A stretch of 38,032 nt of DNA from positions 1 through 38,032 of the forward strand of contig JACRGQ010000049.1 of the NCBI GenBank assembly GCA_016217735.1. The letters run 5' to 3'. The position numbers and the translations under genes are program-made. This document shows, piece after piece, positions 1-38,032 of the stretch. Under the pieces are notes generated by a model. The model saw nothing but the letters and a program-made list of their open reading frames with translations, did no database searches and had not been told where the DNA came from. Position 1 is the stretch's first letter, and each line of letters begins with the position of its first letter. Source of the DNA: Nitrospinota bacterium. GTDB lineage: Bacteria; Nitrospinota_A; UBA7883; JACRGQ01.

Positions 1-106
1 ATGCCCTGCCCCTCGCAAGCGTTCATTCTCTTGCTCCAGTTACCCAGCTTTCCGACATCAAAGACAAAAAATAACCACTGGATAACCACCAGCTATCTAT
101 AACATA
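1..106. other. Upstream region of the pilus operon
   Basis: No gene is supported here; short open frames on both strands look random. The stretch is more AT-rich than its surroundings and should carry the promoter of the plus-strand pilus operon unless that operon begins outside the window. It contains two head-to-tail 11-bp copies beginning ATAACCAC (71-81 and 82-92). A TATAAC at 98-103 resembles a -10 box, but it lies too close to the TTG start at 107 to be convincing. Confidence 0.4.
71..92. repeat. Tandem 11-bp direct repeat
   Basis: Two adjacent 11-bp units, ATAACCACTGG and ATAACCACCAG, differ at two positions. They lie 15 bp upstream of the first start codon of the pilus operon. A period of 11 bp places both copies on about the same face of the helix, as expected for an operator bound by a dimer. 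Two copies are too few to exclude chance. Confidence 0.4.
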
Positions 107-1855
107 TTGAATAATAATCCACATCTCCTGTATGGCATTCAGGGGCTTGCGGCCCGTTTCAACTTTCCGCTGGTTAATTCGCATACCGGCATTGTTATCG
201 GCAGCGGCAGGTTGTGCCTGATTGATCTGAAGCGCGGCGGCGGTGGTTTTTATCTTAACGTTTTGGCTGACGTGCCGCTTGAAGGGCAGAACCCGTTTTC
301 CCCCGATGTCTCGCGGCTGCTGACCCGCCTCGCCCGGGAAAACAGCCTGCATGGGCGGACCGCCGCCATTCTCGCCGCTGGCCGCGGCTTGCGGGTGCGG
401 ATTCTGGAGATGCCCCGCATGGAACAGGGCGAACTGGTGGCATCACTTCGTTTTACCGAGGCCGAGGCGTTACCGTATCCGATGGAGACCGCGGCGCTGG
501 ACGGCTGCATTCTGCCGGGTGGCGCGGAAGGCCGGATGCCGGTGCTGATGGCGGCGCTGGAGTGCGCCGAGGCGGACCGCCACCATCAGATGCTCTCCCG
601 TTCGCCGTTTCGGCCAATCGCCCTCACGGTGGTTCCGGCGGCGCTCGATGCGCTGCTGGAGCACTCCCGTATTATCGATACGAGCGTCCCGGTTTCTTTC
701 ATCAGTATATCGGGGGCGCATATCGGGGTTTATATTTTTGAAGGAGGCGGCATACGGTTTACCCGCGATATCGGTTTTGGCGGCGATGGTTTTACCGATG
801 CGCTGACGGGGGCGTATGAGGCGGAAGGGGGGGGAATCGCCGTTTCCCGCGAAGAGGCGGAAACGCTTGTCGCGTTCTTCGGGATACCACGCGGTGATAG
901 TCTCGGCGCACACGGACCCAGGGGGATTTCGGGAGAAACGGTTTTAGCCCGTTTGCAGCCGGCGCTGGATAAGATGGTGACGGAGTTGGGCCGGTCGCTC
1001 GACTATTACCGCAATGAATACCAGCATTCCTCCGTGCCGCCGGCCTACCTCATCGGCTCCGCCGTCCGGATAAAGAACCTTGCCGAATATCTTACCGATG
1101 CGCTTGGCTGCCGGTTCTCGGTCTACAACCCGTTCGGCGATTTTATCGCGGCGGAGGGGCCGGGCCTGGCGGCGGCGCGGGATAACGGAGCCGCTTGCGC
1201 CGTGGCGGTGGGGGTGGCGCTGGATCAGGGGCGGCGGATCAATCTCCTGCCGGAAAAAAAGCGATGGTCGCCGCGGAATTGGCTGCGTGCGCGGCTTCCG
1301 GCGGCGGCGGCGGCGTGTTATTGCCTGCTGGTATTGGGTGCCGGCTTGGCGGGTACCGCATACCGTAAGAGCCTGGATGCGCAAATCGCCGAGGTGGAGG
1401 GGAAAATTGCCGTTCTCAAGCGGGCGCATGACGCCGGCGCCGTCATCGAAGCGAAAATGGCCGACATCCGCGGGGAGATCGGGGCAATTGACGCCCGCAA
1501 GGCGGCATACCCGGAACTGGAAGGGCGCGGCATCGGCTGGAAGGAACTGTATGGGGAAGTGGGGAGGCTGATGCCGGACGATATGGCGCTGGATCGCCTC
1601 ATTTTCCGCTTTGGCAACACGAAGGAGTATGCGGCCGATGGCGTCATGTATGGCAGGCAAGCGTTGTTTGAAGGGCGCGTCCGGGGCGGGGCGGGCGGGC
1701 AAGTGAAAACCCTGGAGCAGTTTTTGGAAAAAATGCGGGACTCCGCGTTTTTTACCCACGCCACACTCATAAGCTCCCGCGAGGTGGCGGCGGATGGCGG
1801 CAACGCCTATCTGAAGTTCACGCTGGCGGCGGACATCCGGCGGGAACAGCTATGA
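107..1855 (+). CDS. pilM: PilM-PilN fusion (GspL/MshI-like pilus assembly protein)
   Basis: This is an inner-membrane component of a type IV pilus or MSHA-like alignment complex. Residues 28-370 form an actin-like PilM domain: a GIVIGSGR phosphate-binding-like segment near residues 28-35 and an AEALPYP segment typical of PilM/GspL. Residues 378-382 read INLLP, the short motif by which PilN normally docks onto PilM. It is followed by one membrane helix (about 398-418), a coiled coil and a PilN-like periplasmic domain. PilM and PilN, usually separate, are therefore joined in one 582-residue chain, as in GspL. The start is TTG; no other start codon precedes the conserved glycine segment and no clear Shine-Dalgarno site is visible. 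The stop overlaps the next gene as ATGA. Family is clear; pilus versus secretion role is not. Confidence 0.8.
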   Translation: MNNNPHLLYGIQGLAARFNFPLVNSHTGIVIGSGRLCLIDLKRGGGGFYLNVLADVPLEGQNPFSPDVSRLLTRLARENSLHGRTAAILAAGRGLRVRILEMPRMEQGELVASLRFTEAEALPYPMETAALDGCILPGGAEGRMPVLMAALECAEADRHHQMLSRSPFRPIALTVVPAALDALLEHSRIIDTSVPVSFISISGAHIGVYIFEGGGIRFTRDIGFGGDGFTDALTGAYEAEGGGIAVSREEAETLVAFFGIPRGDSLGAHGPRGISGETVLARLQPALDKMVTELGRSLDYYRNEYQHSSVPPAYLIGSAVRIKNLAEYLTDALGCRFSVYNPFGDFIAAEGPGLAAARDNGAACAVAVGVALDQGRRINLLPEKKRWSPRNWLRARLPAAAAACYCLLVLGAGLAGTAYRKSLDAQIAEVEGKIAVLKRAHDAGAVIEAKMADIRGEIGAIDARKAAYPELEGRGIGWKELYGEVGRLMPDDMALDRLIFRFGNTKEYAADGVMYGRQALFEGRVRGGAGGQVKTLEQFLEKMRDSAFFTHATLISSREVAADGGNAYLKFTLAADIRREQL

Positions 1856-2571
1856 AAGATTCCCTGCTCCATTATTGGAAACGGTTTTCGCGGCGTGAAA
1901 AATTCCTCTGCGCCGCCGCGGCGGGCGTTTTGCTGCTGTATGCCAGCTATGCGCTCGTGCTGGAAAACTCCGTGCGGGATGCACTGAATAAGGATGCCCG
2001 TCTCGCGCGGCTCAACGCCGAATACCAGAGCATACGGGCCGGCAGCCGGCGGCTTGAAGAGCTTAAGGGGAGCTTGGCCGGCCTCGGTTTGGAACTGGAG
2101 AAAAAGCGGGAGGAGGGGCGGCTGCTTGCCGAAGGCTTACAATCACGCCGCCCCGCTGAAACCTTGTTGCACGAGCTGCGTCAAGCGGCCGGCGCAATCC
2201 CCCTGCAACTGGTGGGGATGGACATAAAGACCGGGGTGATTTCCAAAAGCAGGGAATTCGCCGTGGAACGCGCAACGGGGGCCGCGCCGGGGGAGCCTCT
2301 CCATGTCGGCGCAATGCGGACCGTCAAGGTGGATTACACGGTAAGCAAGATTGTCCTCTCCTATCGATCCACCTACCATGGCGCCGTTAACTATTTTCTG
2401 AAAGTAATGGATTTACCCTATGCCATTTCGGTGAATACCGTGGAGATGGAGCGGAGCAATATGGCCGGAATAGCCGTTGGCGGCCCGAAACGGCATATCG
2501 CCGGGGGCGGCGTTTCGGAAGGGGAATTGCCGCTGAATACCAAATTGGGGATTGAGATTTTCTACCGGTAA
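1852..2571 (+). CDS. pilO: PilO-like pilus assembly protein
   Basis: This bitopic inner-membrane protein has a short cytoplasmic N-terminus rich in Lys and Arg and one membrane helix at about residues 18-37. A coiled coil (about 40-105) and a C-terminal ferredoxin-like periplasmic domain follow, the layout of PilO/MshJ/GspM. The segment around YHGAVNYFLKVMDLP matches the place where PilO proteins carry their helix for dimer formation with PilN. It overlaps the PilM-PilN gene by four bases and ends three bases before the PilP-like gene, so it is translated as part of the same unit. Sequence conservation in this family is low; the call rests on topology, size (239 residues) and position. Confidence 0.7.
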   Translation: MKDSLLHYWKRFSRREKFLCAAAAGVLLLYASYALVLENSVRDALNKDARLARLNAEYQSIRAGSRRLEELKGSLAGLGLELEKKREEGRLLAEGLQSRRPAETLLHELRQAAGAIPLQLVGMDIKTGVISKSREFAVERATGAAPGEPLHVGAMRTVKVDYTVSKIVLSYRSTYHGAVNYFLKVMDLPYAISVNTVEMERSNMAGIAVGGPKRHIAGGGVSEGELPLNTKLGIEIFYR

Positions 2572-2574
2572 GTT

Positions 2575-2907
2575 ATGAAAAAGGCAATCTTAGGACTTTT
2601 ATTACTGTCGTTGCTGGCGGATGCCGTGTTTGGTACGGAACTTGAATCATCCAAGTCACGCAACCCCTTCGATTTCGGCGGGGGAAGCGGCGACAAAGGG
2701 ACTTTTGGGAACAAGCCGGTATCACGTTTGGGTATGGTCGTGGACGCGGGCGGCAAGCATGTCGCCTACATCGATGGTATCCCCCATAAGGTGGGGGATG
2801 TGGTTGATGGAGCGCGGATTATGGACATTACACTGAAATATGTGGTGCTGGTTTCCCCGCAAAAGACTTGGAGAATGTATGTTGAACCGCTCAAGGAGAA
2901 GGAATAG
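2575..2907 (+). CDS. pilP: PilP/MshK-like periplasmic linker protein
   Basis: A 110-residue exported protein with a signal peptide (about residues 1-20) and a Pro/Gly-rich linker carrying the sequence NPF. It ends in a small beta domain of the PilP/GspC homology-region type: a GMVVDAGGKHVAYIDG strand pair, then a VGDVVDGARI loop and the terminal strands. In type IV pili PilP connects the PilN/PilO dimer to the secretin, which fits its place between the PilO-like gene and the secretin gene. The last 29 bases overlap the secretin gene. There is no lipobox Cys, unlike many PilP proteins; it could equally be called MshK. Confidence 0.65.
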   Translation: MKKAILGLLLLSLLADAVFGTELESSKSRNPFDFGGGSGDKGTFGNKPVSRLGMVVDAGGKHVAYIDGIPHKVGDVVDGARIMDITLKYVVLVSPQKTWRMYVEPLKEKE

Positions 2908-4612
2908 CCCGGCGTATCACGCGCTGCTATTGTCGTTCTTCTTTGCGGTTTCGTCTTGCGCTACCCCTCCGGCCAAAAAAATTGTAGTTGAACCAGCAAA
3001 AAATGACGTAACTTTTCTTCCGTCACAGCCGCAAACGGCAGCCGCTCCCTCAATTCCGCCGGCGGGCGCCATACAAAGCTCCCATGGGGATGATTCGGCC
3101 AAGCCGTACCTGTTGCAACTGCGTGATGAAGAGCGCGGCGGCTCGGAAAACCGCCAGCGGCGGGAAAACCTCTTTTCGTTTCATTTCAAGGAAACCAGCC
3201 TTGAGTCGGTTGTTAACATGTTGAGCGACCGGGGGCGCAACTTTCGCTATGTGATACACCCCGATGTCGGATCGCGTAAAGTATTGGGGCTTTACCTGGA
3301 GGACGTTACGTGGCGCGAGGCGCTTGCCACCGTCGCCCGGCTGCACAATTTGATTATCACCGAGGAGCACAACCTGGTGGTGGTCAATACCTACGAGAAT
3401 TACATGGCGGCGCAAGAACAGGACGTTAAGCGCGTCCGCTTATCGCAGGATCGCGCTGAAATGGAGCGTTCCATCCTGGCGGCGTCGCTTAAGTCCAAAC
3501 AACTCCAGGCGGACGACCGGCGCACATTCCGTTCGTTTAAACTGAAATACGCCGAACCGAACGAGGCGAAAGCCTATCTGGACCGGATTTTCAGCGGCCC
3601 CGGTGAAATGCCGTCATCCGATGCTTCCGCCGAAAAGGGCGCCGCGGCCCCGGCGCAGTCAAGCTTCCGCATATTGTTCAGCACATTCAGCAAAGCGTCG
3701 ATTTTGACCGCGTACGGCACTCCAGCGGATATTGAGGATGTGGCGCGGCGCATCGAGGATATTGATGTTCCGCAGCAGCAGATATTCATTGAATCCCGCA
3801 TTGTCGAAGTTATGCGCAGCCACAGCCGCTCGCTTGGCGTTCAGTGGGGCGGGCTCGCGGCGCGCACCACTGGCAGCGTATTTCCCGCCACTGTCGGCCT
3901 TGCCGGCAGCGCGCAGGTGGGAAGCACGGCGCTGGTGCCCAACGGGCTTGCCGCCACGCCGGGGGGCGCGCTCTCAAACGGTTATGCGATGGGAACATCG
4001 AACGGCATGGTGGATCTGCCGGCCACTGATCCCTCCAATTCCGGCGCGTTACCCGCCGCGGTAAGCATCGCGTTGAGTGACGTCGCCGGCACTTCGTCCC
4101 TCAATCTGCGCTTCAGCGCGCTGGAGCGCGACGGCAAGGGAAAAACTTTGAGCAACCCGAAAATCGTTACCATCAACGGCGTGCGGGCAAAGATCGCCAG
4201 TGGCCGTGAAATCCCGTATCAGCAGTCGGCCGGCGGCTCGTCGGGGGCGACCACCGTGGCATTTAGAAACGCCGTCATCTCGCTGGAAGTCACCCCGTTT
4301 GTTACGCCAGACAACAGAATTTCGCTCAAAATCGCCGCCCATAAGGACGACGCTGATTTTACGAACCCCGTTCAAAACGTTCCCTCGATACTCACCCGTT
4401 CGGTGGAGACCAGCGTTGTGGTGACGGATGGCGGCACCGCCGTGTTGGGAGGCGTATTCGAGAATCTGCAGACAGGCACCGAACGCGGGGTGCCGTTCCT
4501 TTCAAAAATACCGGTCATTGGCTGGCTTTTCAAGGGAAGCGAGGATCTCGATAACGAGAAGGAGCTGCTTATTTTCATTACGCCGCGCATTGTAAGGGGC
4601 AATTTCACATGA
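2879..4612 (+). CDS. pilQ: PilQ/MshL-type secretin lipoprotein
   Basis: This is the outer-membrane secretin channel for pilus or pseudopilus passage. The ATG at 2879 is chosen because GGAG lies five bases upstream and the product then begins with a signal peptide ending in a lipobox (VSSC, lipidated Cys27). An STN/N0-N1 region spans about residues 98-172, followed by a secretin N-domain (about 213-290). The C-terminal half is the beta-barrel domain, with the hallmark segments TLSNPKIVTINGVRA and GVPFLSKIPVIGWLF and the ending ELLIFITPRIV. At 577 residues it resembles MshL more than long PilQ proteins. The lipid anchor may let it reach the outer membrane without a pilotin. Its stop overlaps the next small ORF as ATGA. 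Confidence 0.9.
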   Translation: MLNRSRRRNSPAYHALLLSFFFAVSSCATPPAKKIVVEPAKNDVTFLPSQPQTAAAPSIPPAGAIQSSHGDDSAKPYLLQLRDEERGGSENRQRRENLFSFHFKETSLESVVNMLSDRGRNFRYVIHPDVGSRKVLGLYLEDVTWREALATVARLHNLIITEEHNLVVVNTYENYMAAQEQDVKRVRLSQDRAEMERSILAASLKSKQLQADDRRTFRSFKLKYAEPNEAKAYLDRIFSGPGEMPSSDASAEKGAAAPAQSSFRILFSTFSKASILTAYGTPADIEDVARRIEDIDVPQQQIFIESRIVEVMRSHSRSLGVQWGGLAARTTGSVFPATVGLAGSAQVGSTALVPNGLAATPGGALSNGYAMGTSNGMVDLPATDPSNSGALPAAVSIALSDVAGTSSLNLRFSALERDGKGKTLSNPKIVTINGVRAKIASGREIPYQQSAGGSSGATTVAFRNAVISLEVTPFVTPDNRISLKIAAHKDDADFTNPVQNVPSILTRSVETSVVVTDGGTAVLGGVFENLQTGTERGVPFLSKIPVIGWLFKGSEDLDNEKELLIFITPRIVRGNFT

Positions 4613-4776
4613 TCGGACAAAGTAACATTAACTTGATGGTGCGTTTGGTTGTGGGGACGGCGTTGCTGTTGCTGATCCTCTGGGGGAGCGGCTCCGGCAC
4701 CGCCGACTCAAAAGAGCCGCAAAAAAATGCCGTACGCCCCATACACCGGACCGCCGCAAATACCTCCCCGCGATGA
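4609..4776 (+). CDS. Small exported peptide, 55 aa, signal peptide like its neighbour's
   Basis: This short frame starts with an ATG overlapping the secretin stop (ATGA at 4609-4612). It ends in a TGA overlapping the next start (ATGA at 4773-4776), so it is stitched into the operon at both ends. Its N-terminus has a charged start, a Leu-rich core and a Gly/Ser stretch. The core MVRLVVGTALLLLILWG matches the signal peptide of the next gene at 11 of 17 positions. The remaining 30 or so residues are polar, basic and resemble nothing I know. It is either a genuine small exported peptide or the remnant of a partial duplication kept for translational coupling. Confidence 0.55.
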   Translation: MIGQSNINLMVRLVVGTALLLLILWGSGSGTADSKEPQKNAVRPIHRTAANTSPR

Positions 4777-6140
4777 AACAGGATACGCTTAACACCGTAA
4801 TGGTCCGTCTGATTCTCACTACGGGGCTTCTGCTGCTGTTTACCTGGGGAGCAAACGCCGCCGAACCCGGAGCAATGAAGGGCATCGGACAGATGAAAGG
4901 GTTTATCGAGGCGGGGGAAAAAAGCATTACCCTGCTCACCGTGGGGGATCGGGTAAAATTAAAGCTGAAAAACCCCGAAGCGGTGATGCCGGGGGACCGG
5001 ATGGACATTTATGAGTCGACGAAAACCGGCACGGTTGACGACCGGGGCGATGAGTTACTGGCCTGGGTCGGACGTTTGGTGATCACCGGTATTGATGGCG
5101 GGACGGTGCTGGGTTCGCTGGAATCAGCCACGCGGGAGATTTTCGCGGGCAGCCATTTGGATTACACCCTGCCGGACGAGCGGCGGCAGAGCCGTTATTT
5201 CGGCCTGATGCGGATGATGGCCGCCTCGATGGCCGATCCGGCGCGGAATTTTGTGACAGTGGCGTTCCCGGATGTGACCGATGGCGCCGGCAACGAAACC
5301 CGCCTTTCGGAAGCCGCCTATGTTCAATTGCGGGAGGCGCTTTGCGGCCAGCCGCAATTCCGTTGTGTGGAGAGGGGCGCATTGCGCGCCATGCTGGACG
5401 AATATGACGTGAAAACCGGCGCCTCCGCCGGGGGGCTGGCGCGCGGCAAGGCCGCCACGCGGTTCGATGCGGATTGGTTTGTTACCGGACGGCTTGCTTA
5501 TGTGGATGCGTTGGACGCCGCCGCGCGTGGGAATGTCCGTTCCGGCGGCCTTCTTCTCACTGTGACGGCATATGACCTGCGTAACACCGCTAAGGTCTTT
5601 GCTTCCACCTATCCCGTGGCCGCGGGAGAATACAATATCGCCAATGGCGCTCCGGATGACGTATTGGTGGCATACCGTGCCGCGCGTCACGCCTATCTTA
5701 AAATCATGGTTGATGGCGGCGCCATGCTTTCGGGCCGTAGGGTGGATAACCTTTTCATGGCGCCGCTGGACGAGTATGTGGATATGGAGTACCGCCGCCA
5801 CATCGGCGGCGGTTCGGACGGCCGGGTTGTCATGGGAAACATTGAGATTTCACTGGATGGCAAGCCGCTGCGGCGGGGAGCCGATGGGGTGTATTATGAT
5901 GACATCATCAGCGCGGGCGGCCATACGCTGCGCGTTTCGGCAGTCCCGAGCCTGATGGGGCGGGGGGAACCGCCGATTGGCAAGCGGCTGGATAAGAGCG
6001 TACAACTGATTATCGCGCCGGATGCCGCTTTTATGAGTCAAGTGGTGGTCGGCATCCTTGGCAGACAGGGGTTGATAGCGGTCGACACGCGTCCCATGGG
6101 AGAGCATCCATTTAAGGGAGTTTTGGCTGATGGCAGATAA
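4773..6140 (+). CDS. Exported protein with FlgO/CsgG-like domain
   Basis: This 455-residue exported protein has a signal peptide ending near residue 28 (GANAA). A beta-rich segment (about 45-130) is followed by a region recalling FlgO/CsgG/TolB-type domains: FVTVAFPDV, a polar residue-rich helix, then CVERGALRAMLDEYD and DADWFVTGRLAYVD. In FlgO, CsgG and LpoB such domains sit at the outer membrane as assembly or stabilising factors. The C-terminal part (about 345-455) is a beta sandwich around GNIEISLDGKPL resembling PEGA-type repeats. No lipobox is seen. Directly downstream of a secretin, it may be an accessory factor for that machine; that role is inference. It overlaps the next gene by 11 bases. 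Confidence 0.6.
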   Translation: MKQDTLNTVMVRLILTTGLLLLFTWGANAAEPGAMKGIGQMKGFIEAGEKSITLLTVGDRVKLKLKNPEAVMPGDRMDIYESTKTGTVDDRGDELLAWVGRLVITGIDGGTVLGSLESATREIFAGSHLDYTLPDERRQSRYFGLMRMMAASMADPARNFVTVAFPDVTDGAGNETRLSEAAYVQLREALCGQPQFRCVERGALRAMLDEYDVKTGASAGGLARGKAATRFDADWFVTGRLAYVDALDAAARGNVRSGGLLLTVTAYDLRNTAKVFASTYPVAAGEYNIANGAPDDVLVAYRAARHAYLKIMVDGGAMLSGRRVDNLFMAPLDEYVDMEYRRHIGGGSDGRVVMGNIEISLDGKPLRRGADGVYYDDIISAGGHTLRVSAVPSLMGRGEPPIGKRLDKSVQLIIAPDAAFMSQVVVGILGRQGLIAVDTRPMGEHPFKGVLADGR

Positions 6141-6882
6141 AAACGACGCGCCGCAGCGCCCGGCGGCGGAAGCCGCGCGGAGCGCCGGAGAGGGGTCGCC
6201 ATTTTCCATGCCGTTGGAAAAAGGGATGGATATTTTGGCGGAGCCGGCCGCAAAGAAAACGGCGGGGGAAGAAGGGCCAAAACATGAAGTAAAGCGCGCG
6301 CCGCAAGAGGCCGCGCCGCCCGCCAAAACGGCGCACACGGCGGACGTGCGGTGCCACGGCCCCCGTCTCTGGAGGCTGTTGCTGGCGATGTTCCTCTTTC
6401 CCTTTTTCTTCAATCTCGGTTCGGAGCTTTATTTGCTGGCTCGCACCGCCATTATGGCGCACATGGGCGGCTTGCAGACCGCCGCGCCGCCGCCTGCCCA
6501 GCCATCACCGGGCAAGAGCGATGCCGACAAGATGATAGACAGCCTCGCGGTGGTGATCGCCAATCAGGAAAAATTGTTGCGCGATGCCGGTCAATCGGAT
6601 GCCGGCCGGGTGGTAATCATACATCCCGATTATGCCGGAACCTTTTCGTATGACGCCGAAAAAGGCAAGGTAAAAGAGCTGGCCGGCATTGATTTGGACG
6701 ACCCCTTGGCGGGTTCAGACAAGTTCGGCAAGATAAAATCCGCCGAGGTCTTAAGCGCCGTCATCGGATCATTCGACCGGATATTACTCAACGCGGCTCA
6801 GAACAATGTTTCCGAATTCAGGGTAAAAAATACCCTGGAAGCAAAAAAACAGGCGCTCAGACGGTTGCAAGAACTCCGCTAA
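6130..6882 (+). CDS. Uncharacterised single-pass membrane protein
   Basis: I do not recognise this 250-residue protein. It has a long Ala/Pro/Lys-rich cytoplasmic N-terminus (about 1-78), a Phe-rich membrane segment (about 80-108), a short proline linker and a mixed alpha/beta domain (about 125-250) carrying VVIIHPDYAGTF and ending in a Lys-rich helix. The topology recalls GspB/TonB-like energy or peptidoglycan-linking proteins of secretin systems, but I see no OmpA-type or PDZ signature. It starts inside the end of the FlgO-like gene and is the last gene of the pilus operon. Confidence 0.55.
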   Translation: MADKNDAPQRPAAEAARSAGEGSPFSMPLEKGMDILAEPAAKKTAGEEGPKHEVKRAPQEAAPPAKTAHTADVRCHGPRLWRLLLAMFLFPFFFNLGSELYLLARTAIMAHMGGLQTAAPPPAQPSPGKSDADKMIDSLAVVIANQEKLLRDAGQSDAGRVVIIHPDYAGTFSYDAEKGKVKELAGIDLDDPLAGSDKFGKIKSAEVLSAVIGSFDRILLNAAQNNVSEFRVKNTLEAKKQALRRLQELR

Positions 6883-6943
6883 TGGGAAGTGTTACGTAAA
6901 ATCAATAGGTTGTATATCGCTGATGCGCCAAGGGGGGCGCGGT

Positions 6944-6976
6944 GTAACCTTTCCGCAACTCATGCGTCTAAATGGG
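6944..6976 (+). promoter_or_regulatory. Candidate ECF-sigma promoter of the secreted peptide gene
   Basis: GTAACC at 6944-6949 (extended by TTT) and CGTCT at 6965-6969, separated by 15 bp, match the usual ECF pattern of an AAC-containing -35 and a CGTC -10. Transcription would start near 6976, leaving a leader of about 42 nt that holds the AGGAGG ribosome site at 7003-7008. The same two blocks occur at 7344-7370 ahead of the Spy/sigma operon. I found no convincing sigma70 boxes here. Confidence 0.55.
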
Positions 6977-7018
6977 CAATAGTCAGAACCTATTAACAAT
7001 TTAGGAGGATACTTGAAC

Positions 7019-7225
7019 ATGAACACTTTCTCTAAAGCTCTCGTTGCCTTGATGGTTGTCTCGATGGTTGTTACCAGCGGCACCGCGTTCGCCGGCGAAA
7101 CGAAACACAAGAAGCACGAAGCCAAGGCTGAAGAAAAGGCCGCGGCTCCGAAGGAAGAAAAGAAGGCTGAAGAAGCGAAGCCCGCAGCGGCCCCGGCAGC
7201 GGCCCCCGCAGCAAAAGGTAAATAA
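7019..7225 (+). CDS. Small secreted Lys/Ala/Glu/Pro-rich protein (Asr-like composition)
   Basis: This 68-residue precursor has a clear signal peptide cleaved after AFA at about residue 25. The mature part of about 43 residues is built almost only of Lys, Ala, Glu and Pro, with two His near its start (KHKKHEAK) and alternating Ala/Pro at its end. Its composition and size recall the acid-shock protein Asr of enteric bacteria, a periplasmic intrinsically disordered protein, but homology cannot be claimed. The ATG at 7019 is preferred; a TTG two codons upstream is closer to the AGGAGG at 7003-7008. A strong terminator directly follows, so the gene is monocistronic and probably well expressed. It shares a promoter motif with the sigma-factor operon. 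Confidence 0.75.
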   Translation: MNTFSKALVALMVVSMVVTSGTAFAGETKHKKHEAKAEEKAAAPKEEKKAEEAKPAAAPAAAPAAKGK

Positions 7226-7250
7226 GCTCCCGCTTATTTCGCAATCAAAA

Positions 7251-7307
7251 GCGGACGTCCCTTCACGTGCCCGGATGGGCACGTGGGGGCGTCCGCCTTA
7301 TTTTTTT
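7251..7307 (+). terminator. Strong rho-independent terminator
   Basis: The outer stem GCGGAC (7251-7256) pairs with GTCCGC (7291-7296). The perfect inner stem CACGTGCCC (7264-7272) pairs with GGGCACGTG (7277-7285) around a GGAT loop. Seven T residues lie at 7301-7307. It ends the transcript of the small secreted protein and insulates the following sigma operon, which therefore needs its own promoter. Confidence 0.9.
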
Positions 7308-7343
7308 GTTTCCGATAATTCCCTATTTGATATTTCTTCGCGC

Positions 7344-7377
7344 GTAACCTTTAATACTGCTTATACGTCTTTCTTGA
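7344..7377 (+). promoter_or_regulatory. Candidate ECF-sigma promoter of the Spy/sigma operon
   Basis: GTAACC at 7344-7349 (extended by TTT) and CGTCT at 7366-7370 are separated by 16 bp, the classic ECF spacing. Transcription would start near 7377, just ahead of the AAAGGGA ribosome site and the ATG at 7393. The same blocks stand before the small secreted protein gene (6944-6969). Because the operon downstream encodes an ECF sigma factor, this is most simply an autoregulated promoter. Confidence 0.6.
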
Positions 7378-7392
7378 AAGGGATAAAGCATT

Positions 7393-7878
7393 ATGCGGCG
7401 GATTGTTGTTGCTCTTTTTTTAACCGGTTTCGCGCTGACGGCAATGGATGGTTGGGGGCGGAGTGCCGCATGGGCCGAAGGGGGAGCCGCCACGGTTAAA
7501 CCGATGGCGGGAGACCGCCGCAAAGAGCCGACGGCCGCGTTATTTTTTAGCGGCCGGCTTGGACGTATTGGTCTTAGCAAGGAGCAGAAGGAGAAGATAC
7601 GCGCCATATTCGTGGCGCATGAAGGGGCGTTGGCGGGCGCCAGCGCGCGGTATATTGAAAAGCGCCGCCAGATGCGGACGCTGATTGACGATCCCGGCGC
7701 CACCGAAGAGGCCATCGCCGGCGTAGGCGAGGACATCGGCCAGATCGAGGGCGAACTCGCTATAGAGCGGAACAGGGTATTGAAGGAAGTGATGAGTCAG
7801 CTGACGCCAGAGCAGGCGGCAAAATTTAAAAAAGGGCGTTTGGCGGGCCAAAGACAGGAAAGCGGACAACCCCGGTAG
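7393..7878 (+). CDS. Periplasmic Spy/CpxP-like (LTXXQ) protein
   Basis: A 161-residue exported protein whose signal peptide ends near residue 28 (AAWA). The mature chain is helical and charged and carries two LTXXQ-family motifs, LSKEQ at 61-65 and LTPEQ at 137-141, as in Spy, CpxP and ZraP. These periplasmic proteins act as chaperones or stress/metal sensors. It is the first gene of a four-gene operon with an ECF sigma factor, an anti-sigma candidate and a second, membrane-anchored LTXXQ protein, so it is probably a stress-induced effector or feedback inhibitor. A good ribosome site (AAAGGGA) precedes the ATG. Confidence 0.8.
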   Translation: MRRIVVALFLTGFALTAMDGWGRSAAWAEGGAATVKPMAGDRRKEPTAALFFSGRLGRIGLSKEQKEKIRAIFVAHEGALAGASARYIEKRRQMRTLIDDPGATEEAIAGVGEDIGQIEGELAIERNRVLKEVMSQLTPEQAAKFKKGRLAGQRQESGQPR

Positions 7879-7903
7879 TGCGGCGGATAGCGGGGGTATA
7901 GAA

Positions 7904-8467
7904 ATGGATTCCGCTGGCGCGGGTATCCCGGATGAGCGGCTGGTTGACCAGGTCCGCGCGGGGGATGGCGTGGCGTATGAAGAGCTGATCCGCCGGCACA
8001 AAGGGAAGATTTTTGGCATGGCGGCACGGATTGCCCGTGATGCCTTGGAGCTTGAGGAAATTGCCCAAGAGGTCTTTGTAAAGGCCTACGAGAACCTGGC
8101 AAGCTATCGGGGCGATGCGCCGTTCGGGCACTGGTTGTCGCGCATCGCCACCAATACCTGCCACGATTATTTGCGCAAGCGGAAACAGCGCCGGGCGGAA
8201 GTATCCGTTGACCTGTATGAGTGGATGTTGGAGGCTCCGGCGGAAACGCACGGAGCCGCGCCGGAGGAACTGGCGGCATTGGCGCGCGCGCTGGAGCGGC
8301 TGCGTCCCGGCGAGCGGCTGGTGTTGACGCTTTTGGAGTTGGAAGAGAAAAGCGTGAAGGAAACGGCGTATATTATGGATATAAGCGAAGGGAACGTAAA
8401 AGTACGCGCCCATCGCGCCCGTAAAGCGCTTAAAGAACTGCTGGAAAAGGAGTTGAAACATGGATGA
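7904..8467 (+). CDS. ECF-family RNA polymerase sigma factor
   Basis: This 187-residue group 4 (ECF) sigma factor recruits RNA polymerase to its own promoter class. Region 2 lies at about residues 24-93: the DALELEEIAQEVFVKAYENL core-binding segment, then FGHWLSRIATNTCHDYLRKRK, which melts and reads the -10. Region 4 lies at about 125-180, ending in a helix-turn-helix (VKETAYIMDISEGNVKVRAHRAR) that reads the -35. The linker between them is short and there is no region 3. Its gene overlaps the anti-sigma candidate by eight bases, the usual coupling for this pair. Likely targets are the two GTAACCTTT...CGTCT promoters at 6944 and 7344. Confidence 0.92.
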   Translation: MDSAGAGIPDERLVDQVRAGDGVAYEELIRRHKGKIFGMAARIARDALELEEIAQEVFVKAYENLASYRGDAPFGHWLSRIATNTCHDYLRKRKQRRAEVSVDLYEWMLEAPAETHGAAPEELAALARALERLRPGERLVLTLLELEEKSVKETAYIMDISEGNVKVRAHRARKALKELLEKELKHG

Positions 8468-8756
8468 CGCAAAACTGGATCGCCTGTTATTGGCGTTGCG
8501 CGAACGGGCGGTGGATACCACGCGCATCGAGCACGGTTTTGAAACGAGGATGATGGCGGCTTTGCGTCAGCGCCAAGCCGGGGAGCCGGCGGTGTTTTTC
8601 ATGGCGTGGAAGCTTGCTCCCATGTTTTTAGCGTTGCTGTTGGCGGTGGGGGGATGGGTGTATACCGTCGCCGGCCCGCAGGGGGGCGTTCATATCGCCG
8701 CCATCGGCGCGGGACATGAAGAGGTGCAGATGGTTCGTTATATGACGGGCGACTGA
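8460..8756 (+). CDS. Putative small membrane anti-sigma factor
   Basis: A 98-residue protein with a charged cytoplasmic N-terminus (about 1-47), one membrane helix (about 48-71) and a short periplasmic tail. It has no HxxxCxxC zinc motif, so it is not a ZAS-type anti-sigma factor. Its size and topology match CnrY-type anti-sigma factors, which bind sigma through a short N-terminal helix. Assignment rests on the overlap with the sigma gene, a strong AAGGAG ribosome site, and the Spy/CnrX-like gene two bases downstream. The sequence alone would not identify it. Confidence 0.65.
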   Translation: MDDAKLDRLLLALRERAVDTTRIEHGFETRMMAALRQRQAGEPAVFFMAWKLAPMFLALLLAVGGWVYTVAGPQGGVHIAAIGAGHEEVQMVRYMTGD

Positions 8757-8758
8757 CA

Positions 8759-9166
8759 GTGAATGCAAAGTTGAAAGGAATCACCGGGGTATTGGTGATT
8801 TTCCTTGTCGGCGCCGCCACGGGATGGATCGGCGCGCGCCATTGGTATAAAGAGCGGTTGGAAGGCCTGATGCGGGGGAATCCCGATGCGTTTCATGAAG
8901 TCATCGTGCGCCGATTGAACAAAAAGCTGAATCTCAGCCCCGCCCAGGTGGACACGCTGCGCGAAATATTAAACCAGTCGCACGAAGAAGTTACCGCCGC
9001 GCGCGAAGAACTCTCCCCGGAGATTCAGGAAATACTCGAAGAGACCAGGAGCCGCGTGGAAGCGATTTTGACACCGGCGCAGGCCTATGTGTTTAGGCAT
9101 CTGACGGAAAAGGAACATACCGCCAACCAGATGGCAACCACTCCCCCCGCCGCGCCGGGCAGGTAG
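8759..9166 (+). CDS. Membrane-anchored Spy/CnrX-like periplasmic sensor
   Basis: A 135-residue protein with an uncleaved N-terminal membrane anchor (about residues 8-26, Gly/Ala-rich). The periplasmic helical hairpin carries LTXXQ-type motifs at both ends: LSPAQ at 59-63 and LTPAQ at 104-108. CnrX and ZraP share this fold, and CnrX with CnrY and CnrH forms a metal-sensing complex controlling an ECF sigma factor. His residues at 28, 46, 75, 114 and 120 could bind metal but are not diagnostic. The start is GTG, two bases after the stop of the anti-sigma candidate. It most likely senses the envelope signal that releases the sigma factor. Confidence 0.7.
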   Translation: MNAKLKGITGVLVIFLVGAATGWIGARHWYKERLEGLMRGNPDAFHEVIVRRLNKKLNLSPAQVDTLREILNQSHEEVTAAREELSPEIQEILEETRSRVEAILTPAQAYVFRHLTEKEHTANQMATTPPAAPGR

Positions 9167-9247
9167 GCCCCACATTCTTCGGGTTATCTTGCTTTGTTGG
9201 AATAGGGGATACTTTCCCTTATCGGCGCACCCCCGCCGGAGCGCATT
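9167..9247. other. Convergent gap between the sigma operon and the hox operon
   Basis: An 81-bp gap between converging stops. An 8-bp hairpin with a five-base loop lies at 9202-9222 but has no T run on either side, so it is at best a weak or rho-assisted terminator. Nothing else is evident. Confidence 0.3.
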
Positions 9248-9748
9248 TTAACTTATTCTTTTCCCCTGCCCGAGCAATTCCAGAATAAACAGGAAGGCGG
9301 CATCAAGGTTTTCCTTTGCCCGTTCCGATATACCCTCGCCGAATCCTTCATACTCATAACCGCGGATGCCGAGGATATACCCTTTTGTTTTGGCGCCGAA
9401 CATCGTCCTCGCGAAAAACATCGCCGCCTCCGGCGAAAGGCTATGACTGTTGAATGTTGGTTGCGTGGCCGCGATGGGTATCTCGGTAAACGAGAACGGG
9501 GCTTGGCCGCTTATGGCCGCATCGGCAAAAATGACATAATCGTGCCGGGCTATTTCATGCGCATGGTCCACAACCAGTTGGTAATCCGTTTCGACGGACA
9601 CCCCTTTGAGGGCGCGCGCGTCAAGCAGGGCCGACAAGGCCGGACCAAGGCCGTCATCGATACGGCCAGGATTGCCGTAGCCGATCACCAGGACTGTTCC
9701 GGAAGTTAAATCAAATATACTGGCTGTTCCGGTCGACAAGGTTTCCAT
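9248..9748 (-). CDS. hoxW: HoxW-type [NiFe]-hydrogenase maturation endopeptidase
   Basis: An M52-family protease of about 166 residues. It removes the C-terminal extension of the large subunit HoxH after nickel insertion. The signature GYGNPGRIDDGLGP follows shortly after the N-terminus, and its Asp is the usual nickel-sensing ligand. Further conserved sites are the FADAAI acidic residue and the His in SHSLSPEA. The start is uncertain: ATG codons at 9766, 9757 and 9748 and a TTG at 9739 are all in frame and none has a clear ribosome site. All overlap the end of hoxH, so translation is probably coupled. It is the last gene of the hox operon. Confidence 0.85.
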   Translation of the reverse strand: METLSTGTASIFDLTSGTVLVIGYGNPGRIDDGLGPALSALLDARALKGVSVETDYQLVVDHAHEIARHDYVIFADAAISGQAPFSFTEIPIAATQPTFNSHSLSPEAAMFFARTMFGAKTKGYILGIRGYEYEGFGEGISERAKENLDAAFLFILELLGQGKRIS

Positions 9749-11150
9749 CCGCGTCATACATTTCAATCGCCAGCGGCATTTTCCCTATCGCATGCGTTGC
9801 GCAGGAAAGGCAGGGGTCATAGGCCCGAACCGCAACTTCCACGTGGTTTAGCATCCCTTCCGTTATTTTCGGTTTTCCCGAAATATGATCCTGGGCGACT
9901 TGTTTAACGGCGCGGTTCATGGCCTCGTTGTTGTTGGTGGTGGAAACGATCAGATTGCAAAAGGTAACCTGGTCGTTCGCATCAACCTTGTAATGGTGGA
10001 ACAGTGTGCCGCGCGGCGCTTCAATCACGCCGATTCCCTCTCCCGCGCGTTCCCCTTTGACCATCAGGTCCGTTCCCTGCAGGTCGGGGTCATTAAGCAA
10101 TGTTTCGATGTTCTCCACGCAATGCAGCGTCTCTATCATCCGGGCCCAATGATAGGCAAGCGACATATGGTTTGGCGCGCCGCGGGTAAGGTTTTTGAAT
10201 TCGACAAGGGCCTTGCCCGCCTCCGGGGTATCGATAAACCCGCACGTGTTCATGCGGGCCAACGGGCCCACGCGGTACCATCCGTCAATATGTCCGCGGG
10301 ATTTGATAAATGGGAATTTCATATACGACCACGGCTTTACCTCCTCCATAAGATACTCGTTAAAGCGGCGGTAATCGACTTGGTCGAAAATAAGGTTTCC
10401 CCCGGCATCCAGGGCCCGCAGGTTTCCATGATAAAGGTCCAGCGCGCCATCCTCGCGCACGAGGGAAAGGTGGCTGGAATTGAAAACCGCAAACGCTTGC
10501 ACGGCCGCAAGGTTGTCAAAGGTGTATTTTTTGGCAATATCAAGCGCGCCGAGCGCCCATGTCTTCATCTGCCCTATATCGCGCAAAAAAACATCCCGTT
10601 CCGCGATGGAAAGGTTTTTGTTCACCCCGCCGGGCACGGCGCCGGTTCCATGTATTTTTTTTCCGGCGGTGGCTTTAATAATCTCCTGGCCGAATTTGCG
10701 CATCATGACGCCCTGCACGGCCAATTCCGGCATTTTTTCAATTACGCCAAAAACATTGCGCGATTCAGGATCGGAATCAAAACCGAACAGCAGGTCCGGC
10801 GAAGACAAATGAAAAAAGTGCAATACATGGCTTTGCATGATTTGACCGTAGTGCATCAACCGCCGTATTTTTTCCGCCGTTGGCGTAAGCTTCTTCGCCC
10901 CGACAATCATGTCCATCGCTTTTGACGCGGTGAGGTGGTGGCTTACCGGGCATATGCCGCACAGCCGCTGGACGATCACCGGGACTTCCCAATAAGGGCG
11001 GCCGCAAATAAACCGCTCGAATCCGCGAAATTCGACAACATGAAGCCGTGCCTCGCGCACGTTATTATGGTCGTCAAGGTGAATGGTGACTTTTCCATGC
11101 CCCTCGACACGCGTTATCGGCTCTATCTCAATAACCCGTGTTTTAGTCAT
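9711..11150 (-). CDS. hoxH: HoxH, large catalytic subunit of NAD-coupled [NiFe]-hydrogenase
   Basis: This 479-residue subunit carries the NiFe(CN)2CO active site that oxidises or produces hydrogen. Both metal-binding pairs are intact: RLCGIC (C64, C67) near the N-terminus and DPCLSC (C447, C450) near the C-terminus. The latter continues to a His453 cleavage point followed by a 26-residue peptide, the substrate of the neighbouring HoxW protease. Sequence style (EPITRVEGHGK, GRPYWEVPVIVQRLCGICPVSHH) and company with HoxF, HoxU and HoxY place it in the cytoplasmic bidirectional group 3d. An ATG with GGAG about nine bases upstream sets the start. Confidence 0.95.
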   Translation of the reverse strand: MTKTRVIEIEPITRVEGHGKVTIHLDDHNNVREARLHVVEFRGFERFICGRPYWEVPVIVQRLCGICPVSHHLTASKAMDMIVGAKKLTPTAEKIRRLMHYGQIMQSHVLHFFHLSSPDLLFGFDSDPESRNVFGVIEKMPELAVQGVMMRKFGQEIIKATAGKKIHGTGAVPGGVNKNLSIAERDVFLRDIGQMKTWALGALDIAKKYTFDNLAAVQAFAVFNSSHLSLVREDGALDLYHGNLRALDAGGNLIFDQVDYRRFNEYLMEEVKPWSYMKFPFIKSRGHIDGWYRVGPLARMNTCGFIDTPEAGKALVEFKNLTRGAPNHMSLAYHWARMIETLHCVENIETLLNDPDLQGTDLMVKGERAGEGIGVIEAPRGTLFHHYKVDANDQVTFCNLIVSTTNNNEAMNRAVKQVAQDHISGKPKITEGMLNHVEVAVRAYDPCLSCATHAIGKMPLAIEMYDADGNLVDRNSQYI

Positions 11151-11173
11151 TGCATAATCTCCAATGCCCGCAT

Positions 11174-11734
11174 CTAATCAAACTTGATTACTTCGCTGGG
11201 CAAATCCGATGGTTTTCCGTTCAAAAGGGCGTTTATCGCCTGCCACAATATGTCGCCCGAAGGCGGGCACCCCGGAATCTGGTAGTCCATTTTTACCACC
11301 TCGGCGCACGTGTATACCTTGTCGAGAATCAGCGGCAACGCGGGGTCGTTTGGAATGTCGTTCGTCGGGTTATATACATACGGACTGTTCAGGTATGCCG
11401 TTTCCAGGCATTCCCGCAGCGGGTCTTTTGAATGCATTATGGCGTTCCGCATCACCGGCAGTCCCCCCATTACGGCGCACTGACCGACGGCAACCAGCAC
11501 ATCGCAATTCCTGCGGAATTTCCGCAATGTATGGACGTTTTCCTCGTTGCAGCATCCACCCTCGATAAACCCTATATCGCATCGCGCCTTAAACCGTTTC
11601 AGGTCGTTGACGGGGCTTCTGTCGAACTCCACCAGTTTGACCAGTTCCAAAATCCGCTCGTCGATATCCAGCAGGGACATATGGCAGCCAAAACATCCCG
11701 CAAGGGATATGGTGGATATGCGCTTTTTTTTCAT
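11174..11734 (-). CDS. hoxY: HoxY, small subunit of NAD-coupled [NiFe]-hydrogenase
   Basis: This 186-residue small subunit holds the proximal [4Fe-4S] cluster that passes electrons between the HoxH active site and the HoxU clusters. Candidate ligands are C14 and C17 in GCFGC, C86 in VGQCAV and C155 in PGCPPSGD, the pattern of HoxY and of the Nqo6-like family. There is no Tat signal, so the enzyme is cytoplasmic. The start overlaps the end of hoxU as ATGA and a GGGGATC lies upstream; 23 bases separate it from hoxH. Confidence 0.93.
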   Translation of the reverse strand: MKKKRISTISLAGCFGCHMSLLDIDERILELVKLVEFDRSPVNDLKRFKARCDIGFIEGGCCNEENVHTLRKFRRNCDVLVAVGQCAVMGGLPVMRNAIMHSKDPLRECLETAYLNSPYVYNPTNDIPNDPALPLILDKVYTCAEVVKMDYQIPGCPPSGDILWQAINALLNGKPSDLPSEVIKFD

Positions 11735-12456
11735 TTTTTGATCCCCTTCGGAGTCTTTTCAATTTCCGTTCCGATGGGATGCAAGTCGAATCTGCGCTGG
11801 CCGACCGGATCATAAAATCCGCGCCGTTTCTGAATAATGCAGCCGACCGGACAGATGCCCGGGGCCACGGCATGATCGTCGATATGGACGTTGGTCTGTG
11901 CCAGGTTTTTTCCGTTCACTCCCACCTGTTTGTTAATCCCGCGCCCGATATAGCCGAACACGTTTTTGTGATCCATATGCCGCGAGGCCCTGATGCAACG
12001 GCCGCACCGTATGCACCGGTTGGTATCCAGCATGATATCCGGATGGGAAGCATCCACCGGACGCACCGGCTGTAAATAGGGGTACTTGTCGGGCTGCAAA
12101 ATCCCAAGCCGGTATCCCAGTGCCTGCAACTCGCACCGTCCGCTAGCCTCGCAGCAAGGGCACAGGTGGTTCCCTTCGTGAAACAGCATCCGGACAATAT
12201 CCCGCCGGCAGTTCCGGATTTCCAGCGTATCGTTTTCCACCTCTATGCCGGGGGCCACCGGTTGCGTGCAGGCGGCCGCGGTCCGGCCATTGATTTTCAC
12301 CGTGCATACGCGGCAGCTCCCCTGCGGTTCCAACCCTTCAACATCGCAAAGACGCGGAATATAGATGCCCGCCTCGTCGGCGGCATGCATAATTGTTTGT
12401 CCGGGTTTACCCCTGACTTCAACGCCGTCTATTTTGAAGACAATTGCATTATTCAC
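11731..12456 (-). CDS. hoxU: HoxU, iron-sulfur diaphorase subunit
   Basis: A 241-residue electron-wire subunit related to the N-terminus of NuoG. A plant-type [2Fe-2S] domain has ligands C37, C48, C51 and C63. A His-Cys [4Fe-4S] site follows with H97, C99, C102 and C108. A further site uses C148, C151 and C154 with the distant C202 in ICPVGC. All expected ligands are present. It starts with GTG after a good GGAGAAGG site, lies 21 bases after hoxF and overlaps hoxY by four bases. Confidence 0.93.
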   Translation of the reverse strand: MNNAIVFKIDGVEVRGKPGQTIMHAADEAGIYIPRLCDVEGLEPQGSCRVCTVKINGRTAAACTQPVAPGIEVENDTLEIRNCRRDIVRMLFHEGNHLCPCCEASGRCELQALGYRLGILQPDKYPYLQPVRPVDASHPDIMLDTNRCIRCGRCIRASRHMDHKNVFGYIGRGINKQVGVNGKNLAQTNVHIDDHAVAPGICPVGCIIQKRRGFYDPVGQRRFDLHPIGTEIEKTPKGIKK

Positions 12457-12477
12457 AATACCTTCTCCAGACCCTTG

Positions 12478-14322
12478 CTACCGTTCATTTTCGTTCCCGA
12501 AAACCGGATCGTAAATCATCGATTTTCGTTTTGCGATTCTTCGGGATTCTTCAAGCGCTTTCTGAATATTGAATCCCGGCTGCAAGCCGTCGGCGCTTTC
12601 CTTCAAATGCGATGAGTATACCAGCGGGAATTGCGCCATTGAGTTTAATACGCATTTCGGCGCCGAACTTCCCAGTCCGCACCGGCTGGTCATCATAATT
12701 GTTTTGCCAAGGTCTTTTAGGTAGTCCAGGTCCGCGCTTTCCGCGAATCCATGCATTACTTTCTGGATCCTCTCCCGCAGAAACACGGTTCCCACCCTGC
12801 ACGGCGTGCAATACCCGCAGCTTTCATCGGCGAAAAATTCCAGGTAATAATCAACGATAGCCAATACATTCCGGCGGGAGTTGAATATCGTAATCGCTCC
12901 GCCCGTGGGTAAATCGGAAAAGCAGATTTTCCTGTTAAAAAACCCGCGGCCTATCATCTCGCCGCTGGCGCCCCCCACTTGCACGATGACCGGGTCTTCA
13001 GCTCCCGCCATCTCAAGCAGCGCGGCGATTTCAACTCCATACGGAATCTCATATACGCCAGGTTTTGCGCAATCGCCGCTTATGCTGAGCAGTTTCGTCC
13101 CGTGGCTGGCTTTCGTTCCGATGCCGGCAAACCATGCGGAACCGCGGTCAAGTATCCGGGCCGCGCAGCAGAACGTTTCAACGTTGTTCACGATAGTCGG
13201 TTTGGCAAGGTATCCCTTTTCAACGGGGAAGGGGGGGCGGTTTTTTGGCTCGCCGCGCAACCCTTCGCACGAGCTGATAAGCGCGCTTTCTTCGCCGCAA
13301 ATATAGGCCCCCGCGCCCAATTGTATCCTGATATCGAAGTCAAATCCCTTCTTCCCGCATATTGCGGTGCCCAATAAGCCGGATTTTCGCCTCTCTTCCA
13401 TAACACTTTCAAGATAGGGGAGGAGATATGCGTATTCCGCGCGCAAATACAAAATGCCGCTATCGCTCCCAACCGCATAAGCGGCGATGGTCATGCCTTC
13501 GAATATAAGGTTTGCGCGCTCCGTTAATAGCACCCGGTCCTTAAAAGTCCCCGGCTCTCCCTCATCGGCATTGCATATTACGAACCGCCGGTTTGCTTCG
13601 GCCTTTTGGGCAAGTTTCCATTTTTCACCGGTGGGAAAGCCGGCGCCGCCCCGGCCCCGTAAACCGGATTCGGCAATTTCCTGGATGACTTCAAGCGGTG
13701 TCTTGGACAGAGCCTTTTTCAAGCCGGATTCGGCTTGAATCCCATCGGCCAAGATCACCTCGCCCTTCATCCGGATATTGTTTTTCACCATGGCGTTGAC
13801 GAGATGATTGCCGTTATTGCCGTCGCCCCTCACCGTCACAAGTTTTGACGGGTCTGAAGATGACTTTAACCGCCGGGCGATATCCCTGGCGGAATCCGGG
13901 GTTAACGAGGTTAACGCCACTTCGTTAACCAACGCGGCGGGCGCCTGGTCGCTCATTCCGATACACGCGGTGTACTCCAGCGAAAATTTCCGGTCGGGAG
14001 AGGTCTGCCCGATACCGATACCCAATTCTTCTGAAAAAACAGCGGCGATTTTATCAATCCCCGCATGGCGGTCGACTATGTCGCCGCAAAGCCGGATGAT
14101 GATTTTGCCTTTCGGGGTCTCCGAAAAAAACGAATAAAAAGATACGATTCCCTCGATGTGCACCCGGCTGGTATTAATCGTGGCGGCGATCTTTTCCATC
14201 GCATCTTCATTGATGCAACCAAGCGATTTTTGGATTTCCCACAGAATATCGATAACCCGGCCAGGATCGTTTTTATGCTTATTGCATGCTTGGGCGATCA
14301 CTGAATCAAGATTCGATTTCAT
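12478..14322 (-). CDS. hoxF: HoxF, NAD(H)- and FMN-binding diaphorase subunit with NuoE-like N-terminus
   Basis: This 614-residue subunit exchanges hydride with NAD and passes electrons to HoxU. Residues 1-160 form a NuoE-like domain that keeps C79 and C120 but has D84 and S124 where the second Cys of each pair should be, so it probably lacks the usual [2Fe-2S] cluster. The NuoF-like part is intact: RGRGGAGFPTG (222-232), the FMN site NADEGEPGTF (251-260), CGEES (342-346), and [4Fe-4S] ligands C502, C505, C508 and C548. The ATG at 14322 is preferred over an in-frame GTG at 14403 because NuoE homology begins there. It has no clear ribosome site and overlaps the stop of a small upstream ORF. 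Confidence 0.92.
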   Translation of the reverse strand: MKSNLDSVIAQACNKHKNDPGRVIDILWEIQKSLGCINEDAMEKIAATINTSRVHIEGIVSFYSFFSETPKGKIIIRLCGDIVDRHAGIDKIAAVFSEELGIGIGQTSPDRKFSLEYTACIGMSDQAPAALVNEVALTSLTPDSARDIARRLKSSSDPSKLVTVRGDGNNGNHLVNAMVKNNIRMKGEVILADGIQAESGLKKALSKTPLEVIQEIAESGLRGRGGAGFPTGEKWKLAQKAEANRRFVICNADEGEPGTFKDRVLLTERANLIFEGMTIAAYAVGSDSGILYLRAEYAYLLPYLESVMEERRKSGLLGTAICGKKGFDFDIRIQLGAGAYICGEESALISSCEGLRGEPKNRPPFPVEKGYLAKPTIVNNVETFCCAARILDRGSAWFAGIGTKASHGTKLLSISGDCAKPGVYEIPYGVEIAALLEMAGAEDPVIVQVGGASGEMIGRGFFNRKICFSDLPTGGAITIFNSRRNVLAIVDYYLEFFADESCGYCTPCRVGTVFLRERIQKVMHGFAESADLDYLKDLGKTIMMTSRCGLGSSAPKCVLNSMAQFPLVYSSHLKESADGLQPGFNIQKALEESRRIAKRKSMIYDPVFGNENER

Positions 14323-14405
14323 ATTGCCGCCAATCGGTTCGCCGTAAGCGTGCAACGTGAAAGAATATCCTTGCTGCCCTGTTGCATGTTCCAGACCCCA
14401 CACAT
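14319..14405 (-). CDS. Possible leader ORF upstream of hoxF
   Basis: A 28-codon frame in the hox leader starts with ATG at 14405 (a second ATG lies at 14387) and stops with TGA sharing ATGA with the hoxF start. The product is short, polar and unlike anything I know. A TAGGAGG stands at 14432-14426, 20 bases before the first ATG, which is farther than usual. Its value is the stop/start overlap with hoxF, which has no Shine-Dalgarno site of its own. It may be chance. Confidence 0.3.
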   Translation of the reverse strand: MCGVWNMQQGSKDILSRCTLTANRLAAI

Positions 14406-14440
14406 GAAAGGGAATTTGGGAGAAGCCTCCTACCAGCGAA

Positions 14441-14469
14441 ATTATAGCATCGGAAGGGGACGTTGGGAA
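14441..14469 (-). promoter_or_regulatory. Extended -10 sigma70 promoter of the hox operon
   Basis: On the minus strand, TTCCCA (14469-14464) as the -35 is followed by a 17-bp spacer and a perfect TATAAT (14446-14441). The TATAAT is preceded by TG one base away, the extended -10 form. Transcription would start near 14434, giving a leader of about 112 nt before hoxF. This is the best sigma70 match I found in the window. Confidence 0.7.
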
Positions 14470-14493
14470 GGATGAAACCTGAACGGCGGAATT

Positions 14494-15639
14494 TTAGCGC
14501 GCGGCCGTATTTTTGGACTGCGGTGCAATGATGCCGACAATCTCCTGCTCAAGGATGAACCATTCATTGAGGTTGCCGCTTTTCATCCGGAAGTCGGCGC
14601 GCGCGAGGCGGAAGATGATCCGCTTGAGCTGCTCGGCGGTGGTTTTCCGCGTTTGATCCGCAAGTTTGTTAAGGTGCCACGCCGACCTGATTCCCGCGCG
14701 GGCCATGATCTCATCGTCGCGCAGGCGCTGGTCTTTTCCGCTACGGACCATCAAGAGCTTGCGGAAATGCGATGCGAGCATCCCCATCACCGGCAGGTGG
14801 TGCACTCCCTGCATTTTCAGGGATGCCAGCACGTTGAGCGCATCATCGATATTGCGCCCGGCCAGCGCGTCGGTCAGTTTGAAAACGTTATCCTGGCTGG
14901 GGGCGGACATGCACTCTTCCACATCCGCCATCGTCACCCGCTTGTTCTCGCCCATGTACAGCGCCAGCTTGATCATTTCGCTGTCGAGAAAGGGGAAGTT
15001 GCCCACCAGGCGTTCTTTAGCGGAATCTTTTCCCACAAAGCGTTCTTCCATCCATGCGCGCGCGTCCGGCGCGAAGGTGAGGCCGCTCGACAGCAGTTTC
15101 TCCTCGAAGATTGCTTTGCGGTCATCTTCGGTGAGGTTGAAGGAGACGGTGTAGGCGGCGGCCGCGATATCTTTCCAGAGCTTTTGGCGCATATCCACCT
15201 TGCCGGGGGCGATGACCACCGCCACGTCAGGCGAGGGTTGCCGCAGATACTTCAAAAGCGCCAACAGGTCCTTTTCGTCCAAACGGACGTTTTTCGCCCC
15301 AATGGCATCTTCCGCGCCATCCTCGCCATCCGCGCCGGAGCAGCCACCGGCACCGCGCCCCTTTTTCAAAAGTCCTTGCAGCAGCACCCCCCGTTTCTCT
15401 GAAAAGAAGGAGACGGTGAGCACATCGGAGAGGAAATCCCCGAAGGAGTTTTCGGCAAGGTCGTACGCGCGCCACGCGGTGCTGGGGTCGCCGGTTTTCA
15501 GGAGATGGTCGCGCACGGATCGGACGGCCGCCGCGATGCCGCTTTCCTGTTCGCCGTGGAAGAAGTAGATGGGGGCCGTCTTGCCGGCGGCAAGCGATTG
15601 CTGGAGTTCCTTGAGGGAGTTGGTTCCCTTAGCGGCCAA
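14494..15639 (-). CDS. holA: DNA polymerase III subunit delta
   Basis: This 381-residue clamp-loader subunit opens the beta clamp and loads it at primer-template junctions. The N-terminus (KTAPIYFFHGEQESG) is the degenerate Walker-type start of HolA. The middle holds the AAA+-like fold with KKVDMRQKLWK-type segments, and the C-terminal helical collar carries FKLTDALAGRNIDDALNVLASL. TTG at 15639 is chosen because the longer frame merely reads across the upstream phosphoesterase gene. The overlap with that gene is then 11 bases. A Gly/Asp/Glu/Ala-rich insert near 15290-15370 is not typical of the family and looks like a flexible loop. Confidence 0.85.
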   Translation of the reverse strand: MAAKGTNSLKELQQSLAAGKTAPIYFFHGEQESGIAAAVRSVRDHLLKTGDPSTAWRAYDLAENSFGDFLSDVLTVSFFSEKRGVLLQGLLKKGRGAGGCSGADGEDGAEDAIGAKNVRLDEKDLLALLKYLRQPSPDVAVVIAPGKVDMRQKLWKDIAAAAYTVSFNLTEDDRKAIFEEKLLSSGLTFAPDARAWMEERFVGKDSAKERLVGNFPFLDSEMIKLALYMGENKRVTMADVEECMSAPSQDNVFKLTDALAGRNIDDALNVLASLKMQGVHHLPVMGMLASHFRKLLMVRSGKDQRLRDDEIMARAGIRSAWHLNKLADQTRKTTAEQLKRIIFRLARADFRMKSGNLNEWFILEQEIVGIIAPQSKNTAAR

Positions 15640-16357
15640 GGGCCAGCCTGTCGATGAGGTAGCGGGGGAGGTTGTTTTTTTCCATCTTTTTCTGCACGCG
15701 GGCGACATCGTACTCCACCCGGCGGTATTCGATGTTCCGTTCCTTCGAATCGTAGACCACATAGCAGGATTCGGGATTGGAATCGCGCGATTGTCCCACG
15801 CTGCCGACGTTGACGATGTATTTGCGGTTTTTGTCCAGCGTCTTGTAGATGTCGCGGATCGGCAGGATGTTCACCTCGTCCACATACTCGATCATGAGCG
15901 GCTGATGGCTGTGCCCCACGAAGCAGAGGTCGGCCGTCAGCGAGCGGTAGTTGTCCATGGCGTCCTGCATGGTGAGGATATAGTGCCATGCCTCCGGCTC
16001 GAGCGGGGTGGCGTGGGCGAAGAGTATGCCGTCCATCTGGGCGGACGGCGTGAGCGTTTTGAGCCACTCCTTGTTCGGCTCGGTGAGCGTCTCAATGGTC
16101 CAGAAGAGCGATTCCTTGGCGTAGGGATTGAAGTAGGAGTGGTCGGTGAGACCGACGGCCGCCCAGTCGTGGTTGCCGGCGAGTATGAGGTCGGCGTTTT
16201 GCTTGAGCAGGTCGATGCATTCGTTCGGCTCCGGCCCGTAGCCGGCGATGTCCCCCAGGAAAACCTTTTTGTCGACATCCTCGCGCTTGATGTCCTTCAA
16301 TACCGCCTCGAACGCTTCCATGTTGGCATGGATGTCCGAGTAGATGGCGATCCTCAT
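15629..16357 (-). CDS. Calcineurin-like metallophosphoesterase
   Basis: A 242-residue two-metal phosphoesterase of the YfcE/MJ0936-like group. The metal and catalytic motifs appear in the standard order: the N-terminal SDIHANMEAF (D-x-H), the GDIAGYGPEP acidic site, LAGNHDWA (GNHD), a later His in HATPLEPEAW and GHSHQP near residue 150. It has no signal peptide, so it acts in the cytoplasm, on nucleotides, phosphodiesters or phosphoproteins; the substrate cannot be told. AAGGAAC precedes the ATG. It sits nine bases after nusB and overlaps holA. Confidence 0.88.
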   Translation of the reverse strand: MRIAIYSDIHANMEAFEAVLKDIKREDVDKKVFLGDIAGYGPEPNECIDLLKQNADLILAGNHDWAAVGLTDHSYFNPYAKESLFWTIETLTEPNKEWLKTLTPSAQMDGILFAHATPLEPEAWHYILTMQDAMDNYRSLTADLCFVGHSHQPLMIEYVDEVNILPIRDIYKTLDKNRKYIVNVGSVGQSRDSNPESCYVVYDSKERNIEYRRVEYDVARVQKKMEKNNLPRYLIDRLALGR

Positions 16358-16366
16358 ATACGTTCC

Positions 16367-16780
16367 TTATTGGGCGGTTCTTATTTCTTTCTGGATTCTA
16401 CCCAAAATGCCATTGATAAAGGAAGAAGAATCGGGGGCGGCGTATTGCTTGGCCATTTCCACAGCTTCGTCGATGATGACGGCGGTGGGGGTTTCCGGAT
16501 GTTCTTTCAGTTCCCACGCGGCGATCCGCAGGATGTTCTTGTCCACATCGGCCATCCGTTTCACCGGCCAGTTGTCGCTGGCGGCGGAGATGATGGCGTC
16601 CAGTTCGGCGCGCCCGGCATCCACGCCGTTGACGATGGTCATGGTGAACGCCTTGAGCTGGTTGGAGACGTTGTGTTCAAGCCAATAGTCGGCGGCGGCC
16701 TGGTCGGCCGGCTGGGCCGAAAATTCCATCGAGTAGAGTATGCGCATGGCGGCTTCGCGGCCAGCCCTTCGTGATCCCAT
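16367..16780 (-). CDS. nusB: Transcription antitermination factor NusB
   Basis: A 137-residue all-helical RNA-binding protein that binds boxA RNA with NusE (ribosomal protein S10) in ribosomal RNA antitermination. It shows the family's N-terminal Arg-rich helix (SRRAGREAAMRILYSMEF). The middle and C-terminal signatures are VDKNILRIAAWEL and PTAVIIDEAVEMAKQYA, ending in the expected SSSFINGILGRI. AAGGAT lies upstream of the ATG. In many bacteria nusB directly follows ribH; here two other genes intervene. Confidence 0.95.
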   Translation of the reverse strand: MGSRRAGREAAMRILYSMEFSAQPADQAAADYWLEHNVSNQLKAFTMTIVNGVDAGRAELDAIISAASDNWPVKRMADVDKNILRIAAWELKEHPETPTAVIIDEAVEMAKQYAAPDSSSFINGILGRIQKEIRTAQ

Positions 16781-16825
16781 TATTTATCCTTGCCCGTTAA
16801 AGTTGATTGCAAAGAATACCACGAT

Positions 16826-16854
16826 ATTATGCATCTTTGTTATCCAATAGCGAA
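16826..16854 (-). promoter_or_regulatory. Possible promoter upstream of nusB
   Basis: On the minus strand TTCGCT (16854-16849), a 17-bp spacer and CATAAT (16831-16826) could serve as a sigma70 promoter in the 118-bp gap between the cyclic-nucleotide-binding gene and nusB. The -35 is weak (TT only). It would allow nusB, the phosphoesterase and holA to be expressed apart from the riboflavin genes. Confidence 0.3.
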
Positions 16855-16898
16855 TGCCGGGGAATGGGAGCATTTTAACGCGTTTGGCGGCGTGACAG

Positions 16899-17357
16899 TC
16901 ACATTGAAGAGAGTTGGTCGCGATGAACGCGTACCATCTCGTTGGCGCGCTGGCTGACGATGCGGGCGAGGTTTTTATATATTTTCGCCAGCAGGCCGAT
17001 ATTGATGTTGTCGTTAAAAATCTTTTCCGAGATGTTGAAAACCTGGGTCTCTTCCACCGCGCGGACGGATGCGTTCCGGGTTTGCCCGTACAACATCCCC
17101 ATCTCACCAAAAATCTGTCCGTCGCCAAGTTTAGTTATGACTTTGTCCGGCTCGCGGGGCATGAAAACCTCCACCGCGCCGGAAATCACAATGTAGACGC
17201 TGTCCGCCGGATCATTTTTATGGAAAATCACCTGGCTTTGTTTGAACACTTGCGGCTTGACCAGCCTGAACAGGTTCACCATGTCTTGGTCGTTAAATTC
17301 ACGGAAGAGGGCGCAGTTGGAGCGCAGTTTGTCGAGCATGTCCTTTTGTGTGGCCAT
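16899..17357 (-). CDS. Stand-alone cyclic nucleotide-binding domain protein
   Basis: A 152-residue protein made of one cNMP-binding (CAP-type effector) beta roll. It carries the elements VIFHKNDPADSVYIVISGAVEVF and a phosphate-binding cassette FGEMGMLYGQTRNASV with the conserved Glu and Arg, followed by a C-terminal helix. There is no DNA-binding winged helix, kinase or transporter domain, so it would act by protein-protein contact or as a binding module. The ATG at 17357 is preferred over one 17 codons upstream that would cover the end of the small membrane peptide gene. The ligand (cAMP, cGMP or none) is unknown. Confidence 0.8.
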   Translation of the reverse strand: MATQKDMLDKLRSNCALFREFNDQDMVNLFRLVKPQVFKQSQVIFHKNDPADSVYIVISGAVEVFMPREPDKVITKLGDGQIFGEMGMLYGQTRNASVRAVEETQVFNISEKIFNDNINIGLLAKIYKNLARIVSQRANEMVRVHRDQLSSM

Positions 17358-17370
17358 TTTCCGATCCGCG

Positions 17371-17511
17371 TCAGTTTGCCAGGAAAAGCACAAGGAGATA
17401 AAGGACAAACAAGGGGAGGGGGGCCAAAAAAAGGAATATGAGTATCCCTTTTTCCGATTTGGATTTTGATTCGGCGGAGTTATTCAACGGACGTTCAGGT
17501 TTTTCATCCAC
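17371..17511 (-). CDS. Small single-helix membrane peptide
   Basis: A 46-residue frame starts with GTG at 17511, with GGAG ten bases upstream. Its first half is polar and charged (Glu, Lys, Ser, Asn) and its second half is one strongly hydrophobic helix with a Pro-containing middle, ending four residues from the terminus. Such a clean split between charged and hydrophobic halves is unlikely in a random frame. It lies between ribH and the cyclic-nucleotide-binding gene on the same strand. No homologue is known to me; function unknown. Confidence 0.5.
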   Translation of the reverse strand: MDEKPERPLNNSAESKSKSEKGILIFLFLAPLPLFVLYLLVLFLAN

Positions 17512-17642
17512 GCAAAGTATTCTCCAAAAAGCCGCTTGTTTTTGCCGCCTCGGCCCCGCGCCGATGCTGGAGCATATCATGGCATATCTTAGGGCTTTTT
17601 GTCACCGGGGGCGCTCTCCCGCATAGCTAGGGACGGCTTCCG

Positions 17643-18107
17643 TCAGATTTTCTTGGCGTTGAGGTCCATCATCTCCAATGCGGTCATGGCGGCGTCCCAC
17701 CCGCGGTTGCCCGCTTTGCTGCCGGCGCGCTCAATCGCCTGTTCAAGATTCTCGGTGGTGACGAGGCCGTATACCACCGGGATGGCGGCCCGCATCGCCA
17801 GCGCCGCGACCCCCTTGGTCACTTCGGCGGAGAGGAACTCGTAGTGGCTGGTATCGCCGCGGATGACGGTGCCGATGCAGATAACGGCATCGAACTTCTT
17901 CGCGTCGACCGCTTTGGCGGCGGCGAAGGGGATTTCAAAGGCCCCCGGCACGCGGATGAGGGTGATGTCGTTATCGGATGCGCCGTGGCGCACCAGGCAA
18001 TCCCGCGCGCCGTCTATCAGCTTGGCGTTGATGAATTCGTTAAAGCGGCTGGCGACGATGGCGACTTTTTTTCCCGCGCCGTTGATGTTTCCTTCAATCA
18101 GGTTCAT
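17643..18107 (-). CDS. ribH: 6,7-dimethyl-8-ribityllumazine synthase
   Basis: A 154-residue enzyme that condenses 3,4-dihydroxy-2-butanone 4-phosphate with 5-amino-6-ribitylaminouracil, the step before riboflavin. Active-site segments are present: [11 protein letters not shown] at the N-terminus, [25 protein letters not shown] with the catalytic His, and [29 protein letters not shown] precedes the ATG, which overlaps the end of ribBA as ATGA. Confidence 0.97.
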
Positions 18108-19324
18108 TTTCCTTCTCCTTCGGTTTTCAGTTCCAGCATATGGCCGAGTTTTGACTGTTTGGTCGTAAGGTAGCGCAGGTTGTCGCTTTTGGGGATGATC
18201 TGGATCGGCACCCGGTCTTCGATGTGCAGGCCGTATCCTTCCAGGCCGACAATCTTCTTCGGATTGTTGGTGAGCAGGCGGATGCGGCCCAGCCCCAGGC
18301 TTCTGAGTATCTGCGCGCCGATGCCGTAGTCGCGCAGGTCGGGCAGGAAGCCGAGTTTTTCGTTAGCCTCCACGGTGTCGTGTCCCTTGTCTTGCAGGGC
18401 GTAGGCCATCAGCTTGCTCATCAGGCCGATGCCGCGCCCTTCCTGGAAAAGGTATACCAGTACGCCGTTCCCTTCCTGGGCGATCATCCGCAGGGCGGTG
18501 TCGAGCTGCTCGCCGCAATCGCATCGGCGGCTGTGGAAAACGTCGCCGGTGAGGCACTGGCTGTGCATCCGCACCAGCGTGCTGGTATCGCGGGAGATGT
18601 CTCCCATCACCAGCGCCACATGGTTTTCGCCGTTAATGACGTTCTCGAAGCCGATGATGCGGAAGGTGCCGTATTCTGTCGGCAGGTTCGCCTCGGCAAT
18701 CTGTTTCACCAGCAGTTCGCCCTTCAGCCGGTAGTTGATGATCTCTTTCACGGTGACCATCTTGATGCCGTGCGTGGCGGCGAACTTCTCAAGGTCCGGC
18801 AGGCGGGCCATGGTGCCGTCGTCGTTCATGATCTCGCAGATGACGCCGGCGGGGGAGAGTCCCGCGATGCGGGCGAGGTCGACCGATCCTTCGGTCTGCC
18901 CGGCACGCACCAGCACGCCCCCTTCGCGCGCGCGCAGGGGGAAGACGTGTCCCGGCTGCACCAGGTCTTCCGGTTTGGCGTCCGGGTTCGCGGCCGCCAG
19001 GATGGTGGTGGCGCGGTCGGCGGCGGAGATGCCGGTGGAAACGCCGTGGCGCGCCTCGATGGAGACGGTGAAGGCGGTGGAAAAGCGGGCGCGGTTCTTT
19101 TTGGTCATAAGGGAAAGGCCCAGCGCGTCGATTTTTTCGGGGGTCATGGCGAGGCAGATCAGCCCGCGACCATGTTTCGCCATGAAGTTGATGATCCCGG
19201 GCGTGGTTTTTTCGGCGGCGCAGACGAGGTCTCCCTCGTTCTCGCGGTCTTCGTCATCCATCAGGATGACCATCCGTCCCGCCGCCAGTTCTTTGGCAGC
19301 TTCTTCCACATTGCAAAAAGCCAT
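18104..19324 (-). CDS. ribBA: Bifunctional DHBP synthase / GTP cyclohydrolase II
   Basis: A 406-residue fusion supplying both branches of riboflavin synthesis. The N-terminal RibB half makes 3,4-dihydroxy-2-butanone 4-phosphate: metal-binding [19 protein letters not shown] and [19 protein letters not shown]. The C-terminal RibA half opens GTP: zinc ligands in [14 protein letters not shown], then GRGIGLMSK and LTNNPKK. Both active sites look complete. GAGG lies seven bases before the ATG; 23 bases separate it from ribE. Confidence 0.97.
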
Positions 19325-19347
19325 TTACAACCTCAAGGTGCCGCGGT

Positions 19348-19989
19348 TCAGATGAACCCTTTTTCTTTTAAGAACTTCTCGTCGATCCGGCTTTGCGGCC
19401 GGCCCGATAAGAGCAGTTTTTCCGTGTATTTAGCTATAATATCACATTCCATGTTCACCGCCGAACCGGGAGTGAGGGCATGGAGGTTGGTGATTTCAAG
19501 GGTGTGCGGGATCACCGCGATGGTGATGTGGCGGGCCGAAATGCGCGCCACAGTGAGCGATATTCCACTTATGGCAATTGAGCCTTTTTCAACGGTATAC
19601 CTGTCAATATCTTCAGGGATTTCGAAGTTAAGCTCCACGTTGTCGCCGATAACCTTTTTTCCCAGATAGGTTCCCAGCCCATCGACATGTCCCTGCATGA
19701 TGTGGCCGCCAAGGCGGTCTGAAAGACGGAGCGCTTTTTCCAGATTTACCGGCGTTTTAGGTTTATAGCCGCCGATGATGGTGCGGTCGAGCGATTCCTT
19801 CGATACGTCGAATACGGCGCTATTGCCGGAAAACTCTTTGGCGGTGAGGCAGACGCCGTCGATGGCGATGGAATCGCCGATGGCGGTGTCGGTCCAGAAG
19901 CCGGGGGCGTCTATGACAAGGCGCGCGGCTTTCCCCGCGAGGGAGAGCGCGCCGACCGTGCCGGTGGCCTGAACAATGCCGGTAAACAT
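19348..19989 (-). CDS. ribE: Riboflavin synthase, alpha type
   Basis: A 213-residue enzyme that dismutates two 6,7-dimethyl-8-ribityllumazine molecules to riboflavin and the pyrimidine precursor. Two tandem lumazine-binding barrels are visible. The first starts with [12 protein letters not shown] and contains [12 protein letters not shown]. The second starts at [12 protein letters not shown] and contains [12 protein letters not shown]. The ATG shares one base with the ribD stop (TGATG). Confidence 0.96.
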
Positions 19990-21104
19990 CAGCGGTTAAT
20001 ATACCCCTCTATCAGGAAATTCGTGTTGGTTTTGGAAAGCCGATCTCCGCCCATCGGGGTGATGGCCGTATTGCTGATTTTGATTGCCCCGGCGATGCCC
20101 TTTACTCCCGCGCCGCCGAAGATTGAATAGCGGCCGCTGCCGCCGAGGAGTATGGGGGCGTAGAAGAGGGCGAGTTTGTCGACGATCCCTTCGTTCAGCG
20201 CGGCGGTGTATAGTTCGGCGCCTCCTTCCATCAGGAGGTTCACCACGCCGCGCTTGCCCAGTTCCGCCATCAGTTCCTTGAGATTCACCCGTTTGTTTTT
20301 TTCGGGCAGGCGGAGGATGGCGGCTCCTTGCTCTTCCAGCGCTTTTGCGCGGCGGCTGTTGTCGCTGGCGGTGGCGATGATCACTTTCCCGCCGATGGAG
20401 TGGAGCGCCGCGGCGTCCGGCGGGGTGTCGAGGTCCGTATCCACGATCACGCGCAGCGGCTGCCTGACGCCATCCTTTTTTTTCAGGCGGACGTTCAGGC
20501 GCGGGTCGTCTTTCAGCACGGTGTTCACCCCCACCATCACGGCATCGCTGGCGGCGCGCATCTCGTGAACCTTCTGGCGCGACATCTCGTTGCTGATCCA
20601 TTTGCTGGTGCCGTCATCGGCGGCGATTTTGCCGTCAAGGCTGCACGCCGCTTTCAGGGTGACGAAGGGGAGGTTTTGGGTGATGAATTTGTTCCATCCC
20701 TCGTTGAGCTGCTGCGCCTCTTTTTGCAACAGGCCGACCATCACGGTGATCCCCGCTTTTTTAAGGCGGGCGATTCCCTTGCCGGCCACCAGCGGGTTGG
20801 CGTCCTGCGTGGCGATGACCACTTTCGTGACGCCAGCCGCAATAATGGCATCGGCGCAGGGGGGCGTTTTGCCGTGGTGGGAGCACGGCTCCAGCGTGAC
20901 GTAGAGCGTTGCCCCCTTGGTGTTCCCCTTTGCTTTTTTCAGCGCCACGATTTCGGCGTGGTCTTTCCCCGCTTTTTCGTGGAAGCCTTCGGCTATGATC
21001 TTGCCGTTCTTGATAAGGACGGCGCCGACGAGCGGGTTGGGGCTGGTGCGCCCGCGGGCCTTTTCGGCCAGCGCGAGCGCACGGAGCATGAATTCCGATT
21101 TCAT
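19989..21104 (-). CDS. ribD: Bifunctional pyrimidine deaminase/reductase RibD
   Basis: A 371-residue enzyme for steps two and three after GTP opening. The N-terminal deaminase has the zinc site DHAEIV and TLEPCSHHGKTPPC. The C-terminal NADPH-dependent reductase begins near VTLKAACSLDGKIA and includes LMEGGAELYTAAL. The ATG at 21104 gives the family's normal N-terminus (ALALAEKARGRTSPNPLVGAV) and lies ten bases after ppdK, so there is no room for an FMN riboswitch. Confidence 0.95.
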   Translation of the reverse strand: MKSEFMLRALALAEKARGRTSPNPLVGAVLIKNGKIIAEGFHEKAGKDHAEIVALKKAKGNTKGATLYVTLEPCSHHGKTPPCADAIIAAGVTKVVIATQDANPLVAGKGIARLKKAGITVMVGLLQKEAQQLNEGWNKFITQNLPFVTLKAACSLDGKIAADDGTSKWISNEMSRQKVHEMRAASDAVMVGVNTVLKDDPRLNVRLKKKDGVRQPLRVIVDTDLDTPPDAAALHSIGGKVIIATASDNSRRAKALEEQGAAILRLPEKNKRVNLKELMAELGKRGVVNLLMEGGAELYTAALNEGIVDKLALFYAPILLGGSGRYSIFGGAGVKGIAGAIKISNTAITPMGGDRLSKTNTNFLIEGYINR

Positions 21105-21114
21105 CAAAAAAACC

Positions 21115-23766
<2,652 letters not shown>

Positions 23767-23782
23767 GATAGCCTCCCTTTAC

Positions 23783-25846
23783 TTATTCTTTAAATACGAG
23801 TTTGGAAAAGTCCGCGACATCACCGAACAGATTTGCCGCTTGGCGCAAAAGCCCCAGCCTGTTGCGCCGCTTTACTTCATCACTGTCGTTCACCATCACG
23901 CCGTCGAAGAAGGCGTCCACCGCCCCGCGTATGCCCGCGATCTCGCGCAACACGCCCGCGTAATCTTTCGCCGCTTTCAGGGGGAGCGCCTTCGCCGCGC
24001 ATTGTTTCAGCGCGGCCAGCAACGCCTTCTCAGCCGGTTCGGTCAGGGCCGCTTCGTCCACCGTTGCATCGTGGTGGTCTTTCGAGATATTGGCGGCGCG
24101 GCGGAAGGTGGTGGAAAGCGCCTCGGCGTACGGCTCGGATTTCATCGCCTGCAACGCCTCGCAGCGCTTGAGCGCATCCGGCAACGCATCGAATCCGGCG
24201 GCCAGCACCGCGTCAATTACATCGTAGGTGAGGCCGCGCTGCTGGAATTCGCCCTTGATGCGGCCGGCGAAAAATTCCATCAGGTCGGTTTCGGCCTTCG
24301 CGGCATTGGCGTTAAGGCCGTTCGGCAATGCGCCAATACCCGCGGTGACGATCTGTTTTAGCCCTACATTCGCGCCTGCAAGGAGGATGCGGATGATTCC
24401 CAGCGCGTGGCGGCGAAGTGAGAACGGATCCTCGCTGCCGGAAGGAACCATGCCAAGCGCGAAGCAGCCGGTCAGCGCCTCGATCTTATCGGCCAGCGCC
24501 ACGCAGGCGGCAAGGGGAGTTGAAGGAAGTCCATCGCCTGAAAAGCGGGGGCGGTAGTGTTCGTCAATCGCTTGCGCCACCGCGCCGGAGATTCCTTCCG
24601 CTTTCGCGTATTCGCGCCCCATGATCCCTTGCAGTTCGGGGAATTCAAAGACCGCCTGCGTGGCGAGATCGGCCTTGCACAGCTCGGCGGCAGTGATTAC
24701 CTGCGTCACCTCGGATGGGCAGACGGTTTTGGCGATTTCGGCGGCAATGACGGCGATACGGTCGACCCTGTCGGCGACGGTGCCGAGACCTTTCATGTAG
24801 TTGATGCCGGAGAGTTTTTTCTTGAAGTGCGTGAGCGGATGCTTGCGGTCTTCATCGAAGAAGAAGCGGGCATCCGAGAGGCGCGCTTCCAGCACCCGCT
24901 CGTATCCGGCGCGGACGGGGGCCATGTCGGCGCAGCGGATGTTGCTGAAGGCCGCGAATTTATCGGTCAACGTCCCGTCTTTGCCTTCCACCGGGAAGTA
25001 GCGCTGGTGGTGCATCATCACGGTGATGAGCAGTTCGCGCGGGAGTTCGAGGTATTTTTCCTTGAAGGAGCCGACAACCGCCACCGGGTTTTCGGTGAGG
25101 TAGCAGACCTCTTCCATCAGCTCGGCGTGGCGGATGGGGTTCAGCCCCCGCGCGGCGAGTTCGTCGAACTGTTTTTCAATCGAGGCGAGGCGTTTTTCCG
25201 GATCGGCGATGACGCCGGCTTTTTCCAAAATCTGTTCATAGGCGGCGGGGGAGGTGATCGTCACCGGGCCGCCGGAGGTGAAGCGGTGGCCCAAGGTTGT
25301 ATTCCCCGCGTGCAGGTCTTCCATGCTGAACGAAAGCCGTTGTTCACCCAGCAGCGCCACGATGCCGCGCAGCGGACGGGCGAAGCGGGTCTCGCCGTCA
25401 CCCCAGCGCATCGTTTTGGGGAAGGGGAGCGATGTGATCGCCTGTGGCAACAGGGTGGTGAAGAGGGCGGCGGTGTTCTGGCCCCCCTCTTGCACTTCCA
25501 CGCAGAGGTATTCCCCTTTGGGGGTGGATTCGGTTTTCAGCGCTTCGGGGCCGAGACCGTGCTTCTTCGCGAAGCCGAGCGCCACGTTGGTAAAGCTGCC
25601 GTCCGCCGCCACCGCCGCCTTTTTGGGCGGTCCGGTTACCTTGCGGGTGCGGATCTCCTGTTTTTCGGGCAAACCCTCCACCACCATAACGAGGCGGCGG
25701 GGGGTGCCATAGGCGCGGATGGCGCCGTGGCCGATGCCGGCTTCGGCCAGCTTTTTCGCGGTGATTTCCCCCAGCGCGCGGGCCGCCACGGGGATGTACC
25801 CCGCGGGCAGTTCCTCGGTCAATACTTCAAGCAGAAGATTGTTCAT
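23783..25846 (-). CDS. glyS: Glycyl-tRNA synthetase beta subunit
   Basis: This 687-residue beta subunit of the alpha2beta2 bacterial glycyl-tRNA synthetase is needed for tRNA binding and charging. It shows the family N-terminus (LLLEVLTEELPAGYIP), the HHQRYFPVEGKDG segment, the HD-like core region and a C-terminal anticodon-binding domain ending in NRLGLLRQAANLF. The ATG at 25846 is preferred over a TTG two codons earlier. The alpha-subunit gene glyQ, usually just upstream, is absent; the next gene is divergent mazG. Confidence 0.95.
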   Translation of the reverse strand: MNNLLLEVLTEELPAGYIPVAARALGEITAKKLAEAGIGHGAIRAYGTPRRLVMVVEGLPEKQEIRTRKVTGPPKKAAVAADGSFTNVALGFAKKHGLGPEALKTESTPKGEYLCVEVQEGGQNTAALFTTLLPQAITSLPFPKTMRWGDGETRFARPLRGIVALLGEQRLSFSMEDLHAGNTTLGHRFTSGGPVTITSPAAYEQILEKAGVIADPEKRLASIEKQFDELAARGLNPIRHAELMEEVCYLTENPVAVVGSFKEKYLELPRELLITVMMHHQRYFPVEGKDGTLTDKFAAFSNIRCADMAPVRAGYERVLEARLSDARFFFDEDRKHPLTHFKKKLSGINYMKGLGTVADRVDRIAVIAAEIAKTVCPSEVTQVITAAELCKADLATQAVFEFPELQGIMGREYAKAEGISGAVAQAIDEHYRPRFSGDGLPSTPLAACVALADKIEALTGCFALGMVPSGSEDPFSLRRHALGIIRILLAGANVGLKQIVTAGIGALPNGLNANAAKAETDLMEFFAGRIKGEFQQRGLTYDVIDAVLAAGFDALPDALKRCEALQAMKSEPYAEALSTTFRRAANISKDHHDATVDEAALTEPAEKALLAALKQCAAKALPLKAAKDYAGVLREIAGIRGAVDAFFDGVMVNDSDEVKRRNRLGLLRQAANLFGDVADFSKLVFKE

Positions 25847-25852
25847 ATGCAA

Positions 25853-25951
25853 TTGTGAAACCCCTATAAATAGCCGCTGGAAACTCTTTTCGTCGAACGT
25901 CTTATATTATCATTTAATTGCATTTCCCCCAAAACTTCAAATGCGTATAGA
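25853..25951. promoter_or_regulatory. Divergent promoter region between glyS and mazG
   Basis: This 99-bp AT-rich gap serves two divergent transcripts. For glyS on the minus strand, TTGAAG (25940-25935), a 17-bp spacer and TTAAAT (25917-25912) form a plausible sigma70 promoter starting near 25905. For mazG the plus strand offers only weak matches, such as TATTAT at 25905-25910 without a good -35. No terminator or riboswitch-like fold was noticed. Confidence 0.35.
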
Positions 25952-26752
25952 ATGGCGGAAATGAATAAAAAACTGAGCGACCTCGCCGCCATCATGGATC
26001 AACTGCGGGACGAAAACGGCTGTCCTTGGGACCGTGAACAGAGCCACGAGTCCCTGAAGCCTTACCTCATCGAAGAAACCTATGAAGTGGTGGAGGCCAT
26101 CGAATCGGGCAAGCCGCAGCTTTTGAAAGAGGAACTGGGCGATCTGCTGTTCCAGATAGTCTTCCATTGCCGTCTCGCCAAGGAGCGGGGCGAGTTTACC
26201 CTCGAAGACGTGATCGAATTCATTAGTGAGAAAATGATCCGCCGCCACCCGCATGTATTCGCCAGCGACGACGCCAAGACCGCCGCCGAGGTTTTGGGTA
26301 AATGGGAGCAGATCAAGGCGAAGGAGAAGAAGCGCGATTCCATCCTCGAAGGCATCCCGCGCCAACTGCCGAGCCTCATCCGCGCCAAGCGGTTGCAGGA
26401 GCGGGCCGCGCGGGTGGGGTTCGACTGGCCGCACAGCGAGGACGTCTGGAAAAAAGTGGAAGAGGAGTGGGATGAGTTACAGGACGCCCGCCGCACCCGC
26501 GGGCGCGAAGGGGTGGAGGAGGAGATGGGGGACGTCTTCATCGCGCTGGTGAACCTGGGGCGGTTCCTCGATGTGGACGCCGACACCGCCATTACCAAGT
26601 CCATCAACAAGTTCATCTACCGCTTTGGCGAGATCGAAAAAGAGTTCGCGCGGACGGGGAAGGATATCACCACCGCGACGCTGGAAGAAATGGACGCCAT
26701 CTGGAACCAGGCCAAGCAGAAGGAAAAAGATGGAAATAAAAGTCTACTATGA
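25952..26752 (+). CDS. mazG: Nucleoside triphosphate pyrophosphohydrolase MazG
   Basis: A 266-residue enzyme that hydrolyses NTPs and dNTPs to monophosphate and pyrophosphate, cleaning the nucleotide pool. It has two MazG domains. The first includes GCPWDREQSHESLKPYL, EETYEVVEAIE and EELGDLLFQIVFH with the magnesium-binding acidic residues. The second includes EEEWDELQDAR and EEEMGDVFIALVNLGR. Both keep the ExxE...ExxD pattern. ATG codons at 25952 and 25961 are both possible. It overlaps the thioesterase gene by 23 bases. Confidence 0.94.
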   Translation: MAEMNKKLSDLAAIMDQLRDENGCPWDREQSHESLKPYLIEETYEVVEAIESGKPQLLKEELGDLLFQIVFHCRLAKERGEFTLEDVIEFISEKMIRRHPHVFASDDAKTAAEVLGKWEQIKAKEKKRDSILEGIPRQLPSLIRAKRLQERAARVGFDWPHSEDVWKKVEEEWDELQDARRTRGREGVEEEMGDVFIALVNLGRFLDVDADTAITKSINKFIYRFGEIEKEFARTGKDITTATLEEMDAIWNQAKQKEKDGNKSLL

Positions 26753-27116
26753 GGATACCGACTGCGGCGGCGTGGTCTACTACGCCAACTACCTGCGCTA
26801 TTTCGAGCGCGCCCGCACCGAGCGCTTTGAACGCCGGGGTATAGACCTCGCCGCGTATCAGGATAAGGGCGTCGTCTTCGCCGTCGTCCACGCCGATATC
26901 GACTATAAATCGCCCGCCCGCTACGGGGATGTTCTGGAAGTCGAAACCACCATCGAAGGGGTGAAGGGGAGCAGCTTCACGGTGCAATACATCATCCGGC
27001 GCAAGAAGGACGGCGCGGTGCTGGTCACCGGCGGCACACGCATGGCCTGCGTGAACGGCGAGATGAGGCCGATTCGCCTGCCGGATAAAATACGCGCCGC
27101 CCTCCTAGCCTCGTGA
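26730..27116 (+). CDS. ybgC: YbgC-type acyl-CoA thioesterase
   Basis: A 128-residue hotdog-fold thioesterase of the 4-hydroxybenzoyl-CoA thioesterase/YbgC family, acting on short acyl-CoA or acyl-ACP. The active-site motif YYEDTDCGGVVYYANYLRYF is near the N-terminus, with the catalytic Asp in DTD. The ATG at 26730 is right for the family and has AAGGAAA upstream, inside the end of mazG. In many bacteria ybgC stands with the Tol-Pal genes; none are here, so pairing with mazG looks incidental. Confidence 0.92.
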   Translation: MEIKVYYEDTDCGGVVYYANYLRYFERARTERFERRGIDLAAYQDKGVVFAVVHADIDYKSPARYGDVLEVETTIEGVKGSSFTVQYIIRRKKDGAVLVTGGTRMACVNGEMRPIRLPDKIRAALLAS

Positions 27117-27127
27117 TGGCATAGGCG

Positions 27128-27156
27128 AAAAAAAAAGGCGGTGAGTTATCACCGCC
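27128..27156 (-). terminator. Rho-independent terminator of icd
   Basis: A perfect 8-bp stem GGCGGTGA / TCACCGCC (27137-27144 with 27149-27156) has a four-base loop. In minus-strand direction it is followed by nine T residues (the A run at 27128-27136). It lies 26 bases after the icd stop. For the converging mazG-ybgC transcript it may work as a weaker terminator, since that side lacks a T run. Confidence 0.88.
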
Positions 27157-27182
27157 CTTCTGATGCCAGAAAAATACAGTCT

Positions 27183-29483
<2,301 letters not shown>

Positions 29484-29586
29484 TTACCACATTTCCCGAA
29501 TAAAGTGCTTCCGTATTTTGTTCCGCGCCCGGTTCATTGCCGCCGATTATTGGGCAAGCGGTCAGTTTGTTTTTTGCGGAAAACCG

Positions 29587-29592
29587 TATAAT
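29587..29592 (+). promoter_or_regulatory. -10 box immediately before the NDUFA9-like gene
   Basis: A perfect TATAAT ends six bases before the ATG at 29599, so transcription would begin at or next to the start codon and give a leaderless message. No Shine-Dalgarno sequence is present, which fits. The -35 region is poor (only T-rich sequence around 29565-29572), so this could be chance in an AT-rich gap. Confidence 0.35.
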
Positions 29593-29598
29593 AAGCAC

Positions 29599-30501
29599 AT
29601 GAAGATATTCATTGCCGGAGGAACCGGATTCGTCGGCGCGGCGATGGTCAATCACCTTGCGGCGCGGGGGCATGAGCTTGTGCTGTTGGCCCGCACGCCA
29701 GCCGCCGTTGACGCGCCGCGCGGGGTACGGGTTGTGCCGGGGGATGTATTCAATCCCAACTTGGCCGGGTTCATGAGCGGCTGCGATGCCGCTATCAACC
29801 TGATCGGCATCATCCGCGCTTTTCCGGCGCGCGGCATCACGTTTGAAAAGCTGCATGTGGATGCCACCCGCGCGATGGTGGACGCCGCGAAAAAAGCGGG
29901 GGTGCGCCGCTACCTCCAGATGAGCGCCAACAGCGTGCGGCCGGACGGTATCAGCGAATACCAACGGACGAAGTCGCGCGCCGAGGCGTATGTGAAAGCC
30001 AGCGGCCTCGATTGGACCATCTTCCGTCCGTCGCTCATATTCGGCGATCCGGGGGGGAAGAACGAGTTTTGCAAGCAGCTTTTTTTAAACTTCCGCCCCG
30101 CGCCGGTTATTCCGATGTTCGGCGACGGAAATTACCGGCTGCAGCCGGTGCATGTGGACGACGTGGCCCGCGCGTTCGGCGGCGCGCTGGAAAAGCCGGA
30201 GACGGCGGGGCGCATCTTCCATATCGGCGGCGATGTGACGTATTCGTACCGCGAGATATTGAACATGATATTTCTCGGCGCGGGGAAACCGCCGCGTCCC
30301 AAATTGCCGGTGCCGTGGTTTCTGGCGCGGCCGTTTGTGGCGCTGCTCGGCCGCTTCCCGGCGTTTCCCGCAACCGCGGAACAGATCGACATGCTGCTGG
30401 AGGGGAACACCATTCCCGAAAACGAATTCAAAAAGGTTTTTGGCATTGCCCCAATTCCGCTCACCGTGGAAAATCTCGCCTACCTGAAAAAATACGCCTG
30501 A
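29599..30501 (+). CDS. NDUFA9-like NAD(P)-binding (SDR/epimerase) protein
   Basis: A 300-residue atypical short-chain dehydrogenase. The Rossmann start MKIFIAGGTGFVGAAMVNHL binds NAD(P). Then come a CDAAINLIGI segment, MSANSVRPDGISEYQRTK with the Tyr-x-x-x-Lys pair (Y, K), and FRPSLIFGDPGG. This pattern is the complex I-associated NDUFA9/YwnB-like group, often linked to quinone, hopanoid or respiratory functions. Substrate unknown. ATG at 29599 is chosen; the longer frame adds a segment without family features. It converges on the J-domain gene with only ten bases between stops. Confidence 0.85.
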   Translation: MKIFIAGGTGFVGAAMVNHLAARGHELVLLARTPAAVDAPRGVRVVPGDVFNPNLAGFMSGCDAAINLIGIIRAFPARGITFEKLHVDATRAMVDAAKKAGVRRYLQMSANSVRPDGISEYQRTKSRAEAYVKASGLDWTIFRPSLIFGDPGGKNEFCKQLFLNFRPAPVIPMFGDGNYRLQPVHVDDVARAFGGALEKPETAGRIFHIGGDVTYSYREILNMIFLGAGKPPRPKLPVPWFLARPFVALLGRFPAFPATAEQIDMLLEGNTIPENEFKKVFGIAPIPLTVENLAYLKKYA

Positions 30502-30511
30502 TCACGCCGCC

Positions 30512-30940
30512 TTAATAGACGATGCGGGTTTTGTGGCCGGTGCCGCGGCAGCGCGGGCAGGTCATCGTCACTTTGAATTTGTTCCGTATCACGCCGTAGC
30601 CGTCGCACATCGGGCATTGGTTGCTTTCCACCGTGATCTTCGGGACGCGGAGGTGCTTGAAGTCCGGCGCCCAGACCTGCTCTTTTTTAATGCGGCCTTT
30701 CACGAACGACATATCGTGTTTCGCGGGGCGTTTGGGGGCGGGAGCGGCCGCATCCCGGTCCGGCTTTATTGTTTCCGCCTCTTTCATCAGCGTTTCGTAG
30801 GCCTCGTGTATCATCATGAAATAATCGACATCAAATTTTCCCCGGTCGGGGTGGAAGTGGAAGGCGAGCTTTTTGTACGCTTTTTTGATCTCTTCCTTGG
30901 TCGCGCCGCGACGCACCTTCAGCAGCTTGTGGCAGTCCAT
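30512..30940 (-). CDS. Short J-domain protein with one zinc centre
   Basis: A 142-residue protein with an N-terminal J domain (about 1-65) containing the HPD tripeptide (FHFHPDRGKF), which stimulates Hsp70 ATPase. A basic linker and a C-terminal pair of CxxCxGxG motifs (CPMCDGYG and CPRCRGTG) follow, enough for one zinc site. DnaJ has four such motifs plus two client-binding domains; here two motifs and both client domains are missing. It follows gspN by 21 bases and seems to be the last gene of the secretion operon. Confidence 0.85.
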   Translation of the reverse strand: MDCHKLLKVRRGATKEEIKKAYKKLAFHFHPDRGKFDVDYFMMIHEAYETLMKEAETIKPDRDAAAPAPKRPAKHDMSFVKGRIKKEQVWAPDFKHLRVPKITVESNQCPMCDGYGVIRNKFKVTMTCPRCRGTGHKTRIVY

Positions 30941-30961
30941 CCTGCCATGATTATACGGTAA

Positions 30962-31882
30962 TCAGAGGTTGAGCGTGGCGTCGGCGAGCGTTCCCCGCAC
31001 CGGGAAATAGTATTTGCCGTCCGGCTTGCGGTGCTTGCCGTACAGCGCTTCCAGCGCCCCGGAAAGCGAACCCCGCGGCGCGAAGACCACCGCGCCTTCC
31101 AGCGGGGAGTTGCCGATATCGTCTTTCAGGGCCGCGTTCGCGCGCAGTTCCATGTTCCCCATGTTGGTGGCGATGCCGCACTCTTTAGTGACCAGCCGTT
31201 TGCCGCCGGCCGTTATCACGCAGCGGGCCTCCTTCGGCGTGAAGCCGGCGAGAAAGGCCGCCCACTGTCCGCCGCGTTTCACCGAAAGGCCGTTTAACCG
31301 GAAATCGGCCTTTCCCTCCAGCGCCGACGGCGTCATCGGGTGGAAGGTGAAGGCCGCGCCGCCGTCCAGCGTGGCGGCTATGGGCATCGGATTGCCGGCA
31401 ACTTTCAGCGCCGCGCGGTCTATGGGAAAGTTGTCGGCCACGGCATGCAGTTTGACATCGGCGGAGAAGAGGGAGGGGGCGATGTCGAGGTGGAGCCGTC
31501 CCTCGCCGGAGGAAGCCTTGAGATGGAATGATGGGTGGAGAAACAGGAATTTCCAAACGGCGGCGCTGGCGCGCAGTTCGTCCACTTCGATGGTGGATGC
31601 GCTGCCCCAGTGCATCAGCCGCACATTCGCCATTGTCACCGCGAACGGGAAGGAAAGCTCCATCTGGCCGATGGTCAACTCCATCCCTTGCCGGCGCGCG
31701 GCCTGCGTCAATTTGTCGCGCACCGTTTCGGCGTCGAGGTTCAGCACGACCATCGCGGCGATCAGGTAGAGTCCGATGACCGATCCGGCGATGGCGATAA
31801 GCGTTTTTTTCATCCGGGGGCGTGCCGCCACAAAGCGCCACGCGCCCCTTGCGGCGCGGCGGGCGGCGGTATCGGCGGCCAT
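30962..31882 (-). CDS. gspN: Type II secretion system protein N
   Basis: A 306-residue bitopic protein with a short basic N-terminus, one membrane helix (about 28-48) and a long beta-rich periplasmic domain of the GspN/AsmA-like kind. Typical segments are LTIGQMELSFPFAV, IEVDELRASA and a C-terminal GTLADATLNL. GspN is an optional T2SS component of poorly known role. ATG at 31882 shares one base with the gspM stop (TGATG). Family sequence conservation is low, but position at the end of the gsp operon supports the call. Confidence 0.8.
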   Translation of the reverse strand: MAADTAARRAARGAWRFVAARPRMKKTLIAIAGSVIGLYLIAAMVVLNLDAETVRDKLTQAARRQGMELTIGQMELSFPFAVTMANVRLMHWGSASTIEVDELRASAAVWKFLFLHPSFHLKASSGEGRLHLDIAPSLFSADVKLHAVADNFPIDRAALKVAGNPMPIAATLDGGAAFTFHPMTPSALEGKADFRLNGLSVKRGGQWAAFLAGFTPKEARCVITAGGKRLVTKECGIATNMGNMELRANAALKDDIGNSPLEGAVVFAPRGSLSGALEALYGKHRKPDGKYYFPVRGTLADATLNL

Positions 31883-32391
31883 CACAACTCTTTGGCGAAG
31901 GTGATTTCGGCGTTGACGTTGCTCCGGTTTTCGTAATTGACCGTGATGCGTCCCCGATGCACGCCGATTCCCGCGCTGCTGTCAAAAACCCCTTGCAGGA
32001 AATCGGTCAGCCGCGGGTAGGGTATTTTTTCGATGGTGGCGGTTACTTCGTCCTGTCGGCCGGTTTTTGGGTTTACGGACGGGGTTAGTTTTGTTATGAA
32101 TTTGTTTGCGCCGAGGCGCGCGGCGATATTTTGGATATCGTCGGCCACCGGGCCGCCGGCGGGGGCGTCCTGTTTCAGCGCCGGGGGAATTTGCGCGGAA
32201 AGCGCTATATAGCGGTCCGCCAATTCGCTTGTCTTGGTCAAATCCTGCCGCGCCGCGCGGATTTTGCGGTCGAGCAGCGCCGATGTTTCCTGAAGCGGCA
32301 TGATGACGCCGCCGATGAGCACCCAGAGGCCGAGAAGGGAGGCGATGCCGATCAATACGGCGGTCCGTTTCGTCCGCGCGGGAATGATCAT
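31882..32391 (-). CDS. gspM: Type II secretion system protein M
   Basis: A 169-residue inner-membrane protein with a short cytoplasmic start, a single membrane helix (about 11-31), a coiled coil (about 35-65) and a ferredoxin-like periplasmic domain (about 80-169). In the T2SS assembly platform GspM binds GspL and GspC. Size and topology fit; it overlaps gspL by four bases and gspN by one. Confidence 0.82.
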   Translation of the reverse strand: MIIPARTKRTAVLIGIASLLGLWVLIGGVIMPLQETSALLDRKIRAARQDLTKTSELADRYIALSAQIPPALKQDAPAGGPVADDIQNIAARLGANKFITKLTPSVNPKTGRQDEVTATIEKIPYPRLTDFLQGVFDSSAGIGVHRGRITVNYENRSNVNAEITFAKEL

Positions 32392-33728
32392 AGCGGCATC
32401 CTCAGCTTGAAGGTTACCTTCCGCCCGTCGGGGGCGACTTTACTTTCCACCAACTCCGCCCCCTTGAACGGCGTGGTGATGGAGAAGAGCTCTTTGGCGC
32501 GCGTGACCGATTCAAGGCGGTCGGTGCGGCCCGTCACCGTGACGCTCTCCTCTTCGTAAAGGATATCGTCCATTTCAAGCACAAGCCCCTCAGGGAGCGC
32601 TTCGCTCATCCGTTTCAGCGTCCAGATGAGGTCGTTTCGGCCGCCGCCGTCCAGTCCGGCGCGTCTCATTTTGCCTTCCAGCTTCGCCAGCCGCTGTTCA
32701 AGCTGGAAGACAGGTTTCACCGCCTTCGTGCCGGGGAGGGCGGCGGCGAAGACCGTTTTGGCCTGATTATTGATCATCGCCAGCGTCCGCTCCTTCATGT
32801 AGTTGCGGAAGACGAGGAAGCCGAGCAGCAGAACCGCCGCGGCGGCGCCGGTGGCGGCGGCGATGCGCCAGTCGTGCGCAAATTTCATTGTGCGCCGCGT
32901 GTCCCCCGCGAAGGTGAGTTCATCGCCGCCGGCGGTTCCCAGCGCCGCCAGGCCAATGGGGATCATAAGGCGTTCCGGCGCGTCGCCGTCGATCACCGAT
33001 CCGATCTGCCGCTTCCAGAAATCCTGTTCCGGCGCGTATCCCGGCAGCCCAGGCCGTGTGCCGCCGATGAAGCGTTTTTCCGGCTCGGCGGGAAGCGCGG
33101 CGGCGAAGCGGTGTATCTCTTTTTCGTCCGGTTCGGCGGCGTGGAAGTCGATATGGCCGTTCGTGGCGGCGGCGCAGAGGTGCAGCATCCCTTCATCGGC
33201 GGAGGCGATGAGCGCCGATGCCGGTTCCGCGCGCAATGCCGGGAGGATGACGCCGCGGTAGAAGTAGAGGAGGGCGGTGGTATCGGGGGCGATGGCCCGC
33301 GCATCGATGCCGGCCTTTTGCAGCAATGCGCGGTAGTGCGCCAGCCGCTCTTTGCGGATGGCGCAGGCAAGCACGGATGATTGCTGTCCCTCCGTTTTCA
33401 TGATGACGAAGGATGTCGCCAATTCTTCCGCCGCGAACGGGAGCGCCGCTTCCAGCTCGAAGCCGAGCGCCGCCGCGATCTGGCCCCGCCCCTTAAAAGG
33501 GAAGGTGATCTGGCGGAATGAAAACTCCGCCATCGGCAGCCCGACGGTCCACTCGGCGGCGGTATCGGCGAAGCGGATGGCGCACTCCTTGAGCGCGGCG
33601 GCCAGCGCTTCGTTGCCGGCGTAATCGGCGGCAAATGCGCCGGCGACGGCCATTTTTTTGCCGCCGGTTTGCAGGTGAACGGCATTCACCCGCCCGGCTG
33701 AAATCCACAACCCGATATATCCGGCCAT
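32388..33728 (-). CDS. gspL: Type II secretion system protein L
   Basis: A 446-residue bitopic protein. The cytoplasmic actin-like part (about 1-275) includes AALGFELEAALPFAAEELA and APDTTALLYFYRGV; in the assembled machine this binds the ATPase GspE. A membrane helix lies at about 290-310, and a ferredoxin-like periplasmic domain binds GspM. Unlike the PilM-PilN fusion at the start of the window it has no INLLP motif. It overlaps gspK by one base and gspM by four. Confidence 0.85.
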   Translation of the reverse strand: MAGYIGLWISAGRVNAVHLQTGGKKMAVAGAFAADYAGNEALAAALKECAIRFADTAAEWTVGLPMAEFSFRQITFPFKGRGQIAAALGFELEAALPFAAEELATSFVIMKTEGQQSSVLACAIRKERLAHYRALLQKAGIDARAIAPDTTALLYFYRGVILPALRAEPASALIASADEGMLHLCAAATNGHIDFHAAEPDEKEIHRFAAALPAEPEKRFIGGTRPGLPGYAPEQDFWKRQIGSVIDGDAPERLMIPIGLAALGTAGGDELTFAGDTRRTMKFAHDWRIAAATGAAAAVLLLGFLVFRNYMKERTLAMINNQAKTVFAAALPGTKAVKPVFQLEQRLAKLEGKMRRAGLDGGGRNDLIWTLKRMSEALPEGLVLEMDDILYEEESVTVTGRTDRLESVTRAKELFSITTPFKGAELVESKVAPDGRKVTFKLRMPL

Positions 33729-34651
33729 CAGTCCACCTTAAAATAGAGCAGTTCCGCATTTTCGGCGGTGCGGTTGTTAAAAATCGCGTGCGCCATCCGC
33801 CGCGTGTTGTTAAAGGTGATGCTCGCCTCAAGCGAGAAGGCGGCGGCGCGCACATCGATGAGGTTGGATATCTCCGGGTACAGCGCGTCGAAACCCGCGA
33901 GGTTTTTTATCTCCACTTTGTTTTTAAACGGCAGGTCCTCGCGCGCTTTCAACACGTCATCGGCCATCGAGCCGGTGACGTCATCGTGAAGCGCCATTAA
34001 AACTTCCCGCGGCGCGGTGTTGATGTTCACCACGCCGCCGGCGATGGTGACGAATTTGCGCAACCGCGCAAAGACATCGGGGGTGACGCCGCGCACCATC
34101 TGGAGCTCCTCCACCGTATCGAAGCGCGCGTTTTTGCAGCGGTAGGGGTGCGGCAGCGACTGGTAATACGGATTTTCGGCGGGGCCTTCCTCGTTGGCGT
34201 CTATCCAGTCGCGCGCGTAGTCGGCGATGTCTTCATCCATCTCCAGTTTGCGCAGCAGGCGGCGGAAGAAGGCGATGTACTTGTCGTCCGGGTATCCCCC
34301 CGGCGTGATGAGGCTGTTGAGGTTGATCTTGGACGATTCGTCGACGATGGTGGCGAACATGAAGGTGTCTTCCAGCGGGATGGCGATGGCCGGTTGCGCC
34401 CAGTATTCCTTGAGGGTATCGATAAGGAGGCCGTTTTTTTGATCCCGCCGGAAGTCTTCGGTAATCAGGGCGCGGGCCGCTTCCTTGGCGCTGGCGAGGG
34501 CGTAGAGTCCTTTGGCGCCATCGCGGAAATTGGCGGTGAGGCTTCGATCCACCCACGTCTCGTACAGGAACTCCGTCACGGTTATGGTGAGTATCACCAC
34601 CACGAGGAGCGTGACGATGAGGGCGGTTCCCCGCTGATTGTTCGCGATCAT
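33728..34651 (-). CDS. gspK: Type II secretion minor pseudopilin K
   Basis: A 307-residue minor pseudopilin that caps the pseudopilus tip with GspI and GspJ. The N-terminus has a short leader ending in Gly (NQRG) followed by the hydrophobic helix TALIVTLLVVVILTI. As usual for GspK the Glu at position 5 of the mature chain is absent. A large helical globular domain follows (DEDIADYARDWIDANEEG and VEELQMVRGVTPDVFARL). ATG at 34651 overlaps the gspJ stop as ATGA; the longer frame has no prepilin leader at its start. Confidence 0.9.
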   Translation of the reverse strand: MIANNQRGTALIVTLLVVVILTITVTEFLYETWVDRSLTANFRDGAKGLYALASAKEAARALITEDFRRDQKNGLLIDTLKEYWAQPAIAIPLEDTFMFATIVDESSKINLNSLITPGGYPDDKYIAFFRRLLRKLEMDEDIADYARDWIDANEEGPAENPYYQSLPHPYRCKNARFDTVEELQMVRGVTPDVFARLRKFVTIAGGVVNINTAPREVLMALHDDVTGSMADDVLKAREDLPFKNKVEIKNLAGFDALYPEISNLIDVRAAAFSLEASITFNNTRRMAHAIFNNRTAENAELLYFKVD

Positions 34652-35262
34652 GCCTGCGGCCTCACGATGGCGGAGTAGAAGTAGCTTTTGCCATCGGCGG
34701 CGAGGCGCAGCTCGATGGATACCGCCTCGGGCAGCGCATGGCTTTGCGCCGTGTCCCACGCTTCTTCCCACTTGTCGCCGTTTTTGTATTTGATGGAAAG
34801 CTCTTCCGCCCGCGCGGTCAGTTCCAGCGATTCGCCTCCCTGATCCACCGGCGTTTCAATGACGTCCGATTCGCGGCGCATGAGCGCTTCCACGCCGGAC
34901 TTGCCGGCGCGGAAGTAATAGCTGATCTCGGTTACGCCGGCGCGGGGGCGGGGGGTGATATAGGTCTGGCTGAATGCGGTGAAGTGTATCTCGTCGCGCG
35001 ATTTGCCGTTCACCGTGAAATGGCGCCCCACCAGCGCGCCGCGGCCGCTGATGGGCAGCAAGGTGGCGCAGGCGAGTTCAGCGGTGATTTTTTGGATGAA
35101 GAAGCGTCCCGTATGGTCTATCCCCATCTTTTTTTGCGCATCCTTGCTTGCCGACAGCGTGGAGGCGAGCACGCCGAAAATGAATGAAAAGATGATGCCG
35201 AAGATAAGCACCGCCACCAGCATTTCCACCAGCGTAAAGCCGCCGTTCTTCACGCGCTTCAT
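34648..35262 (-). CDS. gspJ: Type II secretion minor pseudopilin J
   Basis: A 204-residue minor pseudopilin with a prepilin leader MKRVKNGG, cleaved before FTLVEMLVAVLIFGI. The beta-rich C-terminal domain includes ITPRPRAGVTEISYYFRAG and VSIELRLAADGKSYFYS. ATG at 35262 puts the leader at the true N-terminus and overlaps gspI as ATGA. It forms the tip complex with GspI and GspK. Confidence 0.92.
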   Translation of the reverse strand: MKRVKNGGFTLVEMLVAVLIFGIIFSFIFGVLASTLSASKDAQKKMGIDHTGRFFIQKITAELACATLLPISGRGALVGRHFTVNGKSRDEIHFTAFSQTYITPRPRAGVTEISYYFRAGKSGVEALMRRESDVIETPVDQGGESLELTARAEELSIKYKNGDKWEEAWDTAQSHALPEAVSIELRLAADGKSYFYSAIVRPQA

Positions 35263-35612
35263 CGCTTCACCACGTACCGGTCGATTGAAAACGCCTCTTT
35301 GCCGTCGTGCCGCACACGGATGCGGATGGCGCGCACGTCCGGGAACGGCGTTTGGGTTATTGTCGACCTGTAATCGAAGCGGGGATAGCGCTGGTCGGTC
35401 CGCCACGTTCCGTCATCCCCTTTCTCGGGGAATCCGCCGAAATCAATGGAGGCCATCTTCTCGCTCCCCAGCATGACCGCGTCCGTGATCCCGCCATTTT
35501 CCGCCGCCGTGACGATGGTCTTGTTGAAGACCGAGAGCAGCAGCACTAGCGTGATGCCGATGATCGCCAGGCTCACGACGATTTCCACCAGGGTAAATCC
35601 TCCGTCCTTCAT
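35259..35612 (-). CDS. gspI: Type II secretion minor pseudopilin I
   Basis: A 117-residue minor pseudopilin whose very short leader MKDGG precedes FTLVEIVVSLAIIGITLVLL, with Glu at mature position 5. The globular part has the GspI feel (GSEKMASIDFGGFPEKG, IRIRVRHDGKEAF). It overlaps gspH and gspJ by four bases on each side. Tip complex partner of GspJ and GspK. Confidence 0.92.
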   Translation of the reverse strand: MKDGGFTLVEIVVSLAIIGITLVLLLSVFNKTIVTAAENGGITDAVMLGSEKMASIDFGGFPEKGDDGTWRTDQRYPRFDYRSTITQTPFPDVRAIRIRVRHDGKEAFSIDRYVVKR

Positions 35613-36166
35613 GCCGCGCCGGCCTCGTAATCGATGCCCACTTTGCCCGGCTCCACCCGCACGCCACCGGTCAGCGGGTCGACGATGAGGGATACCAGCC
35701 GTCCGCTTTCATCGCCTAGGACGATCACCGTTTTTTCGGCGAAGCCTTCCGGCATCAGGTGGAGGTAGGCCATGTTGCCGCCGAACGCGCCGCTGAAAAC
35801 GGTGACGAAGCTCTTCACCTCCAGCCCCGCGCCCAGCGATCCGGAAGTGAAGAGGGGGAACGACGTTTTTTCAAACTCTCCCTTGCTGTTCATCGTTGCG
35901 GGATAGTACTTCCCCTTGTCCATATCAACGTACAGCCGCACGACTTTGCGGCTGGAAACGGCTTCGGCATAGAGGTAGGTGATGGTGCGCCCCAGATGCC
36001 GCGCGGCGCCATTGAGCCGCAACTCGCCGATATCGGCCAGCCGGGGGAGGGTGAACGCCGTGAAAAGGCTGATGATGAACATCACCACCAGCAGTTCCAC
36101 CAGGGTGAAGCCGCCGCCCCGTTCCGGATGGCGGTTATTGGGCATTCCAGCTTTCAACGTCGGCAT
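35609..36166 (-). CDS. gspH: Type II secretion minor pseudopilin H
   Basis: A 185-residue minor pseudopilin that joins the tip complex to the main GspG fibre. The leader ends in GGG before FTLVELLVVMFIISLFTAF, with mature Glu5. A beta-sandwich domain follows (GRTITYLYAEAVSSRKVVRLYVD). Two starts are possible: the ATG at 36166 has a good AAGGG four bases upstream and overlaps gspG by 32 bases; an ATG at 36145 gives a shorter leader. Confidence 0.9.
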   Translation of the reverse strand: MPTLKAGMPNNRHPERGGGFTLVELLVVMFIISLFTAFTLPRLADIGELRLNGAARHLGRTITYLYAEAVSSRKVVRLYVDMDKGKYYPATMNSKGEFEKTSFPLFTSGSLGAGLEVKSFVTVFSGAFGGNMAYLHLMPEGFAEKTVIVLGDESGRLVSLIVDPLTGGVRVEPGKVGIDYEAGAA

Positions 36167-36572
36167 TTTTCCCTTCGCCGCTTTCCACGCCGTCCGCCCC
36201 GTACGAGACCAGATCGAATTCGCCGTGCTGGCCGGGGCTTAGGTAGATGAATTCATTTCCCCACGGGTCTTTTGGCACCTTGTGCAAGTAGCCGCCGTCT
36301 TTATAGTGTTTCGGCTGCTCGCCGGTGGCCGGCTTCGTCACCAGCGCCTGCAAGCCCTGCTCGGTGGAGGGGTAAAAGCCGTTGTCGATCTTGAAGAGGT
36401 TGAGCGCCGCCTCCATCTCTTTCATCTGCACGTTGGCCGCGGTGCGCCGCGCCTCCTCGGGCCGTCCCATGATCTTGGGCAGGATGATGCCGGCCAGCAG
36501 GGCCAGTATCACCACCACCACCATTATTTCCACCAGCGTAAAGCCCGCTTCACCCATTCTTTTTCTTTTCAT
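36135..36572 (-). CDS. gspG: Type II secretion major pseudopilin G
   Basis: The 145-residue main pseudopilus subunit. The leader MKRKRMGEAG is followed by FTLVEIMVVVVILALLAGII with mature Glu5. The globular domain shows FKIDNGFYPSTEQGLQALV, KDPWGNEFIYLSPGQHGEFD and the calcium-binding C-terminus ADGVESGEGKNADVESW, all typical of GspG. It starts 21 bases after gspF. Confidence 0.97.
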   Translation of the reverse strand: MKRKRMGEAGFTLVEIMVVVVILALLAGIILPKIMGRPEEARRTAANVQMKEMEAALNLFKIDNGFYPSTEQGLQALVTKPATGEQPKHYKDGGYLHKVPKDPWGNEFIYLSPGQHGEFDLVSYGADGVESGEGKNADVESWNAQ

Positions 36573-36593
36573 TCCCCGTCTCCTATACCCTTG

Positions 36594-37805
36594 TTATCCA
36601 AGTTTCTGGCTGATGTCGAAAATTGGCAGCAGGATCGATATCACGATGAAACCGACGATGCCGCCCAGGAAGATTATAAGCGCTGGCTGCACCAGCGACA
36701 TAAGAACGGAAATCCGGTTCTCCAGTTCCGCCCCCTGATCGCGCGCCACCTGCATCAGCAACTTGGCGGCCTGACCGCTTTTTTCCCCCGCGGCGATCAT
36801 CTGTATCGCCACCGGGGGAAAAAGCCCGCTGTCGTCCAGCGAGGCGGCGATGCCGGCCCCCTCGCGTATTTTGTCCGATGCCTTTTCGATGGCGCGGGCG
36901 TAGACGGTATTTTGCGAAACGTCCGCCGACAGTTTCAGCGTTTTGAGCATCGGCACCCCCGCGCTCAGCAGCACCGAGGTGGTATGGCTCCATCGCGCCA
37001 GCACCGCCGCTCGCGTCACCTCCCCGAAGACCGGCAGCCAGAGCAACAGGCGGTCGCGCTGATCGCGCCCCTGTTCCGTTTTGAGGCGGCGGCCCAGCCA
37101 GATAAATCCGGCGATGAGCAGCGCCGCGATGATGAAGCCGTAGCCGGTGACCATGTGGGTGATGAAAAGCAGCGCCTTGGTCGGCAGCGGCAGCGATTGC
37201 CCCATGTCCTCGAATATCACGGTGATCCTCGGCACCACGTACCCAAGCAGGAACATCACCACCCCCATGCCGATGAAGCCGAGGATGACCGGATAGACCA
37301 TCGCGCTTTTGATGGTTCCCTCGCGGCGGAGCGCCGCCTCCTTGAGATCGGCCACCTGCGTCAGCACCTCGGCGAGATTGCCGCCCGATTCCCCCGCCCG
37401 CACCAGCGCCACGATGAGCGGATCGAAATCCGCGGAGGTTTTCGCCATCGCGTCGGCCAGCGGTTCCCCCTGCCGCACGCGGTCTTTCAGCTCGTGGATG
37501 ATTTTGGCGAAGTGGGGCGATTCGCACTGCTTCATCGCGGCCTCCAGCGTTTCCATCAGCGGGATGCCCGCCGTGAGCAGCGAGGAAACCTGCCACATGA
37601 ACGAGGTCATCTGTTTGCCGGTGACGCGGGCCGCCAGGAACGGAATGGCGTATTTTTTCTTGTGTGCGGCGATTTCTTCCGCGATGGCTGTGACGAAGAC
37701 GCCTTCGGCGCGCAGCTTGGCGCGGGCCTCTTTTTGCCCGGCGGCGTCGATGGAGCCGCTTATCCCCTTGCCGTCCCGCCCGATCCCCTGAAATGCGAAC
37801 AACAT
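36594..37805 (-). CDS. gspF: Type II secretion inner-membrane platform protein F
   Basis: A 403-residue polytopic protein with two repeated GspF domains (about 68-190 and 270-392) and three membrane segments near residues 168-190, 220-242 and 373-395. Family signatures appear in both halves: FMWQVSSLLTAGIPLMETLE and ARWSHTTSVLLSAGVPMLKTL, each followed by a GESGG- or GEKSG-type loop. It is the assembly platform on which GspE acts. Its ATG directly follows the gspE stop. Confidence 0.95.
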   Translation of the reverse strand: MLFAFQGIGRDGKGISGSIDAAGQKEARAKLRAEGVFVTAIAEEIAAHKKKYAIPFLAARVTGKQMTSFMWQVSSLLTAGIPLMETLEAAMKQCESPHFAKIIHELKDRVRQGEPLADAMAKTSADFDPLIVALVRAGESGGNLAEVLTQVADLKEAALRREGTIKSAMVYPVILGFIGMGVVMFLLGYVVPRITVIFEDMGQSLPLPTKALLFITHMVTGYGFIIAALLIAGFIWLGRRLKTEQGRDQRDRLLLWLPVFGEVTRAAVLARWSHTTSVLLSAGVPMLKTLKLSADVSQNTVYARAIEKASDKIREGAGIAASLDDSGLFPPVAIQMIAAGEKSGQAAKLLMQVARDQGAELENRISVLMSLVQPALIIFLGGIVGFIVISILLPIFDISQKLG

Positions 37806-38032
37806 TTATATTCCATCCGTTTCTTCGGTGACGCGCAGCACTTCGTCCAGCGTGGTTTCGCCGGCGATGATGCGGCGGATGCCGTCGCGCCGCAGGGTGT
37901 GCATCCCTTCGAGGATGGCGGCCTGGCGTATTTCCTTCGAGTCGGCCCCTTTCACGATACGGCTGCGGATGCCGTCGGTGATGCGGAGGTATTCGTAGAT
38001 GCCGCTGCGGCCGCGGTAACCGCTGTTCATGC
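37806..38032 (-). CDS. gspE: Type II secretion ATPase E, C-terminal end only (runs off the window)
   Basis: Only the last 75 or so codons are inside the window. They show the end of the GspE C-terminal region: the CxxxGYRGRSGIYEYL segment that closes the zinc-binding CM domain, then HTLRRDGIRRIIAGETTLDEVLRVT, the typical GspE/PilB ending. The ATPase core lies beyond base 38032. GspE powers pseudopilus assembly; its position just ahead of gspF is standard. Confidence 0.93.
   Translation of the reverse strand, partial: MNSGYRGRSGIYEYLRITDGIRSRIVKGADSKEIRQAAILEGMHTLRRDGIRRIIAGETTLDEVLRVTEETDGI

Follow-up and report, generated by a model that had tools for sequence, protein, structure and literature searches.

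A genus-restricted 55-codon gene, likely begun as a copy of its neighbour's signal peptide, at the secretin junction of a Nitrospinota operon

Secretin pilotins are small envelope proteins linked to the secretin, and lineage-specific small genes of bacteria, such as the orphan genes of EHEC, are short, restricted in range and without a family. TsaP is treated in two papers (PMC7545093, PMC12114550). Four-base stop/start overlaps occur in gene pairs coupled by termination and reinitiation: in one study, overlapping gene pairs of Haloferax and E. coli were coupled in 13 of 14 tests, and removal of the Shine-Dalgarno sequence cut reinitiation in four of five E. coli pairs (PMC6728339). In another, a stretch of 15 nt at the 3' end of the upstream gene was enough for two E. 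coli pairs, and complex subunits were commoner in short-distance pairs (30.4% vs 6.8%; PMC10666635).

The window examined here, meaning the whole stretch of 38,032 bases, is one entire contig (G000:C49) of a 2.5 Mb genome, and all features described lie on its forward (+) strand. The operon at its left end begins with a PilM/PilN-like fusion (107..1855; Pfam PilM_2 E 7e-16, PilN E 0.073, below cutoff) and a PilO/GspM-like gene (1852..2571; Pfam T2SSM E 8e-6, 26.5 bits against a cutoff of 27.8). A small protein without a Pfam or NCBIfam match follows (2575..2907), assigned to the PilP position by its place in the operon, and then a pilus-type secretin (2879..4612; Pfam Secretin E 4.5e-49), which scored 289.3 bits against NCBIfam TIGR02515 PilQ, above the cutoff of 284.35. 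For the secretin start, ATG 2879 (MLNR...) appears likelier than ATG 2840 because two genus orthologues begin MLNR; a lipobox-like VSSC is common to the secretin of the window and these two orthologues. The operon continues with a 55-codon ORF and then with the genes for two proteins, of 455 and 250 aa. We put at about 0.6 the probability that the small ORF is a genuine, genus-restricted microprotein gene with a signal derived from its neighbour, coupled in translation and serving as an accessory of an envelope complex. The alternatives on origin and on function are not mutually exclusive, so the odds given to them below need not sum to one.

The downstream gene (4773..6140, 455 aa) had been described in an earlier note as FlgO-like. 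It was found that a signal peptide followed by a TsaP-like domain (about residues 40-134) and an LpoB/FlgT-type domain (about 141-289) fits better, given a profile match to 3jc8 and fold alignments. No Pfam match at E 1 and no NCBIfam match at E 0.1 were recovered for this protein, and profile residues 42-116 aligned to TsaP in 3jc8 with E 0.052. An AF2 model built with five sequences (mean pLDDT 65.8, pTM 0.35) aligned with the LpoB C-terminal domain (Z 11.9, 121 aligned, 2.7 A; Foldseek E 5e-5), with PilQ-bound P. aeruginosa TsaP (Z 8.7, 107 aligned, 3.3 A; Foldseek E 4e-3) and with FlgT (Z 7.3, 120 aligned, 4.2 A; Foldseek E 1e-4). ATP-synthase-type beta domains also align to model residues 40-134 (Z 6.6-7), so the TsaP match rests on the fold together with a weak sequence match and position. 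By a weak profile match, the fold of its model and its place beside a secretin the protein appears TsaP-like, but it differs in its added LpoB/FlgT-type domain and in having no LysM match in Pfam (window protein at E 0.1; five members at E 1). A role as a secretin partner is plausible.

The small ORF itself occupies 4609..4776 and, as the earlier note had it, is ATGA-linked on both sides by four-base overlaps: the secretin stop (4610-4612) with the small-ORF ATG (4609-4611) at 4609..4612, and the small-ORF stop (4774-4776) with the downstream ATG (4773-4775) at 4773..4776. The same note had proposed a search for the ORF in close relatives together with dN/dS and would have taken a frame broken there as refutation; in both other informative genomes of the genus the frame proved unbroken. 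Among four genus genomes three are informative, G002 being uninformative since its contig begins inside the downstream gene. Intact orthologues (L002/L031 and L003/L032) occur in G001 and G003, 78 and 75% identical to the window protein, each of 55 codons and each with both ATGA overlaps, so that the secretin-side overlap is kept in three of three informative genomes. The dN/dS values of the small ORF (Nei-Gojobori) were 0.23, 0.12 and 0.24, next to 0.16-0.22 for the downstream gene and 0.12-0.15 for the secretin.

None of 1000 neutral simulations, run on an assumed star tree from the majority consensus of only three sequences, all of one genus, matched the observed low nonsynonymous share for the ORF as a whole or for residues 1-33, and four of 1000 did so for residues 34-55. 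These last residues (4708..4773) form a tail conserved in the alignment with the motif RPxHRTAAN, and the codons of HRTAAN carry silent changes. The other two frames of the ORF contain stops and have dN > dS. By computation, the frame is conserved and under purifying selection, and the small ORF evolves as a genuine protein-coding gene does. A search for it in viral contigs gave 64 pattern matches, with 0 confirmed.

We then turned to its range, and the small ORF was found in 3 of 24 phylum genomes, confined to one genus within that comparison. The remaining 21 comprise nine genomes in which secretin and downstream gene adjoin, all nine lacking the ORF, the uninformative G002, and 11 without a downstream gene at E 0.01; in some of these 11 the gene was missed perhaps because contigs stop at the secretin (G007, G009). 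With downstream starts chosen by the analyst, the two flanking genes overlap directly by 4 nt at six of the nine outgroup loci and by 1 nt (TGATG) at another; at L007 the nearest downstream start overlaps the secretin by 13 nt, and in G008, the nearest relative, the first downstream start follows the secretin after a gap of 28 nt. In the ancestor the two genes probably overlapped directly. Since all nine outgroup loci lack the ORF and six overlap, the genus probably gained a net 164 nt of coding sequence at this older junction, bounded by an ATGA on either side. That the outgroups lost the small ORF is a possible but less parsimonious account, and a scar of a lost copy in the 31-nt spacer of G008 was rejected (P 0.92, 0.08, 0.18). 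The locus is like the ATGA-overlapping termination-reinitiation pairs of PMC6728339 and PMC10666635 in its four-base stop/start overlaps, which here flank an ORF on both sides; unlike those pairs, a junction that overlaps directly at six of nine outgroup loci has been split by an extra cistron.

The possible origin of the ORF was assessed by comparison with its neighbour. A hydrophobic segment at residues 10-26 of the small protein (4636..4686) resembles the matching stretch of the downstream signal peptide (residues 10-26, 4800..4850). The agreement at 11 of 17 residues with related DNA that had been pointed out earlier was confirmed, the DNA being identical at 34 of 51 positions, and in the other two species 8 of 17 residues agree in each. 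The rest of the two proteins is unrelated, also as claimed, with 1 of 29 residues shared over residues 27-55 here and 1-2 of 29 across the three species. Composition-keeping regional shuffles scored by BLOSUM over residues 1-26 gave P 0.0003, 0.0006 and 0.0006, and P 0.0007, 0.005 and 0.016 when judged by identities alone. The small protein also matches the downstream genes of the outgroups G008 (P 0.0002-0.0004) and G010 (P 0.001-0.009).

From this examination, it is likely, not proven, that the small ORF began as a copy of its neighbour's signal peptide, because signal peptides of unrelated genes come close to the same score and, in one species, exceed it. The excess of the match over unrelated ones is moderate: the own neighbours scored 62, 53 and 54 in the three species, against 53, 60 and 53 for the best unrelated signal peptides. 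Among 161 signal-peptide-like N-termini, which come from the fetched loci and count alternative starts and orthologues, the genus neighbours ranked first for two of three species; for the third, the unrelated L020 and L021 ranked higher, their score of 60 being that of loci already selected as small-protein profile matches. Such scores would suit an independent birth from unrelated DNA or another gene, with a hydrophobic segment that converged on a common type of signal peptide, as would residues 1-9, where only 1-2 of 9 are shared with the downstream protein, and a tail without detectable source. However, a small-protein profile run on 23 class genomes returned the adjacent signal peptide as the best non-self match, among the candidates scored, in each of the three carriers (E 0.003, 0.038, 0.053). 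In both proteins, moreover, M[VI]RL comes after the same nine-residue distance from the ATGA start, and the downstream gene of the nearest outgroup matches as well. We consider independent birth rather improbable, although it is the strongest of the alternatives.

For the tail, 12 local DNA alignments with shuffles gave no convincing source in the secretin 3' end or the downstream gene; one alignment stood at 1/500 shuffles and the others at 31/500 or more. The single low value came from the tail of G003 aligned with the downstream gene in reverse complement (29 columns, A-rich) and is attributed to chance, since neither of the other species shows it. A DNA search across five genomes returned strong matches at orthologues alone. 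The next best, 27 nt in G002 (E 0.002), sits within another long open frame and was set aside, and a further match covers 20 nt in G008 (E 0.02). The partial tandem duplication envisaged in the earlier note, with the export signal retained and a short new tail added, is probable on a moderate signal-peptide match; for the tail no convincing source was found.

We next compared the translation signals at the two starts, using the canonical anti-Shine-Dalgarno sequence rather than one read from this genome. A Shine-Dalgarno-like site (GTAAGGGGC, 4592..4600) lies within the secretin 3' end 8 nt ahead of the small-ORF ATG, the Shine-Dalgarno-like GTAAGGGG falling in the last codons of the secretin, 8 nt 5' of the ORF. 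Its duplex energy is -6.5 kcal/mol in the window and -7.3 in each of the other two species. No Shine-Dalgarno-like site precedes the downstream ATG at 4773, where the three genus genomes gave 0, -2.1 and 0; the outgroup downstream starts reached -4.3 or stronger at eight of nine loci (L007, -1.0), and the other operon starts span -3.0 to -8.0. Single values are unremarkable because random positions often reach them: at 400 random window positions the median was -3.0, with 11.5% reaching -6.5 and 35% no stronger than -2.1. The contrast between the two starts recurs in three species, which share ancestry, and this recurrence suggests a takeover of the old site by the small ORF and a downstream gene that now relies on reinitiation. 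A later start of the small ORF at M10 was rejected, its site being weaker than that at 4609 (-3.2, -3.2, -2.5; 13 nt off). An internal ATG of the downstream gene is preceded by a weak site (-4.1, -0.5, -4.0).

With a site ahead of the small ORF and none at the downstream start, the downstream gene may need the small ORF for its own translation. The effect of Shine-Dalgarno removal in E. coli speaks against efficient coupling, as a partner without a site may reinitiate poorly. A leader cistron, in which the ORF would chiefly be a translational relay for the TsaP-like gene and its peptide of little function, would fit the ATGA at both sides and the fact that, in three of three species, the small-ORF start has a better Shine-Dalgarno-like site than the downstream one. 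Yet a relay needs little protein conservation, and both halves of the small protein are constrained at the amino-acid level, HRTAAN included; we therefore regard this explanation as unlikely.

The product of the small ORF was examined from its sequence and a predicted structure. An AF2 model (mean pLDDT 67.5, pTM 0.34) shows a single helix, at residues 2-26, followed by a tail without structure. An arginine immediately ahead of the hydrophobic stretch suggests that the protein is exported with its N-terminus remaining inside. By eye, the three sequences have no conserved A-x-A after this stretch, with G-T-A, D-T-A or S-G-S/T variants in its place, and the small protein may therefore stay anchored; the downstream signal peptide has A-N-A. 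The tail motif RPxHRTAAN is likely the functional part. Most likely the product is a microprotein that is exported or anchored in the membrane and is synthesised together with the secretin and its partner. Its position and probable coupling suit the earlier suggestion, as a candidate role, that it is a small secreted subunit of the secretin machine. A pilotin-like helper would likewise be small, linked to the secretin by an adjoining gene and probably exported or membrane-bound. It was noted, however, that none of the three sequences contains a cysteine, hence no lipobox and no pilotin-type lipoprotein, and that the secretin has a lipobox-like motif of its own, which would make a pilotin less needed; this identity is very improbable. 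A spurious ORF or decaying duplicate without product is least credible of all, as its shortness and the lack of a family match (Pfam, NCBIfam and PADLOC gave none, PHROGs nothing better than E 0.085) are set against conserved length, junctions and frame and the low dN/dS.

The duplication origin, the coupling, the export and the role in a complex are inferred, and under the favoured reading they could be joined as follows. The 5' part of the downstream gene, comprising start codon and signal peptide, would have been copied into the ancestral overlap of secretin and partner, where the copy acquired a new tail ending on a second ATGA, and the resulting ORF would have taken over the Shine-Dalgarno-like site in the secretin 3' end. 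Ribosomes finishing the small ORF would reinitiate at the partner, which is without a site of its own, so that secretin, microprotein and TsaP-like partner are made in step. The 55-aa microprotein, with a hydrophobic helix at its N-terminus followed by a tail of about 25 hydrophilic residues, would be moved to the periplasmic side, anchored or cleaved, and act there as a small accessory of the secretin/partner envelope complex. Tentatively, and with the odds against it, we also envisage entrenchment: a gene born from its neighbour's start and signal peptide would have taken the sole good ribosome-binding site, making the partner dependent in cis, and this dependence would have kept the newcomer until its protein gained a role at the secretin/TsaP-like interface.

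Lineage-specific small genes such as the EHEC orphans share the short length, restricted range and lack of a family with this ORF, but differ from it in its probable reuse of a neighbour's signal peptide and its fixed site in a conserved operon. The kind of gene is already known, and an instance with its junctions traced in relatives is a neat one; no direct precedent was found in the literature, in searches that were in part narrow. The locus offers a phylogenetically framed example of a bacterial small-protein gene entering an old operon, the outgroups having the junction without the ORF, the genus having it, and selection acting on the protein. If the coupling is true, newborn genes may persist since a neighbour is poorly translated without them. 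The small protein is also a candidate third component of a secretin/TsaP-like complex in uncultured Nitrospinota. The carriers are a small group of uncultured groundwater bacteria. The next operon gene after the 455-aa gene (6130..6882) encodes the 250-aa protein, which has no family match in Pfam or NCBIfam; one hydrophobic segment was seen by eye, and its place in the gene order is conserved.

It was noted that the start codon at ATG 2840 (window 2840-2882) would give the secretin gene a 68-nt overlap with the preceding gene, and position 2879 is the more likely start. The secretin of the window contains a lipobox-like VSSC motif that is common to two genus relatives, and G008, the nearest relative by identity, has LSAC at this motif. 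In G008, the gene for the downstream TsaP-like protein is preceded by a spacer (L033, approximately 5953-6000) instead of a direct overlap. This spacer carries a GGGGGG run (Shine-Dalgarno duplex energy of -9.4 kcal/mol) and differs from the remaining 8 outgroup loci.

A gene for a 68-aa Lys/Ala/Glu/Pro-rich protein was identified at 7019-7225 (+), with a strong Shine-Dalgarno-like site (-10.2 kcal/mol) and conservation at the equivalent position in the loci L067 and L069. The protein is probably exported.

We found a weak second match to residues 44-129 of the downstream protein elsewhere in the same genome (G000:C65:31118-31375, L015; E 0.003), which may represent another TsaP-type domain. 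Two secretin matches at E 1e-30 were found in 13 of the 23 class genomes (on G000:C35, G003:C13, and G001:C13, among other contigs), and in G004 (L072) both matches lie less than 10 kb apart on opposite strands. Pfam matches at window 31882-36166 (-) pointed to genes for Type II secretion, namely T2SSL, M, K, and J together with one whose product carries a prepilin methylation motif. These genes and the pilus-type secretin operon are carried on one contig.

Follow-up and report, generated by a model that had tools for sequence, protein, structure and literature searches.

Does a sigma factor of the ECF type control both its own operon and a neighbouring gene for a secreted peptide from two matching promoters? 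The question is raised by a locus in the genome of an uncultured groundwater bacterium of the phylum Nitrospinota, which was analysed within a stretch of 38,032 nucleotides (the window). The original prediction had placed two matching ECF-type promoters ahead of the two transcription units, and had read the locus as a stress module that regulates itself and has the peptide as a main output. The features under discussion are the following:

6944..6969, plus strand: ECF-type promoter of the peptide gene; GTAACC (-35), 15 bp, CGTCT (-10); conserved in five relatives
7019..7225, plus strand: secreted Lys/Ala-rich peptide, 68 aa, with a likely signal peptide; open frame, ribosome-binding site, orthologues
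7251..7309, plus strand: intrinsic terminator; stem 7251-7296, then a T-rich tail
7344..7370, plus strand: ECF-type promoter of the sigma operon; GTAACC, 16 bp, CGTCT; also at orthologous operons in other phyla
7393..7878, plus strand: Spy/CpxP-like secreted protein (Metal_resist, LTXXQ); PF13801, E 2.3e-8
7904..8467, plus strand: ECF sigma factor; Sigma70_r2 and Sigma70_r4_2
8460..8756, plus strand: putative one-helix anti-sigma factor, 98 aa, directly after sigma; relatives at 80/82 loci
8759..9166, plus strand: membrane-anchored Spy/Metal_resist-type periplasmic partner, 135 aa; relatives at 79/82 loci

Two ECF-type promoter sites

Both predicted sites are present with their exact sequences, GTAACCTTTCCGCAACTCATGCGTCT at 6944-6969 and GTAACCTTTAATACTGCTTATACGTCT at 7344-7370, and the spacers after GTAACC are 15 and 16 bp long, as had been stated. 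Their common form is GTAACCTTT-N12/13-CGTCT. The occurrence of the pair is far above chance expectation: GTAACC-N15/16-CGTCT has two matches in the window versus 0.02 expected, and none of 100 shuffled sequences contained two. Only the boxes match between the two sites, and both the spacers and the flanks differ. The combination of an AAC-type -35 box with a CGT-type -10 box, ahead of the sigma factor's own operon, agrees with the definition of ECF-type promoters (PMC8103513). The predicted gene order of secreted peptide, Metal_resist/LTXXQ protein, ECF sigma factor, unrecognised small one-helix protein and second Metal_resist-like protein is likewise found, and the sigma gene starts 534 bp downstream of the second motif (540 bp had been given).

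A search for sigma-70 promoters returned a single weak match in the region 6800-9400, which lies on the opposite strand and is not above chance, and no RNA family or riboswitch of Rfam matched anywhere in the window. The predicted start of the operon transcript, near 7377, would fall at the ribosome-binding site (AAAGGGA; window 7371-7393), about 16 nt before the ATG at 7393. This ribosome-binding site is conserved in congeners, and the predicted operon leader is unusually short.

The peptide gene, the terminator and the operon proteins

Each of the five relatives with the sigma factor also encodes an orthologue of the peptide. Translation most likely starts at the ATG at 7019, since the TTG at 7013 does not stay in frame in every relative. 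The mature peptide of about 43 residues contains 11 Lys, 8 Glu and 15 Ala, plus a conserved HKKH-like stretch. It resembles the Asr acid-shock protein only in its charged, Ala/Lys-rich composition, and no Asr match was obtained in Pfam at E values up to 1. A second, weaker match to the peptide is present in another genome (G005:C97:14360-14551; 39% identity, E 2.8e-4), which is perhaps a paralogue or reflects mere similarity of composition. The strong terminator that had been proposed between the two units is borne out by a stem energy of -41.8 kcal/mol and a z score of -7.2, and the pairing is kept in three congeners, with four pairs changed on both sides in a compensatory manner.

The first protein of the operon exceeds the cut-off for PF07813 in addition to PF13801, and its profile matches the structures of CpxP (E 1.9e-13) and Spy. 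The sigma factor (187 aa) consists of regions 2 and 4 only (Sigma70_r2 at residues 28-94, Sigma70_r4_2 at 124-176), and its nearest solved relatives are Pseudomonas sigma-H, E. coli sigma-E and SigW. The 98-aa protein has one likely membrane helix and no family match in Pfam or NCBIfam; its position, topology and co-occurrence with the sigma factor suggest an anti-sigma role. The anchored partner has a weak Metal_resist match in Pfam and a profile match to Spy (E 8.8e-8), but not to CnrX. Its AlphaFold model comprises an N-terminal helix and three further helices (pTM 0.42), and a Foldseek search with this model gave no significant match, CnrX included. The Spy-type assignment is therefore based on the sequence profiles.

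The operon converges with a [NiFe] hydrogenase cluster with NADH-dehydrogenase-like subunits on the minus strand (window 9248-14403), and at two related loci (L015, L016) a hydrogenase-type subunit gene, NuoE/HoxE-like by sequence, also follows the operon. Any connection with nickel that this neighbourhood might suggest is no more than a thought. Upstream of the peptide gene, on the plus strand, are genes for type IV pilus assembly (PilM-like, secretin; window 107-4612).

Conservation in the family and motif counts

Close orthologues of the sigma factor are encoded in three congeners and also occur in two further genera of the same family. The three congeners have kept both promoters with the same two spacings, while the letters of the spacers and the sequence upstream have changed. 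At locus L017 the Spy-like first gene is absent and the sigma gene comes immediately after the second motif; at locus L018 the peptide promoter alone is present, and no second motif of this form was visible before the operon.

Pattern searches over the 2.53 Mb genome showed that GTAACCTT-N10-15-CGTC occurs only at the two window sites. The form GTAAC-N16/17-CGTCT has additional matches only in 13 copies of one repeat (GTAACACCTCCTG...), most of them near contig ends, and none of the efflux genes of this genome has a GTAACC motif. Apart from this repeat, the genome scan suggested with the original prediction returns the two sites only. The identical repeat, GTAACACCTCCTGCCCGAACATCGTCT, is found at 13 places in genome G000 (for example, C1:29-55 and C15:13527-13553) and probably represents a mobile element that caused the breaks in the assembly.

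A search of 24 Nitrospinota genomes with the strict motif yielded 15 matches, 11 of which belong to this locus in the six genomes with a close sigma orthologue; the reversed pattern, used as a control on the same genomes, yielded zero. Two of the remaining four are located ahead of other ECF sigma genes (loci L237 and L238 in genomes G015 and G016, with the form GTAACCTTT-N-CGTCT), and two, both in genome G008, are without an evident gene. Because of the former two matches, the promoter form must be regarded as common to more than one ECF clade, and not as exclusive to the clade of this sigma factor.

A second ECF system in the same genome

The genome contains a second operon with a Spy-like protein, an ECF sigma factor and a putative anti-sigma factor, the promoter of which has the form TGAACTTTT-N-CGTC. 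TGAACCTTT (or CGAACCTTT) also occurs in promoters ahead of RND efflux adaptor genes and of a TolC-like gene, the latter with CGAACC, and the same is true in relatives. The TGAAC(C)TTT-N-CGTC promoters of the second system are located at G000:C7:22046, C25:15304, C30:5926 and C40 (locus L230), and at loci L020 and L232 in relatives. When the looser pattern AACCTT-N13/14-CGTC was searched, the intergenic matches were members of this second promoter family, with TG/CGAACCTTT; the matches inside genes look like chance.

These promoters raise the possibility of a larger regulon, in which the window's sigma factor would also read the TGAACCTTT-N-CGTC promoters of the RND adaptor genes, of the TolC-like gene and of the second Spy-ECF operon, and the locus would be one branch of a broader envelope-stress network. 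The two promoter sets have the -10 box and AACCTTT in common, and such promoters stand ahead of envelope genes in this genome as well as in congeners. However, the second ECF sigma factor has a TGAAC promoter of its own, and genome G001 contains the second system but lacks a close orthologue of the window's sigma factor. Moreover, the -35 box of the second system, TGAACC, differs from GTAACC in two bases, and all 11 locus motifs in the six genomes carry GT. We therefore regard the larger regulon as unlikely. The simplest reading is that the two ECF systems are told apart by GT or TG in the -35 box, although some cross-recognition may occur.

The module in other phyla

A genome search with a profile of the sigma factor revealed loci in Nitrospinota, Verrucomicrobiota, Thermodesulfobacteriota (Geobacterales), Myxococcota, Nitrospirota and Omnitrophota. 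Among 82 sampled sigma loci from these six phyla, relatives of the 98-aa protein were present in 80 and relatives of the anchored partner in 79. The counts are for these two proteins only, as iterating the profile of the first Spy-like protein drifted into the anchored partner. Outside Nitrospinota, GTAAC-N15-18-CGTC was found within 1.1 kb upstream of the sigma gene at 37 of 75 loci, compared with one on the reverse strand and a mean of 0.4 after shuffling; the other 38 loci have no such motif within this distance. The spacing is 17 at 30 of 38 motif sites, and a T comes next, also at 30 of 38. The predicted conservation of the motif at orthologous operons is thus seen in the genus, in the family and across phyla.

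At loci with the promoter well ahead of the sigma gene, the first gene after the promoter commonly encodes a small secreted protein that is Spy-like or rich in Lys, Glu and Ala; the non-Spy proteins that were tested have no Pfam family match. The strict motif has exactly two matches in one genome of the Geobacterales, where one precedes the operon and the other a Spy gene further downstream. In a second genome of this order the same pair is seen at the locus, along with two matches at other places, and a third genome has a match ahead of another Spy gene. The Geobacterales pairs therefore repeat the layout of the window, a regulator promoter plus a promoter for a secreted output, with a different output. 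The literature that was searched contains no description of the module in Verrucomicrobiota or Geobacter.

It could be argued that both promoters are read by another ECF sigma factor of the cell and that the local one reads other sites, as at least two more ECF-like genes are present in the genome and unrelated ECF sigma genes have this motif ahead of them in the two Nitrospinota genomes mentioned above. Nevertheless, the motif follows the locus of the window's sigma factor across phyla and is restricted to that locus in the genus, and autoregulation is the usual arrangement (PMC8103513), which makes this explanation very improbable. A distance of only 400 bp between the copies might suggest that they arose by chance or by a recent duplication at the locus and do not act as promoters. 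This can be dismissed, as conservation is limited to the boxes, spacers and flanks vary between species, and the same boxes recur in other phyla.

The proposed circuit

The reading that we prefer is an autoregulated ECF sigma circuit with a near-private regulon of two adjacent transcription units and the peptide as an output. Judged from sequence comparisons, its probability is about 85%; the circuit is very likely real, as several distant phyla show this promoter signature next to the same module of genes. The comparisons show the sites, how well they are conserved and how nearly unique they are in the genome, together with the terminator, the gene families and the joint occurrence of the module's genes. 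We infer that the sigma factor reads both sites and that the one-helix protein acts as its anti-sigma factor, and likewise the nature of the signal and what the peptide and the Spy-like proteins do.

In the unstressed cell, the one-helix protein (8460-8756) would hold the sigma factor (7904-8467) at the membrane, probably aided by the anchored Spy/Metal_resist-type partner (8759-9166); this holding role of the 98-aa and 135-aa proteins is proposed because of the analogy with CnrYXH and SigAb-AabA-AabB. An envelope signal, possibly a metal or a misfolded periplasmic protein, would free the sigma factor, and RNA polymerase with this sigma factor would then start at 7344-7370, leading to more of the system and of the Spy/CpxP-like periplasmic protein, and at 6944-6969, leading to the 68-aa secreted basic peptide. 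The terminator would insulate the two units, so that the peptide output could be set separately.

The original proposal of a stress module that regulates itself and has the peptide among its outputs remains the best reading of the sequence, and the genome scan and the cross-phylum conservation agree with it. That the peptide is the main output is supported only in part, since the Spy/CpxP-like protein encoded by the first operon gene would be an equally direct one, and the place of the peptide is taken in other phyla by Spy-like proteins or by different small secreted ones. More tentatively, and with rather less than even odds, the locus might represent a cross-phylum module of sigma factor, one-helix anti-sigma factor and anchored Spy-like protein, the regulon of which is essentially private to its own locus and which has a fast-changing output slot for small secreted helical or charged proteins, filled in this Nitrospinota family by an undescribed Lys/Ala-rich peptide. 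On this reading the peptide is possibly a disordered chaperone or a binder of metal or polyanions, and it might in addition act back on the sensor.

As far as the searched literature shows, the peptide family, the near-private regulon in Nitrospinota and the breadth of the module are new. For an ECF module present in six phyla or more, the analysis provides a testable promoter code together with a list of targets. It also gives an example of a sigma factor whose action seems confined to its own locus, and it points to small secreted peptides of a new family as a likely direct target of the sigma factor. Two sigma systems in one genome, with GTAACC versus TGAACC, would also be useful for the study of insulated promoters.

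Comparison with known systems

Both proteins that flank the sigma and one-helix genes in the operon match the Spy/CpxP family of periplasmic chaperones by profile. E. coli Spy and CpxP are under the control of the Cpx/Bae two-component systems, whereas here an ECF sigma factor would take this role, and the second copy is membrane-anchored.

The CnrYXH system of the cobalt-nickel response in Cupriavidus metallidurans (PMC9045368) is similar in that an ECF sigma factor is combined with a membrane-bound complex of a small protein and a periplasmic protein of the metal-resistance type, and in that the sigma factor has two promoters: CnrH drives cnrYp for the regulators and cnrCp for the output. 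The gene order is different, the output of CnrYXH is an efflux pump instead of a secreted peptide and a Spy-like protein, and CnrH is only a distant match to the window's sigma factor (E 1e-12).

SigAb-AabA-AabB of Acinetobacter (PMC12153292) likewise unites a sigma factor, a small transmembrane protein and a periplasmic protein in one autoregulated operon, and there the small anti-sigma factor and its periplasmic partner restrain a sigma factor with a tiny direct regulon. The promoter is also of the SigX-like type with a T run in the spacer. However, SigAb has the boxes GTCAAC and CGTT, apart from its own operon it directly controls relA and a small RNA, and no secreted peptide has been reported for it (PMC12153292).

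SigF-NrsF of Caulobacter crescentus (PMC3511200) shares the GTAACC -35 box, the 16-bp spacer and the small regulon; it is linked to heavy-metal stress, and a metal is a possible signal here as well. In contrast, the -10 box of SigF is CGAA and not CGTCT, and NrsF has six transmembrane helices, compared with one in the putative anti-sigma factor; the window's system thus stands outside the Caulobacter SigF group with GTAACC-N16-CGAA and a multi-helix NrsF. About 55% of ECF sigma factors are autoregulated according to a review (PMC8103513). Because autoregulated ECF operons are this common and GTAACC-type promoters are known from Caulobacter SigF (PMC3511200), the sigma factor, the promoter and the architecture described here are of a known kind.
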